From the NCBI RefSeq assembly GCF_902459645.1, contig NZ_CABPSK010000001.1, positions 1,550,001 through 1,614,000 on the forward strand: a DNA stretch of 64,000 nt, in the 5' to 3' direction. This stretch comes from Pandoraea pneumonica (GTDB lineage: Bacteria; Pseudomonadota; Gammaproteobacteria; Burkholderiales; Burkholderiaceae). A program made the translations under genes and the position numbers. The notes under the pieces are model-generated. The model saw nothing but the letters and a program-made list of their open reading frames with translations, ran no database searches and had not been told where the DNA came from. Below, in pieces: positions 1 through 64,000 of this stretch; the stretch's first letter is position 1, and every line of letters begins with the position of its first letter.

Positions 1-733
1 TCTGAATGCCGAGCTGTCGAAGGGCATTCGACGTCAGCGGATTCGATTGCAAGTTCAATTGCAGCGTGTTCATCACCTGCTGCGCGTTGCCTGCGACCTG
101 TACGACCTGCATGATTTGATTCATCGCGCCACCGGCACCGCCCGCCACGCTCTGGCCGAGATTGCCGTTGGGCGTATTCAATGCAATTTGCATGCCTGCG
201 GACGTGATCGCCACGCTCGCGCTCAAATTGCCCACCGTGGTTTGCGAGTTGGTCTGACCTTGTGCGCTGGTGGGCACCAATGTCGTCAGCGACACGCCGG
301 GGGCGTACTGGATGGTGGCCGTGTTGAGCGCGTTATTGGCATTGCCCGCCACTTGCGAGACCTGCGCCACGCCGTTGACCAGTACGCTGGCGGCGCCGGC
401 GACGGCCTGGGTAATTGGGGTGGTCGCGTTCACCACGCCCGGGATGATGCCGGTCGAGGCAGCGGTCTGGACTTGATAGCCCGTGTTGTTGGCGTTCTGG
501 TTCACACCGAGCACGCCGGTGGCCGCGAGACTGGCCCCGGTCGGCATTTGCCATTGCGACTGCATCACGAGCTGAAAGCCGGTGATCATGTTCTGCTGTG
601 CGTATTTGCCGGTGGCTTGTGCAAGCACGTCGTCACCGACGGCCTGCCAGCTATCGGGCACCACGCCCGACGCGAATGCCGGCACGGCACTCACAACGAA
701 CGGAATGGCCAGCATCGGGACGTAACGGTTCAT
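1..733 (-). CDS. Exported Gly/Asn/Gln-repeat protein, FapE/FapB-like, partial (runs off window)
   Basis: Reading the minus strand from the ATG at 733 gives 244 codons with no stop before the window edge, so the C-terminus is missing. Residues 1-21 form a signal peptide ending in a short AFA-type cleavage site. Three degenerate segments rich in V, N, Q, A and G follow at about residues 73-90 (GVLGVNQNANN), 121-138 (GVAQVSQVAGNANN) and 206-222 (IMQVVQVAGNAQQ). These match the repeat style of the two larger proteins upstream in the operon. The gene starts 12 bases after the stop of the C39 peptidase gene, so it is cotranscribed. By position it corresponds to fapE, but the repeat content is closer to a fibre subunit or an assembly partner. 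Function is inferred; the open frame and repeats are directly seen. Confidence 0.8.
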   Translation of the reverse strand, partial: MNRYVPMLAIPFVVSAVPAFASGVVPDSWQAVGDDVLAQATGKYAQQNMITGFQLVMQSQWQMPTGASLAATGVLGVNQNANNTGYQVQTAASTGIIPGVVNATTPITQAVAGAASVLVNGVAQVSQVAGNANNALNTATIQYAPGVSLTTLVPTSAQGQTNSQTTVGNLSASVAITSAGMQIALNTPNGNLGQSVAGGAGGAMNQIMQVVQVAGNAQQVMNTLQLNLQSNPLTSNALRQLGIQ

Positions 734-745
734 GATGTTCTGGTC

Positions 746-1456
746 TCAAAACAGGTTCGACCGGATGATGCCGAAGTCCACCATCGGGGTCGCTGTCGTC
801 CCGGTCGACAAGGCGCTGTCGCGCAACTTGATCGCCTGAGACTCGTTTCCTTTGAGTAGCGGAGAATCCTCCAGGAACGGCTTGCCGATCACCGCCAACA
901 CCAAGCCATTCCACTGCTTGGCAAAATCGGCCTGCTCGATAATTCGGTTGCCCAATGCGGGATCGGACACGAAGATGCGTCCGTCTTTCGCCGCCTTGAT
1001 GAGCACGAAGTGCTGATAACCGTTGACATCGATGAGCGCGATGACCGGAATCTTCAGGTCGTAAAGCGCATTGATGTCTACCTTGAAGCCACGCCCCTCG
1101 AGTCCGAGTGTCTCGACGAATTTCTTCATATCGAGCATCGAGAACCCATTCTTGATGACGGTCTCCGGATTGGAGAAGACCATCATTCGCTTGATCATTT
1201 CCGCCTCGGGAATATCGATCCCGTAGCCGTATTGCAGCAGCGTTGCGAGCGCTGCGGAACCACAACTGAAGTCGTACTGTTGCTGAACCAGATTCACGTA
1301 GTGCATCGATTTGAATGACCGCATCTTCTTGACCGCCGGTACACCAGTCGAAGAATCCAGGTTCACCGATGCATACTGCGCGTGCCCGGCCACGCTTGCG
1401 CACGCCAGAGCGCAAACAGTAGCGATCCGTACTACGGCACGACGCGCATCACTCAT
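746..1456 (-). CDS. Exported C39-family cysteine peptidase, FapD-like
   Basis: A 236-residue protein with a signal peptide (residues 1-27, ending AGHAQ) and a single peptidase C39 domain, without the ABC transporter parts of bacteriocin exporters. The catalytic triad is visible: Cys65 in DFSCGSAAL, His149 in YQHFVLI and Asp165 in SDPALGN. The domain covers about residues 55-195. In Pseudomonas the stand-alone C39 peptidase FapD is an essential part of the Fap amyloid operon, and the position here, directly after the large repeat protein, is the same. The start at 1456 is chosen because GAGGTG lies five bases upstream. An in-frame ATG at 1468 falls at the end of the upstream terminator's T-run and has no ribosome site. 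The processed substrate is unknown. Confidence 0.85.
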   Translation of the reverse strand: MSDARRAVVRIATVCALACASVAGHAQYASVNLDSSTGVPAVKKMRSFKSMHYVNLVQQQYDFSCGSAALATLLQYGYGIDIPEAEMIKRMMVFSNPETVIKNGFSMLDMKKFVETLGLEGRGFKVDINALYDLKIPVIALIDVNGYQHFVLIKAAKDGRIFVSDPALGNRIIEQADFAKQWNGLVLAVIGKPFLEDSPLLKGNESQAIKLRDSALSTGTTATPMVDFGIIRSNLF

Positions 1457-1466
1457 GACACACCTC

Positions 1467-1501
1467 ATGAAAAAACCGGTCCGGGAAGCCCCGGACCGGT
1501 T
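1467..1501 (-). terminator. Strong intra-operon terminator between repeat protein and C39 peptidase genes
   Basis: A perfect 12-bp inverted repeat (1474-1485 with 1490-1501, four-base loop) is followed on the minus strand by a run of six to seven T. It begins 8 bases after the stop codon of the large repeat protein and ends just before the start of the peptidase gene. There is no room for an obvious new promoter, so downstream genes probably depend on readthrough and are made at a lower level. Confidence 0.85.
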
Positions 1502-1508
1502 ATGCACT

Positions 1509-2888
1509 TCACTTGATTGCCGAGATTGCGAGGCTGTTGCTCTGGACGTTGCCGATACCCGATGCCACGTTCACACCGATGTTGCCGGTTGCGCCAGCCA
1601 GGGCACCTGCGCCCAGCGATGCCGTCGCGATGAAGTTGCCCGAAGCTGCCATACCGGCCTTTTGGTCGGTTTGCGCCGTCGAGTTAGCTGCACCACCCGA
1701 GTACCAGCCGCTTGCCCCTTGCGAGACAGCTGCGGCCAGGCCGTTTTGCTGCACGTTGCCGATACCCGATGCCACGTTCACACCGACGTTGCCGCTCGCA
1801 CCGGCAAGGGCACCATCACCCACGCTGGCGTTCACATAGTATTGCGAGAGGCTGGCCGAACCCTTCGACGACTGGTTCGCAAACACCTGAGCCGACGCAT
1901 ACACCGGCTGAGCATTGAGCGAAGCGATCGCGACGTTGTTGGCCTGTGCGTTGTCAGCACCTGCGGCCACGTTCACGCCCATGTTGCCGTTAGCACCGGC
2001 CAACGCACCGCTACCCAGCGTGGCACCCATCGTTTGGTACACAGCCGTGTTGGTGTGGTACGTGATCGCGCCCTTTTCCCACGTCGTTGCCATCGTGTAG
2101 GTATTCGAGAAGCCCCACAGAGCACCGGCGGCAATCGACGCCGAGTTGACCGACGCGCTGCCTTCATCGACATTGGCGTGGAACGCCGCATCGAAGCTCT
2201 TCTGGGTATTCAGGAACCCACCGGCGAGGAAGCCTGCGGCCGACTGCGACTGCTGACCGTAAGCGTAGCCGCCCCAGATCGAGCCTTGACCGGCACCTGC
2301 GTTACCAACGATGTAGCCGCCATAGAGTGCGAGGCCACCCGGCAGCGGAAGAACGCCGCCACCGATGATGCCGCCAGCGGCAGCAATGTTGGAATACTGA
2401 TACCCGCCGCCAGCGATGAAGCCGCCCGAGCCGGAGCTCGACTGACCTGCGATGTAACCAGCGCCAGCCTGGAACGAGCTGTTCGTGTTCAGGTGGCCGT
2501 TGGCCGATGCATTGACCCACGAGTCGGTGTTGTTGAACGTCTTCGTGGTCACACCGCCGATGAGGTAGGCACCGCCGGTATCAGACACCGTGGTGGTCTT
2601 CGAGTCGACGCCATACGTCACGTGTCCCGTCGTGTAGTTGCCGAGCAGCGGCCCCTTCAGGTTCACGTTGTAGACGTCTACGGACTGGCTGCTTTGCACG
2701 ACAGCGTTGCCGGTGTTATCCACCGTGACGCAGCCGCGAATGCCGACCAGACCGAAGATGCCGACCAGGTTCAGCACGTTGGTTTCATTGCCGACGAATG
2801 AGAAGCTGTACTGCTCATGATGGGGTGACGCCATGGCGGTACCCGTTGCTACCAGCAGTGCCGCTGCTGCAATGGCTTTCGTTTTCAT
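1509..2888 (-). CDS. Secreted Gly/Ala/Asn-rich repeat protein, candidate major amyloid subunit (FapC-like)
   Basis: A 459-residue protein with a 20-residue signal peptide. Residues 21-125 are an unrecognised N-terminal domain containing the only cysteine (Cys53). Residues 135-260 are Gly/Ser/Tyr-rich low complexity. The C-terminal third holds three copies of a unit beginning GALAGAxGN and continuing GVNVAxGxxNxQxN, starting near residues 291, 356 and 425 and separated by 35-45-residue linkers. The last copy ends almost at the C-terminus. Three short repeats with long linkers is the plan of Fap fibre subunits. The C-terminal CxxC motif typical of Pseudomonas FapC is absent, so this is at best a distant relative. 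AAGGAG six bases upstream selects the ATG at 2888; the ATG at 2894 directly abuts that site. It precedes the C39 peptidase gene across a terminator, consistent with high subunit expression. Confidence 0.75.
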   Translation of the reverse strand: MKTKAIAAAALLVATGTAMASPHHEQYSFSFVGNETNVLNLVGIFGLVGIRGCVTVDNTGNAVVQSSQSVDVYNVNLKGPLLGNYTTGHVTYGVDSKTTTVSDTGGAYLIGGVTTKTFNNTDSWVNASANGHLNTNSSFQAGAGYIAGQSSSGSGGFIAGGGYQYSNIAAAGGIIGGGVLPLPGGLALYGGYIVGNAGAGQGSIWGGYAYGQQSQSAAGFLAGGFLNTQKSFDAAFHANVDEGSASVNSASIAAGALWGFSNTYTMATTWEKGAITYHTNTAVYQTMGATLGSGALAGANGNMGVNVAAGADNAQANNVAIASLNAQPVYASAQVFANQSSKGSASLSQYYVNASVGDGALAGASGNVGVNVASGIGNVQQNGLAAAVSQGASGWYSGGAANSTAQTDQKAGMAASGNFIATASLGAGALAGATGNIGVNVASGIGNVQSNSLAISAIK

Positions 2889-2918
2889 GACCATCTCCTT
2901 GACGAGAGAGTTACCCAG

Positions 2919-3569
2919 TTAAAAAGATGTGCCCGCCGGGGGACGGAGCACAAAAACATTTGCGGTTACATTGCCTATCCCAGCCGACTGGTTCACTTGC
3001 ACCACCCCGCTCGCGCCCCGGAAAGCGTCACCGGAAATGGACGCCGTACGGAACTGATCGTTGAGGTTGTCGTGCCCAGCCGGGCCACCCTTGGAGATCG
3101 CAGCGGATAGTGCCGTATCCGATACGCTCGCCACTCCAGTCGCATCGCCCATCACAATGACTGTGGCGTTGCGTTGAAGATTGCCGGCACCGCTCGCCTG
3201 GTTCACCTGCACCAGTCCGGACGTGCCTGAAAATGCGTTGCCTTGAATTGATGCGCTCGCAGCGCCTGTGGTGCTCGTGACGACTGCAGCCTGATTGGTA
3301 CTCGAGCCGCCGACGGTCACCGAACCGCCATTGACGATGATTGCGCTGTTGGCCTGTGCGTTATTCAAGCCAGCCGCCTGATTCACCGTCAGTGCGCCGG
3401 TTGCGCCCACTGCCACGCCGCCCTCGATGGTCGCGGTCGTACCCGCGAGCTGGCCGTTCACGATCCACACGTCTTCGGCCGATGCGCCGGTCGCGAAACC
3501 CGCGGCCAAGATCATGGCGACGGCCAGACTGACGCGATTCAGACGGCGGAGATTGCGATGGGCGCTCAT
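2919..3569 (-). CDS. Secreted three-repeat Asn/Gln protein, candidate minor amyloid subunit (FapB-like)
   Basis: A 216-residue protein with a signal peptide of about 31 residues (ending ASA). It carries three clear copies of a 24-residue repeat at residues 51-74, 111-134 and 181-204. Each contains a GxxGxxxVNQxxGxxNxxxN core (for example GVVQVNQSAGIGN). The linkers between copies are 36 and 46 residues and are rich in Ser, Thr, Ala and Val. The protein has no cysteine. The repeat is related to the one in the next gene but has VNQ where that has GVNV. The start codon overlaps the upstream gene's stop codon (ATGA), so translation is probably coupled. By gene order and size it would be the FapB (nucleator) counterpart. 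This is inference from architecture, not from a recognised close homologue. Confidence 0.72.
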   Translation of the reverse strand: MSAHRNLRRLNRVSLAVAMILAAGFATGASAEDVWIVNGQLAGTTATIEGGVAVGATGALTVNQAAGLNNAQANSAIIVNGGSVTVGGSSTNQAAVVTSTTGAASASIQGNAFSGTSGLVQVNQASGAGNLQRNATVIVMGDATGVASVSDTALSAAISKGGPAGHDNLNDQFRTASISGDAFRGASGVVQVNQSAGIGNVTANVFVLRPPAGTSF

Positions 3570-4066
3570 TTGGCGGCTCCTGCTGCACCCAAGCTCATCA
3601 GCGGCGCCAGGGCCGAACTGATGACCGACGGCACCAGCGTGCCGATGCTGCCCACCACGCCCGCACCACCGCCAACCGCACCGCCGACGCTCGACGCGTT
3701 GAGCGCGTTGCCGCCGCTAGCGTTACCCACCAGCACACCCATGACCGGACTGATACCGGATTGCACCGCGCCGGAAACCAAGCCGACCGAGCCACGGCCC
3801 GTCAACTCACCATCCGTTACTTGATTGACTGCCCCCATCGCGGAGCTGAACGGCCCCATCGGGAACGCAGGCACCGACACAGCGATCGGGTTTTCCACTC
3901 GCGGCAACCCACGGCCCACGTATTCCGGCCCGATGTTGCGCTCGACCACGATGTCGCCAGGGGCCGCCGGTTCAGCGCGTGCCGTGGCAGGAAGCAGTGC
4001 CGGGGCGAGTGCCAAGAGCATCGTGGCAAACCCGCTGGCAGCCTGCATCGCTGAAATGTTGATCAT
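3566..4066 (-). CDS. Small exported Gly/Val/Ser-rich protein of the amyloid-like operon
   Basis: A 166-residue protein. Residues 1-31 are a signal peptide (hydrophobic core MLLALAPALL, then ATARA). The mature part is Pro-rich at first (residues 33-70), then has the motif VTDGELTGRG at about 83-92, then Gly/Ser/Val/Ala-rich low complexity to the C-terminus. I do not recognise a family. The DGELxxRG motif resembles DDEQLGNQRG in the preceding gene, suggesting both proteins share a partner or processing step. The start at 4066 lies five bases after the upstream stop codon. The stop overlaps the next start by four bases. The longer frame to 4177 would lie inside the upstream gene and is not used. 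Confidence 0.65.
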   Translation of the reverse strand: MINISAMQAASGFATMLLALAPALLPATARAEPAAPGDIVVERNIGPEYVGRGLPRVENPIAVSVPAFPMGPFSSAMGAVNQVTDGELTGRGSVGLVSGAVQSGISPVMGVLVGNASGGNALNASSVGGAVGGGAGVVGSIGTLVPSVISSALAPLMSLGAAGAAK

Positions 4067-4071
4067 GTCGT

Positions 4072-4692
4072 TCACCGGGTGGTGTAGGTCACGCGGGTGA
4101 CCTGAACGTTGTTCACACCGTTCGACAGTTGCTGCGGACGCGGCGTCGGCGTCACAGCGCCGGGCAGTTCGTCCCACAGCGTCACGCCATTGGCGAGCGT
4201 CATGCCGGGTGACTTGACCATCGTGCCGCCCTGCAAATTGCGGCCGCGTTGGTTGCCGAGTTGTTCGTCGTCGATGCGCGCGGCGGCAAGCGGTACCTTG
4301 CTCAGGACGGCATCGTTGCTGCTATTCGTGCTGCTGTCGTCGCTGCTGGCGACGGCGGCGGGTTCGGTGGCCGATTCGGAGGCCGAGCCGTTGGCGACGT
4401 CATTCGTGCTGACGGCGGCCGGCGCTTGCATGGCGATCGGTGCAGCGGGCACGGCCACGTCAGCATCGCTGATCGGGGCTGCCGTCATCATGGGCGTCGA
4501 GAGCGTCATCGACTGCGGCACCATGGAGCCCGTGAGCATCGCAATCTGCATGAGCGGAGCGCGCAGTGCGGGTACTGCATCCTGCGCCTGCGCGGGTGCA
4601 GCGCACAGACCGAGTGCCACGACGATGGCAGCGCCCACGGCGCTCGCGCCTTGTCGTACTCGGTATTGCATTTCGGTGGTGAGAATTCGCAT
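4072..4692 (-). CDS. First gene of the amyloid-like operon: small exported Ala/Met/Ser-rich protein
   Basis: A 206-residue protein with an N-terminal signal peptide (about residues 1-36, ending AQAQ). The mature chain is rich in Ala, Met, Pro and Ser up to residue 130 and likely disordered. It then has the motif RIDDEQLGNQRGR (139-151) followed by a GG pair at 155-156, and ends in LSNGVNNVQVTRVTYTTR-type sequence. No family is recognised. It occupies the promoter-proximal place of fapA. The start at 4692 is set by AGGAGGG eight bases upstream and by the sigma-54 promoter at 4722-4737; the longer frame to 4740 would begin upstream of the transcription start. Confidence 0.65.
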   Translation of the reverse strand: MRILTTEMQYRVRQGASAVGAAIVVALGLCAAPAQAQDAVPALRAPLMQIAMLTGSMVPQSMTLSTPMMTAAPISDADVAVPAAPIAMQAPAAVSTNDVANGSASESATEPAAVASSDDSSTNSSNDAVLSKVPLAAARIDDEQLGNQRGRNLQGGTMVKSPGMTLANGVTLWDELPGAVTPTPRPQQLSNGVNNVQVTRVTYTTR

Positions 4693-4721
4693 CGCTGTGC
4701 CCTCCTTGCCCGGGTCTATAA

Positions 4722-4737
4722 AGCGACTTCCGTGCCA
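4722..4737 (-). promoter_or_regulatory. Sigma-54 (RpoN) -24/-12 promoter of the amyloid-like operon
   Basis: The minus strand reads TGGCACG, four bases, TCGCT. Compared with the consensus TGGCACG-N4-TTGC(A/T), the -24 box is perfect and the -12 box differs at one base. The invariant GG and GC pairs are present with the canonical ten-base spacing. The predicted transcription start is near 4711, leaving a leader of about 18 bases that contains the AGGAGGG ribosome site of the first gene. The adjacent sigma-54 activator gene fits as its regulator. Confidence 0.85.
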
Positions 4738-4740
4738 CAA

Positions 4741-5497
4741 CGCTCAAGTGCTTGAAAACATGGGGACTTTTATTTTCGAGAGGCGCGCGCGGCGGGTGCG
4801 TCGTCCGAAAACGTTTCAGCATTGATACGTGGGGGGGTTCCGGCCACTTTTGTCACGCTTGTGGCGTCGCCGGGAGACGTTCCGAACCACGAGGGATGTC
4901 GGCGTGGTCAACGACGTCTTTCGGAAATGCCCTATACACAAGGGTCTCGCGTGACAGATTTGCGGCAGAATCCGCCCGCTCCGCGTAAACGACATCGGAG
5001 CGTCACACGCGGCGCCGGGAAACACGAAGCCCGCGCGCGCCCCGGATGTTTCATCTTTGATGACTTCGCGGGTCTACCCGTAGCACCCGCCACCGCCAAA
5101 ACTTCGTACCCCTCTCGACATGTCCGCCACGTGACGACGCTGTGACCTCACCGTGATGGCAACGTGATGACACCGAGATGGCAGCGGCCATGCGCGCGCC
5201 GCCATCTCGACGTGCGATCCCTCGTGATTCGAGACAACGCAATGCGTACGGCAATACCCGCTGGGAGGCCCGCCCCACGGGCCTGCGGCGGCGCAACGTT
5301 TTTGGCGATGGCACGATTCGCGAATCGCGAATACGCGGGAAATTGGCGGGAAATCAGCAGGAAAATCGACGGGAAAATGCGGGGAAAAATGCGGCCCAAA
5401 GTCAGACGATCGAGGCGTTTCGTAGGGCGATGGCGACGGCATTTTTGTGCCGAGATGGATGGCATAACGTGCTGCCGACGCGGCATATTCAGGAGCC
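4741..5497. other. Long intergenic region between the activator gene and its putative target operon
   Basis: I find no convincing gene in these roughly 760 bases: the short open frames on either strand lack ribosome sites and recognisable protein character. The stretch probably holds upstream activator sites for the sigma-54 promoter at its left end. It includes a palindrome ATTCGCGAAT at 5316-5325 and a phased GGGAAA array at 5337-5388, described separately. Confidence 0.5.
5337..5388. repeat. Five helically phased GGGAAA/AGGAAA boxes
   Basis: GGAAA occurs at 5338, 5349, 5360, 5372 and 5383, that is at 11, 11, 12 and 11 base intervals, each followed by A or T and mostly preceded by G. The boxes face one side of the helix. 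They lie about 600 bases upstream of the sigma-54 promoter. They could be a protein-binding array or curved DNA; no known site is recognised. Confidence 0.55.
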
Positions 5498-5537
5498 CAA
5501 AAAGAAACGACCGCCCTGCTCATCACAGGACGGTCGC
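5498..5537 (-). terminator. Terminator of the sigma-54 activator gene
   Basis: A 10-bp stem with one G-T wobble (5509-5518 with 5526-5535) is followed on the minus strand by TTTCTTTTT. It lies about 20 bases after the activator's stop codon, so the activator is a single-gene transcript separate from the downstream operon. Confidence 0.8.
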
Positions 5538-5557
5538 CCTCTCTTCGCCAGAAGATA

Positions 5558-6919
5558 TCAGGCCGGCACGCCCGATTCGTCACCACGCAATCCATATCGA
5601 CACATCAGCCGATACAGGGTAATCCGAGAAATTCCCAACTCCGCCGCCACGTCGGTCAGACGATGACAGTGGCGCAACAATGCCTGCTCGATGGCAATTC
5701 GTTCGGCCTCCGTACGAATTTCTTCGAGCGTGCGAACCAGCGTCGGCACCCACGGCAACAGGTCGAGATCCTTCGCTGAAATCATGCGGCTGTCGGCCAT
5801 CACGATGGCACGGCGAACGCGGTTGATGAGCTCCCGGACATTGCCGGGCCAGTGGTATTCGTACATCGCCTGCACCGCGCACTGCGTGAAGCCGCGAATC
5901 TTGCGATGGTTATCGCCTTTGAATCGTTGCAGCACGTGGTGCGCCAGAATTTCGATGTCTTGCCCGCGCGCACGCAGCGGCGGTTCGTCGACGCGCAGCA
6001 CGCACAGGCGGTGATACAGATCGACGCGGAAACGCCCGTCTTTCACGGCTTCCTCGAGATCGACGTGCGTGGCCGAAATGACGCGCACGTTCACCGGAAT
6101 GACATCGTGGCCACCCAGACGCTCGATCGCGCCTTGTTGCAGAAAGCGCAGCAGACTGGCCTGGCTCTCGATCGGCAGGTCGCCGATTTCGTCGAGGAAC
6201 AACGTGCCGCCGTTGGCCGCTTCCACCCGGCCGATCTTGCGGGCGTTAGCCCCCGTGAAAGCGCCGCGCTCGTAGCCGAACAGTTCGGATTGCATCAGGT
6301 GCGGCGGAATCGCGCCGCAATTGATCGCGACGAACGGCCCCTTGGCACGCAAAGAGCGCTCGTGAATCGCCACCGCACTCAGTTCCTTGCCAGTGCCCGA
6401 TTCGCCCGAGATGAACACGGGCGCGTCGGTATTGGCCACTTTGCGGATGGTGCGAAACAGCAGTTGCATCGCCTCGCAGGTGCCGACCATTTCCTGATCG
6501 CCACCGACTTGCGGCGTGAAGATGACGGGCACCTCGGAGAGCGAGGCCATGCCCCAGGCGTGACCGATCGAATGCGCGAGCTGATCGTTCGTGCACGGGA
6601 CGTTCACATAGTCGAAGCAATAGTCGCGGATCAGCCGACGTACCGAAGTGGTCGTCAACTGTTGCGGATTCGTCGCAGCCACCCAGCCGACCGTTGCCGG
6701 CTGCATACAGGACTCAAACGCGCCCATCTCGCGATCGGTATAACCGCTCGCCAGGTCGATGAGTGCTGCGCTGGTAACCCCGGGATTGAGAATGCGACTG
6801 ACGTCGCTGGCGCTCTTGGCCGGCACAACCTGCCAGCCCTGCTCCCCCAAAAACGACAGCAAGCCGTCGTTGTGCTTTCGGGAAGCGTAAATCAGGGTGC
6901 GCCCGGTATCGTTAGCCAT
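5558..6919 (-). CDS. Sigma-54-dependent activator with degenerate receiver domain (VpsR/FleQ-like)
   Basis: A 453-residue bacterial enhancer-binding protein. Residues 1-125 resemble a receiver domain. Asp55 (ALIDL) lies near the usual phosphorylation position, but the conserved Lys near residue 105 is replaced by a VNVPC stretch, so phosphorylation may not be the signal. The AAA+ domain has Walker A GESGTGKE (172-179), the sigma-54-contacting GAFTGA loop (219-224) and Walker B GGTLFLDE (237-244). A Fis-type helix-turn-helix ends the protein (about 410-445). VpsR and FleQ, which share this plan, respond to cyclic-di-GMP and control biofilm matrix genes. Ligand binding here is inference. GGGAG nine bases upstream supports the ATG at 6919. 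It is encoded just upstream of an operon with a sigma-54 promoter, its likely target. Confidence 0.9.
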   Translation of the reverse strand: MANDTGRTLIYASRKHNDGLLSFLGEQGWQVVPAKSASDVSRILNPGVTSAALIDLASGYTDREMGAFESCMQPATVGWVAATNPQQLTTTSVRRLIRDYCFDYVNVPCTNDQLAHSIGHAWGMASLSEVPVIFTPQVGGDQEMVGTCEAMQLLFRTIRKVANTDAPVFISGESGTGKELSAVAIHERSLRAKGPFVAINCGAIPPHLMQSELFGYERGAFTGANARKIGRVEAANGGTLFLDEIGDLPIESQASLLRFLQQGAIERLGGHDVIPVNVRVISATHVDLEEAVKDGRFRVDLYHRLCVLRVDEPPLRARGQDIEILAHHVLQRFKGDNHRKIRGFTQCAVQAMYEYHWPGNVRELINRVRRAIVMADSRMISAKDLDLLPWVPTLVRTLEEIRTEAERIAIEQALLRHCHRLTDVAAELGISRITLYRLMCRYGLRGDESGVPA

Positions 6920-7168
6920 ACCTTAACTCCCTGCCTAAGCAGTGCCTGCGCGAGGTGACCGGGTTATTCGCCGGCTTGACGCTACAGGTATACGGCCCCA
7001 TGCCGCTTGAGAGTTATGGTCTGCCCCGTGTTCGCTGGGTCCCCGAGTCGGCAGGTTCAGTCTAGGAGGTAGGGATATGCCCAGAAATAGCGAGAAACAG
7101 CTAATCCGATTGGATGAGAGGAGCAGTACCTACGCGCAAACACCACGGGCGTCACGCCCGCGTCATGC

Positions 7169-7765
7169 TCAGAGCGTATGTCTGTCGAGCACTGCTCGGG
7201 CGATGGTGCCGGCGTCTACGTACTCCAATTCGCCCCCTACGGGCACGCCGCGAGCGAGTCGGCTCACGCGCAGTCCGCGGGCCTTGAGCATCTGCCCGAG
7301 GTAGTGGGCCGTAGCTTCGCCTTCGTTGGTGAAGTTGGTGGCCAGCACCACTTCCTTGACCACGCCATCGGTGGCGCGGCGAATCAACTGCTCGAAATGG
7401 ATTTCGCCCGGGCCCACGCCGTCGAGCGGCGAAAGATGGCCCATGAGCACGAAGTACAGACCCTTGAAGGTCATCGTCTGCTCGAGCATGTTCTGGTCGG
7501 CGGGGGTTTCCACCACGCAGAGCAGGCTCGTGTCGCGCTCGGGATCGAGGCACGTCTCGCAGATTTCCACTTCGGTAAAGGTGTTGCAGCGCGCGCAATG
7601 GCGAATCTGCTCCGACGCTTGCACCAGCGCCTCACCCAGCCGCACGGCGCCCTGACGGTCGCGTTGCAGCAGATGGTAAGCAATGCGTTGGGCGGACTTC
7701 GGCCCGACACCCGGCAACGCGCGCAGGGCGTCGACGAGTTCTTGCAGGCTCGATAGCTGGCGCAT
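7169..7765 (-). CDS. recR: Recombination protein RecR
   Basis: A 198-residue RecR, the partner of RecF and RecO in loading RecA at single-strand gaps. Visible parts: helix-hairpin-helix [17 protein letters not shown] (17-33); a C4 zinc finger with Cys57, Cys60, Cys69 and Cys72; a Toprim domain (about 80-175) with ETPAD and the conserved [12 protein letters not shown] region. The length is normal. It lies downstream of ybaB in the order dnaX-ybaB-recR, the conserved arrangement in many Proteobacteria. Cytoplasmic, housekeeping. Confidence 0.97.
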
Positions 7766-7812
7766 GCGTCGTCTTTCCTTCTTTATTTCCTAAGACCGTC
7801 GACCGGCGGGGC

Positions 7813-8139
7813 TCAGAACGGCAGCTTGAAGCCCGGCGGCAGCGGCAGACCAGCGGTCATGCCGCCCATCTTTTCTTGCGCGGTGGCTTCGGCCTTGCGC
7901 ACAGCATCGTTGAACGCCGCAGCCACGAGGTCTTCGAGCATGTCCTTGTCGTCCGCGAGCAGGCTCGGGTCGATGGTCACGCGACGCACGTCGTTTTTGC
8001 AGGTCATCACAACCTTCACCAGACCGGCGCCCGACTGACCCTCGACTTCGATCTGGGCCAGTTGCTCCTGCATCTTCTTCATGTTTTCTTGCATTTGCTG
8101 AGCTTGTTTCATCAAGCCCGCGATATTTCCTTTCAGCAT
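7813..8139 (-). CDS. ybaB: YbaB/EbfC nucleoid-associated protein
   Basis: A 108-residue DNA-binding protein of the YbaB/EbfC family. It has an N-terminal Gln/Met-rich helix ([20 protein letters not shown]), the core motif [11 protein letters not shown], and a C-terminal helix ending in a Pro/Gly tail ([12 protein letters not shown]). The family forms tweezer-shaped dimers on the nucleoid. It sits between dnaX and recR on the same strand, about 48 bases before recR, in the conserved recombination/replication cluster. The length is typical. Confidence 0.95.
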
Positions 8140-8235
8140 CTTGACTCCTGAGTCATGCGCACCGGGCGCGTAGGGGCAAATAGAGAGATATTGGATGTAC
8201 AGCGAATCGCGTCGACTGCGAGAGTACGAACCCGC

Positions 8236-10158
8236 TTATTGTACCGGGCGAATGCTATTCGGCAGGATTTGCGCGTCGAATTCGTCGATGAGTTCTCGCA
8301 CCAGCGGATCGTCGGCAATCGCCTGCTCGGCCGCCCGTTGACGGGCTGCCGCAGCCTCGGCGGCCAACGACGCGGCAGTGGTTCCCACCTGCCCCAGTTC
8401 GACGTGCACCTGAACGTCTCCGCCGAAATGCTCGTTCAGCACTTGCCGCAGTTTGTCTGCGGTCGCTGAATCCGCCAACTGACGCAGCGGCACGCGCAAA
8501 TGCAGCGCACGGCCCGCCACTTCGGTCAGTTCGCTTTGGAACGCCAGTTCGCGGGCCAAGCCGCGGGCAGGCAGTTCCGCCGCCAATACCGGCCACTCGC
8601 CGGTAAAGACGGGCGCATTGCCATCGGCTTCACGATAGACGCAAGCGCGAGGGGCTGGCGCGGGGGTGGCTGTCGAATCGGTCGAAGCGGAGGCCGGGGC
8701 GGTTCCCGCAGGCTCGGGCTCCGGGTCGGCGCCTGCCGGGGCATCGTCTGCCGGGCGTGAGGCGTTGCGGCCTGCCGTTGAACCCGTGCTGCCGGCACCG
8801 CCTGACGTGCGTCCGCCCGTACCCTTGCGACCGGCGTTGAGCGCTGCCAACGCGGCACGAGCGGGCGACATCGGCGCGCCTGCCCCGTCGGTCGGCGCAC
8901 TCGTGCGCGCGGCCGGGGCACGGCGTGCCTCGGGTTGGGCGGCGGGTGCTGCGGGCGCGGCTGAACGCATCGGTTCGGAGGGTGCAGCCGCAGCGCGTGC
9001 GGGCGCGGCAGCGGGTGCCGCGATGCGAGTTGCTGCCTGCGGCGTCGGCGGCTCGGCTAACGTGCCACCAGCGAGCAGCGGCGTAAAGGCCGCCATGCGC
9101 AGCAACGCCATCGAGAAACCGGTGTATTCGTCGGGAGCAAGACCCAACTCGCCGCGCGCACGCGTGGCGATCTGGTAATAGAGTTGGACGGCTTCCGGGG
9201 AAATCGCTTCGGCGAGTCGGCGCACGTCGGCCGCTTCGGGCCAGTCGTCCGAGACGGCGTCCGGCGCGAACTGCGCGAGCGCGATCTTGTGGAGCAGACT
9301 GCCCAGATCCTGCAAACCGGCGGCGAACGAAAAACTGCGCTCGGCCATCTCGTCGGCGACCGCCATCAGATCGGTGCGCGAGCCGTCTTTCAGCGCGTCG
9401 AGCAGGCGCACGAGCACGCTCTGATCGATGGCGCCAAGCATGCCGCGTACGGCAACTTCCGTGATCGGCCCAGCGGCATAGGCGATGGCCTGATCGGTCA
9501 GCGAGAGCGCGTCACGCATACTGCCGCTCGCCGCCTTGGCGAGCAAACGCAACGCCTGCGGCTCGTTGTCGATGCCTTCTTCGCCCAGAATATTTGTGAG
9601 GTGCGACACGATGTGCCCGGCCGGCATCTGCTTCAAATTGAATTGCAGGCAGCGCGAGAGCACGGTGACCGGAATCTTCTGCGGATCGGTCGTCGCGAGA
9701 ATGAATTTGACGTGGGCAGGCGGCTCTTCCAGCGTTTTGAGCATCGCGTTGAACGCGTGGCCGGTGAGCATGTGCACTTCGTCGATCATGTAGACCTTGA
9801 AGCGCGCATCGGCCGGTGCGTAGACCGCTTTTTCGAGCAGCGATGTCATTTCGTCGACACCACGATTCGAGGCCGCGTCCATTTCCACGTAGTCGACGAA
9901 GCGCCCTTCGTCGATGGCACGGCAAGCGCGGCAAACGCCGCACGGCTCAGCCGTGATCCCCGTCTCGCAATTGAGCGCCTTGGCCAGAATGCGCGAGAGC
10001 GTTGTCTTGCCCACGCCGCGCGTGCCGGTAAACAGATAGGCGTGATGCAGGCGCTGTTGCTCGAGCGCGTGCGTCAACGCACGCACGACATGCTCCTGGC
10101 CCACCAGGGTCGAGAAGCCTTTGGGGCGCCATTTGCGCGCGAGTACTTGATAGGTCAT
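8236..10158 (-). CDS. dnaX: DNA polymerase III subunits tau/gamma (DnaX)
   Basis: A 640-residue clamp-loader ATPase. Numbering from MTYQVLARKW: Walker A GTRGVGKT (45-52); a four-cysteine zinc site (Cys64, 73, 76, 79); DEVH Walker B (126-129); sensor and lid regions to about 365. A long Ala/Pro/Thr-rich linker follows (about 370-510), then the tau C-terminal domain that binds the polymerase core and DnaB. The start at 10158 is chosen because family members begin MTYQVLARKWRP; the frame could extend 12 codons upstream without a ribosome site. I saw no clear slippery sequence for a gamma product, though I did not exhaustively check. First gene of dnaX-ybaB-recR. Confidence 0.96.
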   Translation of the reverse strand: MTYQVLARKWRPKGFSTLVGQEHVVRALTHALEQQRLHHAYLFTGTRGVGKTTLSRILAKALNCETGITAEPCGVCRACRAIDEGRFVDYVEMDAASNRGVDEMTSLLEKAVYAPADARFKVYMIDEVHMLTGHAFNAMLKTLEEPPAHVKFILATTDPQKIPVTVLSRCLQFNLKQMPAGHIVSHLTNILGEEGIDNEPQALRLLAKAASGSMRDALSLTDQAIAYAAGPITEVAVRGMLGAIDQSVLVRLLDALKDGSRTDLMAVADEMAERSFSFAAGLQDLGSLLHKIALAQFAPDAVSDDWPEAADVRRLAEAISPEAVQLYYQIATRARGELGLAPDEYTGFSMALLRMAAFTPLLAGGTLAEPPTPQAATRIAAPAAAPARAAAAPSEPMRSAAPAAPAAQPEARRAPAARTSAPTDGAGAPMSPARAALAALNAGRKGTGGRTSGGAGSTGSTAGRNASRPADDAPAGADPEPEPAGTAPASASTDSTATPAPAPRACVYREADGNAPVFTGEWPVLAAELPARGLARELAFQSELTEVAGRALHLRVPLRQLADSATADKLRQVLNEHFGGDVQVHVELGQVGTTAASLAAEAAAARQRAAEQAIADDPLVRELIDEFDAQILPNSIRPVQ

Positions 10159-10494
10159 GCCAAATTGTAACAGTTCGGCGTTGGGCTTCCGCACCGTCGA
10201 GCGTCGTCCGATCGGGCGTCGATTGCGCCGGGAACATCGCTTGCCTGCGCGCTGAAATGCGCAGGCTATCGGTGCGATAGAAAAAAATGTTGCGCGATTC
10301 TACCGCGCCCTTCCGCCCCACGCGAGACGCGTGAAAAGACAATCGCCTCGATAGCGAACGTGCATGGCCGCAAGCCCATGAGCCAGCGAAAACGACAAGG
10401 CATCGCTGCGAATGCGATTTAAATCCAAGGGAGCGAGAGGGAGAAAGCGATGCGCAGAACGCGCGGAGAACATCGATAAAACAAGGAGGTAGGT
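10159..10494. other. Intergenic region between dnaX and the SRP RNA gene
   Basis: About 335 bases with no supported gene. It should contain the dnaX promoter on the minus strand and the 3' flank of ffs. A TTTTTTTCT stretch in the minus reading near 10280-10292 is a possible termination region, but no good hairpin precedes it. Confidence 0.4.
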
Positions 10495-10590
10495 GACGAG
10501 CCTGACCCTCGGCACTGGTAGAAAACGGCTGTGGCTGCTTCGTTCCCGACCTGACCAGATTGGCCGCGCCACCATGCGAGGAGGCCCGTC
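10495..10590 (-). ncRNA. ffs: Signal recognition particle 4.5S RNA, small bacterial type
   Basis: The minus strand contains the conserved SRP domain IV signature GGTCAGGTCGGGAACGAAGC and the matching GTGCCGAGGGTCAGG arm. The ends pair: GACGGGCC at the 5' end with GGCTCGTC at the 3' end, with one wobble, giving a 96-base hairpin RNA. It binds Ffh and targets membrane proteins to SecYEG. Placement next to dnaX is common in beta- and gammaproteobacteria. Confidence 0.95.
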
Positions 10591-10598
10591 AGGAAAAG

Positions 10599-10604
10599 AT
10601 TCTA
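10599..10604 (-). promoter_or_regulatory. Probable -10 element of ffs
   Basis: The minus strand reads TAGAAT eight bases before the inferred 5' end of the SRP RNA, the right distance for a sigma-70 -10 box. The -35 region, 17 bases further upstream, is weak (TTCTGT). Confidence 0.55.
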
Positions 10605-10896
10605 CCAGAGTCGACGCGCCAACAGAAGCGGTATTCTCGCCCGCTTGCCTGCGGCGCACGTCCGGCAAGGGGTATTCGCCTTATGGGGCGGTGCGCGCAA
10701 GCGTTGGCGATTTCCGTTAATATGACCGCAAACTGCAATGACGCGTCCTATTGAATCACGCTATTGCAGCCTCCATATGGAGAATGCACGCCCGGACACG
10801 AGGCCGAGCGACATCTCCGGCGCAGGCGAAAACGAAGTGGAAATGCACCGTTTTCGCCAAGCGTTTCCGAATAGCTAGACGAGGCGTAAAACACTC
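10605..10896. other. Divergent intergenic region ffs / trxA
   Basis: About 290 bases between the minus-strand SRP RNA and plus-strand trxA. The ffs promoter is at the left edge. I see no gene and no strong sigma-70 promoter for trxA. Confidence 0.4.
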
Positions 10897-11223
10897 ATGA
10901 GCGAAAATATCAAACACATTTCCGACAGCAGCTTCGAAGCGGATGTCATCAATTCCGACAAGCCGGTGCTGCTCGACTTCTGGGCAGAATGGTGCGGTCC
11001 GTGCAAGATGATTGCCCCGATCCTGGAAGAAGTGGCCAAGGAATACGGCGACAAGGTGCAGATCGCCAAGCTCGACGTGGATAGCAACCAAGCGACGCCG
11101 GGCAAGTTCGGCATCCGCGGTATCCCGACGCTGATTCTGTTCAAGAACGGCGCAGTGGCTGGCCAAAAGGTCGGCGCGCTGTCGAAGTCGCAACTGACGG
11201 CGTTCCTCGACGGCCACCTGTAA
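10897..11223 (+). CDS. trxA: Thioredoxin 1
   Basis: A 108-residue thioredoxin with the active site WCGPC (Cys33 and Cys36) followed by KMIAP, the structural cis-Pro in RGIPTL, and the C-terminal FLDGHL helix. It reduces protein disulfides, receiving electrons from NADPH through thioredoxin reductase. The length is exactly typical. trxA followed by rho in the same direction is a conserved pair in Proteobacteria; rho here has its own promoter in the gap. Confidence 0.98.
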
Positions 11224-11302
11224 TCGCAGGCCGATGGCAGCAGGTGCCGGGGCCTTTGTCGCCGCAGAGCGACACCCCGGCATCAGGCAGACGGCGCCAC
11301 GC

Positions 11303-11330
11303 TTGCGCCGCGCGCTGCTTGCTATATAAT
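11303..11330 (+). promoter_or_regulatory. Sigma-70 promoter of rho
   Basis: TTGCGC (11303-11308), a 16-base spacer and a perfect TATAAT (11325-11330) predict a transcript starting near 11337 and a leader of about 80 bases before the rho start codon. rho leaders are commonly autoregulated by Rho-dependent attenuation; that is known for the family, not shown here. Confidence 0.85.
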
Positions 11331-11416
11331 CCGCCAGAAAGCATCCCAAAGTTCTTCGAGCGTTCGCTCACTTTTCCCTGATCCTTCACTTGTCGTCCAA
11401 CGGACGGCACCTCCGT

Positions 11417-12679
11417 ATGCATTTATCCGAACTAAAGTCCCAGCACGTCTCCGAGCTGCTAGAAATGGCGAACGGTCTCGAAATCGAGAACGCCAACCGC
11501 CTTCGCAAGCAGGAGCTGATGTTCGCCATTCTGAAGAAGCGCGCAAAGACCGGCGAAACCATCTATGGCGACGGTACGCTCGAAGTGCTGCCGGACGGCT
11601 TCGGTTTCCTTCGCTCGCCTGAAACGTCGTATCTGGCCAGCACGGACGATATCTATATCAGCCCGTCGCAGATCCGCCGCTTCAACTTGCATACCGGCGA
11701 CACGATCGAAGGGGAAGTGCGCACACCGAAGGACGGCGAACGCTATTTCGCGCTCGTGAAGGTCGACAAAGTCAACGACCACCCGCCCGAGGCCTCGAAA
11801 CATAAGATCATGTTCGAGAACCTCACGCCGCTGCACCCGAACAAGCCGCTGCTGCTCGAGCGCGACATTCGCGGTGAAGAAAACGTGACGGGCCGCATCA
11901 TCGACATGATTTCCCCGATCGGCAAGGGCCAGCGCGGTCTGCTCGTCGCTTCGCCGAAGTCGGGTAAGACTGTGATGCTGCAACACATCGCTCACGCGAT
12001 TGCCACCAACCACCCGGAAGCCAAGCTTTTCGTGCTGCTCATCGACGAGCGCCCGGAAGAAGTGACCGAAATGCAGCGTTCGGTGCGCGGCGAAGTGATC
12101 GCATCGACCTTCGACGAACCGGCCACGCGTCACGTGCAGGTCGCCGAAATGGTGATCGAGAAGGCTAAGCGCCTGATCGAAATGAAGCAGGACGTGATCA
12201 TTCTGCTCGACTCGATCACGCGTCTGGCACGCGCCTACAACACCGTGATCCCGGCATCGGGCAAGGTACTCACCGGCGGTGTGGATGCCAACGCGCTGCA
12301 ACGTCCGAAGCGTTTCTTCGGCGCAGCACGTAACGTCGAAGAAGGTGGCTCGCTCACGATTATCGCCACGGCGCTGATCGAAACCGGCAGCCGCATGGAC
12401 GACGTGATCTACGAAGAATTCAAGGGCACGGGCAACATGGAAGTGCACCTCGAGCGTCGCCTCGCGGAAAAGCGCGTCTACCCGTCGATCAACCTGAACA
12501 AGTCCGGCACGCGTCGCGAAGAGCTGCTGATCAAGCCCGAGATCCTGCAAAAGATCTGGGTGCTGCGCAAGCTGATCTACGACATGGACGAGGCCGAAGC
12601 AATGGAATTCCTGCTTGGCAAGATCAAGCAGACGAAGAACAACGCCGAGTTCTTCGACCTGATGCGCCGCGGCGGTTAA
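11417..12679 (+). CDS. rho: Transcription termination factor Rho
   Basis: A 420-residue RNA-dependent hexameric ATPase and helicase. Numbering from [10 protein letters not shown]: an N-terminal helical domain, then the cold-shock-like primary RNA site with the GFGFLR motif (61-66); P-loop SPKSGKT (179-185); Walker [16 protein letters not shown]-loop [10 protein letters not shown]; and the C-terminal EEFKGTGN and RRGG end. The size matches E. coli Rho. The MHLSELK start is chosen by family length; the frame extends nine codons upstream without support. It is followed by a strong terminator. Confidence 0.98.
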
Positions 12680-12705
12680 TCGCCTCCCGCGCATCAAGTA
12701 AAGAA

Positions 12706-12733
12706 GCCGCGACACCGGTCGCGGCTTTTTTTT
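12706..12733 (+). terminator. Rho-independent terminator of rho
   Basis: An eight-bp perfect stem GCCGCGAC/GTCGCGGC (12706-12713 with 12718-12725), four-base loop, followed by eight T. It lies about 25 bases after the rho stop codon. Confidence 0.93.
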
Positions 12734-12830
12734 GCCCGACATTCCGCGACCGCCCCGACACGCTTCGGGCTGTCACGGAGCCTGTTATATGATGGGGCGC
12801 AATCCCCCTCGCCCCCACGGAGAATCTGCC

Positions 12831-13865
12831 ATGTCTGACCAAGACGATCTGTCGCACGAACTGATAGCCGAAGCGGCTAACCATCTTGAGGCCGGGGACC
12901 CCGAGTCTGCACTGGAAATCGGCAAACGTCTCGAATCGATGAAGCAACTGAGCGGCTATGAGATTCAGGCCGCCGCCTATGCCGAGATGGAGGAGATGGA
13001 ACAAGCGGTGAAGGTGCTCGAATCCGGCGTTGCGCAAGCGGAAGCCGGCACGCCTAGCGTTTGGCGCCTGTGGCAACTGCTCGGCAATTACCGCGCCGAC
13101 CTCGACCGCTTCCCCGCCGCCTTCGAAGCGTACGAAGCCGCTGGCAACACCGCCCCCGACGAAGACATCGTCATCATCGACTTCAACCACGCCAACGCCC
13201 TCTCGCGTCACGGCGACCGCGAGGCGGCCCATCAGCGCCTCGACCGCGTCTTCGAGAGCCCCTATCTGGCGCATAACGGCCACGCATTCGTCGAAGCGGC
13301 GATCGCGCTGCGCATGCATCTGTTCAATGCGCAGGGCAACGCCAAGGCGGCCATCGACACCTTCAACGCCTTGCACAACGCCGAAGGCGAAGAGGAAGGC
13401 AGCAACGAGTCCATGGCGGATGTCTACGCGGAACTGTCTCTCGCCTACAAGCAATCGGGCGACGACGCCAAGGCACTGTCCACCGCGCAGGACGCCGTCC
13501 AGCTTTACAAGTGGAGCGAGCTCGTCCTGTGGTCGCTGCGCGCAGCACGCGAAGCCCAGTCGGACACGGCCAAGGCCATGCATCTGATCGTGGAAGGCCA
13601 GTGGTACGAGCCGCTCGAAGACGAAGATCCGGATGGCCCCGCACCGGAATTCGTCACCACGTACGACGTGGTGGCCGACGACGAAGAGGAAGCCTTGCGT
13701 CTGATCGCCGAGTGCGAGCCGCCGCAAGTGCGCGATTCGCTGCGTATCGTCGAGACGCACCCGGTCGATCATGAAGACGAGTCGCCGACGCCGTACAAGG
13801 GCGTGTACGCGACCGGCGACTATCACATGTATCAGCCGGGCGACGACGAAGAAGAAGTCGACTGA
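12831..13865 (+). CDS. Tetratricopeptide-repeat protein of unknown function
   Basis: A 344-residue acidic cytoplasmic protein without signal peptide. From about residue 8 to 265 it is built of helical TPR-like pairs (for example YAEMEEMEQAVKVLESGV and AYKQSGDDAKALSTAQDAV). A C-terminal tail is rich in Asp and Glu and ends DDEEEVD. I do not recognise a named family; TPR scaffolds bind partner proteins. The ATG at 12831 follows an ACGGAGA ribosome site. The longer frame from 12732 would begin inside the rho terminator and is rejected. It is a single-gene unit between two terminators. Confidence 0.85.
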   Translation: MSDQDDLSHELIAEAANHLEAGDPESALEIGKRLESMKQLSGYEIQAAAYAEMEEMEQAVKVLESGVAQAEAGTPSVWRLWQLLGNYRADLDRFPAAFEAYEAAGNTAPDEDIVIIDFNHANALSRHGDREAAHQRLDRVFESPYLAHNGHAFVEAAIALRMHLFNAQGNAKAAIDTFNALHNAEGEEEGSNESMADVYAELSLAYKQSGDDAKALSTAQDAVQLYKWSELVLWSLRAAREAQSDTAKAMHLIVEGQWYEPLEDEDPDGPAPEFVTTYDVVADDEEEALRLIAECEPPQVRDSLRIVETHPVDHEDESPTPYKGVYATGDYHMYQPGDDEEEVD

Positions 13866-13922
13866 GCGCCGGTAGCCCGGTAACCCGCTAACGCGGTAAC
13901 AGCTCACACCGATACGCCATAA

Positions 13923-13956
13923 ACAAAGGGCGCCGGAAATCTCCGGCGCCCTTTGT
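13923..13956. terminator. Bidirectional terminator
   Basis: A near-perfect long inverted repeat ACAAAGGGCGCCGG / CCGGCGCCCTTTGT around a short loop, located between the stops of the convergent TPR gene and the iron-binding protein gene. Short T-rich ends occur on both strands. Confidence 0.8.
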
Positions 13957-13999
13957 CCTTTCCGACTGCGCGGCGCATCAAACGCGCCGCGGCATCGCT

Positions 14000-15055
14000 T
14001 TACTTATAGCCCGCGCGATCGAGAATGCGCTGCGCTTCCGGCAGGTTCTTCGCAATGGTGCCGATGGGCACGGTTTCGGCCTTGAAGTCGCCCAGCGACG
14101 CGAGCGCCGGGTTGTCGACCTTCGTCGTCGGCACGGCCGGCCACTCGTTATTGCCGTTGGCGAAATATTGCTGCGCTTCGTCGCTGGCAAGGTATTCCAG
14201 GAATTTCACGGCGTTGTCGCGGTTCGGCGCGTGCTTGGCCACGCCTGCCCCGGCGACGTTCACGTGCGTGCCCTTCCCGGCCTGATCCGGCCACAAGAAG
14301 CCGACCTTCGACATCAGCGCCTTATCTTCCGGCTTATCCGAGCGTGCCATGCGCACGTAGTAATAGGAGTTAGCCAGTGCCACACCGCATTCGCCGGTCG
14401 CGACTGCCTTGATCTGATCGGTATCGCCGCCGCGCGGTGCACGGGCGAAGTTCGCCACCATGCCTTCCGCCCACTTCGTCGTGGCCGCCGCACCGTCACG
14501 CGCGATCAGCGCGCCGACCAGCGACAGCATGTAGGGGTGCGAACCCGAGCGCGTGCACACCTGCCCCTTGTGCTTCGGATCGGCCAGCGATTCGTACGAC
14601 GCCACGGTCTTCGGGTCGACCTTGTCCTTGTTGTAGACGATCACGCGTGCGCGGGTCGAGAAGCCGTACCAATCGGTGCCCTTGTCCGAGCTGGACGCGT
14701 GCAGTTTGGCGGGAATGCGTGCGTCGAGCGTGGCGGACTTCACCGGCTGGAAGAGGCCAGCCTCGTCGGCCTTGGCAAGACGCGCGGCATCGACCATCAG
14801 AATGACGTCGGCCGGGCTCTTCGCGCCCTCGCCTTTCAGACGCTCGAGCAGCGCTGCGTCGTCGGCTTCGATGCGATTGATTTTGATGCCGGTTTGCTTA
14901 GTGAACGTGCCGTAAAGCTGTTCGTCGGTCTGATAGTGACGTGCCGAGTACAGATTCAGCACTTTGTCGGTATCGGCGTATGCGCCGAATGCCGCGGTCA
15001 TCGCGGCGCCGAGCACCGTCAGTCGCGTCAGTTTGCCGATCGTCGTCGCCTTCAT
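14000..15055 (-). CDS. Periplasmic Fe(3+)-binding protein of an ABC transporter (FbpA/FutA family)
   Basis: A 351-residue substrate-binding protein. A signal peptide covers residues 1-27 (ending AYA). The mature protein begins with LNLYSARHYQTDEQLY, the hallmark of ferric-iron-binding proteins. It has the ligand-region motif SYYYVRM and the C-terminal WPAVP segment typical of the family. The start at 15055 is set by GGGGGAA nine bases upstream; the longer frame to 15163 is rejected. No permease or ATPase gene adjoins it, so the transporter partners must be elsewhere. A Fur box lies upstream, so expression should rise under iron limitation. Confidence 0.92.
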   Translation of the reverse strand: MKATTIGKLTRLTVLGAAMTAAFGAYADTDKVLNLYSARHYQTDEQLYGTFTKQTGIKINRIEADDAALLERLKGEGAKSPADVILMVDAARLAKADEAGLFQPVKSATLDARIPAKLHASSSDKGTDWYGFSTRARVIVYNKDKVDPKTVASYESLADPKHKGQVCTRSGSHPYMLSLVGALIARDGAAATTKWAEGMVANFARAPRGGDTDQIKAVATGECGVALANSYYYVRMARSDKPEDKALMSKVGFLWPDQAGKGTHVNVAGAGVAKHAPNRDNAVKFLEYLASDEAQQYFANGNNEWPAVPTTKVDNPALASLGDFKAETVPIGTIAKNLPEAQRILDRAGYK

Positions 15056-15164
15056 GGGCAGTTCCCCCGGAGAAATAGTGAGCGTGGAATGAGATGGGAA
15101 TCGATCAAAACCGATGGACGCGGTTTTGCACAAAGGAACAGGATAATGAAATATCGATTTCAAA

Positions 15165-15183
15165 GCAAATGATTCTCATTCGC
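15165..15183. promoter_or_regulatory. Fur box upstream of the iron-binding protein gene
   Basis: GCAAATGATTCTCATTCGC matches 13 of 19 positions of the Fur consensus GATAATGATAATCATTATC and keeps the central ATGAT/TCATT core. It lies about 110 bases before the start codon. A second AT-rich half-palindrome (TGAAATATCGATTTCA, around 15147-15162) is adjacent and may extend the operator. Confidence 0.72.
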
Positions 15184-15464
15184 ATTGGTTTCGATGTTCA
15201 CCAATTCCGGAGTGAAGTCATGCGGACTGACAGCGCGGGAGAGATGAAACAGGCGGGGGATGTGACGTGTTGCGCCAGATAAGACGGTCACTGCTGGCGA
15301 AGGTTCCCTCGCTGCGCAACGACACCATCAGAAAGTCAACGCCCGTCGAGCTTCCCCACCAAAAGTGAACCGAACGGTACTCGCGGGGCTCCAATCGCCG
15401 TAAAATTGCGCGTCGGCGCATCTGCTGCCGAACGTGCTTGTCCTGCCCTGTTGGAGTTCTCCCC

Positions 15465-16505
15465 TTGTTGCCGTTGTTTCACACCCTGCGCCGTGTGCGC
15501 CCCACGCTTGCGGCATTGACCGTGGCCGCCGTGTTGGCCGGTTGCGCCAGCGCCCCCTCTGTCGATATCAGTGCCAACGGTGGTAATGGTGGCAATGCCC
15601 CGGCCACGCCGACCACGCCGCCGCTCGCCCAGACGCCGACAACGCCGACAACACCCACCGCGCCGGTCGCGCCGCCCAAGGTCGTGCGCCCGCTGAAGAT
15701 CGGTCTCGCGCTCGGTGGCGGTGCTGCACGTGGCTTCGCACACGTGGGCGTGATCAAGGCATTGGAAGCGCGCGGCATTCATGCCGATATCGTCGTGGGC
15801 ACGAGCGCAGGCAGTGTCGTGGGGGCGATGTACGCCTCGGGCCTGAATGGGTTCCAGCTCAACCGTCTAGCGTCGACCATGGACGAGGCATCCATCAGCG
15901 ACTGGACGATGCCGTTCCGCTCGCGCGGCATGCTGCGTGGCGAAGCCCTTCAGTCGTACGTCAATAAGATTCTCAAAGACCGCCCGATCGAACAGATGCC
16001 ACGCCAGCTCGGCATCGTGGCGACCGACCTGCAAAGCGGTGCGCCGATTCTGTTCCGCCGTGGCAATACCGGCCAAGCCGTGCGTGCTTCCAGCAGCGTG
16101 CCGGGCGTGTTCGAGCCTGTGCATATCGGCAACCGCGATTACGTCGACGGCGGCCTCGTCGCCCCGGTGCCCGCCGAGTACGCCCGCCAGATGGGCGCCG
16201 ACTTCGTGATCGCCGTGGACATCTCGGCCAATCCGACCGTGCAAGCCACGCAAGGCCAGTTCGACATCCTGATGCAGACGTTCACGATCATGGGCCAGTC
16301 GATCAAGCAGTACGAACTGGAGAAGAACGCGGACGTGGTCATTCGCCCGTCGCTCGCCAAGATGGGCGCATCGGACTTCCAGGGGCGCAACCGCGCCATT
16401 CTGGCGGGCGAGGAAGCCGTGTCGCAGATGTGGCCGCAGATCCAACGCAAGATCGCAGAAGCGCAGGCGCAAGCCGCCAACGGCACGCAGCAGGCCGCAC
16501 GCTGA
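15465..16505 (+). CDS. Patatin-like phospholipase lipoprotein (RssA-like)
   Basis: A 346-residue protein. The N-terminus is a lipoprotein signal with lipobox LAGC (Cys27). A Thr/Pro/Ala-rich linker follows (about 45-72). The patatin domain has the oxyanion motif GGGAARGFAH (84-93), nucleophile motif GTSAGS with Ser114, and the catalytic Asp in VDGG near residue 220, so the Ser-Asp dyad is intact. It should hydrolyse lipid esters at the envelope. The start is a TTG at 15465 with GGAG eight bases upstream; an alternative TTG at 15438 has no ribosome site. It stands alone, ending before a terminator. Confidence 0.88.
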   Translation: MLPLFHTLRRVRPTLAALTVAAVLAGCASAPSVDISANGGNGGNAPATPTTPPLAQTPTTPTTPTAPVAPPKVVRPLKIGLALGGGAARGFAHVGVIKALEARGIHADIVVGTSAGSVVGAMYASGLNGFQLNRLASTMDEASISDWTMPFRSRGMLRGEALQSYVNKILKDRPIEQMPRQLGIVATDLQSGAPILFRRGNTGQAVRASSSVPGVFEPVHIGNRDYVDGGLVAPVPAEYARQMGADFVIAVDISANPTVQATQGQFDILMQTFTIMGQSIKQYELEKNADVVIRPSLAKMGASDFQGRNRAILAGEEAVSQMWPQIQRKIAEAQAQAANGTQQAAR

Positions 16506-16517
16506 TCGCCACGGCGC

Positions 16518-16546
16518 AGGCGGGCGGGCCTCAACCCGCCCGCGCC
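16518..16546 (+). terminator. GC-rich hairpin after the patatin gene
   Basis: The inverted repeat CGGGCGGG/CCCGCCCG around 16518-16546 follows the stop codon but has no T-run. It may stabilise the 3' end or aid Rho-dependent termination; the real intrinsic terminator is at 16594-16628. Confidence 0.4.
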
Positions 16547-16548
16547 AT

Positions 16549-16577
16549 CCGCACCCTCCGCACCCTCCGCACCCTCC
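16549..16577. repeat. 9-bp tandem repeat (CGCACCCTC x3)
   Basis: Three perfect head-to-tail copies of CGCACCCTC, followed by a degenerate copy, lie in the noncoding gap after the patatin gene. Such short tandem repeats often vary in copy number between strains. Confidence 0.8.
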
Positions 16578-16593
16578 GTCCGCACCGGAAATA

Positions 16594-16628
16594 AAAAATG
16601 CCGCCCTCGAAGGCGGCATTTCTTTTTA
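16594..16628. terminator. Bidirectional terminator between patatin and NlpC/P60 genes
   Basis: The stem ATGCCGCC / GGCGGCAT is flanked by AAAAAA on the left and TTTCTTTTT on the right. It serves both converging genes. Confidence 0.88.
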
Positions 16629-16663
16629 CTGCGGCGCCTGTCATGCAGACAGGCATCGGCAAC

Positions 16664-17395
16664 TTACATCGGGTGATCGTTCTTGAAGATTTGCTCGACG
16701 CGCGACAGATCGGCGCTGGCCTTGAGGGTCTCGACGCGACGCGCGCCGTTGTAGCGGGCCGACCAGTACGATTCGCTCAGCGTTTCCACACGAATCTTGC
16801 CGCCGGTGGCCGGGGCATGCACGAACTTGTCGCCGCCAATATAGATACCGACGTGCGAGAAGCTGCGGCGCATGGTGTTGAAGAACACCAGATCGCCCGG
16901 CTTCAGATCGGTCTTGGCAATGCGCTCACCGACTTGGCTCATTTCTTCCGAGCGGCGCGGCAGCATGAAATTGAGCGTGTCTTGGAACACATAGCGCACG
17001 AAACCGCTGCAATCGAGGCCGCTGTCCGGCGTGTTGCCACCGTACTTATAGCGAACGCCGATGTAGTTCAGCGCGCCGAGTACGACGTCCGACGCCTTAT
17101 CCGTCACATTCGAGAGCAGCTTTTGGGCGCGCTGCACACGCGACTCTTCCACGGCGGCCATCGGCACATCGCTGCCGGAAATGGCCTGCATCGACGCAGC
17201 ATTGCTCGTCGAAGCCGATTGGGAAGACTGGGAATTTTGCGAAGCGGCCTGAATGGCGGCAGCAGCGGCGCGAGCGGCGGCGGAAGGACCGTTGTTGTAG
17301 TCGTCAGCCTTTGCCGTCAACGAGGCGGTGACGAGCCCAGCGGCAGTGAACGCGAGAAGGAGTGTCTTGCGGGTGCGCTTAGGTTTCGTCTGCAT
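16664..17395 (-). CDS. Exported NlpC/P60-family peptidoglycan endopeptidase
   Basis: A 243-residue protein with an N-terminal signal peptide (MQTKPKRTRK, then a hydrophobic core to about residue 29). A low-complexity Ser/Ala/Gln linker follows (about 35-75), then a C-terminal NlpC/P60 domain (about 100-225). Catalytic Cys lies in DCSGFVRYVF, His in SHVGIYIG, and the third polar residue in the HAPATGG region. These enzymes cut D-gamma-glutamyl-meso-diaminopimelate bonds in the cell wall. The ATG at 17395 is chosen because the signal peptide begins there; the frame also opens at a TTG at 17449. Single-gene unit. Confidence 0.92.
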   Translation of the reverse strand: MQTKPKRTRKTLLLAFTAAGLVTASLTAKADDYNNGPSAAARAAAAAIQAASQNSQSSQSASTSNAASMQAISGSDVPMAAVEESRVQRAQKLLSNVTDKASDVVLGALNYIGVRYKYGGNTPDSGLDCSGFVRYVFQDTLNFMLPRRSEEMSQVGERIAKTDLKPGDLVFFNTMRRSFSHVGIYIGGDKFVHAPATGGKIRVETLSESYWSARYNGARRVETLKASADLSRVEQIFKNDHPM

Positions 17396-17704
17396 TGGTC
17401 GCCGGGTTGAGGGTGTCGGATGGCCGATGTGTCGCTCTTTCAAGTGCAACTTCGTTGGTGCTGAGTCGCATACCTCGGAGTAACCCTCGCATCCGCTTGC
17501 CGCTTCCGCTTACGTTAACTCGTTGAATATTCAACTTAATTGGTACGCGATAGTAATGTGAACGTCACACGATGTCAAAAGGTAATAGAAAAAAACAATC
17601 AGTTCAATGAAAAAATTTTCATTAACAATCAAGCCCTTGCGATTTAGCCGACGTTTCGCGGCGTTAGCCGATGTTTCGCCGCCGTGTCACGCCAGATCGG
17701 CTCA
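17396..17704. other. AT-rich intergenic region upstream of the NlpC/P60 gene
   Basis: About 310 bases without a gene. They contain the NlpC/P60 promoter region and the 3' end of the yej operon. An AT palindrome AATGAAAAAATTTTCATT lies at 17606-17623. The region is clearly lower in GC than its neighbours. Confidence 0.45.
17644..17683. repeat. 20-bp imperfect tandem duplication
   Basis: TTAGCCGACGTTTCGCGGCG is followed directly by TTAGCCGATGTTTCGCCGCC, 17 of 20 bases identical, just after the yejF stop codon. No function is recognised. Confidence 0.75.
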
Positions 17705-19300
17705 CTACAACATGGCAGCGGCGACCAGTTCCCGGGTGTAATCGTTTTGCGGATCAAAAAATACTGATTCCGTATCGCCCTGCTCCACCAGATGCCCGTC
17801 TTTGAACACCAGCACCCGGTGCGCCATGGCCCGCATGACCGCCAAATCGTGACTGATAAAGAGGTAGCTCAGGTTGTACTTCACCTGAAGTTGGGCGAGC
17901 AGATGGAGCACCTGCTGCTGAATCGACACGTCGAGTGCACTGGTCGGCTCATCGAGCACAAGAATCTGCGGATCGACCACCAGCGCCCGCGCAATCGCAA
18001 TACGTTGCCGTTGACCGCCCGAGAACTCATGCGGATAACGCGACATCGCACGCGCGTCGATGCCCACCTCGCGCAGCACGTCGGCGACCCGCGCACGGCG
18101 ATCCGCTTCCGACTGCTGCGGCCGATGCAGCGCCAGCCCTTCGCCGACGATCTCCTCGATGGTCATGCGCGGCGACAGCGACCCGTACGGGTCTTGAAAC
18201 ACGATCTGCATATGCGAGCGCAACGTGCGTTGCGCCGTGCCGCGATAGCTGGCCAACGGCTCCCCGAGAAACTCGATCTGCCCGGCGCTGGCCCGCTGCA
18301 ACCCAAGCAGCGCCATGGCCAGCGTCGATTTCCCCGAACCCGACTCCCCCACCACGCCCAGCGTCTCGCCCTGCCGCAGCGATAGATCCACCGGATGCAC
18401 GGCCCGGAAATGCCCGCGCTTAAACCAGCCGCGCATGCCCGGTTGCGCCACCGAATAATCGACCGTCACGCCCTTCGCTTCGAGCAGCACCGGCGCAATC
18501 GGCAGCACCGGATGAATTTCGCGCTGCGGGCGGCTGTTAATGAGTTTTTGCGTGTACGGATGCTGCGGCTGAGAGAACAACGTCTCCGTGTCGGCGCACT
18601 CCACGAGCACGCCCTTCTCCATCACCGCCACGCGCTCGGCAAACCGGCGCACTAGATTCAGGTCGTGCGTAATGAGCAGCACCGCCATGCCGCGCTTCTC
18701 GGCGGCGTCGCGCTGCAACTCCAGCAGCAACTCCATGATCTGCGCGCGAATGGTGACGTCGAGCGCCGTCGTCGGCTCGTCGGCGAGCAGCAGCTTCGGA
18801 TGACACGCCAGCGCCATCGCGATCATCGCGCGCTGGCGCTGGCCGCCTGACAATTCATGGGGAAAGTGCGACACGCGGCGCTCTGGCTCCGGAATGCCCG
18901 TGCGGCGCAGCAGTTCGATGGCGCGTGCCTTGGCATCCTTCGGCGACAACCCTTCGTGCAACTCAAGCGCCTCGGCAATCTGCTCGCCGATCGGATACAG
19001 CGGATTGAGCGCCGTCATCGGCTCTTGGAAGATCATCGCGACGTCGTTACCGCGCAGCGCACGCATCTCGCGCTCGCGCAGCGACGCGAGATCCACGCCG
19101 TCGAGCAGAATCTTTCCTTCCATCTGCGCGTCTTGCAACAGCCGCAGAATCGCCAGCGCCGTCACGCTCTTGCCGGAACCCGACTCGCCCACCAGCGCCA
19201 CACGCTCGCCGCGCCCGATGGCCAGGCTCAGATCCTTCACCACTTCGGTATCGCCAAAGCGCACCGACAAGTGTTCGATACTCAGCAACGGCGCGCTCAC
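17705..19300 (-). CDS. yejF: Peptide ABC transporter, dual ATP-binding protein YejF
   Basis: A 531-residue protein with two complete ABC ATPase domains in tandem, the plan of YejF. The first has Walker A GESGSGKS at 38-45 and signature LSGGQRQR; the second has GESGSGKS near residue 320 and signature FSGGQRQR, each with a LADEPT/LDEPT Walker B. It powers import of oligopeptides, including microcin-C-like peptides in E. coli. The start codon overlaps the yejE stop by four bases, so the two are translationally coupled. Last gene of yejABEF. Confidence 0.95.
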   Translation of the reverse strand: MSAPLLSIEHLSVRFGDTEVVKDLSLAIGRGERVALVGESGSGKSVTALAILRLLQDAQMEGKILLDGVDLASLREREMRALRGNDVAMIFQEPMTALNPLYPIGEQIAEALELHEGLSPKDAKARAIELLRRTGIPEPERRVSHFPHELSGGQRQRAMIAMALACHPKLLLADEPTTALDVTIRAQIMELLLELQRDAAEKRGMAVLLITHDLNLVRRFAERVAVMEKGVLVECADTETLFSQPQHPYTQKLINSRPQREIHPVLPIAPVLLEAKGVTVDYSVAQPGMRGWFKRGHFRAVHPVDLSLRQGETLGVVGESGSGKSTLAMALLGLQRASAGQIEFLGEPLASYRGTAQRTLRSHMQIVFQDPYGSLSPRMTIEEIVGEGLALHRPQQSEADRRARVADVLREVGIDARAMSRYPHEFSGGQRQRIAIARALVVDPQILVLDEPTSALDVSIQQQVLHLLAQLQVKYNLSYLFISHDLAVMRAMAHRVLVFKDGHLVEQGDTESVFFDPQNDYTRELVAAAML

Positions 19301-20418
19301 ATTACCCCCCCGGCAGCGGCCTGCTTGTCGGCTACACGCGTATCGAGCGCATTACGCAACGCATCGCCCATGAACGTGAGCAACAGCAACGTCAGCACGA
19401 GCACGACGAACGTCGCGAGCGAAATCCACCACGCATCGAGATTCGCCTTGCCCTGACTCAACAGCTCACCGAGGCTTGGTGTCGGCGGCGGCACACCCAG
19501 CCCGAGAAAGTCGAGACTGGTCAGCGCGAGAATCGCCCCACTCATGCGGAACGGCAAAAACGTAATCACGGGGGTCATGCTATTGGGCAGCACGTGCCGC
19601 CGAATGATCTGCCAGTTCGACAGCCCCATCGCCCGCGCCGCGCGCACGTAATCGAGTTGGCGATTGCGCAGAAATTCGGCCCGTACGTAATCCGACAAGC
19701 CAATCCAGCCGAACAACGACAGCAGCACGAACAGCAGCCACAACTGCGGCTCGAAGATCGAGGCAAAGATGATCAGCAGATAGAGCTCAGGCAACGAGCC
19801 CCATATTTCGATGAGCCGTTGCAGCGTCAGATCGATACGCCCGCCGTAAAAGCCTTGCACCGCCCCGGCCAGAATGCCGAGCAACGTGCCCGAGATGGTG
19901 AGCGCCAGCGCAAAAACCACCGACAACCGGAAGCCGTAAAGCAGGCGCGCAAACACATCGCGCCCGCGATCGTCGGTGCCGAGCCAGTTCTCGGACGACG
20001 GTGGCGCCGGGTTAGGCACCTTCGCGAAGTAATTGATGGTGTCGTAGCTGTAACGCACCGGCGGATAGATCGCGAAATTGTCGCCCGAGCGAATGCGCTT
20101 TTCGATGAACGGATCGAGATAATCGGTCGGCGTGGGGAAGTCGCCGCCGAAGGTCAGTTCGGGATACGTCTTCACCAGTGGGAAATACCACTGCCCTTCA
20201 TAGCGCACGACCCACGGCTTGTCGTTGCAAAGCACTTCGGCAAACAGGCTGATGCCGAACAGCACGACGAACGCGACGAGGCTCCAGTAGCCGAGCCGTT
20301 CGCTGCGAAAGCGCCGCCAGACACGCCAGCGCGGCGAGCGGGCATTACGCGAAGCATATGCAGGTGCCGCCGCTGGCGGCAGCGACGGACGCGGCGATGG
20401 CGTGTCGGATCGGTTCAC
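19297..20418 (-). CDS. yejE: Peptide ABC transporter permease YejE
   Basis: A 373-residue inner-membrane permease. A cytoplasmic N-terminus and a first membrane helix (about 38-60) precede a large periplasmic segment, then a binding-protein-dependent transport domain with five helices and the EAA loop (YVRAARAMGLSNWQIIRRH). The large periplasmic loop after helix 1, with a GTDDRGRDVFARLLYG motif, is typical of YejE/OppC. It begins one base after the yejB stop and overlaps yejF by four bases. Confidence 0.95.
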   Translation of the reverse strand: MNRSDTPSPRPSLPPAAAPAYASRNARSPRWRVWRRFRSERLGYWSLVAFVVLFGISLFAEVLCNDKPWVVRYEGQWYFPLVKTYPELTFGGDFPTPTDYLDPFIEKRIRSGDNFAIYPPVRYSYDTINYFAKVPNPAPPSSENWLGTDDRGRDVFARLLYGFRLSVVFALALTISGTLLGILAGAVQGFYGGRIDLTLQRLIEIWGSLPELYLLIIFASIFEPQLWLLFVLLSLFGWIGLSDYVRAEFLRNRQLDYVRAARAMGLSNWQIIRRHVLPNSMTPVITFLPFRMSGAILALTSLDFLGLGVPPPTPSLGELLSQGKANLDAWWISLATFVVLVLTLLLLTFMGDALRNALDTRVADKQAAAGGVM

Positions 20419-20419
20419 G

Positions 20420-21475
20420 TCAATGCTCCAGTCGGTCGAATTGAATGCGCGGGTCGACCAGCACGTAGCACAGGTCGGAGATGAGTTTGGTCACGAGTCC
20501 GATCAGCGTGAACAGATAGAGCGAGCCCAGCACCACCGGATAGTCGCGGCGTTGCACCGACTCGAACGACAGCCGCCCAAGCCCGTCGAGCGAGAACAGC
20601 GTCTCGATCAGCAGACTGCCCGCGAAGAACGCGCCGATAAACGCCGCCGGAAAGCCGGTAATGAGTGGAATGAGGGCATTGCGGAACACGTGCTTGAACA
20701 GCACCTTGCGCTCGGAGAGCCCTTTCGCGCGCGCGGTCAGCACGTACTGTTTGCGGATTTCGTCGAGAAACGCGTTCTTGGTGAGCATGGTCACCACCGC
20801 AAAACTGCCCACGACCGATGCCGTCACCGGCAGGGTGATGTGCCACAGATAGTCGGTGATCTTCGCGGGCCACGACAGCTCGCTCCAGTTATCGGAGACG
20901 AGTTCGCGCAACGGGAATACCTGCCAGAACGTGCCGCCGCCGAACAGCACGAGCAACAACACGCCCAGCACGAAGCCCGGGATGGCGTAGCCCACCAGCA
21001 CGACCAGACTCGTCAGCGTGTCGAAGCGCGAGCCGTTGCGCACCGCCTTGGCAATGCCCAACGGCACCGATATCAGATACGTGAGAAAGAAAGTCCACAG
21101 CCCGAGCGAGATCGACACCGGCAGCTTCGAGACGATCAGCGACCACACGCTTTGATGGTGGAAATAGCTCTGGCCGAGATCGAACTGCGCAAAGCGCTTG
21201 AGCATGAGCCAGTAGCGCTCCATCGGCGTCTTGTCGAAGCCATAGAGCGCCTTGATCTGCGCGAGTTGCTGGGCATCGACGCCGTTGCGTCCACGGTAGT
21301 TGTTACCGCTGCCGCCGCCGCTCGCCTCACCGCCGCCGCCGCGATGCTTGATCTCCAGCAACACCTGTTCGACAGGACCACCGGGCACGAACTGAATCAC
21401 GACGAAGGTCAGCGTGATCACGCCGAGCAGCGTCGGGATCATGATGAGCAGGCGCTTGAGGATGTAGGACCACAT
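20420..21475 (-). CDS. yejB: Peptide ABC transporter permease YejB
   Basis: A 351-residue permease of the OppB/DppB type. The N-terminus MWSYILKRLLIMIPTLLGV is the classic first-helix motif of this family and fixes the start at 21475; the frame extends 34 codons upstream into yejA's 3' end and is rejected. A periplasmic region with a Gly/Ser-rich insert (GGGEASGGGSG, about 60-70) is followed by five more helices. The coupling loop is LTARAKGLSERKVLFKH. Second gene of the yejABEF operon. Confidence 0.95.
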   Translation of the reverse strand: MWSYILKRLLIMIPTLLGVITLTFVVIQFVPGGPVEQVLLEIKHRGGGGEASGGGSGNNYRGRNGVDAQQLAQIKALYGFDKTPMERYWLMLKRFAQFDLGQSYFHHQSVWSLIVSKLPVSISLGLWTFFLTYLISVPLGIAKAVRNGSRFDTLTSLVVLVGYAIPGFVLGVLLLVLFGGGTFWQVFPLRELVSDNWSELSWPAKITDYLWHITLPVTASVVGSFAVVTMLTKNAFLDEIRKQYVLTARAKGLSERKVLFKHVFRNALIPLITGFPAAFIGAFFAGSLLIETLFSLDGLGRLSFESVQRRDYPVVLGSLYLFTLIGLVTKLISDLCYVLVDPRIQFDRLEH

Positions 21476-21507
21476 AGTGGGAGACAGCTCCTGTAAGTAC
21501 CCGGCGT

Positions 21508-23442
21508 TCAGTTGCGCCCAGCGGGCGCGCGCGAATCGGTGGCGGCGTTCTGCGCGCCAACGCGTGAATCCCACCACATCGCGATGAGCCAGCCATCGGC
21601 GGTGTAGTACAGCGGCAATGTGTCGGGGAAGCGCAGGTACTGCTTGTACGCTATGCGATGCGTCGACGAGAACCAGTGCGGAACGATGTAGTAGCCGTGC
21701 GAGAGCACGCGATCGAGCGCGCGCGCCGACGCCTCCAAGTCTTCGTACGTATGCGCACGCACGAGGGCCGCCACCAGCGCGTCGACGGCCGGGTCTTTCA
21801 GGCCGATCACGTTATCCGAGCCGTCGACATTTGCGGACTGACTGCCGAAGCGGTCGATCAACTCCGTGCCCGGAATCTGCGAGTCGGGAAAGCGCAGCGA
21901 AATCATGTCGAAATCGAATGTCTCGATGCGCTTCTGATAGAGCGCGAAGTCGCTCGTGCGGAAGGTCATGGTGATGCCGAGCTTGGCCAAATTGCGCGCA
22001 TAAGCCGACGCGACGGGCCCCATCGAACTGCCGTCGTCGATGAACTCGAAAACGAACGGCTCACCCTTGGCATTGCGCAACGCGCCGTCGCGGTACGTCC
22101 ATCCGGCTTGCGCCAGCAACTCACGCGCCTGACGCAGGTTCTCACGCAGGCTTGCAGGCGGCGTGGTGGTCGGTTGCACGACCATCGGCCCGAATACTGC
22201 CGGATCGAGCTTTGCGCGCAACGGTTCGAGCAGCTTCAATTCAGCCGGTGACGGCATGCCGCGCGCCGCGAGATCGCTATTCGTGAAGTAGCTGTAAATG
22301 CGTTGGTACTGGTCGTAGAACAACTGGCGATTCAACCATTCGAAGTCGAGCGCCAGATCGAGTGCACGACGCACACGCACATCCTGAAACATCGGGCGGC
22401 GCGTGTTGAGGATGAACCCCTGCATGCCCGCCGCGTTGTGATGGCCGAACTCACGCTTGACCAGTTCACCGCTCTTGAACCGCTTGCCGACGTAGCTGCG
22501 CACCCAACTGCGGGCGCGGTACTCGGTGATGGCATCGAACTCGCCCGCTTTGAAGCCCTCCAGACGCACGATGTCGTCGGTGTAGAGCTTGTAGACGATG
22601 CGCTCGAAGTTGAAGGTGCCGCGCCGCACCGGCAGGTTATCGCCCCAGTAGTGCGGATCGCGCTTGAAGGTGATGCGCCGCCCGCCGTCGTAGGACTCGA
22701 TCAGATACGGCCCGCTGCCAATCGGTGTGTCGAAGGTCAGCGCGTCGAACGGCTTGCGCTTGCCATCCGGCCCCATGCCCCACTTCGGCGAGAACACCGG
22801 CACGCCCGCCACCAGCAGCGGCAAGTCGGGGCTCATCCGGCGAAAGTCGAAGCGCACGCGGCTTTTGTCGAGCACCGTCACGCCCTTCACGTCGGAGAGC
22901 ATCACCTTGAAGCCGGGGGCTGCCTGCGGGCTAATGAGCGTGTCGAAAGAGTATTTGACGTCCTGCGCCGTGACGGGGTCGCCGTTGCTAAAGCGCGCCG
23001 CCGGGTTCAGATGGAACGTGACCGACATGCCGTCGGGTGCGACGGCGATATCGTCGGCGAGCAGTCCGTAGACGGTTGCCGGTTCGTCGCCGCTGCCGAT
23101 GCCCAGCGTCTCGAACATGAGGCTGGCGACACCGGCCGGGGCTGAACCGCGCAGCGTGAACGGATTGAATTTATCGAAGCTGGTGCGCCGGTCGGGGTTG
23201 GCCAGCGTGAGCGTGCCGCCGCGCGGGGCATCGGGATTGACGTAATCGAAGTGGGTGAAGCCCTGCGGGTATTTGGGCTCGCCGTATTGCGCGATGGCGT
23301 ACTTGGCATGGGCGACGGGGTTCAGACCGAAAGCCGTGGATAACGCGATCACAACCGCAGCAAAAAACGCTTTGAGAGACACGGGCCGCCGAGGCAATAC
23401 ATCGTCGGCCGTGCGTGGATGCTGAGTTGTTCGCGCGTTCAT
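21508..23442 (-). CDS. yejA: Periplasmic peptide-binding protein YejA
   Basis: A 644-residue extracellular solute-binding protein, family 5. The signal peptide is long (about 49 residues, ending PVAHAKYA). The mature N-terminus has AQYGEPKYPQGFTHFDYVNP, characteristic of YejA and related binding proteins. Motifs NPDAPRGGTL and FTLRGSAPAG follow. AGGAGA a few bases upstream supports the ATG at 23442. It is the first gene of yejABEF, a complete importer of peptides such as microcin C; in several pathogens Yej also affects resistance to antimicrobial peptides. Confidence 0.95.
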   Translation of the reverse strand: MNARTTQHPRTADDVLPRRPVSLKAFFAAVVIALSTAFGLNPVAHAKYAIAQYGEPKYPQGFTHFDYVNPDAPRGGTLTLANPDRRTSFDKFNPFTLRGSAPAGVASLMFETLGIGSGDEPATVYGLLADDIAVAPDGMSVTFHLNPAARFSNGDPVTAQDVKYSFDTLISPQAAPGFKVMLSDVKGVTVLDKSRVRFDFRRMSPDLPLLVAGVPVFSPKWGMGPDGKRKPFDALTFDTPIGSGPYLIESYDGGRRITFKRDPHYWGDNLPVRRGTFNFERIVYKLYTDDIVRLEGFKAGEFDAITEYRARSWVRSYVGKRFKSGELVKREFGHHNAAGMQGFILNTRRPMFQDVRVRRALDLALDFEWLNRQLFYDQYQRIYSYFTNSDLAARGMPSPAELKLLEPLRAKLDPAVFGPMVVQPTTTPPASLRENLRQARELLAQAGWTYRDGALRNAKGEPFVFEFIDDGSSMGPVASAYARNLAKLGITMTFRTSDFALYQKRIETFDFDMISLRFPDSQIPGTELIDRFGSQSANVDGSDNVIGLKDPAVDALVAALVRAHTYEDLEASARALDRVLSHGYYIVPHWFSSTHRIAYKQYLRFPDTLPLYYTADGWLIAMWWDSRVGAQNAATDSRAPAGRN

Positions 23443-23729
23443 GCGTCTCCTGTCATCGTCGATGCGGCATTGCTTGCACCCACTTGTCTGGGGCCTGACG
23501 CACCTGGCCCCTCCCCTTCGATCCATCGACATCGTGGCCGTGTGGCATGCACACCAGCGCCTTTGTGCCGTAACCTCCCGTAACGCGTCTGTCGCAGGGA
23601 TTTCCCCGCGAGGCTTGGCGATAGGGCCGGACCGCGCGACAATTGTACCCAAAAGCCCGGTAAGTATGCCGCTATCCGAGACACATATGCGCCGGAGAGG
23701 TTCCCCCGTTTCCGCCCTGGAGGCCGCCG
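23443..23729. other. Divergent promoter region yejA / LpxO-like gene
   Basis: About 285 bases between divergent genes. I see no gene. Promoters for both directions are expected, but no sigma-70 site stands out. Confidence 0.35.
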
Positions 23730-24674
23730 TTGAGTGCTACACGATCGCCTGTGCAGAACCCCAACCGTACCCTGCCCCGCTGGCTTGCCAAGTTTTTTTT
23801 CCAGTGTGTTGAAGCCGCGCAACGGCGCATTGCCCGAGGCTCACTGGTCGGTGACCGGCCGATCTTCGACAACGCCCTGTTCCCGTGGGTTGGCGCACTC
23901 GAAGCGCAGGCACCTGCGATCGCCAAAGAACTCGAAGCGGTGCTAGCCACCCCGGGTCGTCTGCCTGCCTTCCACGAAATCTCGCCCGACGTCGCCACCA
24001 TCACGCAAGACCATCAGTGGCAGACCTTCGTGTTTCTCGGCTATGGCATGCGTGCCGAGCGCAATCTCGCGCGGTGCCCGGCTACGGCGGCGGCACTTGA
24101 TGGCATCCCCGGCCTGCGCACGGCCTTCTTCTCGATCCTCTCGCCGGGCAAACAAATTCCTTTGCACAGCGGCCCCTATAACGGCGTGTTGCGTCTGCAT
24201 CTTGCCCTCAAGGTGCCGCGTGAGCGCGAGCAATGCTGGATCGAAGTGAACGGGCAGCGCTACGTGTGGCAGGCGAATCGTGCGGTGATCTTCGACGACG
24301 CTTATCCGCATGAAGTGCACAACGACACCGACGAGACGCGTGTGGTGCTGTTCGTGGATTTCGAGCGCCCGTGCAAAGTGCCGGTGTCGTGGCTCAACCG
24401 CCTGCTGCTCGCCTTTGCCCCGCTCACGCCCGAGTTGCAGCAAGCCAAGACGAATCACGAGAAGTGGGAGCGCGATTACTACGCGGATGGTGCGGCGGTG
24501 GATGGCGGTAGCAGCGCACCACCGGAAGCCCCGCCTGCAACGGCCCCGGCTTCGACAGCATCGGCACCCGGTGCTGCATCGCCATCCACGAGCAAATCGC
24601 GCACGGCCCCGGCGCATGATGGCGAAGTACAACACGCCGAACATGCGGAAGCCTCCGGCAACGAACGCCGATAA
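23730..24674 (+). CDS. Aspartyl/asparaginyl beta-hydroxylase family protein (LpxO-like)
   Basis: A 314-residue Fe(II)/2-oxoglutarate dioxygenase. The domain spans about residues 45-220. The first metal ligand is in QIPLHSGPYNGVLRLHLAL and the second His in YPHEVHNDTDE, followed by TRVVLFVDFERP with the cosubstrate-binding Arg. LpxO, the best-known relative, adds a 2-hydroxyl to lipid A acyl chains. A hydrophobic patch RLLLAFAPL near 233 and an Ala/Pro/Ser-rich, probably disordered tail (about 255-314) follow. The start is a TTG with GGAGG six bases upstream. Lipid A as substrate is inference. It diverges from the yej operon. Confidence 0.85.
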   Translation: MSATRSPVQNPNRTLPRWLAKFFFQCVEAAQRRIARGSLVGDRPIFDNALFPWVGALEAQAPAIAKELEAVLATPGRLPAFHEISPDVATITQDHQWQTFVFLGYGMRAERNLARCPATAAALDGIPGLRTAFFSILSPGKQIPLHSGPYNGVLRLHLALKVPREREQCWIEVNGQRYVWQANRAVIFDDAYPHEVHNDTDETRVVLFVDFERPCKVPVSWLNRLLLAFAPLTPELQQAKTNHEKWERDYYADGAAVDGGSSAPPEAPPATAPASTASAPGAASPSTSKSRTAPAHDGEVQHAEHAEASGNERR

Positions 24675-24716
24675 AAAACGCCAGCGAAATTGCTTTCGCT
24701 GGCGTTTTGTTTTTTG
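24675..24716. terminator. Bidirectional terminator
   Basis: The 14-bp stem AAACGCCAGCGAAA/TTTCGCTGGCGTTT is followed by TGTTTTTT on the plus strand and preceded by an A-run that serves the minus strand. It sits between the LpxO-like gene and the convergent MFS gene. Confidence 0.93.
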
Positions 24717-24730
24717 CTGCGCTAATGCGA

Positions 24731-25963
24731 TTACGTCTGACGTCCCGGTTGAGCGAGCACGTCTTGCGCGGGCGGCGGCACGAAGTTCGCGGCGAGCACA
24801 GCAACCAACGCTGCCGCCATCATCGCGCCGATGCCGAGTGCCGCATCGCCGAAGTGCAGATACGCCACCTTCATGGCTTCGATCACAATCACGGCGGCCA
24901 CAATCGTAATCATGCTGAGCATGCCCGCGACCGTCGCGCGATTCGGGCTATCCACAGCAAACAACGACTGCCGGTAAACCACCCCGTAGCTCATGCCCAT
25001 GCCGAACGCGTGCAACGACGTCCCCACGAGCAAGGCCGGATACCCCGGCGCGAGAATCGCCGTACCCACGAGCGACACCGCCGCACCGATCAGCATCGCC
25101 GCAACACCGGTCGCCAGCAGGCGGCCGTTCGACCAGCGCCCCACCTGACGCGCGAGCAACACGTTGCCAAGAATCAGCGCCGCGAATACCGGCACCTGCA
25201 ACATCGCGTAATGCATCTGCGACAGGCCCGCACGCTCGATCAAAAACACCGGCCCCAGCGCAATCCACGAGAGCAGCGGTGTGATCGCCACGCCCGTGAG
25301 CACCGCGCCTCGCCAAAAGCGTGCACTCGAGAGCGGCAGCTTGTAACCGGCCCACAGCGTCTTCGCATTGAGCGAATTGCGGTCGAAGCGCGAGAGCTCC
25401 GGCATCGTGCGATACAGCCCGATAAACGACGCCACCGCCACCAGCGCAATCAGCCAGAAGATGCTGCGCCACGGCCAGAACGACACCACGGCAGCCCCCG
25501 CAAGCGGACCGAACAACGGCGAGAGCAGCGACACGTTCGCCATGAGCGCCATCACGCGCACCGCCGTCTTCTCTTCGAACGCTTCATGCACCGTCGGGTA
25601 GCCCACGGTCAGGACGAAGCAACAGCCCATGCCTTGCAGGAAACGCAGCGCGATGAACTGCGGCATGCTCTGCACGAAGTGCATGGCAAAGCACGCGAGC
25701 ACGAACATCGTGAGCCCCGAGAGCAATACGCGTCGGCGTCCAAAGCGATCGGAGAGCGGGCCCAGCAGCCATTGCAAGCTCGCGTTACCGAGCATGGCGG
25801 CGGTCAGTGCCAGGGTGGTCATTTCCGCCGACGCGCCGAATTCGCGCGTCACCAGCGGCATGCCGGGCATGATCATGTCGTTCGAGATATAAACCGCGAA
25901 CTCGAAGAGCACCAGCGAGAAGGGAAACCAGAATCGTGAAACAGGAGTTGCTGAGTGAGACAC
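24731..25963 (-). CDS. MFS multidrug exporter, MdfA-like
   Basis: A 410-residue 12-helix major facilitator drug:proton antiporter. The N-terminal FEFAVYISNDMIMPGMP is the MdfA signature, including the acidic residue in helix 1 (E of LFEF) needed for cation recognition. Motif A is LGPLSDRFGRRRVLL, and motif C glycines follow in helix 5. The best start is a GTG at 25963, with AAGGAG nine bases upstream, giving an N-terminus equal in length to E. coli MdfA. An ATG at 25996 has no ribosome site, and the frame beyond 26021 enters the terminator of the upstream gene. Substrates cannot be told from sequence. Confidence 0.9.
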   Translation of the reverse strand: MSHSATPVSRFWFPFSLVLFEFAVYISNDMIMPGMPLVTREFGASAEMTTLALTAAMLGNASLQWLLGPLSDRFGRRRVLLSGLTMFVLACFAMHFVQSMPQFIALRFLQGMGCCFVLTVGYPTVHEAFEEKTAVRVMALMANVSLLSPLFGPLAGAAVVSFWPWRSIFWLIALVAVASFIGLYRTMPELSRFDRNSLNAKTLWAGYKLPLSSARFWRGAVLTGVAITPLLSWIALGPVFLIERAGLSQMHYAMLQVPVFAALILGNVLLARQVGRWSNGRLLATGVAAMLIGAAVSLVGTAILAPGYPALLVGTSLHAFGMGMSYGVVYRQSLFAVDSPNRATVAGMLSMITIVAAVIVIEAMKVAYLHFGDAALGIGAMMAAALVAVLAANFVPPPAQDVLAQPGRQT

Positions 25964-26012
25964 CTCGTAAGGCTCCTTTGTGTGTCCAGCGCTCATGACG
26001 ATGGCACACGTA

Positions 26013-26053
26013 AAAAGACAACACCCCCGGTGCCTGCGAGGCACCGGGGGTGT
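26013..26053 (-). terminator. Terminator of the FKBP gene
   Basis: A perfect 14-bp stem ACACCCCCGGTGCC/GGCACCGGGGGTGT (26021-26034 with 26040-26053) is followed on the minus strand by TGTCTTTTT. Confidence 0.92.
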
Positions 26054-26095
26054 CTGTGACATCGACCGTATCGGTCAGATACGGCGTTCGATGGT

Positions 26096-26437
26096 TCAGA
26101 CGTCCAACAGTTCAACCTCGAAGACCAGCGTCGCGTTCGGCGGAATCACACCGCCGGCGCCGCGTGCGCCGTAGCCCAGTTCGGCCGGAATAATGAGCTT
26201 GCGCTTGCCGCCGACCTTCATGCCGGCTACGCCTTCATCCCAGCCGCGAATGACCATGCCGCCGCCCAGCACGAAGGCGAACGGATCATTGCGGTCTTTG
26301 CTGGAATCGAACTTCTTGCCGTCGGTGAGCCAGCCGGTGTAATGCACGGTCACGGTTTGGCCGGGGGTGGCTTCTGCACCGTCGCCCACTTGGAGGTCGT
26401 CGTATTGCAGGCCGGAATCGGTAGTGATGATCGACAT
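26096..26437 (-). CDS. FKBP-type peptidyl-prolyl cis-trans isomerase
   Basis: A 113-residue single-domain FKBP, without signal peptide, so cytoplasmic. The active-site features are [34 protein letters not shown] and [26 protein letters not shown]. It accelerates proline isomerisation during folding. The start at MSIITTDSG gives the normal size; the longer frame would run through the tRNA-Ser terminator. It lies between two terminators, so it has its own promoter. Confidence 0.95.
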
Positions 26438-26506
26438 CGTGGTTCTCGCTCGAAGAGGGGGGGAAGAAATCGACGCGCGAGGTATCGCCAACGCGCGAAC
26501 TCGGGA

Positions 26507-26546
26507 AAGAAAAAACCCCCGGCTCTCCGCGAAGAGCCGGGGGTGT
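26507..26546 (-). terminator. Terminator of tRNA-Ser
   Basis: A perfect 12-bp stem ACCCCCGGCTCT/AGAGCCGGGGGT (26515-26526 with 26533-26544) is followed on the minus strand by TTTTTTC. Confidence 0.92.
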
Positions 26547-26561
26547 TCCGCCAAGGCGACT

Positions 26562-26655
26562 TGGCGGAGACGGAGGGATTCGAACCCTCGATCCAGGTTT
26601 TGGCCCAGATGCTCCCTTAGCAGGGGAGTGCCTTCGACCTCTCGGCCACGTCTCC
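26562..26655 (-). tRNA. serV: tRNA-Ser (anticodon GCT)
   Basis: 94 bases including an encoded 3' CCA. The acceptor stem is GGAGACG/CGTCTCC with discriminator G. The anticodon loop CTGCTAA gives GCT, reading AGC and AGU. A long variable arm typical of tRNA-Ser and the GGTTCGAATCC T-arm are present. Confidence 0.97.
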
Positions 26656-26969
26656 CAAACTTGTCGTCACATCAGGGAGGTGATGTAACGAAGGCGTGAT
26701 ATTACCTAGTGTTCCGCGTGCCGTCAAACATTATGCGCATCAAAATCCAACTTTTTTTGCGCACCTGTCATGCTTTCGCCACGTACGGGGAGTTTTCCCC
26801 GCATCACGACACCGCAATGTCGTTTCGCGCCGCATCCGGCTCACCAAAATCCGACGCGATTTTTTACTGCCGATTCAAACACTTCGCGATACGGCGAGTG
26901 CGTCGATGTCACTCGCCCTACCGAATAACGCACACGTCGCGCGCCTACGCGAGCGACGTGTTCACTTCT
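26656..26969. other. Intergenic region between tRNA-Ser and lysC
   Basis: About 314 bases with no gene on either strand that I can support. It contains the tRNA promoter and the lysC 3' end. No terminator hairpin was recognised. Confidence 0.4.
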
Positions 26970-28220
26970 TTACGCCTGATCGAGTTCGAAAGCCTTATGC
27001 AGCGCGCGCACGGCGAGCTCCATGTACTTTTCGTCGATCAGCACCGAGATTTTGATTTCCGAAGTGGAGATCATCTGGATGTTGATGCCTTCTTCCGACA
27101 GCGTGCGGAACGCCTTGCTGGCGATACCCACGTGCGAGCGCATGCCCACGCCGACGATCGAGACCTTCGAGACCTTCGGGTCGCCCGACACTTCGGCGGC
27201 ACCGATATGGCCTTGCACGTCGTTTTGCAGCAGCGACATCGCGCGCTGGAAGTCACCACGCGGCACCGTGAACGTGAAGTCGGTCTTACCGTCCACGCTC
27301 TGGTTCTGGATGATCATGTCGACATCGATGTTCGCATCGGCGATCGGGCCGAGGATCTGATAAGCGATGCCCGGGCGGTCCGGCACGCCACGCACAGTGA
27401 TCTTGGCCTCGTCGCGCTGAAATGCGATACCCGAAATGATGGCCTTTTCCATTTGTTCGTCTTCCTCAAAAGTAATCAGCGTGCCCGAGCGCGCTTCTTC
27501 GTCGAGCGCCATCATCGGATCCGTCAAGCTCGAGAGCACGCGAGTCTTGACTTGGTACTTGCCGGCGAATTCCACCGAGCGAATCTGCAATATCTTCGAA
27601 CCGAGGCTGGCCATTTCCAGCATCTCTTCGAAGGTCACCTTGTCGAGGCGACGCGCTTCGTCGACCACGCGTGGGTCAGTCGTGTACACGCCATCCACGT
27701 CGGTGTAGATCAAGCATTCATCAGCCTTCAGGCCAGCGGCCACGGCAACCGCCGAGGTGTCCGAGCCACCACGGCCGAGCGTGGTCACATTGCCGTTCGG
27801 GTCGATGCCCTGGAAACCGGTAATCACCACCACGCGGCCGGCGTTCAGATCGGCCATCACGCGTGCGTCGTCGATTTCCGAAATACGGGCTTTGGTGTGT
27901 GCGCTGTCGGTCTTGATCGGTACTTGCCAGCCGGCGTAGCTCACGGCATCGACGCCCTGCTCTTTGAGGGCAATCGCCAGCAGGCCGACGCTCACTTGCT
28001 CGCCTGTGGCGGCAATCGCGTCGAGTTCGCGCGGATCCGGTTCGGCCGAAATCTCTTTGGCCAGACCCAACAGACGATTGGTTTCGCCGGACATTGCCGA
28101 CGGCACCACCACCATCTTGTGACCGGCCTTATGCCATTTGGCCACGCGCTTGGCGACATTCTTGATGCGCTCCACCGAGCCCATCGACGTGCCGCCGTAT
28201 TTGTGTACGATCAGAGCCAT
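26970..28220 (-). CDS. lysC: Aspartate kinase
   Basis: A 416-residue monofunctional aspartokinase, which phosphorylates aspartate in the first step to lysine, threonine and methionine. The N-terminal motif [11 protein letters not shown] holds the catalytic Lys and ATP loop, followed by SAMSGETN and [22 protein letters not shown]. Two C-terminal ACT domains (about 265-416) bind feedback inhibitors such as lysine and threonine. The size is that of the class with a separate small subunit overlapping in some bacteria. Single gene. Confidence 0.96.
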
Positions 28221-28499
28221 AACATTGCTAACACATTGATTTAAAACCGTTTATGAATCCTGCGCGGATACCTTGAAAGGGGTATCGATGACGTTTCGAT
28301 TCGCGGAACTTTTGATTATCGCACGAATGTATCGCGCATGAGCCGGTTTGGCGCAGATTGCACCGTGAAGCGCCTCATGCGCCGCATCCGGCAGCAGAGT
28401 GTGCCGCAGATTACCGGGGTTGCGAGGGGATATGCCGTACAGCCCGATCAAAGACGGAGATAACGGCATCGTGTGGTGCGGCGCAGCCCTCGATGCCGC

Positions 28500-30059
28500 T
28501 CAGGCCTCGTCGCGCCACGTCATCTGCCAGCGCGGGCCATCGGCATCCTCGTCACCCAGAGCCGTGCCGTCGATACCAAGACGCGGTACGAACACGATGT
28601 TCGCGCCCTGCCAGATGATCGGCACATGACGCTGCCACGCTGGCACGCCCTTGTTCTGATACCAATGCTTGAGCGAACGGGAATGCCCGTCGGGATGTTC
28701 GCGCCAGCGTTCGCCCCCTGCCCGCTCGCGAGCGATCAGCGGATGCTTGCGCAATACCGCTTCGGCGATGCCCGCAACGCCCGACTCACCGGATTCAGTC
28801 ACCGGCGCAAACGCCACACTCCCCTGCCATTGCGGCAGCGGCCAGACGCACTCTCCCGACCAGTGCAGCGCGACATCGTCGGCAGAATGATCGTCGTCGG
28901 CAGCGTCGTAGACGGGTGTCCATTGCAGAACATCGCGATACAAGCGCAACACCGCATCGCCGTGCGGCAACGTGAGCGAGGCGTCGGGTTGCGCATCGCG
29001 AATCTGCCGCACCCACTCGTCGAGACGCGCCTCCGGCGGCGCGGCGAGCCCTTCGCGCGCAGCCCAATACCGCAGCAGATTCGCCAAACGCGCCACATCG
29101 AGTCCCTGTAATCGGCTGCGCTGCAAACCCGTCCCAACGACGTGGGCCGCATCGAAATCGATCTGCGCCAGTTGATCGAGCAGCGACTGCGCTTGCGCCG
29201 CATGACGAGCGAACCGGGCAAGCGTCTCGCGATACGCCGGGACGTGCGCCGCGATGGCAGGCATCACGTCATGACGCAGCGCATTGCGCAGGTACTGACG
29301 GTCCTGATTCGAGGGATCTTCTACCCATGTCAACGAACGCGCCTTGGCATAGGCGCGCATCGTCTCGCGCGATACGTCGAGCAGTGGGCGAAGCAACATA
29401 GCACGCGAGGCAACGGGCAGCGTCCCCGTTGAAGGCATCGCTGCGACGCCCGGTAGCCCCGCGCCGCGCAGCATTTGCAGCAGCACCGTCTCGGCCTGAT
29501 CGTTCGCGTGGTGCGCTGTGAGCAACGCGTCGATGCCGTGCGCTGCACAGCATTCGGCCAGCGCTGCATAGCGCGCGGTACGTGCCGCGCCTTCGATGCC
29601 CTGGCGGGCATTGCGCGGCACATCCACATGACGCGATTCAAATGCAAAGCCGCGCAGACGCGCTTCGCGCTCGCATGTGGCGAGCCACGCGTCGGCGTGT
29701 TCGGAGAGACCGTGATGAATATGAATCGCGAGCGGCTGAGCCACCGCCTCACCGGCATCACGCCGCGCCTGCACCCAATGCGCGAGCGCGTCGAGCAGCA
29801 CGATGGAATCGAGTCCGCCGCTAAGGGCTAATGCGAGTCGTGGGGCGACGAGATCCGACTGCGCGAAAGCATGCGCCAACGCGACGCGCAAAGCGACGTC
29901 CACATGAACAACTGCCGCGTCGCATCGGGTGGATGCGAACGCGGCAGCGGTGTGCGGCGAGGAGGACACGGGCGGTGTAGCGCCGGGCGTCATCGCCACG
30001 AGTGGTGGCGATGCGCTGGGCGACGACTTACTTGGCGCCGGCTTCCTTGAATTTGCCAT
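28500..30059 (-). CDS. tilS: tRNA(Ile)-lysidine synthase TilS
   Basis: Up to 519 residues. The N-type ATP pyrophosphatase loop is [15 protein letters not shown] (about 78-92), followed by [12 protein letters not shown] and [20 protein letters not shown], all diagnostic of TilS. The C-terminal half is the tRNA-binding region. It converts C34 of tRNA-Ile(CAU) to lysidine using ATP, so the tRNA reads AUA. The first ATG (30059) overlaps accA by 32 bases, and its Ser/Pro-rich N-terminus is not conserved; an ATG at 29993 is a reasonable alternative. Neither has a clear ribosome site. Downstream of accA, as in related genomes. Confidence 0.93.
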
Positions 30060-30996
30060 AGCCCATCATGCGCTCGAAGCGACGCTCGAGCAGTTCCTTG
30101 TGGCTCATGCCTTGGAACTGGCGCAGCGAATCGGCCAGTGCACGCTTGAGCATGCCGGCCATACCGAGCGGGTCGCGATGTGCGCCGCCAAGCGGTTCGT
30201 TGATGATCTTGTCGATCAGGCCGAGTGCCTTCAGACGGTGGGCCGTCAGACCCAGGGCTTCGGCAGCTTCCGGCGCCTTGGCCGCGCTCTTCCACAGAAT
30301 CGACGCGCAACCTTCCGGCGAAATCACCGAGTACGTCGAGAATTGCAGCATCGAGACCGAGTCGGCCACGGCAATCGCCAGTGCACCGCCCGAGCCGCCT
30401 TCACCGATGATCGTGGTGATGATCGGCGTCTTGAGTTCGGCCATCACAAACAGGTTGTGACCGATGGCTTCCGACTGACCGCGCTCTTCGGCATCGATAC
30501 CCGGGTAAGCGCCCGGCGTGTCGACGAACGTGAACAGCGGCAGACCGAACTTCTCGGCCATCTTCATCAGGCGCATTGCCTTGCGATAGCCCTCGGGGCG
30601 CGGCATACCGAAGTTGCGCATGGCGCGCTCCTTGGTGTCGCGGCCCTTCTGGTGACCGATGACCATACAAGCCTGACCGTTGAAGCGGGCCATGCCGCCG
30701 ACGATGGCGTGGTCGTCCGAGAACGTCCGGTCGCCATGCAGCTCATGAAAGTCGGTGAAGATGTCGCGCACATAGTCGAGCGTGTAAGGACGCTGCGGGT
30801 GACGCGAGATTTGCGAAACCTGCCAAGGCGACAGGTTCGTATAGATGTCCTTGGTGAGCTGCTGGCTCTTCTTAGAGAGGCGCTCGATCTCTTCGGAAAT
30901 ATCGACGGCAGAATCGTCTTGCACAAAGCGCAATTCTTCAATCTTCGCTTCGAGTTCGGCGATCGGCTGTTCAAAATCCAAAAAGGTGTTCTTCAT
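30028..30996 (-). CDS. accA: Acetyl-CoA carboxylase carboxyltransferase subunit alpha
   Basis: A 322-residue AccA. With AccD (also in this window) it transfers CO2 from carboxybiotin to acetyl-CoA, making malonyl-CoA for fatty acid synthesis. Recognisable are the N-terminal coiled helix [46 protein letters not shown] and the [15 protein letters not shown] oxyanion region. The length is typical. It is followed by tilS with an overlap. Confidence 0.97.
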
Positions 30997-31048
30997 CAGG
31001 TTTCCCCGGAAATGCGGCAGCGTATTGTACCGCCGGCGACGATTACCC

Positions 31049-31082
31049 GGCCAAGATAGACAACTTTCATCATTTCTTGGCC
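31049..31082. promoter_or_regulatory. Inverted repeat upstream of accA
   Basis: GGCCAAGA (31049-31056) and TCTTGGCC (31075-31082) form a perfect 8-bp inverted repeat with an 18-base centre, about 50 bases before accA. It overlaps a direct repeat of CCAA-N2-TAGACA. It could be an operator; no known regulator site is recognised. Confidence 0.35.
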
Positions 31083-31150
31083 AACAATAGACACCGACAA
31101 TGACTAATGAGACGGAATTGGACGCGGATTATACGTCCTAAGCGGAACAA

Positions 31151-32341
31151 TCAGTATTCGACGGGCACCGGTTCGAGACTTCGCCACATGTACCAAGTGG
31201 CCACCGAGCGCCAGGGCTCCCAATTGGCGGCCACTTCACGGGCTTCGCTGCGGGTGACCGGCTCGCCGCTGAAGTAGTTGACGCTGATGGCGTTGATGAG
31301 CCCAACGTCGTCGAGCGGCAGCACGTCGGGGCGCAGCAGGTTGAACATCAGGAACATCTCGGCGGTCCAGCGGCCAATGCCGCGAATGCCGGTCAGCTCG
31401 GCGATGACGGCCTCGTCGTCCATGCTCGCCCAAGCGTCGACGTGCAACGCACCCGACTTGAAGTGCGTGGCCAGATCGAGAATGTACTCGGCCTTACGGC
31501 GCGACAGCCCGCAACCGGCGAGTGCGTCGTGCCCGGCCTTGATGAACTGCACCGGCGTGAGCTTCGGGCAGATGGCGACCACGCGGTCCCACACGGCTTG
31601 CGCCGCTTTCACCGAAATTTGCTGGCCCACGATCGAGCGCGCGAGCGTGACGAACGGCTCGCCGCGTCCGGTCAGATGTGCTGGGCCGAACTGAGGAATG
31701 AGCTTCTTGAGGATGCGATCGCGCCGCATCAGGTCGGCGCAGGCCTGATCCCAGAAGTCGGGACGCGTCGCACCGGGCGCTACAGGCAGCGGCACCACGC
31801 CAGTGACGGCCTGCTCCACCACATCGGCTTCGATGCGGGCAATTTCCGGCGTGACGATGCGTGTTTCACCATCGCGCTTGGCGATCACGCGGCGCGTGGT
31901 AGCGGCGCCAGCAGCACCATTGCCCTTCGCGGCCGAACCGGCGGCACGCGTCGACTTGGCGGGCGATGCAGGTTTTGCAGGCTTGCTGGAGGTATCGGCG
32001 TTGGTCGTCTTGACCGGCACCTTGCGAGCGGTGCCAGCAACGGCCTTGGTCGCCGCGCCACCTGCCCCACTCCCTGCCTTCACAGGCTTCTTGAGCTTGT
32101 CGGCAGTCGCCGCCGCGCCATTGCCACTGCTGGCACGTTTAGTCGGAACCACGCCCGACTTACCCGCCGCGGTCTTCACGCCAGCCTTGCCGTCGACCTT
32201 GCGCGCCTTGCCGTCCGCCTTCGTGATCTTGGCGGGCGCAGCACTGGCGCGCTTGGCCGCGGGCCTGGCGGCCTTGACGGCACGCCCGGTCGCGGCGGTT
32301 TGGGTCGCAGCCTTCGTGGCTACGGATTTACGAGTCACCAT
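31151..32341 (-). CDS. AlkA-type DNA-3-methyladenine glycosylase with histone-H1-like N-terminal tail
   Basis: A 396-residue protein in two parts. Residues 1 to about 160 are Lys/Ala/Thr/Gly-rich with many KAA, PAK and KA motifs, like histone H1 or AlgP tails. From about 185 on it is an HhH-GPD base-excision glycosylase: IVGQQISVKAA (237-247), the helix-hairpin-helix LTGIRGIGRWTAEMFLMF (316-333), and the catalytic Asp in LPLDDVGL (about Asp345). No iron-sulfur cysteines follow, as expected for the AlkA branch. It removes alkylated bases. The basic tail probably adds nonspecific DNA binding (inference). It lies 24 bases after cysS. Confidence 0.9.
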   Translation of the reverse strand: MVTRKSVATKAATQTAATGRAVKAARPAAKRASAAPAKITKADGKARKVDGKAGVKTAAGKSGVVPTKRASSGNGAAATADKLKKPVKAGSGAGGAATKAVAGTARKVPVKTTNADTSSKPAKPASPAKSTRAAGSAAKGNGAAGAATTRRVIAKRDGETRIVTPEIARIEADVVEQAVTGVVPLPVAPGATRPDFWDQACADLMRRDRILKKLIPQFGPAHLTGRGEPFVTLARSIVGQQISVKAAQAVWDRVVAICPKLTPVQFIKAGHDALAGCGLSRRKAEYILDLATHFKSGALHVDAWASMDDEAVIAELTGIRGIGRWTAEMFLMFNLLRPDVLPLDDVGLINAISVNYFSGEPVTRSEAREVAANWEPWRSVATWYMWRSLEPVPVEY

Positions 32342-32365
32342 GAGATTCGCCTCGATACGCCGCGC

Positions 32366-33769
32366 TCAGGCACGACGCCATTCGGTGGCGCCTCCGGGAC
32401 GATCTTCCAGCACGATGCCTTCGGCCAGCAACTCGGCGCGAATGCGATCGGCTTCTGCGAAATTACGTTCGCGCTTGGCCTGAGCCCGCGCTTCGATGCG
32501 CGCCTCGACCGATGCGCGCAAGGCATCTGCATCACCGGCTTCGTCGGCACCCGCCGCCCCTTGCAGGAACGACTGCGGATCGCGTTCGAGCAAGCCGAGC
32601 GTACCTGCCAGCCCCAGCAATTGACGCACGAGCACCGGATCGCGCTGCTTGTTGATTTCACCGGCGAGTTCGAACAGCACCGAAATCGCGATCGGCGTAT
32701 TGAAATCGTCGTTCATCGCGGCCGCAAAGCGCTGCGCAAACGGTTCGTTCCAATCGAGCGGCGCCCCATCGCCTTGGGCGTCTTTGAGCGCGGTGTACAA
32801 ACGCGTCAAACCGCCGCGGGCGTCGTCCAAATGGGCATCGCTGTAATTGAGCGGGCTGCGGTACTGCGCACGCAGGATGAAGAAACGAATGACTTCCGCA
32901 TCGAACTTCGCCAGCACTTCACGAATGGTGAAGAAGTTGCCCAACGACTTGGACATCTTCTCGTCGTCCACGCGCACGAAGCCGTTGTGCAACCAGTAGT
33001 TCACAAACGTTTCGCCGGTGGCCGCTTCGCTCTGGGCGATTTCGTTTTCGTGGTGCGGGAATTGCAGATCCGCGCCACCGCCGTGAATGTCGAAGCGGCT
33101 GCCGAGCAAGTCGCAACTCATCGCCGAGCACTCGATGTGCCAGCCCGGACGGCCCGCGCCCCACGGCGAAGCCCATTTCGATTCGTCGGGCTCGGTATCT
33201 TTCGCGCGCTTCCACAGCACAAAGTCGAGCGGGTCTTGCTTAGCGGTGTTCGCGGCAACGCGCTCACCGGCGCGCAAGTCTTCGATCGACTTGCCGGAAA
33301 GCTGACCGTAGTTCGCGAACTTGCGCACGGCATAGTTCACGTCGCCGTCTTCCGCCTGATACGCATAACCGTTGCTTTGCAGCATGCCGATCATATTGAC
33401 CATCTGCGGAATGTAGTCGGTCGCGCGCGGCTCGTGATCGGGACGCTGCACGCCGAGGGCGTCGGCATCCTCATGCATCGCGGCGATGAAACGCGTCGTC
33501 AGTTCGCGCATCGTTTCGCCATTCTCGACGGCGCGCTTGATGATTTTGTCGTCGACGTCGGTGATGTTGCGAACATAGGTCACGCGGTAGCCGAGCGTGC
33601 GCAGCCACCGTTGCACCATGTCGAACACCACCATCACGCGCGCGTGGCCGATGTGACAGTAGTCGTACACGGTCATGCCGCAAACATACATGCGGACTTC
33701 GCCGGGAACGAGGGGCACGAACGGCTGTTTGTCTCGCGCGAGCGAGTTGTAGACGCGGAGTGAATCCAT
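32366..33769 (-). CDS. cysS: Cysteinyl-tRNA synthetase
   Basis: A 467-residue class I synthetase. It has [18 protein letters not shown] (zinc Cys and the HIGH motif, about residues 25-42), a second zinc ligand group in WHIECSAM with [14 protein letters not shown], and KMSKSLGN. The DALR-type helical end follows. The [10 protein letters not shown] start gives the normal size; the 50-codon upstream extension has no ribosome site or conserved sequence. It is followed closely by the glycosylase gene. Confidence 0.97.
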
Positions 33770-34090
33770 AGATAAGTGCTTGACCGGGCGAGACAGCGCC
33801 GGGCGCTGCGACGATGCCTCCGGACACGTTTTAAAGCGTGCGGGCGGGAGCGACATCGCGAGGCGGGCTGCGCGCCGTGCGGTAGAAAAAACGAACCTGC
33901 GAACCGTATCAGCCGCCATCGGAACAAATGGCGCAGGCCGGGCGCAGGTGTTTTGTTAGAATGCGGCCGAGTATAGCATCTCTTGCGCACCTCTCAGGTA
34001 TCCCAAGCACCCACCATGACGCAACGAAGCCGGTCCCTTTCGCGCAATGCAACGCGCCTTCTTTCCCGCCTGCGCACAAGCGCTTTCTCC

Positions 34091-34756
34091 ATGAACGCTG
34101 CCCGTCGTCGTGCCCACGCCCTGACCCTCGCGGGCGCAACGCTGGGCCTCGCCGGTGCACTGTTTGCGCTGCCGGCCGGCGCGCAGGCGATCATCGATCC
34201 GCCGCCGCCCGCGCCGCTGCAAACGCCGCAACAAGCCAGCGAGTCGGCCATCAACAAGCTCGTGGAAGCGCGTAAGTACAGCGACGCCCTCGCAAAGATC
34301 GACGACCACATCAAGCAATACCCGCGCGACGCGCAAGTGCGCTTCACGCGCGGGCGCGTGCTCATGGAAATGGGCCGCACGCCGGAGGCCATCGACGCCT
34401 TCACCGCGCTCACGCAAGACTTCCCGGAACTGCCGGAGCCGTACAACAATCTGGCCGCGCTGTATGCGCAAACCGGTGAGTACGACAAGGCGCGCGCCGC
34501 GCTCGAAAACGCGATCCGCAACAACCCGGGCTTTGCCGTCGCGTACTCGAACCTCGGCGACGTCTACGCCAAGCTCGCACAGCAGGCATATCAGAAGGCC
34601 CTCAAGATTTCGCCGACCGCGCGCGTGTCGGCCCGCGAGAAGGTGCTTGCCGATATGCTCGCACCGCAACGTGCCGCGCCGGTCGCGCAAACGCCTTCGC
34701 CAGCGAAGCCCAACGACGCCGCCGCGCTGAAGAATATCGGCAAGTCGGGCAACTGA
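34091..34756 (+). CDS. Periplasmic tetratricopeptide-repeat protein
   Basis: A 221-residue protein. A signal peptide is visible from MNAARRRAHALTLAG to about residue 33 (ALPAGAQA). A short Pro-rich stretch precedes three to four TPR-like units (about 50-165: ALAKIDDHIKQYP, EAIDAFTALTQDFPELPEPYNNLAALYAQTGEYDKA, NPGFAVAYSNLGDVYAK). An Ala/Pro tail ends the protein. I do not recognise a named family. The start is uncertain: ATGs at 34016 and 33983 are in frame, but only the 34091 start gives a clean signal peptide. It precedes ppiA by 53 bases, so it may share a transcript with it. Confidence 0.8.
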   Translation: MNAARRRAHALTLAGATLGLAGALFALPAGAQAIIDPPPPAPLQTPQQASESAINKLVEARKYSDALAKIDDHIKQYPRDAQVRFTRGRVLMEMGRTPEAIDAFTALTQDFPELPEPYNNLAALYAQTGEYDKARAALENAIRNNPGFAVAYSNLGDVYAKLAQQAYQKALKISPTARVSAREKVLADMLAPQRAAPVAQTPSPAKPNDAAALKNIGKSGN

Positions 34757-34809
34757 TCGCCGGTTGCGCAGTCACAGACACACCTAGACTCATAGCCCAG
34801 GAGACCCGC

Positions 34810-35412
34810 ATGTCCCTTCCGAATCGTCTGCGCCGCGCACTGCTCGGCGGTGCCGTCGCGGCGGCTGCCCTTACCGGCGCCGCCACCAGCCTGTCGGCGT
34901 TCGCGCAAAACGTTCAGCCGCAGGTGCAGTTCAAGACGTCGGCCGGTAACTTCACGGTCGAACTCAATCCGAAGGCAGCCCCGAAGACGGTCGAAAACTT
35001 TCTGCAATACGTCAACAGCGGCTTCTACAACGGTACGGTCTTCCACCGTGTCATTCCCGGCTTCATGATTCAGGGCGGCGGGTTCGACAAGGACATGAAC
35101 GAAAAGACCACGCGCGCGCCGATTCCCATCGAGTCGCAAAACGGCCTGAAGAATCTGAAAGGCACCATCGCCATGGCGCGCACGTCGAATCCGAATTCGG
35201 CGACCGCGCAATTTTTCGTGAATGTGTCGGATAATTCGTCACTGGACTACCCCAGCCCGGACGGCTATGGTTACGCAGTGTTCGGCAAGGTGGTCGCGGG
35301 CATGGACACCGTGGAAAAGATCAAGGGTGTTCCCACGACCCGCAAAGGCATGTACGCGGACGTGCCCGTCACGCCCGTCGTGATCGAATCGGCCAGCGTC
35401 GTCAAACGGTAA
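34810..35412 (+). CDS. ppiA: Periplasmic cyclophilin-type peptidyl-prolyl isomerase
   Basis: A 200-residue cyclophilin with a signal peptide (residues 1-33, ending AFAQ). The catalytic core is present: VFHRVIPGFMIQGGGF (with the active Arg and Phe), MARTSNPNSATAQFFVNVSDN and [19 protein letters not shown] upstream supports the start. It helps fold exported proteins. It is followed 57 bases later by a cytoplasmic paralogue, a compartment-split pair. Confidence 0.95.
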   Translation: MSLPNRLRRALLGGAVAAAALTGAATSLSAFAQNVQPQVQFKTSAGNFTVELNPKAAPKTVENFLQYVNSGFYNGTVFHRVIPGFMIQGGGFDKDMNEKTTRAPIPIESQNGLKNLKGTIAMARTSNPNSATAQFFVNVSDNSSLDYPSPDGYGYAVFGKVVAGMDTVEKIKGVPTTRKGMYADVPVTPVVIESASVVKR

Positions 35413-35469
35413 AGCACGACACTGAACTCCTCCGGCTCGCCGGGACCATTTCATCAGAAGGAAAGCATC

Positions 35470-35964
35470 ATGGTTGAACTGCAAACGAATCACGGCGTCA
35501 TTCGCATCGAACTCGACGAAGCCAAAGCACCGAAGACGGTCAAGAACTTCCTCGAATACGTCGAAAAAGGTTTCTACGACAACACGGTGTTCCACCGTGT
35601 GATCAACGGCTTCATGGTTCAAGGCGGCGGCTTCGAGCCGGGCATGAAACAAAAGGCCACCGCGACCCCGATCGAGAACGAAGCCAACAACGGCCTGAAG
35701 AACGACAAGTACACGCTGGCCATGGCCCGCACGAACGATCCGCACTCGGCCACCGCTCAGTTCTTCATCAACGTGAACGACAACGACTTCCTGAACCACA
35801 GCGCACCGACGCCGTCGGGCTGGGGCTATGCCGTGTTCGGCAAGGTCGTCGAAGGTCAGGACATCGTTGACCAGATCAAGGGCGTGAAGACCGGTTCGCG
35901 CGGCATGCACCAAGACGTGCCGGTCGACGACGTCATCATCGAAAAGGCTGTGATCGTCGCGTAA
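35470..35964 (+). CDS. ppiB: Cytoplasmic cyclophilin-type peptidyl-prolyl isomerase
   Basis: A 164-residue cyclophilin beginning directly with the domain ([15 protein letters not shown]) and lacking a signal peptide, so cytoplasmic. The active-site segments [16 protein letters not shown] and [21 protein letters not shown] are intact. It is close to ppiA in sequence, which suggests an old tandem duplication. AGAAGGAAAG upstream is the ribosome site. lpxH follows 28 bases later on the same strand. Confidence 0.96.
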
Positions 35965-35992
35965 GCGCCCATCTCGTCACCGACGACACTCG

Positions 35993-36832
35993 ATGCCTGT
36001 ATCGACTGCGCGGTGCCCGCAATGTCCCGTGACACCACGGGGCGACGGGCCCGCGCTTTTCATTTCCGATCTTCACCTCGCGCCGGCCCTGCCGCGTACG
36101 GTGCAAGTTTTCGAAGACTTCCTGCGCGGTCCCGCGCGTGAAGCGTCCGTTCTCTTCATCCTTGGCGACCTGTTCGAATACTGGGTCGGCGACGACATGC
36201 TCGATGTCGACAAGGATGCCCCCGCCCATCACACCGGCACGCCCGATACCGAGCCGCTCGGCGCGTTCGCTCGCCGTATGACGGCCGCCATTGCGGAACT
36301 GTCGGCCAGCGGTGTGCCCGTGGCGATCATGCGTGGCAATCGCGATTTTCTGCTGGGCAAGCGCTTCGCGCGCGCAGCAGGCGCGGTGATGCTCGACGAT
36401 CCGTGTGTGTTTTCGTTTCTCGGGCAAGCGCTGGTGCTTAGTCACGGCGATCAGTTATGCACCGACGACGTGGGCTATCAGCGCTTCCGGCGTGTTGCGC
36501 ATTCGCCGCTGGGCAAGGCCTTCTTTCTTGCGTTGCCGCTGCGTCTGCGCATGGCGATTGCCGATCGCATCCGGCGGCGCAGTGCCGCTAAGGGCGCGCA
36601 TCGCATGGCGTATGCCGATGCGAATGCGCAGGCGATCGCTGCACTGCTCGATGCAGCCGGCGAGCGTACGCTCGTGCACGGCCATACGCATCGCCCTGCA
36701 CGGCATGCCGACGGCCGCCGCGTACGCTGGGTGCTGCCCGACTGGGAATTCGATATCGAGCCGCCACGCGGCGGCTATCTGCAATGGGATTCGCACGGGT
36801 TGCGTGCGATCGATCTCGTGACGTCGGCTTAA
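35993..36832 (+). CDS. lpxH: UDP-2,3-diacylglucosamine pyrophosphatase LpxH
   Basis: A 279-residue calcineurin-like phosphoesterase of lipid A synthesis. It hydrolyses UDP-2,3-diacylglucosamine to lipid X and UMP at the inner membrane. All metal motifs are seen: ISDLHLAP, LGDLFEYWVGDD, RGNRDFLLG, LSHGDQL and HGHTHRP. The N-terminus is about 20 residues longer than E. coli LpxH (MPVSTARCPQCPVTPRGDG), so a later start is possible. Cotranscription with ppiB is likely. Confidence 0.95.
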   Translation: MPVSTARCPQCPVTPRGDGPALFISDLHLAPALPRTVQVFEDFLRGPAREASVLFILGDLFEYWVGDDMLDVDKDAPAHHTGTPDTEPLGAFARRMTAAIAELSASGVPVAIMRGNRDFLLGKRFARAAGAVMLDDPCVFSFLGQALVLSHGDQLCTDDVGYQRFRRVAHSPLGKAFFLALPLRLRMAIADRIRRRSAAKGAHRMAYADANAQAIAALLDAAGERTLVHGHTHRPARHADGRRVRWVLPDWEFDIEPPRGGYLQWDSHGLRAIDLVTSA

Positions 36833-36913
36833 CGCTCACGCATTCGGCTTACGTAGTGCGCGCCTACGTATTAGGCCCACGCAAGCCCAACCATCAAGCC
36901 GACGTACCAAGCC

Positions 36914-37693
36914 CTACATATCCTGAATTTCGCGCCCGAGCTTGCGCAGTTCTGCCGTGTCGATCTTGCTCGCACCGAGCGCTTCGAGATGCGCGCCAAG
37001 TTGGTTGAGCGCCGCGACCATCACGTCGATCTTGTGCGCCTGATCGGTCGCATTCTCGATGAGTCCGTGAATCGCGAGCGACACCGGATCGTCCGCGTTG
37101 GGCGTGATGCCGTAGGCCGAGAACTCCTGCTTCCGACCGTTGCCACTAGGCTTTCCTTCGGCGTTCTCACGCGGCGCATCGGGACGAATGATGCGCGCCG
37201 GGTTGCCCACTGCCGTACCGCCCGCAGGCACCGGCTTGACCACCACAGCGTTCGAGCCGATCTTCGCGCCCTCGCCCACCGTGAAGCCGCCTAGCACCTT
37301 CGCACCGGCTCCCACGATGACGCCCGCCTCCAGCGTCGGGTGACGCTTGGCACCGCGCGAGAGCGACGTGCCGCCGAGCGTGACGCCCTGATAGATCGTG
37401 CAGTCGTCGCCGATGATGGCGGTCTCGCCAATCACCACCCCCATGCCGTGATCGATGAACACGCGACGGCCCAGCGTCGCCCCCGGATGGATTTCAATGC
37501 CCGTGAGAAAGCGCGCGTAATGCGACACGAAGCGCCCGAGCCACTTGAAGCCGGACGTCCAGCAACGGTTCGCTACGCGATGGAGCATCACGGCGTGCAA
37601 GCCGGGATAGCAGGTGAAGACTTCCCAGTTGCTACGAGCGGCGGGGTCTTTTTGCCGGATAGCGGCAATATCTTCGCGAAGACGGGTCAACAT
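36914..37693 (-). CDS. cysE: Serine O-acetyltransferase
   Basis: A 259-residue CysE. It makes O-acetylserine from serine and acetyl-CoA, the first step to cysteine. The short N-terminal helical domain is followed by the left-handed beta-helix hexapeptide region ([25 protein letters not shown] and onward) with catalytic His and Asp, and the [10 protein letters not shown] loop. The C-terminal tail of about 70 residues is longer than usual. The [11 protein letters not shown] start is the family start; the frame also opens at a GTG at 37756. Convergent with lpxH. Confidence 0.94.
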
Positions 37694-38062
37694 GAGCCTG
37701 ATTTCAATCCTGTAGTGCGCGTCCTGCCGTCTTGGGGCAGGATCGTGCGAATTCACCGGAGAGCGTGCCGACGGAGGTCAGCAGACATTGCGAGGCGCGA
37801 GGAACGCGAGACAAACACATGGGATGTGCCCGTTCGCGCCACGCCGCTGAGCGGGGGCGTGCGTTAACAGTGCACGTGATAAGGCAGGGAAGCGGCGCAA
37901 CGCTCGCGCAAACGGTTCATATTCGCGAAGGGCTAATAAGCTTGTGACTGAGAATTGTATGGGGTTTTCACAATGCGTGCAGACGCCCGGAAAATGACCG
38001 GACACGCGGTAAGGGCATCGTCGGCCCCACCTCCCCTGCTACCTATTTCAGCCCGTCAGCGA
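37694..38062. other. Intergenic region between cysE and trmJ
   Basis: About 370 bases with no supported gene. It contains the cysE promoter region on the minus strand (a TATTAGCCC stretch near 37935 is not a convincing site) and the 3' flank of trmJ. No hairpin terminator was recognised. Confidence 0.4.
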
Positions 38063-38887
38063 TCAACGCCGAATCTTACGCTCGAGAATGTGTTTCGAGA
38101 TGCCGCGCAGAATATTGACCTCTTCGCGCTCGAGATGACTCTTGGCGAACAGACGACGCAGGCGCGTCATCAGCTTCTTGGGGTTCTCAGGATCGAGATA
38201 GTCGAGATCGACCAGCGCGCGCTCCAGATGCGCGAGCATGCCTTCCACATCGTCGCGGGTGGCCAAGTGATCGTGCGGGGCGCTGCTCGTCGCGATCGAT
38301 GCGCTCGCCGCCAGCGCCGTCACGGCTGACGCCGCCGCCCCTCCGCGCTCCACACCAAGGCACGCCATGCGCACTTCGTACGCGATCAGTTGCACCGCTT
38401 GCGACAGATTGAGCGAACTGTAGACCGGGTTGGCCGGAATATGTACGAGCGCATTGCAGCGTTCGACATCGGTATTCGACAAACCCGTGCGCTCGCTGCC
38501 GAAGACAAAGGCCACCGCCTCGCCCTGCCCGGCATGCTGCACGGCGAGCGCGGCGCTCTCGCGCGGCTCGGCATTCGGCGGGCCGTATTCGCGCGTGCGC
38601 GCGGAGAGCGCCACCGCCCAACTCACGCCCTGCAATGCCGCATCGAGATCCGGCACCACACGCGCGTTTGCCAGCACGTCGTCTGCGCCACTCGCCAGCG
38701 CCACAGCTTCCGGGTCGCGCAGCACATCGGCACCCGCCCGCGGTGCGGCCAGCACCAACTGCCCGAACCCCATCGTCTTGATCGCGCGCGCGGCCGAGCC
38801 GACATTGCCCGGGTGACTCGTCTCGTTGAGAACAAAACGCACTTGATCGAACAGCGACGGCGTGACGGGAGCAGCAGATTGGGACAT
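38063..38887 (-). CDS. trmJ: tRNA (cytidine/uridine-2'-O-)-methyltransferase TrmJ
   Basis: A 274-residue SPOUT methyltransferase. The N-terminal FVLNETSHPGNVGSAARAIKTMGF is the TrmJ hallmark; VFGSERTGLSN and NPVYSSLNLSQAVQLIAYEVRM are knot motifs 2 and 3. It methylates the ribose of position 32 in several tRNAs. An Ala-rich linker (about 178-200) joins the SPOUT domain to the C-terminal helical domain. It diverges from suhB. Confidence 0.93.
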   Translation of the reverse strand: MSQSAAPVTPSLFDQVRFVLNETSHPGNVGSAARAIKTMGFGQLVLAAPRAGADVLRDPEAVALASGADDVLANARVVPDLDAALQGVSWAVALSARTREYGPPNAEPRESAALAVQHAGQGEAVAFVFGSERTGLSNTDVERCNALVHIPANPVYSSLNLSQAVQLIAYEVRMACLGVERGGAAASAVTALAASASIATSSAPHDHLATRDDVEGMLAHLERALVDLDYLDPENPKKLMTRLRRLFAKSHLEREEVNILRGISKHILERKIRR

Positions 38888-39022
38888 GAGCAGGTGGCAG
38901 GAGTTGGGGTGACGTTCTTGGAGGAAAACAACGCAGGCCGCTATTTTGCCCTGATTCGCCGGGGCCGTGGCGCCGAATAAGGGTCAGAACGAACCCAGAA
39001 CGCAGCGCGGTTGGCCAAATTT

Positions 39023-39031
39023 TGCTAAAAT
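39023..39031 (+). promoter_or_regulatory. Extended -10 promoter of suhB
   Basis: TGCTAAAAT combines the TGn extension with a TAAAAT -10 box, about 155 bases before suhB in the trmJ/suhB divergent gap. Extended -10 promoters do not need a good -35, and none is seen. Confidence 0.5.
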
Positions 39032-39186
39032 GCGCGTTTTCGTCCCTGCAATCGAGCCGCTAAGTCAGCTGCGGCACTTGCCGGGCATCGCTCTTGCCCA
39101 ATTCGTTCGCTTTGTCTGCCATGCCTGCCAACCGGCCCAGAGGGGGTCGTGTTCGACGCGGGCCGTGGCCTTAACAGGAATCTGTC

Positions 39187-40053
39187 ATGCAGCATTCGCA
39201 GCATCCCATGCTCAATATTGCGGTGAAGGCCGCCCGCGCCGCCGGTAAGATCATCAACCGCGCGACCCTCGACCTCGACACCGTCAAGGTCAGCAAGAAG
39301 CAGCACAACGACTTCGTGACGGAAGTGGACAAAGCGGCAGAGCAAGCGATCATCGACGTCCTCCTGCAAGCCTATCCGGACCACGCCATCCTCGCCGAAG
39401 AATCGGGCGAAGAACACGGCAACTCGGGCTCCGAATTCCAATGGATCATCGATCCGCTCGACGGCACCACCAACTTCATCCACGGCATGCCGTACTACTG
39501 CACGTCGATCGCGCTCGCCCATAAGGGCATCGTGACGCAAGCCGTGATCTACGATCCGACGCGCAACGAGCTGTTCACCGCCTCGCGTGGCCGTGGTGCT
39601 TACATCGACGGCAAGCGCATTCGCGTGTCGCGCCGCGACCGTCTGGCCGATGGCCTGATCGGCACGGGCTTCCCGTTCCGCGATCTGCAAGGCGTGGAAA
39701 ACTACCTCAAGATGTTCGGCACGATGACCGAGCATTGCGCCGGCATCCGTCGCCCGGGCGCTGCTGCCCTCGACCTCGCATACGTTGCCGCCGGCCGCAT
39801 GGACGGCTTCTTCGAGCAAGGTCTGAACCCGTGGGACATGGCCGCTGGCAGCCTGCTGGTGAGCGAAGCCGGTGGTCTCGTGGGCAACTACACGGGCGAG
39901 TCGGACTTCCTGTTCGAAGGCGAAATTCTCGCGGGCAACCCGAAGATCTACGCGCAAATGGTCAAGCTGCTCGAAGGCTACTCGCGCACCAAGCGCGTGG
40001 CTGCACCGGCAAAGGCCAGCGCCGCCGCTTCGGAAGCGAACCCGCAAGCGTAA
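39187..40053 (+). CDS. suhB: Inositol-1-monophosphatase family protein SuhB
   Basis: A 288-residue IMPase-fold phosphatase. Metal and substrate motifs are [20 protein letters not shown] (about 96-107) and [13 protein letters not shown]. SuhB also binds Nus factors and supports rRNA transcription antitermination in E. coli. AGGAA seven bases upstream supports the first ATG; a start eight codons later is possible. The C-terminal Ala-rich tail (about 265-288) is not conserved. Confidence 0.95.
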
Positions 40054-40084
40054 GTTTGGCTTGCCGTCCATGGCGACGGCAGCA

Positions 40085-40127
40085 ACAAAAAACCCCGGCG
40101 ATGCCAAGGCATCCCGGGGTTTTTTGT
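40085..40127. terminator. Bidirectional terminator between suhB and gltX
   Basis: The stem AACCCCGG...CCGGGGTT, with inner GATGCC/GGCATC, is flanked by an A-run on the left and TTTTTTG on the right. Confidence 0.92.
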
Positions 40128-40168
40128 TGTCCTGCGAGCGCTATCGTTCGATGCGCTCGCCGGGCTCG

Positions 40169-41560
40169 TCAGGCACCCAGACGCGCCAACACCGTCTCGC
40201 GGCCCAGCAGTTCGAGCACCGCGTCGATCGCCGGGGTGTGCGTCGTGCCCACCACCAGCAAGCGCACCGGCATCGCCAGTTGCGGCATCTTCATGCCGTG
40301 CTGCGCGAGCGTAGCCTTGAACGCAGGCGAAATGGCTTCCTTCTTCCACTCCGGCAGCGCAGCCAGTGCCGTCGCAAGATCCTTCACGGCAGCGCGTGCG
40401 GTATCGGTCAGGTGTTGCGCAACATCCTCATCGGTCGGCTGCGGATGGCGATAGAACATCTCGGCGCTCGCCGCGATGTCCTTGATCGTGTTCGCGCGAT
40501 CCTTGAACAGCCCCACCACCCCAGCCAGCGACGGGCCGCCTTCGACCGTCACGCCCGCCTTCTGGAGGAACGGCTCGGTCAGCCCGGCCAGACGCTCGTT
40601 ATCGGCTTGCTTGAGGTACTGATTGTTCAACCACAGCAGCTTTTCCGGATTGTGCTGCGCGGGCGACTTGCCCAGGTGATCGAGGTCGAACCACGTCACG
40701 AACTGTTCGCGCGAGAACACTTCCGCATCGCCGTGTGCCCAGCCCAGACGCGCCAGGTAGTTCACCACGGCTTCGGGCAGGAAGCCCTCTTCGCGGTACT
40801 GCACCACGCTCATCGCGCCGTTACGCTTGCTCATCTTCTCGCCCTGATCGTTGAGCACGGTGGGCAAGTGCGCGTAAATCGGCGGCTTCTTGCCGAGCGC
40901 TTCGAAGATGTTGATCTGACGCGGTGTGTTGTTCACGTGGTCGTCGCCGCGAATCACGTGCGTGATGTCCATGTCGATGTCATCGACCACCACACAGAAG
41001 TTGTACGTCGGCGTGCCGTCGGGGCGCGCGATCACGAGATCGTCGAGTTCTTCGTTCGAGATTTCGATACGGCCCTTGACGGCGTCTTCCCAGACCACGC
41101 TACCGGCGAGCGGGTTCTTGAAGCGCAGCACCGGTTGCACGCCAGCGGGCGGCTCGGGCAGCACCTTGCCCGGCTCCGGACGCCAGCGGCCGTCGTAACG
41201 CGGCTTTTCGCCGCGCTCGCGTTGCTGTTCACGCAGCGCGTCGAGTTCTTCCATGCTCATGTAGCACGGGTAGACGTAACCGGCGTCCTTCATCTGTTGC
41301 AGCACTTCGCGATAGCGATCCATGCGCTCCATCTGATAGAACGGGCCCTCGTCGTAGTCGAGGCCGAGCCATTCCATGCCTTCGAGAATGACCTGCACGG
41401 CTTCCGCGCTCGAGCGTTCGAGATCGGTGTCTTCGATACGCAGCACGAACGCGCCGTGGTTGTGACGCGCAAAGGCCCACGGGTAGAGAGCGGAACGGAT
41501 GTTGCCCAGATGGATGAATCCGGTCGGGCTAGGCGCAAAACGGGTGCGGACAGTGGTCAT
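40169..41560 (-). CDS. gltX: Glutamyl-tRNA synthetase
   Basis: A 463-residue class I synthetase. The HIGH-type motif is [12 protein letters not shown] (about 8-19) and the KMSKS motif is KMSKRNG (about 240). The [19 protein letters not shown] segment is typical of discriminating bacterial GluRS. The start is placed at [12 protein letters not shown] by family; six upstream codons are not conserved. It charges tRNA-Glu, also feeding tetrapyrrole synthesis. Confidence 0.97.
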
Positions 41561-41759
41561 GGTTTGGCTTCGGTGCATCGCGTCGGCAACAAATAAAAAC
41601 GCCCGCAGCGGTAGGTCTCGCGCAGGCGGGTCGCCGACATTCGGAAGCCGTCATTATATCAGCCGAGTGCGTGCATTCGCGGCACAGTCCGAGCCGGGCA
41701 TCGGAAATTCCCAGCCCCGGCCTCGGACCTCATCCGGCAAGCCATGCCGGACGGCGGCC

Positions 41760-41975
41760 TCAGAGCTTGGCGAGCGACACTTCCGTGGCTTTCACCAGCG
41801 CCACGACTTCGGAGCCGACGTCCAGACGCAACTCGTCGATGGAGCGCGTGGTGATGACCGAAGTGACGATGCCGCTCGGCGTTTCGACGTCGACTTCGGA
41901 GAGCACCGGCCCGCGCAGAATTTCGCGAATACGGCCCTTGAACTGGTTACGGACGTTGATGGCGGTGATACCCAT
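41760..41975 (-). CDS. ssuF: Molybdopterin-binding (TOBE/Mop) protein SsuF
   Basis: A 71-residue single Mop/TOBE domain: SARNQ-like NVRNQFKGRI, then GPVLSEVDVETPSG, then TTRSIDELRLDVGSEVVALVKATEVSL. Its place directly after ssuB matches Pseudomonas putida ssuEADCBF, where SsuF of the same size is needed for sulfonate and sulfate-ester use. The exact role of SsuF is not known. The gap to ssuB is 32 bases. Confidence 0.9.
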   Translation of the reverse strand: MGITAINVRNQFKGRIREILRGPVLSEVDVETPSGIVTSVITTRSIDELRLDVGSEVVALVKATEVSLAKL

Positions 41976-42007
41976 GATGAACTCCTGCGTTCAGTAAGTG
42001 GTGTGAC

Positions 42008-42949
42008 TCAAACTGCCCAACGCACCGTTGCGGCGGGCCAACTGGGTTCAGGGGCAGCCGCTGGCGGCATGCCGTTCGATTCGGTTTGCAGCACGCGGTC
42101 GAGCACCTGCGCTTCTAACTGCGCGAAGTCCACACTGCCGCGAGCGCGCGGGCGAGCGAGCGTAACCGGCTGGTTCAAACCCAAACGGCCCTGCTCGATC
42201 AGCACGACGCGATCGGCCAGCGCCACCGCTTCCTGCACGTCGTGCGTGACGAGCAGCGCCGTAAAGCCATGAGCGCGCCACAACCGCTCGATCAGCGCGT
42301 GCATTTCGATACGCGTGAGTGCGTCGAGCGCCCCGAGCGGTTCGTCAAGCAGCAGCAGATCGGGTTGATGCACGAGCGCCCGGGCCAATGCCACCCGCTG
42401 ACGCTGTCCGCCGGAAAGCTGGCTCGGCCAATCGTGAGCGCGTTCAGCGAGACCCACTTCGCGCAAGACCTCCAGCGCCTGCGGATACGCCGACTTGGGC
42501 AACCCGATAGCGACGTTTTGCAGCACGGTGCGCCACGGCAGCAGTCGCGCGTCCTGAAACATGATGCGCGTCGACACCTGACTCGACGTCGCCCCGAGGG
42601 CATGCCCATCGAGGGCGATGGTGCCCGCGTCGGGCGCTTCGAGCCCCGCGATCAGACGCAGCAGCGTCGACTTGCCGCAACCGCTGCGGCCCACGATCGC
42701 AGCGAAGCCGCCGCGCGGAATGTTCAGCGAGAAATCGCTGAGTACCGAGCGCGCGCCGTAGTGCTTGTTCACGCCGTCGATGCGCAGGCCGGACGACGCC
42801 GCGCTGTCATTGGCCTGACGCACGACTTTAAGATTGGTCCCGACGGTGGCGGGCGTTATCGTCGATTGCGCCCATTGCGCCCGTTGTTCGGCGGTCCACT
42901 CCGCTTCGAGATCGGTGCCCGCGACGGGGGCGAGTTGTTGTGCGCTCAT
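42008..42949 (-). CDS. ssuB: Aliphatic sulfonate ABC transporter, ATP-binding protein
   Basis: A 313-residue ABC ATPase: Walker [10 protein letters not shown] (about 90-98), Q-loop [10 protein letters not shown], signature LSGGQRQR, Walker [13 protein letters not shown], and switch His in [10 protein letters not shown]. The [17 protein letters not shown] stretch is typical of SsuB/TauB. The N-terminus has an extra 50 or so residues and the C-terminus an Ala/Pro tail. It overlaps ssuC by four bases (ATGA), indicating translational coupling. Confidence 0.94.
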
Positions 42950-43836
42950 GCGGCAGTTCCTCGTTGAAAGGCCGGATGCCAGCGCAACCAGCGAAACTCC
43001 AGTTCCTTGGCCAGCACATCGGCCAGCTTGCCCAGCAGCGCGTAGAGCAGAATGCCCACCAGCACGATGTCGGTCTGCAAGAACTCACGGGCATTCATCG
43101 TCAGATAGCCGATACCCGACTGTGCGGAGATGGTTTCCGCCACGATCAGCGTCACCCACATCAGGCCCAGCGAGAAGCGCACGCCAACGAGAATCGATGG
43201 CAATGCACCCGGCAGAATCACATCGCGATAGAGCGCCCAGCCGCGCAAACCGTAGCTGCGCGCCATCTCGACAAGTTGCCCGTCGACCGCGCGAATCCCG
43301 GCGTAGGTGTTCAGATACATCGGGAAGAACACCCCGATCGAGACGAGGAACAACTTGGCCTTCTCGTCGATACCGAACCAGAGAATCACCAGCGGAATGA
43401 GCGCCAGATGCGGGATATTGCGCAGCATCTGGAACGACGAATCGAGTGCGGTCTCAGCCACGCGCGACAACCCGGTGAGCATGCCGAGCAACAGACCAAG
43501 CCCGCCGCCGATCACGAAGCCGAGCACAGCGCGGCCGGTGGAGACACCGATGTCTCGCCAAATCTGACCGCTCACAGCGAGTTGCCACGCGGCGTCGACG
43601 ACAGCCGACGGGGCCGGTAACACGCGTGTCGAAAGCCAACCGGCTTCGGCGGCGATTTGCCAGACCGTGACGAGCACGATGGGCACCAGCCACGGTGCGA
43701 GCCGACGAGCGGTGACACGCCAGAGGCGTTGCCATGCGCCGGATTCGGCACCAGATGCAACGGATGCAGCGGGTACACCGCTTGCACTGATTGCGCCATC
43801 TGCCGTCGTGGCGGGCGCGAGTGTGGATTGCGTCAT
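42946..43836 (-). CDS. ssuC: Aliphatic sulfonate ABC transporter permease
   Basis: A 296-residue inner-membrane permease with about six helices; the first is [20 protein letters not shown]. The EAA loop [21 protein letters not shown] is characteristic of SsuC/TauC. The N-terminal 45 residues are Ala/Thr-rich and cytoplasmic. GGGGAGA upstream sets the start at 43836. Between ssuD and ssuB in the operon. Confidence 0.95.
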
Positions 43837-43894
43837 GTGAATTTCTCCCCGGGCGCGCGGGCCGATTCGGACCCACGTCACCCGTATTGGCCTG

Positions 43895-45046
43895 TTAGCT
43901 TTGCGAGGCTTGCGGCAAGATGTTGTTGGCCATCACTTCACCGACGGGGCCGCCGAGTTCCACGTTGCCCAGCTTGTCGCGCAACTCGCGCGGCAGATGC
44001 GGGAAGACCAGTTCGGCGAAGCGGTACGCTTCTTCCAGATGCGGATAGCCCGACAAGATGAACGTCTCGATGCCCAGCGCCGCGTATTCGCGCAACCGTT
44101 CGGCAACGGTCGGACCATCGCCGACGAGTGCCGTGCCAGCGCCGCCGCGCACGAGTCCCACGCCAGCCCAGAGATTCGGTGCGACCACCAGCTTGTCGCG
44201 GCGTCCGCCATGCAGCGCCGCCATGCGCCGCTGGCCTTCCGAATCCATCTTGGCGAACTGCGTTTGCACACGCGCAATCGTGTCGTCATCGAGCTTGCTA
44301 ATGAGCGCATCGGCCGCACGCCATGCCTCGTCTTCCGTCTCGCGCACAATCACGTGCAAGCGCAGCCCGAAGCGCAGCGTGCGCCCGAGTTTGGCGGCGC
44401 GCGCACGCACGTCGGCAATCTTCTCGGCCACATCGGCCAGCGGCTCGCCCCACGTCAGATAGACATCGAGCTGTTCGGCCGCAATTTGACGCGCGGCTTC
44501 TGACGACCCGCCGAAATACAGCGGTGGATACGGTTTCTGCACAGGCGGGTACAGCAGCTTTGCGCCCTTCGCGCGCAGATGCTCGCCTTCGAAATCGACC
44601 GTTTCGCCGGTGTGCGACTTCTCGATCAGTTCACGCCAGATTTGCAGAAACTCGTCGGTCACTTCATAACGCTCGGCGTGATCGGCGAAGAAACCGTCGC
44701 CTTCGAGCTCACCGGCGTCGCCCCCTGTGACCACGTTGATCAACAGCCTGCCCCCCGACAAGCGATCGAACGTGGAAGCCATCCGTGCCGTGAGCGCGGG
44801 CGACGCAATGCCCGGGCGAATGGCCACGAGAAACTTCAGGCGCTTGGTCGCGCCGATGAGGCTCGATGCGGTCACCCACGCGTCTTCGCACGAGCGGCCC
44901 GTGGGCAGCAATACCCCCTCGTAACCCAGCGAATCGACGGCGCTCGCAATCTGGCGCGCGTAGTCGAAATCGAAAACACGGCCACCGTCGGACGTGCCGA
45001 GATAACGCGTGTCGCCATGTGTCGGAATGAACCAGAAGACTTGCAT
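43895..45046 (-). CDS. ssuD: FMNH2-dependent alkanesulfonate monooxygenase
   Basis: A 383-residue flavin monooxygenase of the luciferase-like superfamily. Diagnostic segments are [19 protein letters not shown] at the N-terminus, [24 protein letters not shown], and [20 protein letters not shown]. It cleaves C1 and longer alkanesulfonates to aldehyde and sulfite using FMNH2 from SsuE. The length and start match E. coli SsuD; the 74-codon upstream frame lies inside ssuE. Confidence 0.97.
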
Positions 45047-45062
45047 CGCAACGGCTCCCGAC

Positions 45063-45656
45063 TCAAGCGGCGAGCGTGACTTGCGCCGCCCCGGCGCGTG
45101 CCTGGCGAGCGGGCCACTGACGAATGACTTCGCGCTCGTGCAGCCATTGCGAAAGCTGATCGACGGTCGCGCCAAGGCGTTCGGCAACGGCGGCGTCGAG
45201 CGTTGCGCCCTCCTCTTTCGGCACTTGCTGATCGACGGCGAACACGCCGCGCAGAATGTGCTGGGCACCGAGCGCCGAGAGCACCGGCTTCAACGCATAG
45301 TCGAGCGCGAGCAAATGGGCGGGGCTGCCACCGGTGGCGAACGGCGCGACGAGTTTGCCCGCCAGACCGTCCTGCGGCAGCACATCGAGAAACGCTTTGA
45401 GCAGGCCGCTGTAGGCCGCTTTATAGACGGGCGTCGCGACGATCACGGCCTGCGCGCCAGCCACTTGTGCGAGCGCGTGGCGCAAGTCGTCGTGGGTGGT
45501 ATCGGCGGCGAGTAGCGCGGCGGGCGACAGTGCCCGGATGTCGATGCGGCGCACGGCAATGCCGGCGGCGGCCAGATCGGATTCGATAAAGCGCAGCAAG
45601 CGTGCGCTGCGCGAGGCGGCCGAGGGGCTGCCGGAGATCGTGACGGCGTATGTCAT
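45063..45656 (-). CDS. ssuE: NADPH-dependent FMN reductase
   Basis: A 197-residue flavodoxin-fold reductase. The flavin-binding loop [14 protein letters not shown] lies near the N-terminus, and [28 protein letters not shown] is the SsuE signature. It supplies FMNH2 to SsuD. GGGAAG upstream supports the ATG at 45656. First gene of the ssuEDCBF operon. Sixteen bases separate it from ssuD, leaving no room for ssuA, which normally lies between them. Confidence 0.96.
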
Positions 45657-45850
45657 ACTTCCCTGCCAAAGACGGGTGTCTGCGCAGATCGACGCGCCGC
45701 TCACCCTGAGGATTCGAAGCACACCGGCGCCTTCACGCCGATGCGGGCCGGAACGCCCCGACCACTGGAGAATCAGTGTAGCGACGCGACCCGTGCGCCC
45801 GAACCAATGAATCCGGGATAGCTTTGCGCGTTTTTTCATAACCCCTAGTC

Positions 45851-46663
45851 ATGCTTTCCGCGCGCCTTATGCACAGCGCCATCCTCGAACTCCGCGAATA
45901 CCATCCGACCGACAGCACCCATACGCACGACTTTCATCAGGTCGTGATCGGGTATTCGGGACGGATGGCGATTGCGCTCGACGGCGAGCAGACGCACTAC
46001 GGACGCGTCGGGGAGCGCAATGGCGTCGTGATTCCCGCAGGGGTGCGGCACGACTACCGGGGCGATGGGCCGAACTGTCAGGTGGTGCTCGATGTGCCGG
46101 TATCGCTCGTGGCCACGACACGTAGCGAACGCGCGTTCGAGTACGAAACGTTCTTTGCGCTCGATGCACCGATGCTGGCGTTGGTCGGACAAGTTTCTGC
46201 GTACGTATCGGCGCATGCGGCGCACGCGTCGTCACATCACGATCACGCCCCGGCACTCAGTGCCAACGATCCGGGGGTGCGTGAAATGCTCGCGGCGCTC
46301 ACCGCGAAGCTGGCACCAGCACGGCCCGCGTTGCGCACACTGAAGCTCGATCTGGCCGCCGTCGACGCGCAACTACACGCCGATCTGGCCGCGCCGCTCG
46401 ATACCGCGACGTTGGCGCGCGAGGCAGGCATGAGCGTGCGGCATTTCCATGATTGCTTTGTGGCGATGACGGGCGAGACGCCTCATCGGCATCTGATGCG
46501 CCTGCGCTTGGCGCGCGCGGCCGCGTTGCTGAGCGCCAGCGACACCCCGCTCGCCGAGATTGCGCTGGACGTTGGCTTCAACGATCAAAGCGCCCTCACG
46601 CACGCCTTCCGGCAGCACTACGGTCAGACGCCTGCGGCATGGCGGCGTGAGCGCATCGGCTGA
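45851..46663 (+). CDS. AraC-family transcriptional regulator
   Basis: A 270-residue regulator with an N-terminal cupin sensor domain (about 20-130; HTHDFHQVVIGYSGRM, VIPAGVRHDYRG) and a C-terminal double helix-turn-helix (about 175-268; LAREAGMSVRHFHDCFVAMTGETPHRHL and DVGFNDQSALTHAFRQHYGQTPAAWR). The ligand is unknown. It is divergent from ssuE across about 195 bases, so it might control ssu; in other betaproteobacteria that role belongs to a LysR-type protein (SsuR), so this is only a position-based guess. Confidence 0.9.
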   Translation: MLSARLMHSAILELREYHPTDSTHTHDFHQVVIGYSGRMAIALDGEQTHYGRVGERNGVVIPAGVRHDYRGDGPNCQVVLDVPVSLVATTRSERAFEYETFFALDAPMLALVGQVSAYVSAHAAHASSHHDHAPALSANDPGVREMLAALTAKLAPARPALRTLKLDLAAVDAQLHADLAAPLDTATLAREAGMSVRHFHDCFVAMTGETPHRHLMRLRLARAAALLSASDTPLAEIALDVGFNDQSALTHAFRQHYGQTPAAWRRERIG

Positions 46664-46772
46664 CGCCGCGCCGCTGTGCCGCCACTGCATCGCCTGTCTG
46701 CCGTTTTTCACAATCTCCGCAAGCGGTCGGCGCGCTACGCTGACGCTTTTCTGGCAATACGGGAAGCGAAAC

Positions 46773-47111
46773 ATGGCCGATACGATTGAATGGCAGGATT
46801 TCGAGAAGATCGAATTGCGCGTGGGCACGATCGTCGCCGCACGCGTCAATGAGAAGGCGAAGAAGCCCGCCTATGTGGTGGAAGTCGAATTGGGTGAACT
46901 CGGCGTAAAGACATCGAGCGCGCAAATCACTGTGCATTACACGCCTGAATCGCTCGTCGGGCGACAAGTGCTCTGTGTGTGCAATTTCGCGCCGAAGCGC
47001 ATCGCGGGCGTCGCGTCCGAAGTGCTGGTGACCGGCTTCGCCGATGAAAACGGCGCTATCGTGCTCGCGGGCGTGGAACGTGCGGTGCCCAACGGCGCGC
47101 GCCTGCACTAA
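46773..47111 (+). CDS. CsaA-like tRNA-binding domain protein
   Basis: A 112-residue OB-fold protein of the EMAP-II/tRNA-binding type. The core motif is FEKIELRVGTIVAARVNEKAKKPAY, followed by SSAQI, GRQVLCVCNFAPKRIAGVASEVLVTGF and the closing VERAVPNGARL. Bacillus CsaA of the same plan has been described as an export chaperone and may bind RNA. GGGAAG upstream selects the ATG at 46773. It is convergent with the deformylase-like gene. Confidence 0.93.
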   Translation: MADTIEWQDFEKIELRVGTIVAARVNEKAKKPAYVVEVELGELGVKTSSAQITVHYTPESLVGRQVLCVCNFAPKRIAGVASEVLVTGFADENGAIVLAGVERAVPNGARLH

Positions 47112-47131
47112 TCACGATTCATCACGACGCC

Positions 47132-47674
47132 TCACGGCTGGGGGCAGTAGTCGACCTGCCGTGCAAAGGCCGCCCGATTCGCCTCGAATTCGCTGCGCGG
47201 CACCGTAGCGTTCTCCCCGACGGCCCGATCAAACGACAACTTGCCGTCGAGATGGTCGATTTCATGCTGTAGCAGTTCGGCTTCGGCCAGCGGCAGTTGT
47301 GCCTTCAGATGGACTTCGCCCGAGAGATCGACGCAGCGCACCGAAATCGACGCATAACGCGCGACCTTCACCATCGTGTCGGGAAAGCACATGCAGTCGT
47401 CCCAGAGCGTGACGCGCTCGGCGCTCGTCCACACGATTTCCGGATTGACGATGACGTCGGGCCAACCCGGCACGGCGAGCGCAATCATGCGCCGGTCGAT
47501 GCCAATTTGCGGCGCGGCAATCGCCCGGCCGAAACCGTGCGCCTCGCGAAACGCCATCAGCGCCTCAAGCAGGTCGGCCGCATCGCGGCGCACGGCTGGA
47601 TCGTCCACCTCTCCCACCGCCTCGGCAACCCGGCTTAGCGACGGCGCCCCCACACGTAAGATCTCGCGCTTCAT
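47132..47674 (-). CDS. Divergent peptide deformylase
   Basis: A 180-residue metalloprotease-fold protein. Motif 1 is GFGRAIAAPQIG (47-58; usual form GxGLAAxQxG), motif 2 is WDDCMCFPD with Cys94 (usual form EGCLS), and motif 3 is HEIDH (137-141). The metal ligands Cys94, His137 and His141 and catalytic Glu138 are all present, so activity is plausible, but motif 2 is unusual. It is probably a second, specialised deformylase; the housekeeping def gene normally sits next to fmt, and no fmt is here. The start is placed at MKREILRVG by family; the frame extends 19 codons further. Confidence 0.85.
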   Translation of the reverse strand: MKREILRVGAPSLSRVAEAVGEVDDPAVRRDAADLLEALMAFREAHGFGRAIAAPQIGIDRRMIALAVPGWPDVIVNPEIVWTSAERVTLWDDCMCFPDTMVKVARYASISVRCVDLSGEVHLKAQLPLAEAELLQHEIDHLDGKLSFDRAVGENATVPRSEFEANRAAFARQVDYCPQP

Positions 47675-47813
47675 TCTTGACAACCTCGGGTCCACAGCTA
47701 ACGATTGAGCGAATTCGACGATTGTAGGCATATGCCGCGCAATGCAATTTCATTCGCAAGCGCCTCACGTCAACAATCTTTCATTGCAGCGAATCTATCG
47801 ATGCGGAGCGACC

Positions 47814-48476
47814 GTGGCGAAACCCTCCAAGACCGCTTTACTCACCGCCGCCCGCGCATGGGATTGGCAGACGGTTGCCGCGCTTTTGGCCGCGGCCCCC
47901 GAACTCGTCGATGCCAGCGATCCGCAAGGCCATACGGCGTTGCATCGGGCTTGCGCCGTCAAACCCGGCAGCAACGCCGGGCTGCATGAGCCGAACGGAT
48001 TGAAAACGGTCGCTGTGCTACTCGACGCCGGGGCTGAACTCGAACGGTTCGTCCCGATGGACGAGGACGAAGGCGACTTTCGCGCCAACCCGCTCTGGTA
48101 TGCGGTGGCCCGCGGCGAAAACCTCCCTTTGGTCGACTACCTGCTTCGCCGAGGCGCCAACGCGAGCTATTCGCTCTGGGCGGCGGTCTGGCGCGACGAC
48201 GCCGATGTCTGCCGCGCCCTCCTGAAAGCGAAACCGGAGCTCAATCTCAAAGCCCACGAGGAAACCCCGCTGTTCTATGCGGCACGGCTCAAGCGGCTGG
48301 CGACGCTTGCCCTGCTGATCGACGCGGGCGCCGACCCGTCGATTGTCGACGCGAAGGGCCGCGACAGCGTCGCCATCGCCCGTGAGCGCAAGCTTCCCAA
48401 GGCAATCATCGAAAAGCTGGTGTCGCTGCAACAGACACTGCATGGCAACCGCCCAAAGCAGTCCGCACTCAGCTAA
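47814..48476 (+). CDS. Ankyrin-repeat protein
   Basis: A 220-residue cytoplasmic protein composed of four to five ankyrin repeats (for example DPQGHTALHRACAV, LKTVAVLLDAGAEL, ANPLWYAVARGENLPLVDYLLRRGANAS, ETPLFYAARLKRLATLALLIDAGADP). No other domain and no signal peptide. The partner is unknown. A GTG start at 47814 with GGAG five bases upstream is preferred over the ATG at 47742, which has no ribosome site. Confidence 0.87.
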   Translation: MAKPSKTALLTAARAWDWQTVAALLAAAPELVDASDPQGHTALHRACAVKPGSNAGLHEPNGLKTVAVLLDAGAELERFVPMDEDEGDFRANPLWYAVARGENLPLVDYLLRRGANASYSLWAAVWRDDADVCRALLKAKPELNLKAHEETPLFYAARLKRLATLALLIDAGADPSIVDAKGRDSVAIARERKLPKAIIEKLVSLQQTLHGNRPKQSALS

Positions 48477-48620
48477 ATGCCCGGCATGAGAAAAAGCCCA
48501 AACAGGTCCAAAAACGGGAATAACGACTTCAATTCGCCTAAAAAAGTCGCACCCGAGTGACACTTTCCCGAGTCTCACCAGTCGAAACGTCCGCAAAAAA
48601 ACGTGTGGCGGAGATTTCGA

Positions 48621-50261
48621 TTGAGACCCTTATTACATCGGCTTTACCTCGGACTGGGCGGTCTGGCGGCTTTCTGGGCGCTCGGCATGCTGAGCGCGAG
48701 CGAATTCGGCAAGAGCGCCGCCCTCATGGCGACCGCCCTGCCCGGCCTCGCGGGCCTCTGTCTGCTGCTGCGCGCCCGACCGGTGTGGTTGAGCGCCACG
48801 ACGCTCAGCGTCATTGCGGTGTTCTTTCTCGATGCCGCGACCAAGGGTTTCCTGCGCGACTATTTCGGGCTGCGCCCCAATCACTTGCTGGTGCTGCAAG
48901 CCGTCTTCAATACGAATCCGTCGGAAACCGGGGAGTTTTTCCGTCATAACTGGCGCGATGTCTTCGAAGCCAGCGCCGCTTTCGCCGTATTGCTCGGGGC
49001 TGTGGTGTTCGGCGAAAGACGTATCGCTCGCGCCGAAGCCGCGCAACCGCCCGCACCGATGCGCCGTGCGGGCAAAACGGCCGTCGTGACACTGCTCACG
49101 GCCTTTCTCGCACTGCACTTCAACTCGACCATGGCCAAAGAGAATCCGCTGCTCTACTGGCCGATGCGTTACCTCGATTACAAGGGGCAAGCCGATCACG
49201 CGGCCCAACTCCAGCGCGATCTCGAACGCAATATGGCGCAACGTGCCGACTGGCGCGTGCAATACCGGGGGCCGGACCAGAACACCGTCGTCTGGGTGAT
49301 CGGCGAGAGCCTGAACCGCAACAACATGTCGCTCTACGGCTATGCGCGCAACACCACGCCGATGCTCGACTCTCTGCGCGGAGATCTCACGGTGTTTCGT
49401 GACGTCGTGTCGTCGGAGCCCGCGACGATGTCCTCGCTCATGAAAATGCTCACGCCCGCCAGCCTCGACGATCCCGAGGCCTGGACTCGCCAACCCGACG
49501 TGGTGATGCTCGCGAAGGAAGCCGGTTACCGCACGTATTGGATTTCGAATCAGGTGCCCAACGACGGCTGGCTCGGGCTGGTGGCGAATCGCGCGGACGA
49601 ACAAGTGTTCATCAACAAGGGATACGGCCGTGGCGAAAACAATGTCGATGGCAATCTGCTGCCTGCCTTCGACGCCGCACTCGCCAGCGACGCCCCGAAG
49701 AAACTGATCATCGTGCATTTGCTCGGTGCGCATCCGACTTACGACATGCGCTACCCCGAGGACTTCGCGCGGTTCGACAATACCGACGATGCGGTGATGG
49801 CCTCGCTTGCGGCGCAGGGCCGGTCGCTGTGGGTGCGTCACCTGCGCAACGATTACGACAACGCCATCGCCTACAACGATTTCGTGGTCTCGAGCCTGAT
49901 CCGCAAGACCATGGCCGCCAATGCGCAAACGGACGCGAGCCTGTTGTTCAGTTCCGATCACGCGCAAGAAGTCGGCCACACGCGCAATCACGCCGGACAG
50001 TCTGCCGCCGATGCGTCCGGTTACGAAATTCCCATGGTCGTGTGGACGCGCAACGGCGAGCGGCATGCCGACACGCCAACACAAACCGCGCTGGAAGCCC
50101 GCCCCTATCAGACCGACCGCCTCGAACATACGCTGCTCGGCATGCTCGGCGTCGACACGTCTTACTACAACGCCGCTGACGACTTGCTTAGCCCTGCGTT
50201 CACCCCTCGCGCGCGTCACATCAACGGGCAGGCGTACAAGTGGGATCAACAGAACGGCTAA
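48621..50261 (+). CDS. Phosphoethanolamine transferase of the EptA/CptA family
   Basis: About 546 residues. Four or five N-terminal membrane helices (to about residue 165) are followed by a periplasmic sulfatase-fold domain. The catalytic motif VIGESLNRNNMSLYGYARNTTP places the nucleophile at the Ser of GES, as in CptA rather than the Thr of EptA. The metal motif is SSDHAQEVGHTRNH. It transfers phosphoethanolamine to lipid A or core sugar phosphates, which lowers binding of cationic peptides; the acceptor cannot be told from sequence. A TTG at 48621 with GGAG seven bases upstream is preferred; a GTG at 48603 is in frame without a ribosome site. Confidence 0.88.
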   Translation: MRPLLHRLYLGLGGLAAFWALGMLSASEFGKSAALMATALPGLAGLCLLLRARPVWLSATTLSVIAVFFLDAATKGFLRDYFGLRPNHLLVLQAVFNTNPSETGEFFRHNWRDVFEASAAFAVLLGAVVFGERRIARAEAAQPPAPMRRAGKTAVVTLLTAFLALHFNSTMAKENPLLYWPMRYLDYKGQADHAAQLQRDLERNMAQRADWRVQYRGPDQNTVVWVIGESLNRNNMSLYGYARNTTPMLDSLRGDLTVFRDVVSSEPATMSSLMKMLTPASLDDPEAWTRQPDVVMLAKEAGYRTYWISNQVPNDGWLGLVANRADEQVFINKGYGRGENNVDGNLLPAFDAALASDAPKKLIIVHLLGAHPTYDMRYPEDFARFDNTDDAVMASLAAQGRSLWVRHLRNDYDNAIAYNDFVVSSLIRKTMAANAQTDASLLFSSDHAQEVGHTRNHAGQSAADASGYEIPMVVWTRNGERHADTPTQTALEARPYQTDRLEHTLLGMLGVDTSYYNAADDLLSPAFTPRARHINGQAYKWDQQNG

Positions 50262-50355
50262 CAGGCCCGCCCGAATTCAATCGCAAGAAACGGATCGTTC
50301 GCTAACGACACCCCGCCTAGACTCCCCTCGTCAGTCCAACGTCTAGGGGATCGGT

Positions 50356-51669
50356 ATGGCTGGGGAGTTTGCGCGGGGCCCGAAGGCACCGCCTGTTGCA
50401 CCATCTGTGACAGCGTCTGCGGCAACGCTGGTGACATCGTTGTCGAATGCGAATCTCGCGGCGCAATTCAGCGAGCAAATGACGCTGGCGGTCATCCCAA
50501 TCGTGGCGGTCATCGCGCTCGGCGCGTCAGCCGAGCAGACCGCTTCGCTACAAGCGGCCACCACACTCCCCTTTCTTCTGCTCTCGCTGCCCGCTGGCGT
50601 GCTGGCGGACCGCTACCGCCGCAAGCCCCTCATGATCGCCACCGAGTTGCTGCGGGCACTCGCCCTGCTCGGCTTGTTCGCCCTATTCCGTGCGCATCTG
50701 CTGACCCTGCCCGCCCTCGGCATGCTCGGCTTTGCGATGGCCACAGGCACGGTGGTGTTCGGTGCAGCCGCGCCCTCGCTGGTCGCCGCGCTCATCGACC
50801 CGGCTGATCTACTCACGGCAAACCGGCGGCTGGAGATTGCGCGCAGCATCGCCTTCACGGCGGGCCCAGCGCTGGGCGGCTTATTGGCGGGTTGGGCCTC
50901 GGGCACGCTCGCGTTTGCGGCGGCGTTCGTGCTCTCGCTCGTCAGCGTCTACTGCATGACACGCTTGCCCGCCGAGGCACCGCGTGCCGTGTCGAAACGT
51001 CATTTTCTGAACGAGTTGGGCGAAGGTGTGCGCTTCATTGCACGCAGTCCGTATCTGCGGCCTATCGTCGCGACCGCGTTTGTCTTCAATACGTCGTGGT
51101 ATCTGTTGCTCGCGATCTTTGCTTACTACGCCATTCACTCGCTCGCGTTCACTGCGCAAGCTGTCGGCATCTCGCTCGGCGTCTACGGTTTTGGCATGAT
51201 CTGCGGTGCATTCGGTTACAAGCGCATGGCAAAGCGGCTGTCCTTCGGCCGTCAGATCGTGCTAGGGCCCGCGTGCGCCGCGCTCGCGTCGTTGCTGATG
51301 GTGGCGACGTGGCAAATGTCGGGCGGCTTGGCGACCTACGTGCTCGTGTTCGCCGCGTTCTTCCTGTTCGGCTTCGGTCCGATCGTGTGGACGATTTCCA
51401 CGACATCGCTGCGTCAGGTGGTGACACCCGGAGGATTGATCGCTCGCGTGTCGGCCGTGACGATGACGGCCACGGCAGGCGCGCGGCCATTCGGGGCGTT
51501 CCTTGGCGCGTGGCTCGCGGCGTCGCTCGGCACACGGTATTGCCTGATTGCCATGGCCGTCGGCTTCGCCGTGCAACTCGGCATCATCGTGTTCTCGCCC
51601 GCGTCGCGACTGACAGCCATCGATGCCGTGCCGTCACACCCTGCCGACGCGGCGGCGTCCGCGACGTGA
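50356..51669 (+). CDS. MFS transporter (EntS/DHA3-like exporter)
   Basis: A 437-residue 12-helix major facilitator. Motif A reads LPAGVLADRYRRKPLMI, and an ISTTSLRQVVTPGGLIARVSAV segment resembles the DHA3/EntS branch. The N-terminal 35 residues are Ala/Pro/Ser-rich. AGGGG upstream of the ATG. The substrate is unknown; relatives export siderophores or drugs. Single-gene unit ending in a strong terminator. Confidence 0.88.
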   Translation: MAGEFARGPKAPPVAPSVTASAATLVTSLSNANLAAQFSEQMTLAVIPIVAVIALGASAEQTASLQAATTLPFLLLSLPAGVLADRYRRKPLMIATELLRALALLGLFALFRAHLLTLPALGMLGFAMATGTVVFGAAAPSLVAALIDPADLLTANRRLEIARSIAFTAGPALGGLLAGWASGTLAFAAAFVLSLVSVYCMTRLPAEAPRAVSKRHFLNELGEGVRFIARSPYLRPIVATAFVFNTSWYLLLAIFAYYAIHSLAFTAQAVGISLGVYGFGMICGAFGYKRMAKRLSFGRQIVLGPACAALASLLMVATWQMSGGLATYVLVFAAFFLFGFGPIVWTISTTSLRQVVTPGGLIARVSAVTMTATAGARPFGAFLGAWLAASLGTRYCLIAMAVGFAVQLGIIVFSPASRLTAIDAVPSHPADAAASAT

Positions 51670-51716
51670 TCGGTAAAGGGCTGGATAGCGCCGGATAGTG
51701 CCGGGACGCATCGAAA

Positions 51717-51756
51717 AAGAAAAAGCCGACGCAGTTGCCTGCGTCGGCTTTTTTGC
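51717..51756. terminator. Bidirectional terminator
   Basis: The stem AAGCCGACGCAG/CTGCGTCGGCTT with a short loop is flanked by AAAAGAAAAA on the left and TTTTTTG on the right. It lies between the MFS gene and the convergent dehydrogenase gene. Confidence 0.94.
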
Positions 51757-51788
51757 TACCGCGTGTTTCGTGTCAGGCGATCAAACGA

Positions 51789-53222
51789 TCAGACGTCCAG
51801 ACGCGTGACGAACTTCGGTTGCAGATACGCTTCGAGCGCTTCCGGGCCGCCTTCCGAACCGTAGCCGCTGTCCTTCACGCCGCCGAACGGCACTTCCGGC
51901 AGGGCGAGGCCCGAATGGTTGATCGTCAGCATGCCGCTTTCCACGCGCGTGGACAGGCGCTGTGCCGTGCCCGCCGACGTGGTGTAAGCGTACGCGGCCA
52001 GACCGTACGGCAGACGGTTGGCTTCGGCAATGGCTTCTTCTTCCGTGTCGAACGGATTGATAATCGCCACCGGGCCGAACGGCTCGTCGTGCATGATCTT
52101 GGCGGTCAGCGGCACGTTGCACAGCACGGTCGGCGCGTAGAAGTGGCCGCCTTCGGCAGCGCGCTTGCCACCGGTCTTGAGCACGGCACCGTTGGCTACG
52201 GCGTCGTCCACGATGGCGCTGATGGCTTCGAAACGCTTGCCGTTCACGAGCGGGCCCATCGTCGTTTCCGGGTCGAGACCGTTGCCGACGCGAATCGATT
52301 CGGCGGCCTTCACGAAGGCGTCGACGAACTGGTCGTACACGCCGCGTTGCACCAGGAAACGCGTCGGTGCGATACACACCTGACCGGCGTTGCGGAACTT
52401 GCCACCGGCGAGATTGCGTACGGCTGCGGCGATATCGGCATCGTTGAAGATCAGCGCCGGGGCATGGCCGCCGAGCTCCATCGTCACGCGCTTCATGTGC
52501 AGACCGGCCATGGCGGCCAGTTGCTTGCCCACCGGCGTGGAGCCCGTGAACGACACCTTGCGGATCGTCGGGTGCGGAATCAGGTACGAGGAAATTTCGG
52601 CCGGCACGCCGTACACGAGGTTCAACACGCCATCGGGCAGACCGGCGTCGGCGAACGCGCGAATCAGCGCAGCGGGCGATGCCGGGGTTTCTTCCGGCGC
52701 CTTGACGATCACCGAGCAACCGGCGGCCAGCGCAGCGGAGACTTTGCGCACGACTTGATTGACCGGGAAGTTCCACGGCGTGAAGGCAGCGATAGCGCCC
52801 ACCGGCGACTGGATCACCAACTGGGTAACGTTCGGCACGCGTGCCGGGACGAGGCGGCCGTAGGCACGCTTACCTTCTTCGGCAAAGAATTCGATGATGT
52901 CAGCGGCGGAGAGCACTTCGCCCTTGGCTTCGCCGATGGGCTTGCCCTGCTCCAATGTCATTTGGCGGGCGATGTCGCCCACGCGCTCGCGCAGCAGGCC
53001 AGCCGCCTTGCGCATGAGCTTGGCGCGCTCGAACGGGGCGATTTCACGCCACTTGGCGAAACCGGCTTCGGCGGCGGCGAGCGCGGCGTCCAGATCCGGC
53101 TGCGTAGCGCGGGCGACGGTGCCGATGGTCTCACCGGTGGCCGGGTTTTCGATCGGCAGCGTCAGGCCTTCGACGCCCGCTTTCCACTGCCCATTGATGA
53201 AAAGTTCTACGTTGTGCGACAT
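51789..53222 (-). CDS. gabD: NAD(P)-dependent succinate-semialdehyde dehydrogenase
   Basis: A 477-residue aldehyde dehydrogenase. Visible: the [13 protein letters not shown] substrate/cofactor segment, FTGSTPVGK Rossmann loop, MELGGHAP with the general-base Glu, and [11 protein letters not shown] with the nucleophilic Cys. The best match is the SSADH group, which oxidises succinic semialdehyde to succinate in GABA breakdown. The 2-oxoglutarate semialdehyde dehydrogenase group is close and cannot be excluded, since no gabT is adjacent. Single gene. Confidence 0.85.
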
Positions 53223-53405
53223 GCGACGTCTCCGATGACTTCAGGGGGAATCCCGCAAGCATAGCGTAGTCTCGTGGAGTGCGTCGGCGCGCCGAAATGT
53301 CATCGCGTTCGTGTGGGCTCGTTGCGGTGGTGCCTGTCAACGTTGACAGTTGTTGCGCACTCGCCGGGCGTAGAGACTCTCCTCACAAACACGGAGGTGA
53401 TCATC

Positions 53406-54641
53406 ATGAACCAGACTTTGCGCGCGGGAGACATAGACCCGTCTTTCGGTAACGGCGGGCAGGTCACTGTCACCGGAATGGTGGGCGTGTCGGTACTACG
53501 CCCGGATCAAAAAATCGTGACCGTCGCAACCCTCTGGGAAGGGATCGGCGTTCAGGTCTATCGCAATTTACCGGATGGCACCCCAGACCCCCTGTTCGGT
53601 GCCGATGGAAAGCTGATTCATTTCCCGCACACGGGGGTGTCGTTTTACAACGTGACGGGCTGCGCACTCCAGTCCGACGGCAAGATCATCGTGTTCGGCC
53701 ATCTGCACGGCCCGGGCATTTCCCGCAAGATCCTGCTCGCGAGGCTGCACGAAGAGGGTGAGGTCGACACGTCGTTCGGCAACGCTGGCTACACGCTGGT
53801 CCGTTTGGAGGACACCCAATCCGATGATGCGCAGAGTGTGGCTGTCCTGCCAGACGATCGCATCGTCATGAGTGTGTGGGGCGATATCCAGTCAGGCGTC
53901 GGTTACGGTGCGCTCGTTCAGCTTGCCGCAGATGGCACATTCGACCCTTCGTTTGGCAAGGTCGGCATCTCCCTGGACGTTCCGCCGCAAGTGCATTTCC
54001 TCAACATTTCGCCGCAGCGTGACGGCACGTTGCTCTTATGTGGCTATGCAGGGGTCGACCCGCAAGCCATGCAACCCGTGGCGTCTCGCTACGACCGTGG
54101 AGGCAAACCGCTCCCTTCGTTTGGCGACAACGGACATCGCTTCTTCGATTATCTGGAAGCGTATCCGGGCACGTTGTTCTGGCAGGCCCTCTCACTGGTG
54201 ACGTTATCCGATGGAAAGATTCTCATGGCCGGACTAGTCTCACCACCCGTGCGCAACCAGACGGCCTGGCTAACGCGTCTTCAGGCGGACGGCGCGACCG
54301 ACATGGCCTTCAACGACGGCCAACTCGTCATCACGACAACTGGCTACCGAGAAGATAGGCACATTCTCCAGGCTGACGGCAAGATCGTCATGCAGGGCAA
54401 GAACCTCTCCGAAAACTCGTCAGTCATTGAACGACGTATGCCCGACGGGTCTCGTGATCCGACGTTTGGCGATGGTGGCCTTGCGTTCATCACCCCAGCC
54501 AAGGGTTCAGTGATCATGAGCGGTGCATCCGCAATGCTGCAAGCCGACGGCAAACTGCTGCTGTCCTTGCGGGTGGGCAGCGCTGCCACCCGCACGCCTG
54601 ACGGATTCTTCGGGATGTTACTGACTCGATATCTGCTGTAG
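53406..54641 (+). CDS. Delta-60 repeat protein (putative seven-bladed beta-propeller)
   Basis: A 411-residue protein made of seven units beginning with the delta-60 motif D(P/T)SFGxxG, for example DIDPSFGNGG, TPDPLFGADG, EVDTSFGNAG, TFDPSFGKVG and SRDPTFGDGG. Each is followed by a QxDGK(I/L)-type beta motif about 25-40 residues later (QSDGKIIVFG, QADGKIVMQG, QADGKLLLSL). Seven units suggest a closed propeller. No signal peptide is seen. The role is unknown. GGAGG seven bases upstream sets the ATG at 53406; the longer frame is rejected. Codon use looks slightly different from neighbours, hinting at acquisition. Confidence 0.82.
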   Translation: MNQTLRAGDIDPSFGNGGQVTVTGMVGVSVLRPDQKIVTVATLWEGIGVQVYRNLPDGTPDPLFGADGKLIHFPHTGVSFYNVTGCALQSDGKIIVFGHLHGPGISRKILLARLHEEGEVDTSFGNAGYTLVRLEDTQSDDAQSVAVLPDDRIVMSVWGDIQSGVGYGALVQLAADGTFDPSFGKVGISLDVPPQVHFLNISPQRDGTLLLCGYAGVDPQAMQPVASRYDRGGKPLPSFGDNGHRFFDYLEAYPGTLFWQALSLVTLSDGKILMAGLVSPPVRNQTAWLTRLQADGATDMAFNDGQLVITTTGYREDRHILQADGKIVMQGKNLSENSSVIERRMPDGSRDPTFGDGGLAFITPAKGSVIMSGASAMLQADGKLLLSLRVGSAATRTPDGFFGMLLTRYLL

Positions 54642-54689
54642 GCCGCCGGTCCCGTTGTTCGGCTACGGCACCGCCGACTGGCATGCGTC

Positions 54690-55076
54690 TCAGTCGCTAT
54701 TTGCTGTAGAGCGCTCGGCGCGGTAGCCGACTTCACGCACGCTGAGCAGGCTGTCCCCGGCCCACATCGCCAGAAACATGCCGAGCTGCGCACCGAGCGT
54801 GCTGCCTGCCAATAAGCTTGCGACCGCACCACCCAGCCCGACTACGGCTGCACCGAGCCAAAAGCGCGTAGTTTCGACACCGAACGTCGTACGCGACTGT
54901 CGATGCTTGCCATAGAACCAACTCGGGAACACGACCATGAAGATCGAACTGAATACGTAGCTGAACAGCGCCGGGACATAGCTTTGCAGCACTTGCGTCC
55001 AACCGGCCAGCCAAAACACCACGGCCATGAGCAGCAGTGCAACGTACCAACCTGCGCGCGGGAAATAGGTTTTCAT
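54690..55076 (-). CDS. Small integral membrane protein, unknown function
   Basis: A 128-residue protein with four hydrophobic stretches: VALLLMAVVFWLAGW, VPALFSYVFSSIFMVVFP, FWLGAAVVGLGGAVASLLAG and AQLGMFLAMWAGDSLL. The N-terminus MKTYFPRAGWY is basic. No family is recognised. An ATG nine codons upstream (55103) is in frame; neither start has a strong ribosome site. It stands alone. Confidence 0.7.
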   Translation of the reverse strand: MKTYFPRAGWYVALLLMAVVFWLAGWTQVLQSYVPALFSYVFSSIFMVVFPSWFYGKHRQSRTTFGVETTRFWLGAAVVGLGGAVASLLAGSTLGAQLGMFLAMWAGDSLLSVREVGYRAERSTANSD

Positions 55077-55142
55077 AGGCGTCTCGGATCGAATGTTTGC
55101 CATCGTAGCGACCCGCGCACAGACTCGCTATAGCGTGAAATC

Positions 55143-55200
55143 ACAAAGGGCCGGTATCCCTGCGACACGTGCAACGCGTCGCCGAATACCGGCCCTTTCA
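55143..55200 (-). terminator. Terminator-like hairpin after hisC
   Basis: A perfect 13-bp stem AAAGGGCCGGTAT/ATACCGGCCCTTT (55145-55157 with 55186-55198) encloses a 28-base loop with its own GCGAC/GTCGC pairing. The minus-strand T-run is short (TTTGTGATTT), so termination may be partial. Confidence 0.7.
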
Positions 55201-55224
55201 ACCTGCCAACACCGCTGCGGAGAT

Positions 55225-56295
<1,071 letters not shown>

Positions 56296-56311
56296 GTCCG
56301 CTGCGCTCCGC

Positions 56312-57508
56312 TTATTGCGCGTTCGGCGCAAAGCCACGCGCCAAGTCGGCCTGAATGTCGTCCGGCGATTCGAGGCCCACGGCCAGACGAATCAGCCCTT
56401 CCGTAATGCCTGCCGCGGCACGCGCTTCGGGCGTGATACGGCCATGCGTCGTGCTGGCCGGATGCGTAATCGTCGTGCGCGTATCGCCCAGATTGCCGGT
56501 GATCGACAGCACCTTCGTGTTGTCGATCACGCGCCACGCGTTCTCACGCTGCTCGGCAGGCGTCGCGCCCTTCAATTCGAACGCGACGATAGCGCCGCCT
56601 GCCTTCTGCTGGCGCTTCGCCAATTCATATTGCGGATGCGACGGCAGGCCGGGATAGAACACGCGAGCCACCTGCGGCTGCTGTTCCAGCCACTGCGCTA
56701 CCGTGAGCGCGCTGGCCGACTGGCGCTCCATGCGCAGCGACAGCGTTTCCATGCCCTTCAGAATCACCCACGCATTGAACGCCGAGAGCGTCGGGCCGGC
56801 GCTGCGCACGAATGGGAACACCTTGCCCATGATGAAATCTTTCGTGCCCACGATGGCACCGCCCAGCACACGGCCCTGACCGTCGAGGTACTTGGTGGCC
56901 GAGTGCACGACCACGTCGGCACCGAATTCGATCGGGCGCTGCAACGCGGGCGAACAGAAACAGTTGTCGACCACGAACAACGCGCCCGCTTCCTTCGCGA
57001 TCTTGCCAATGGCGGCAATGTCGGCGATATCGGTGAGCGGGTTCGACGGAGTTTCGAGGAAGAACATCTTCGTGTTCGGCTTGATCGCGGCGCGCCAGGC
57101 GTCGAGATCGGTCGGGTCGACGAAGGTCGTCTCCACGCCGAAACGGCTGAAGATCGTCGAGAACACGTTCAGGGTGGAACCGAAGATGCTTTGCGAGCTA
57201 ACGAGGTGATCGCCCGCCGAGAGGGCCGTCATCACGACCGACACAATGGCTGCCATGCCCGAAGCGGTGGCCATGCAGGCCTCGCCGCCTTCGAGAGCGG
57301 CCAGACGGTCCTGGAACATCGATACCGTCGGATTGGTGAAGCGCGAGTACGTGAAACCCTCTTCCGAGTGCGCGAAGCGCTCGGCGGCTTCGGCCGCACT
57401 CTTGAATACGAAGCTCGAGGTCAGATACAGCGCCTCGGAATGCTCACCGAACTCGGAGCGCTGCGTGCCCGCGCGCACCGCCAAGGTATCGAAATCGAAG
57501 GAGTCCAT
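56312..57508 (-). CDS. metZ: O-succinylhomoserine sulfhydrylase
   Basis: A 398-residue Cys/Met-metabolism PLP enzyme. [56 protein letters not shown] and the PLP Lys in [12 protein letters not shown] identify MetZ. It makes homocysteine directly from O-succinylhomoserine and sulfide. The [16 protein letters not shown] start is the family start; the 51-codon upward frame runs through the leader terminator. Upstream lies a SAM-II-like riboswitch plus terminator, so expression should fall when S-adenosylmethionine is plentiful. Confidence 0.95.
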
Positions 57509-57522
57509 CGTGTGTCTCGTTT

Positions 57523-57564
57523 CAAAAAAGAAAAAGCCCGTTTCGCTTGTCAGCAAAACGGGCT
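57523..57564 (-). terminator. Leader terminator upstream of metZ
   Basis: The stem AGCCCGTTT/AAACGGGCT (57535-57543 with 57556-57564) is followed on the minus strand by TTTTTCTTTTTT, ending about 15 bases before the metZ start. It lies directly after the riboswitch-like element and is well placed to act as its expression platform. Confidence 0.88.
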
Positions 57565-57582
57565 CGAAATCCATCTGTCTAG

Positions 57583-57646
57583 GCCTCGCTTTAGCTGTTT
57601 CGGGGATGTTCCCCCACGTCCGCAAGCTGAAATCAAATCGACGTGA
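57583..57646 (-). promoter_or_regulatory. SAM-II riboswitch (SAM_alpha type) of metZ
   Basis: The minus strand has a perfect 6-bp P1 stem CACGUC (57640-57645) / GACGUG (57615-57620). Its loop begins GAUUUGAUUU and contains GCUUGC. A small GGGG/CCCC hairpin follows P1, then GAAACAGCUAAAGCGAGG. CUUGC in the loop (57622-57626) can pair with GCGAG (57585-57589), giving the SAM-II pseudoknot. The GAUUU...CUUGC...GCUAAA order is the conserved core. The gene downstream is metZ, a classic SAM-II target. Recognised by eye, without a covariance search. Confidence 0.82.
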
Positions 57647-57651
57647 GAAGC

Positions 57652-57657
57652 AGTGTA
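57652..57657 (-). promoter_or_regulatory. Probable -10 box of the metZ-hisC transcript
   Basis: The minus strand reads TACACT about seven bases before the 5' arm of the riboswitch P1 stem, so the transcript would begin right at the aptamer. The -35 region is weak. Confidence 0.45.
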
Positions 57658-57713
57658 GCACGTTGGACGGCGACGAGGAAAATCCCCCTCATGCCGCCCA
57701 TGCCTTCCTCGGC

Positions 57714-59255
57714 TTACAGACCGAGTTGCGCGCCGCGCGGCTCGTTTTCGTCGCCCTCGCCGCCATCGCCGTTGTCCCCTGAATCGCGCTCGACCGGTGC
57801 CTTCGGCGCCTTGCGCTGCTGCTCCAGTCGGTTCAGGTACTCCGGCGTGATGTCGCCCGTGATGTAGTTGCCATCGAAACACGACGCATCGAAGTCGCTC
57901 AGCGCCGGGTTGATGTCGCGCACGGCGGCCTTCATGTCCTCGACGTCCTGATAAATCAGCTCGTCGGCACCGATGATGCGCGCCACTTCTTCGTCGCTGC
58001 GATCGTGGGCCACCAGTTCGCTACGCGTGGGCATGTCGATGCCATACACGTTCGGGAATTTCACGGGCGGCGCGGCCGATGCAAAAATCACCTTGCGGGC
58101 ACCGGCGTCACGCGCCATCTGCACGATTTCCTGACTGGTCGTGCCGCGCACGATCGAGTCGTCGACGATCAGCACGTTCTTGTCTTTGAATTCGACGCGC
58201 ATGGCGTTGAGCTTCTGACGCACCGACTTCTTGCGCATCGCCTGACCGGGCATGATGAACGTGCGGCCGACGTAGCGGTTCTTGAAGAAACCTTCACGGT
58301 AATTGAGGCCCAGACGCTTCGCGACCTGCATGGCCGCCGGACGGCTGGAGTCCGGAATCGGCATCACGACGTCGATGTCCTTGTAGTCGATCTCGCGGCG
58401 AATCTTCTCAGCCAGGTAGTCGCCCATGCGCAGACGCGCATCGTAGACCGCCACGCCGTCGAGCACCGAGTCCGGACGCGCCAGATACACGAGTTCGAAA
58501 ATACACGGATGCATCGAGGTGGCTTCGGCGCACTGCTGCGAAGTCAGTTCGCCGTCGTTGCTGATGAAGATCGCCTCGCCCGGCTTGACGTCGCGCTCGA
58601 ACGCGAAGCCCATGCCTTCGAGGGCCACCGATTCCGACGCCACCATCCATTCCGTGCCGTTCGGGCCTTCGAAGCGGCCGATGCACAGCGGACGAATACC
58701 GTTCGGGTCGCGGAACGCGAGCAAACCAAAGCCGGAGATGATCGAGACAATCGCGTACGAACCGCGCAGACGGCGATGTACGCCGCGCACCGCTTCGAAC
58801 AGCGACGGCACGCTCAGGCCTTCGAGCGAGCTTTGCTGCAACTCGTGCGCAAGCACGTTGAGCAGCACTTCAGAGTCGGAGGTGGTGTTGATGTGACGGC
58901 GGTCGATGCGGAACATCTCGTCTTTGAGCTGTTCCCAGTTCGTCAGGTTGCCGTTGTGCGCGAGCACGATGCCGTACGGGGCATTGACGTAGAACGGTTG
59001 CGCTTGTGCGGCGCTCGACGAGCCAGCCGTCGGGTAGCGCACCTGGCCAATGCCCACGTGACCCGGCAGATCGCGCATGTTGCGCGTGCGGAACACGTCG
59101 CGCACCATGCCGTTGCCCTTGTGCATGTAGAACGACTGGCCGTCCGTCGTTGCGATACCTGCGGCGTCCTGGCCGCGATGCTGCAAGAGCAGCAAGCTAT
59201 CGTAGATGAACTGGTTGACGGGGGACTTGGAGACTACACCGACGATGCCACACAT
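57714..59255 (-). CDS. purF: Amidophosphoribosyltransferase
   Basis: A 513-residue PurF, the first committed enzyme of purine synthesis, transferring glutamine nitrogen to PRPP. The N-terminal nucleophile is Cys2 (MCGIVGVV), followed by LLLQHRGQDAAGIAT. The phosphoribosyltransferase loop is VLIVDDSIVRGTTS. It is the short, propeptide-free form as in E. coli. The C-terminal tail is Glu/Gly/Arg-rich. It lies 59 bases after cvpA in the conserved cvpA-purF pair. Confidence 0.97.
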   Translation of the reverse strand: MCGIVGVVSKSPVNQFIYDSLLLLQHRGQDAAGIATTDGQSFYMHKGNGMVRDVFRTRNMRDLPGHVGIGQVRYPTAGSSSAAQAQPFYVNAPYGIVLAHNGNLTNWEQLKDEMFRIDRRHINTTSDSEVLLNVLAHELQQSSLEGLSVPSLFEAVRGVHRRLRGSYAIVSIISGFGLLAFRDPNGIRPLCIGRFEGPNGTEWMVASESVALEGMGFAFERDVKPGEAIFISNDGELTSQQCAEATSMHPCIFELVYLARPDSVLDGVAVYDARLRMGDYLAEKIRREIDYKDIDVVMPIPDSSRPAAMQVAKRLGLNYREGFFKNRYVGRTFIMPGQAMRKKSVRQKLNAMRVEFKDKNVLIVDDSIVRGTTSQEIVQMARDAGARKVIFASAAPPVKFPNVYGIDMPTRSELVAHDRSDEEVARIIGADELIYQDVEDMKAAVRDINPALSDFDASCFDGNYITGDITPEYLNRLEQQRKAPKAPVERDSGDNGDGGEGDENEPRGAQLGL

Positions 59256-59314
59256 GGCATGAATCCTTCAAAAAACATCGAAATCTGCGTCAAACGAACG
59301 GACAGTATTATCCG

Positions 59315-60070
59315 TCATTCGGTAACCTTGTGCAGGCCGGTGGACGGCGCGGCCGATCCGCCGCTGCGCATGCCCCACCCCTGCTGTATCCCTTCGATCG
59401 CCCCCGTGCCCGCCGCAGTCCCTGCACCACCCGCAGCACCGGCCGTGCCAGCCCCCGGCCCGCCGAGCATCTCTTGCATCCGGCGGCTAGGTTCCAATTG
59501 TGGCAATGGGATCGGCGTCCCCAGCGAATTCACGCTCGGCACCGCCTCTTCGGGCTTATGAAGGTAGTGCTGCACCGGCTCGGGCAGATACGGCATCAGG
59601 CGCTCCAGCCCAGCCTCGACCCACGGGCGCACCATCGACTGCTGCCATGCCGGTTGGTGCGGCAATGCCGTCAATCTGGAGGCGACTAGCAGCAACATCA
59701 AGAGCAACATGCCGCGCACGATGCCGAACAGCATGCCTAAACCGCGATCGGCCGGACGCAGGCCGATCATGTCGGTCATGCGTCCCACCAGCGCACTGAC
59801 GATGCCCGCGCCGAACACGACGGCCACCAGCACCAGCAGGAAACCGAGCGCGCCTTGCGTCATCTCGCCGCCCGGCAGGTCGGCAGGCAGCCAGTGCGCC
59901 ACGCTCGGGCCAAAGGCGCGCGCCACGAAGAACGCCACCACCCAGCCCACCAGGTTGAACAACTCGCGCACCAAACCGCGCAGCATGCCCAGCACCATCG
60001 AGCCGAGCAAAATGGCGATCGCCGCGTAATCCACTACGGTCAGCAGACCGCCCTGCGTCACATTACTCAA
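59315..60070 (-). CDS. cvpA: CvpA family inner-membrane protein
   Basis: A 251-residue protein. Four hydrophobic helices in the first 140 residues (TVVDYAAIAILLGSMVLGMLRG, ELFNLVGWVVAFFVA, GALGFLLVLVAVVFGAGIVSAL, FGIVRGMLLLMLLL) with the RG(L/F)xRE motif define the CvpA family, linked to colicin V production and envelope stress. A Gly/Ala-rich tail (about 200-251) is extra. The start is uncertain: a TTG at 60070 or a GTG at 60061. Between dedD and purF, as usual. Confidence 0.92.
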   Translation of the reverse strand: MSNVTQGGLLTVVDYAAIAILLGSMVLGMLRGLVRELFNLVGWVVAFFVARAFGPSVAHWLPADLPGGEMTQGALGFLLVLVAVVFGAGIVSALVGRMTDMIGLRPADRGLGMLFGIVRGMLLLMLLLVASRLTALPHQPAWQQSMVRPWVEAGLERLMPYLPEPVQHYLHKPEEAVPSVNSLGTPIPLPQLEPSRRMQEMLGGPGAGTAGAAGGAGTAAGTGAIEGIQQGWGMRSGGSAAPSTGLHKVTE

Positions 60071-60071
60071 C

Positions 60072-61124
60072 TCAACCCGCCTCGGCGACCATGGCCGTCA
60101 GGCCCGCGTCACGGATCTTCTTGCTCGCGGCTTCCGCGCTATTGCGGTCGGGGAACGGGCCAGCGCGCAACAGATACAACTCGCGGCCATCGACATTGCC
60201 CTTCACCATGTAGCTCGGCACGTTCACGAGCTTGAGCTTGACGAGCCATGCCTGCGCACGGTCCTGCGTCGAGAACGCGCCGATACGCACCAGATACTTG
60301 CCATTGCCCGCCGGTGCGGCCGCTTTGGTCGTTGTGTCGTGATTTGCTGCCGGTTTGGCCGCGTTGTTGTTCTGCGCGAACTGCGCGATCGGATCGGCCG
60401 CGTTCGGGTCGGGCTTGTTCGCCGCCTTGGGCGCGTCGTGCGATTCGCTGGGCTTGGCCGCAGGTTTCGCATCGGCGTGCTGCTCGGGCTTCTTCGCCTC
60501 GGGCTTCGATTCAGGCTTCGATTCGGGCTTGGCCTGTGCGACCGGCGGCGTAACAGGTGCCACTGGCGCGACCGAGGCTGCCGGGGCCGGGGAGGACGGC
60601 GGCACGCCAGTCGGTGCGGGCGGCACAGCAGCCGCAGCGGCCACGGGCGCCTGCGACGACGACGGCTTGTTCGAATTGCTCGAATTGCTATTCGCGAGCG
60701 AATTGCCGTCGACGGTTTCTTCGCCCTTGTCGAGCGACGCATCGGTCGATGTCGCGGCGGCCTGCGGCTTCACGCGCACAGGCGGCGTATTGGCATCTTT
60801 ACCGGGAATCTGGATCGCGATGTCGTCGGCGGCCGGTTTGGGTTCGGGCGCCAGCACCATCGGCAGGATGATGACGGCCGCGAGCACCAACGCAAGCGCG
60901 CCTACCAGACGGCGGCGCGCGCGTTGCTTCTCGGGCAGCAGCGGGTCGAGTTGCTCGTGCTCGCTGTATTCGCCCCCTCCCGCCGTACGGCTGCCGGTGC
61001 GGCCGCTCTTGCGGCTACCGCGCTTCGGGGAAACGGCTTCGGCGTCTTTCTTGCGGAAGGAAAACAATCCCATAGGCCCTTGGCTCAGGTCGTAACTCGC
61101 GTCGTTGGACTGATCATCGCGCAT
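60072..61124 (-). CDS. dedD: SPOR-domain cell-division protein DedD-like
   Basis: A 350-residue single-pass membrane protein. A basic cytoplasmic N-terminus precedes one helix (about 72-92, VGALALVLAAVIILPMVLA). A long Ala/Pro/Lys/Glu-rich periplasmic linker contains short KPESKPE repeats. The C-terminal SPOR domain (about 272-348; YLVRIGAFSTQDRAQAWLVKL, YLLRAGPFPDRNSAEAA) binds denuded septal peptidoglycan. Starts at 61142, 61124 and 61073 (MGLFSFRKK) are all possible; 61124 has AGGA eight bases upstream. Between folC and cvpA in the conserved order. Confidence 0.9.
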   Translation of the reverse strand: MRDDQSNDASYDLSQGPMGLFSFRKKDAEAVSPKRGSRKSGRTGSRTAGGGEYSEHEQLDPLLPEKQRARRRLVGALALVLAAVIILPMVLAPEPKPAADDIAIQIPGKDANTPPVRVKPQAAATSTDASLDKGEETVDGNSLANSNSSNSNKPSSSQAPVAAAAAVPPAPTGVPPSSPAPAASVAPVAPVTPPVAQAKPESKPESKPEAKKPEQHADAKPAAKPSESHDAPKAANKPDPNAADPIAQFAQNNNAAKPAANHDTTTKAAAPAGNGKYLVRIGAFSTQDRAQAWLVKLKLVNVPSYMVKGNVDGRELYLLRAGPFPDRNSAEAASKKIRDAGLTAMVAEAG

Positions 61125-61187
61125 CAGGTGCGTCCTGCGCATGACATTTCTCGTAAGAAAATGTCACGGCGATGACACCGTCAGGCG

Positions 61188-62486
61188 TCAGTGGCGCTGC
61201 AATTTGCGGTGTGACATCACACCCGCCACCGTAAAGAACGATCCAAAAACCACAATTCTATCATTCTCCCCGCACTGCTCGAGCGCGGCGGCATAGGCTT
61301 TCTCAGGGGATTCGAAGGTTTCGACCGAATGATCAGCATCTTCGACAAACCCAACCGCCCGCAGCTTCTCTTCGAGCACCTGTGCGCTCGCGGCACGCGG
61401 GGTCGGCAAGCCGCACAAGCGCCAGTGATCGACCTTGTCGACCAAATGCCGCAAAACGCCTTCGATGTCCTTGTCGGCCATCGCCCCGAACACGGCATAG
61501 GTGTACGGAAAGAACCCCATGCCGTCGAGGTTGTGGCCCAGTGCCGCCGCCGCATGCGGGTTGTGCGCAACGTCGAGCACGATGGCCGGGCGGCCCGGCA
61601 GCACCTGAAAACGCCCCGGCAATTCGACCGACGCGAGCCCCAGACGGATGTCCTGTGCCGACACCGGCAGCTCGGCGCGCATCGATTCGAGCGCCGCCAG
61701 CGCTGCCGATGCGTTGAGCAACTGATTGGCACCGCGCAGCGCCGGATACGCCAACGCCGGGCGTCGCATGTTGCGACCGGCATAGCTCCACTGCTGTTTG
61801 TCGCCCTGATAGTTGAAGTCGCGTCCGAATTGCCACAGATCGGCACCGATGCGCTCGGCTTCAGCGGCCAGCGTGGCGGGCGGCATCGGATCGCCGCAGA
61901 CCGCCGGCTTGCCCGCGCGGAAAATGCCCGCCTTTTCGATCGCGATCGCTTCGCGGGTGTTGCCCAGATATTCGGCGTGGTCGATATCGATGCTCGTGAT
62001 GACAGCACAATCGGCATCGATGATGTTCACGGCGTCGAGTCGGCCGCCCAACCCCACTTCGAGAATCACGGCATCGAGCCCGGCCGTCGCGAACATCTGC
62101 ATGATCGCAAGCGTGGTGAATTCGAAATACGTAAGCGAGACAGGTTCGTCGAAGCTATTGCGCGCACGCTCGACCGCTTCGAAATGCGGCAGCAGCGTCG
62201 CGTCGTCGACGATCTCGCCGTTGATGCGCGCGCGCTCGTTGAAGGTGAGCAAATGCGGTGACGTGTGGCAGCCCACGCGGTAACCCGCCGAGAGCAGAAT
62301 CGCTTCGAGAATGGCGCAGGTCGAGCCTTTGCCGTTCGTGCCGCCTACGGTGAAGACAGGACACGGAAATTTCAGACCGAGGGCCTCTTTCACGCGCCCG
62401 ATGCGCGCAAGCCCCATGTCGATGCCCACAGGGTGAGCGGTTTCCAGATGGGCGAGCCAGGCGTCGAGAGTGGAGTATGTCGGCAT
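61188..62486 (-). CDS. folC: Bifunctional folylpolyglutamate/dihydrofolate synthase
   Basis: A 432-residue Mur-ligase-fold enzyme. FTVGGTNGKGSTCAILEAIL is the ATP loop; HTSPHLLTFNERARINGE, GLGGRLDAVNIIDADCAVITSIDIDH and VLDVAHNPHAA are FolC motifs. It adds glutamate to dihydropteroate and folates. The MPTYSTLDAWL start is preferred because the upstream 26 codons overlap the accD terminator. Confidence 0.96.
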   Translation of the reverse strand: MPTYSTLDAWLAHLETAHPVGIDMGLARIGRVKEALGLKFPCPVFTVGGTNGKGSTCAILEAILLSAGYRVGCHTSPHLLTFNERARINGEIVDDATLLPHFEAVERARNSFDEPVSLTYFEFTTLAIMQMFATAGLDAVILEVGLGGRLDAVNIIDADCAVITSIDIDHAEYLGNTREAIAIEKAGIFRAGKPAVCGDPMPPATLAAEAERIGADLWQFGRDFNYQGDKQQWSYAGRNMRRPALAYPALRGANQLLNASAALAALESMRAELPVSAQDIRLGLASVELPGRFQVLPGRPAIVLDVAHNPHAAAALGHNLDGMGFFPYTYAVFGAMADKDIEGVLRHLVDKVDHWRLCGLPTPRAASAQVLEEKLRAVGFVEDADHSVETFESPEKAYAAALEQCGENDRIVVFGSFFTVAGVMSHRKLQRH

Positions 62487-62502
62487 GAATGTGCGGGCAG
62501 AA

Positions 62503-62533
62503 AAACAAAGCGCGGACGTAACGTCCGCGCTTG
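62503..62533 (-). terminator. Terminator between accD and folC
   Basis: The perfect stem AGCGCGGACGT/ACGTCCGCGCT with a one-base centre, at 62510-62532, is followed on the minus strand by TTGTTTTTC. It ends shortly before the folC start, so folC needs either readthrough or a promoter close by. Confidence 0.85.
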
Positions 62534-62689
62534 CGATCCTGCTAAGTGATGCATAAGGCGGCATGAGGCGCTAAGTGTCACTAAGCGTGGCACCGCGTGG
62601 CGTGGCGACATTTTACGCCGATGCGCGCGCCTTTGGGGGCGGCTCAGCGAAGATCGGCAGCGCCGCTCCCCCTGCCTCAGGGCACGACA

Positions 62690-63565
62690 TCAGGCCACGG
62701 CGTCAGCCGGTTGGCATTGCATCAGCGCGATCAGGCGTGCGATCTCTTCGCGCATCTTGCGACGGTCGACGATCATGTCGATCGCGCCCTTTTGCAGCAA
62801 GAATTCCGAACGCTGGAAGCCTTCCGGCAGCTTCTCGCGCACGGTCTGCTCGATCACGCGCGGACCGGCGAAGCCGATCAGTGCCTTCGGCTCCGCGATG
62901 ACCACGTCACCCAGGAACGCGAAACTTGCCGACACGCCACCCGTCGTCGGGTCGGTCAGCACCGAGATGTACGGCAGCTTGGCGTTGGCCAGCTTCGTGA
63001 GCATCGCGGTCGTCTTGGCCATCTGCATGAGCGAGAGCAGGCTTTCCTGCATACGCGCACCGCCCGAAGCGGCAATGCTGATGAACGGCACGCCCTGCTC
63101 CAGCGCGTTTTGCGCGCCGCGGGCGAAGCGCTCGCCGACCACCGAGCCCATCGTGCCCGCCATGAAGGCGAACTCGAAGCAAGCGACCACGACCGGCAGC
63201 GTGTGGATCGCGCCGCCCATCACCACCATGGCGTCGGTTTCACCCGTGTCGTCCATGGCTTCTTTGATACGGTCCGGGTACTTGCGGCTGTCTTTGAACT
63301 TCAGCGGGTCGACCGGCACGATTTCCTGACCCAGCTCGTAGCGGCCTTCCGGATCAAGCAGCGCATCCAGACGGGCGCGCGCACCGATGCGCATGTGATG
63401 GTCGCACTTCGGGCAGACATGCAGATTGGCTTCCACGTCGTTGCGATACAGCACGGCCTCGCACGACGGGCACTTGATCCACAGCCCTTCCGGGATGCTC
63501 TTGTTGCGCTGCGTCGGATCGGTTTGCTTGATCTTCGGGGGCAGCAGCTTATCGAGCCAGCTCAT
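62690..63565 (-). CDS. accD: Acetyl-CoA carboxylase carboxyltransferase subunit beta
   Basis: A 291-residue AccD. An N-terminal four-cysteine zinc ribbon ([26 protein letters not shown]) is followed by the crotonase-fold domain with [20 protein letters not shown] and [15 protein letters not shown]. It forms the carboxyltransferase with AccA. It lies about 100 bases after trpA, the conserved trpA-accD order. Confidence 0.97.
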
Positions 63566-63666
63566 AGTTTCTCCTTGGCAAACGCCCGCCCCAACAGGGA
63601 CGGGCGTCTCAGCGGTCTGACGACCGTTTCAATTCAGCGTTTCACCGGCACGCGCCAGCAGCCTGA

Positions 63667-64000
63667 TTAGGCCGCTTTCAGGCCCTCGTCGAGCGCCTGG
63701 CGGATTTCGCCGATGAATTCAGCCAGCGATTTTACCGCGTTCTGGCCCTCCAGATCACGCGGCGTGTTTTCAAGCCGTTGCACGATGGCACTGCCGATCA
63801 CCACGGCGTCGGCCACGCTGGCAATTGCACGGGCCGTTTCGGCGTCGCGAATGCCAAAGCCCACGCCCACCGGCAGCGGCGCCACGGCCTTGATTTCGGG
63901 GATTTTCGACGCGACGCTGCCCAAATCCAGGCTTGCTGCCCCCGTCACGCCCTTGAGCGAGACGTAGTACAGATAGCCGCTCGCCTGCTTGGCCACCGCC
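63667..64000 (-). CDS. trpA: Tryptophan synthase alpha chain, C-terminal part (runs off window)
   Basis: The last 111 or so residues of TrpA; the frame is open to the window edge. [30 protein letters not shown] and [12 protein letters not shown] are the C-terminal phosphate-binding motifs of the TIM barrel. It releases indole from indole-3-glycerol phosphate for the beta subunit. The 5' end is outside. Confidence 0.95.

Follow-up and report, generated by a model that had tools for sequence, protein, structure and literature searches.

A Fap amyloid locus of Pandoraea pneumonica with a candidate FapD recognition motif in FapE and in FapX, an exported protein without a name

Six linked minus-strand genes and an adjacent activator gene, located at the left end of a 64,000-nucleotide stretch of the Pandoraea pneumonica genome (the window), raise the question whether they encode a distinct betaproteobacterial biofilm-fiber system, as a sequence-only reading had proposed, or the functional amyloid system Fap itself. 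Open frames for the activator and for genes 1 to 6 were confirmed on the minus strand, and the features of the locus are as follows (window coordinates, strand in parentheses).

5558..6919 (-): BrfA/VpsR-type sigma-54 activator (bEBP), from its Pfam domains and its place in the clade of fap-linked activators
4722..4737 (-): sigma-54 (-24/-12) promoter element TGGCACGGAAGTCGCT, TGGCAC-N5-TCGC
4072..4692 (-): fapX (gene 1; name coined here), exported protein of 206 aa with a C39-leader-like motif and an LWDE motif
4240..4275 (-): leader-like motif IDDEQLGNQRGR of FapX, scoring 18.4 on a FapE-trained matrix
4168..4185 (-): the FapX family motif VTLWDE
3566..4066 (-): fapA (gene 2), divergent; NCBIfam FapA, E 2.2e-6
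2919..3569 (-): fapB, minor amyloid subunit with three repeats; NCBIfam FapB, E 3.8e-24
1509..2894 (-): fapC, major amyloid subunit; NCBIfam FapC, E 1.2e-16
746..1468 (-): fapD, exported C39 peptidase; NCBIfam FapD, 1.1e-57; Pfam C39, 5e-26
1..733 (-): fapE, running 35 bases past the left window edge (L004:11966); NCBIfam FapE, 1.9e-14
602..640 (-): leader-like motif VGDDVLAQATGKY, directly behind the FapE signal peptide
L004:11581-10250 (G000:C1:1549581-1548250), outside the window: fapF pore; NCBIfam FapF, 1.3e-111

The gene set and the amyloid subunits

Judged by homology and gene order, the locus is a true Fap system and not just a Fap-like one, given that the FapF pore is present and that the homologs of FapA to FapF, identified with the NCBIfam models among genes 2 to 6 and the pore, follow the canonical order fapA-fapB-fapC-fapD-fapE-fapF. 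The pore, which the sequence-only reading had suggested seeking beyond the left edge, matches the FapF structure 5o65 (6.4e-78 over residues 143-443), with a periplasmic coiled coil judged by eye only; it is followed by a divergent second LWDE protein and then by a LuxR-type regulator. Thus, the suspected parallel with the Pseudomonas fap operon is borne out and, with the pore in hand, the idea of a distinct betaproteobacterial system was dropped: this is Fap itself, already in print for Burkholderia (PMC3792158) and Pandoraea (PMC6173800). All six Fap proteins score under the curated equivalog cut-offs, which represent a naming threshold and not a family definition; FapA reaches 28 bits where 110 are required, and the FapF cut-off is reached in none of 299 Burkholderiaceae genomes. 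Kin of the activator and of genes 1 to 6 in the identical order were found in each of the 18 Pandoraea loci examined, with the FapC match confined to the repeats in one of them (L020) and to the last half of the protein in another (L008), so that the locus is not a product of chance. Of the two front proteins initially left unrecognized, the second turns out to be a divergent FapA (E 2e-6), and only the first, fapX, remains without a name.

FapA is a chaperone in Pseudomonas. All operon products would enter the periplasm via Sec, where FapA would hold the subunits soluble until FapB and FapC leave through the trimeric FapF pore and form the fiber, an outcome that we infer for the Pandoraea locus from the encoded proteins. 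Repeats had been perceived in three exported proteins: FapB indeed contains three of the form VNQxxGxxNxxxN and FapC three strict ones, all within its last 159 residues, but those of FapE, by eye, are degenerate. The large N-terminal region of FapC, about 250 residues ahead of the repeats, is real as well, and a profile detects it in 14 of 20 additional loci of the family. Among solved structures, the FapC family profile matches FapC alone (9u4u, 6e-19; 9nqd), and there only within residues 276-458, over the repeats; AlphaFold2 models of the N-terminal region from 20 sequences have a mean pLDDT of 29.6. FapC carries a single Cys and, as noted from the outset, no CxxC. The absence of this motif was nevertheless abandoned as a special feature, given that CxxC occurs in 5 of 61 FapC frames and is commonly missing outside Pseudomonas-type loci; among four frames of the latter type, L176 and L177 have it near the C-terminus. 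CxxC in Pseudomonas FapC is noted in PMC6173800, and no mention of it was found in the available part of PMC3792158.

The leader-like motif of FapE and the FapX family

Directly after the signal peptide, 61 FapE sequences share a motif with the spacing of C39 "double-glycine" leaders, with V/L at -12 (92%), L/M at -7 (100%) and G at -2 (100%, all by weight), that ends in G-K/R, position -1 being K (68%) or R (32%) rather than the G/A/S of C39 leaders. The motif was recovered in all 18 FapE from outside the training genomes with scores of 23.6 or more, whereas 4000 shuffled ORFs reach no higher than 17.2, and is present in seven FapE, probably from Pseudomonas, that exceed the equivalog cut-off; natural FapE stretches of 20-21 residues match only the NCBIfam FapE model, at positions 26-44, a result superseded by the 18 sequences. 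Speaking against a leader are the frequent Q or A at -4 and V at -8, as well as the GG, GA or GS endings of C39 leaders (PMC6363468).

The stand-alone C39 peptidase described in the sequence-only reading is FapD, with its catalytic Cys and His in place (QYDFSCG, YQHFV and VSDPA). Its activity is essential for Fap secretion, and the C38A substitution abolishes secretion of FapC (PMC5557850). By the account of the same paper, no canonical C39 sequences are present in Fap proteins, and no peptides were seen from the first ~70 residues of FapE; PMC6173800 calls the FapD substrate undetermined. Among 15 FapD/FapF loci without FapB/C, motif and signal coincide in 22 of the 215 ORFs that lie close to FapD on the same strand and in none of 1588 other ORFs, and the protein after FapD carries RGG in 13 of the 15; beside the FapD- and FapF-like genes of C. 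metallidurans CH34, no match to the motif was found. The motif of FapE and FapX is, on this sequence evidence, a candidate recognition tag for FapD. The periplasmic C39 peptidase would recognize the hydrophobic -12, L/M -7 and G -2 followed by K/R or G and would cut at this stretch, after the signal peptide in FapE and further along in FapX, whereupon the cut proteins might license or guide the export of FapB and FapC through FapF.

FapX belongs to an exported "LWDE" family encoded in 47 of 74 fap loci, with no Pfam family and only NCBIfam matches of E 0.017 and worse. The score of its motif, obtained with a matrix trained on FapE only, is reached by none of 1000 shuffles, and 29 of the 31 best-scoring non-FapE ORFs (among 7841) are FapX, more than half of these being Pandoraea near-copies; by itself the matrix lacks specificity at this level, because unrelated frames reach 16.6-18.8 by chance. 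In Pandoraea, the motif lies more than 100 residues past the signal peptide. Paraburkholderia-type FapX (e.g., L022-L028) have G/A/S at -1; the motif is weak in L107, L130 and the second copy of L180, FapX of L138 has no signal, and the LWDE rule finds no FapX in the probable Pseudomonas loci L176-L179. Weak Pfam RHIM matches were seen in L131 (E 0.012) and L138 (E 0.06).

Might FapX instead be a FapA-like chaperone or regulator, with a leader-like motif devoid of function? fapX does occupy the position of fapA, and in seven fapX loci outside Burkholderiaceae (L092-L094, L102, L104, L107 and L182) FapA escaped detection, with a profile that is Burkholderiaceae-based. However, FapA and FapX co-occur in Burkholderiaceae and in L180, FapX heads the motif ranking of non-FapE ORFs, FapX of L180 carries RGRF, and that of L182 is matched by the FapE profile (2.5e-6), so that we regard this possibility as unlikely. 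Slightly less plausible still is that FapD or FapF docks on the motif and leaves it uncut, the essential FapD cut being made elsewhere, e.g., in the FapF linker. In its favor are the K/R at -1, unusual for a C39 peptidase, the published suggestion that the FapF linker is processed (PMC5557850), and motif scores above 11 in five FapF frames (L092, L094, L095, L183 and L184), the match in L092 probably lying within the coiled coil. Yet FapF overall lacks the motif (60 frames, median -0.7), and the linker was rejected as a general FapD target; moreover, canonical GG occupies the equivalent place in 13 of the 15 FapD/FapF loci without FapB/C, and no FapE N-terminal peptides are reported from mass spectrometry (PMC5557850). 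Cleavage of the motif by FapD, which we infer, is the preferred reading.

A broader proposition, to which, as a whole, we give an even chance, is that FapD and FapF stand at the center of a general route of export in two steps, from Sec to the periplasm and then, via a C39 peptidase reading a double-glycine-type leader, through a FapF-type pore; in many cases the route would have a VpsR/BrfA-type activator of its own. Fap would be one branch of this route, in which the FapE leader drifted to G-K/R, and FapX a further substrate whose cut C-terminal piece, comprising LWDE and an N-x-Q end that resembles half a Fap repeat, would sit at the fiber end as a cap, anchor or nucleator.

FapX as an unnamed exported LWDE family and the FapE post-signal motif with C39-leader spacing, ending in G-K/R, look new: no description of either was found in the open literature searched. 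A conserved, C39-fitting tag in FapE makes the question of the FapD substrate directly testable, and FapX adds an unrecognized component to a well-studied biofilm amyloid.

The sigma-54 element and its activator

Both regulatory features anticipated in the sequence-only reading were found: the sigma-54 element (4737-4722) lies 29 bases before the fapX ATG at 4692, which, being behind the promoter, is a likelier start than the TTG at 4740, and the activator next door combines a VpsR domain (Pfam, 1e-21), an AAA+ domain with GAFTGA (Sigma54_activat, 4e-68) and a Fis HTH (HTH_8, 1e-7). At a stringency of 9 out of 10 matching positions, 43 of 61 fap loci have the element ahead of fapB, against a background of 0.07 per 1.7 kb, and it is not found in the probable Pseudomonas loci L176-L179. 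Matches of 8 out of 10, present in 14 of the 18 remaining loci, were not counted as evidence because their background is about 0.65 per 1.7 kb. An activator lies within 2.5 kb of 68 of the 74 fap loci, with no linked one in the other 6, and the fap-linked activators fall on one side of a tree edge, opposite 7 own-genome paralogs (support 0.956).

By its fap adjacency, GAFTGA and the sigma-54 element, the activator is, at the sequence level, of the BrfA type. Sigma-54 RNA polymerase would start the operon at the -24/-12 element before fapX, turned on by the neighboring BrfA/VpsR-type enhancer-binding protein. Deletions of brfA and rpoN lower fap expression in P. fluorescens PF07 (PMC9207406), and c-di-GMP binding is reported for PF07 BrfA (PMC13101488), by analogy with which the activator described here probably answers to c-di-GMP; a c-di-GMP motif of FleQ, looked for by eye, was not seen in it. 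That sigma-70 transcribes fap, with the activator acting on other genes, seems to us very improbable: in three genomes of genus g295 the best match to the activator lies apart from fap, 18 of the 61 loci lack the element at the stringency used, and the 0.38-kb fapE-fapF gap may hold a further promoter, but these points are outweighed by the linkage in 68 of 74 loci, by the conservation of both boxes with a changed spacer between Pandoraea and Paraburkholderia, and by the PF07 genetics. Taken together, the gene set, its order, the pore, the promoter element, the linked activator and the motif make it quite likely that this is a complete fapX-A-B-C-D-E-F amyloid operon with a sigma-54/BrfA-type switch, a FapD-read leader in FapE and FapX, and export through FapF.

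Comparison with known systems

An unrelated adhesin or fiber system that resembles Fap through convergence, as might be argued from scores under the curated cut-offs, FapC without CxxC and its odd N-terminal region, is extremely improbable in the face of the FapF (1e-111), PDB FapF (6e-78) and FapD (1e-57) matches, the canonical gene order and the match of the FapC repeats to solved FapC. The FilB/FilC putative pilus models of NCBIfam also match Pandoraea FapD and FapF (1.9e-36 and 1.5e-11), far more weakly than the FapD and FapF models do.

In the FapE motif, hydrophobic -12 and -7 and G -2 are spaced as in the double-glycine substrates of LahT/ComA-type C39 peptidases (PMC6363468), whereas FapE has K/R at -1, and Fap proteins are Sec-exported and would be processed in the periplasm. 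BerB of Burkholderia cenocepacia, by its description, is likewise a bEBP with GAFTGA and RpoN dependence that controls the biofilm matrix, but it governs an exopolysaccharide regulator and reportedly has no N-terminal input domain (PMC5552954). BrfA of PF07 is described as fap-adjacent, RpoN-dependent and Fis-type, with a -24/-12 fap promoter, although its gene lies downstream of fap and reversed (PMC9207406, PMC13101488), whereas the Pandoraea gene is upstream on the same strand. With Pseudomonas fapABCDEF, the Pandoraea locus shares six homologous genes in order, three-repeat FapB and FapC, a catalytic FapD, the FapF pore, a neighboring bEBP and, probably, the FapE leader motif. The Pandoraea locus differs in the extra first gene, fapX, in a FapC that lacks CxxC and has its repeats packed at the C-terminus behind the 250-residue region, and in the downstream genes for a second LWDE protein and a LuxR-type regulator.

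The fap operon and its distribution

We propose that this region (window G000:C1:1550001-1614000, in a genome of 5.85 Mb) carries a sigma-54-driven fapX-A-B-C-D-E-F operon, in which FapD recognises a leader-like motif in both FapE and FapX, the exported product of the first gene. Taken as a whole, we consider this explanation probable, our confidence having slipped very slightly because a sigma-54 element was not seen in probable Pseudomonas loci, lower stringency included. Among named genomes the nearest relatives are Pandoraea, and we take the host to belong to that genus. The features, with L004 denoting the stretch of the same genome reaching left of the window, are as follows.

6919-5558, minus strand: activator, a BrfA/VpsR-type enhancer-binding protein gene
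4737-4722, minus strand: sigma-54 element, 820 bases past the activator
After the element, minus strand: seven genes, fapX, fapA, fapB, fapC, fapD, fapE and fapF
Cut by the window edge, minus strand: fapE
L004:11581-10250, outside the window, minus strand: fapF
Past fapF: a divergent gene for a small exported protein, then a LuxR-type regulator gene

Genes two to seven correspond to FapA to FapF of NCBIfam in the canonical order, and the FapF barrel matches the solved FapF pore. None of the operon's FapA-FapF scores reaches the NCBIfam curated equivalog cut-off; for FapF, none of 299 Burkholderiaceae genomes does, so that the cut-off seems to set apart Pseudomonas-type equivalogs rather than Fap from non-Fap. 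The operon is of an ordinary kind, and the outline of its regulation was already known; FapX and the leader-like motif for FapD are two additions, for which our literature searches found no published description.

FapF is present in 30 of the 32 same-genus genomes listed, the two without it measuring 1.2 and 3.6 Mb. At family level 90 of 299 genomes have it (E <= 1e-60), and at class level 33 of 369 (E <= 1e-30), the last including loci of a kind without FapB/C. The loci compared were L004 with 24 loci of relatives, 18 of these Pandoraea; 17 with strong FapF matches from the class draw (own locus left out) and 16 of 17 with weaker ones (one tiny contig left out); those of 20 of the 90 FapF-positive family genomes; 12 picked out of the 21 phylum-draw genomes that have FapE; and a named Aeromonas record. 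The order activator-fapX-A-B-C-D-E-F-small protein-LuxR holds in all 18 Pandoraea loci compared. The LuxR-type regulator itself (L004:9363-8638, left of the window) is kept past fapF in 18/18 Pandoraea loci, and its helix-turn-helix matches CsgD (NCBIfam, 6.6e-10).

Other arrangements also occur. Two loci from another class of the phylum, L183 and L184, read fapB-C-D-E-F, with no linked activator found. Locus L180 (G741:C78, 2739-14499) holds a tandem pair of fapB-C-D-E sets, with a sigma-54 element and a frame resembling fapX upstream of each, and a single fapF and a single activator for both. The large N-terminal region of FapC was recovered by profile in 14 of 20 further family loci (L110-L112, L116, L117, L120-L128); we found no solved relative of it and obtained no usable structural model. 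The 259-residue FapC of P. terrae (L020) lacks this region; it still has three repeats and one Cys.

The activator and the sigma-54 element

The activator combines a VpsR domain, an AAA+ domain with GAFTGA and a Fis helix-turn-helix; the VpsR domain is found in 19 of 23 aligned activators, a set that includes the RtcR-type protein of L115, later not counted as linked. An activator lies within 2.5 kb in 68 of the 74 FapB/C-bearing loci (47/53 outside Pandoraea), being absent at that distance from L098 (a cut piece at a contig end), L113-L115, L183 and L184. In a tree of 80 sequences, with most Pandoraea copies omitted and an eighth paralogue dropped for want of a frame, one edge (support 0.956) splits seven own-genome paralogues from 71 linked activators and two unlinked orthologues. 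The best activator match is unlinked to fap in all three genomes of genus g295, and in L106 another gene of the genome beats the linked activator as best match. Fourteen Burkholderiaceae loci (L023, L024, L026, L110-L112, L116, L117, L120, L124-L128) have an activator gene on either side of fap; the two are paralogous, one divergent upstream and the other downstream of fapF, and the kinds separate in the tree.

Allowing no more than one departure, we find a -24/-12 element upstream of fapB in 43 of 61 loci, where background would give 0.07 per region (23/25 in L004-L028, 20/36 elsewhere; L105 and L108 offered no upstream sequence). Between Pandoraea and Paraburkholderia the spacer differs and both promoter boxes are kept. 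Four probable Pseudomonas loci showed no -24/-12 element, even at lower stringency with a TGGCA box.

A leader-like motif in FapE and FapX

After its signal peptide, FapE carries [V/L]-x-D-x-x-[L/M]-x-x-x-[R/T]-G-[K/R]-[Y/F] (61 FapE of 62 loci, 40 distinct stretches), with weighted column occupancies of 100% for G, K/R and L/M, 92% for V/L and 85% for D. C39 leaders have Leu(-12)-X3-Glu(-8)-Leu(-7) followed by GG, GA or GS, residues -4, -7 and -12 sitting in a groove (PMC6363468, in the part consulted). With G at -2, the FapE hydrophobic residue at -12 and L/M at -7 coincide with these read positions; FapE has V or E at -8 and mostly Q, M or A at -4. A weight matrix trained on FapE was applied to 22 loci of the phylum draw (FapE in 21/398 genomes), four from training genomes; all 18 FapE from outside them, which include a few near-copies of training sequences, score 23.6 to 36.5. 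Seven of these 18 score above the NCBIfam FapE cut-off and probably come from Pseudomonas; one example, ELKDAEMAELRGRY, has L at -12, E at -8, M at -7, L at -4 and G at -2. The motif of Aeromonas caviae is ELADGELAHLRGRY.

Run over 7841 ORFs of the 62 loci, the FapE-only matrix ranks FapX as 29 of the best 31 ORFs after FapE, the other two being FapF; 17 of the 29 are from Pandoraea, and 27 were labelled FapX at ranking, two first called "other" being recognised later. For 14 hand-picked FapX-like frames, each shuffled 1000 times, the real score was attained by at most one shuffle in eight frames, by 4 in L092, 5 in L182, 12 in L107, 14 in the second L180 copy and 30 in L130; the L138 frame has no motif signal (540/1000). 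FapX carries a signal peptide and the motif, followed by [V/I]-x-L-W-D-E; its end, judged by eye, bears N/Q residues. It occurs in 47/74 loci (26/53 outside Pandoraea) by LWDE plus a motif score >= 6, a low bar. LWDE is also present in the divergent small protein encoded past fapF, which reaches that score in L020 and L122 only. Nine further LWDE-family proteins gave no NCBIfam match at E 0.1, and one had Pfam matches only, at 0.016 and 0.024.

FapD loci without amyloid subunits and known systems

Among 16 loci without FapB/C, a FapD-like gene is present in 15, the short contig L134 being the exception, and an activator is linked in 7. We counted ORFs that combine a signal-like stretch, defined by a crude rule, with a motif score >= 8. 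At most 1.5 kb from FapD and on its strand there are 22 such ORFs among 215, versus 0 among the 1588 others, and 14 of the 15 loci include at least one; the p-value, 2e-21, is generous because the near set is same-strand and the comparison set spans both strands and shadow frames. The protein after FapD has RGG, the canonical ending, missing from the training set, in 13/15, which is the strongest support for a leader function. Cupriavidus metallidurans CH34 showed no motif beside its FapD-/FapF-like genes; the one match, at 11.2, was in an unrelated frame. In eight loci (L129, L131, L132, L133, L135, L138, L139, L144), the C39 gene is preceded by genes for small exported proteins that end with one Fap-like stretch, e.g. 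VIQNSGNNVIIQNATIVN, and are perhaps akin to a one-repeat FapB. The protein after FapD also gives weak Pfam matches to RHIM, an amyloid motif (L131, E 0.012; L138, E 0.06).

In the excerpted text of PMC5557850, FapD C38A abolishes FapC secretion, no peptides were seen from the first ~70 residues of FapE, and canonical C39 sequences are lacking in Fap proteins; PMC6173800 describes the FapD substrate as yet to be determined, and a 2025 review, as excerpted, gives the N-terminus of FapE and the periplasmic part of FapF as the presumed targets of FapD processing (PMC12822426). The leader-like motif may provide a concrete candidate site for FapD processing of FapE; cleavage would follow G-K/R, the main doubt being the basic P1. 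The motif also appears in five FapF frames, those of L092, L094, L095, L183 and L184, and in the last three its apparent position is the linker from coiled coil to barrel; this fits the published idea that FapD possibly cuts FapF.

The same regulatory logic, with genetics behind it, is described for P. fluorescens PF07 in the excerpts of PMC9207406 and PMC13101488: an RpoN promoter lies at fapA, brfA adjoins the cluster and deletion of either rpoN or brfA lowers fap expression (PMC9207406), BrfA sensing c-di-GMP (PMC13101488). The LuxR-type regulator, with its CsgD match, recalls the VpsR-VpsT pair, named in the excerpt of PMC5552954.
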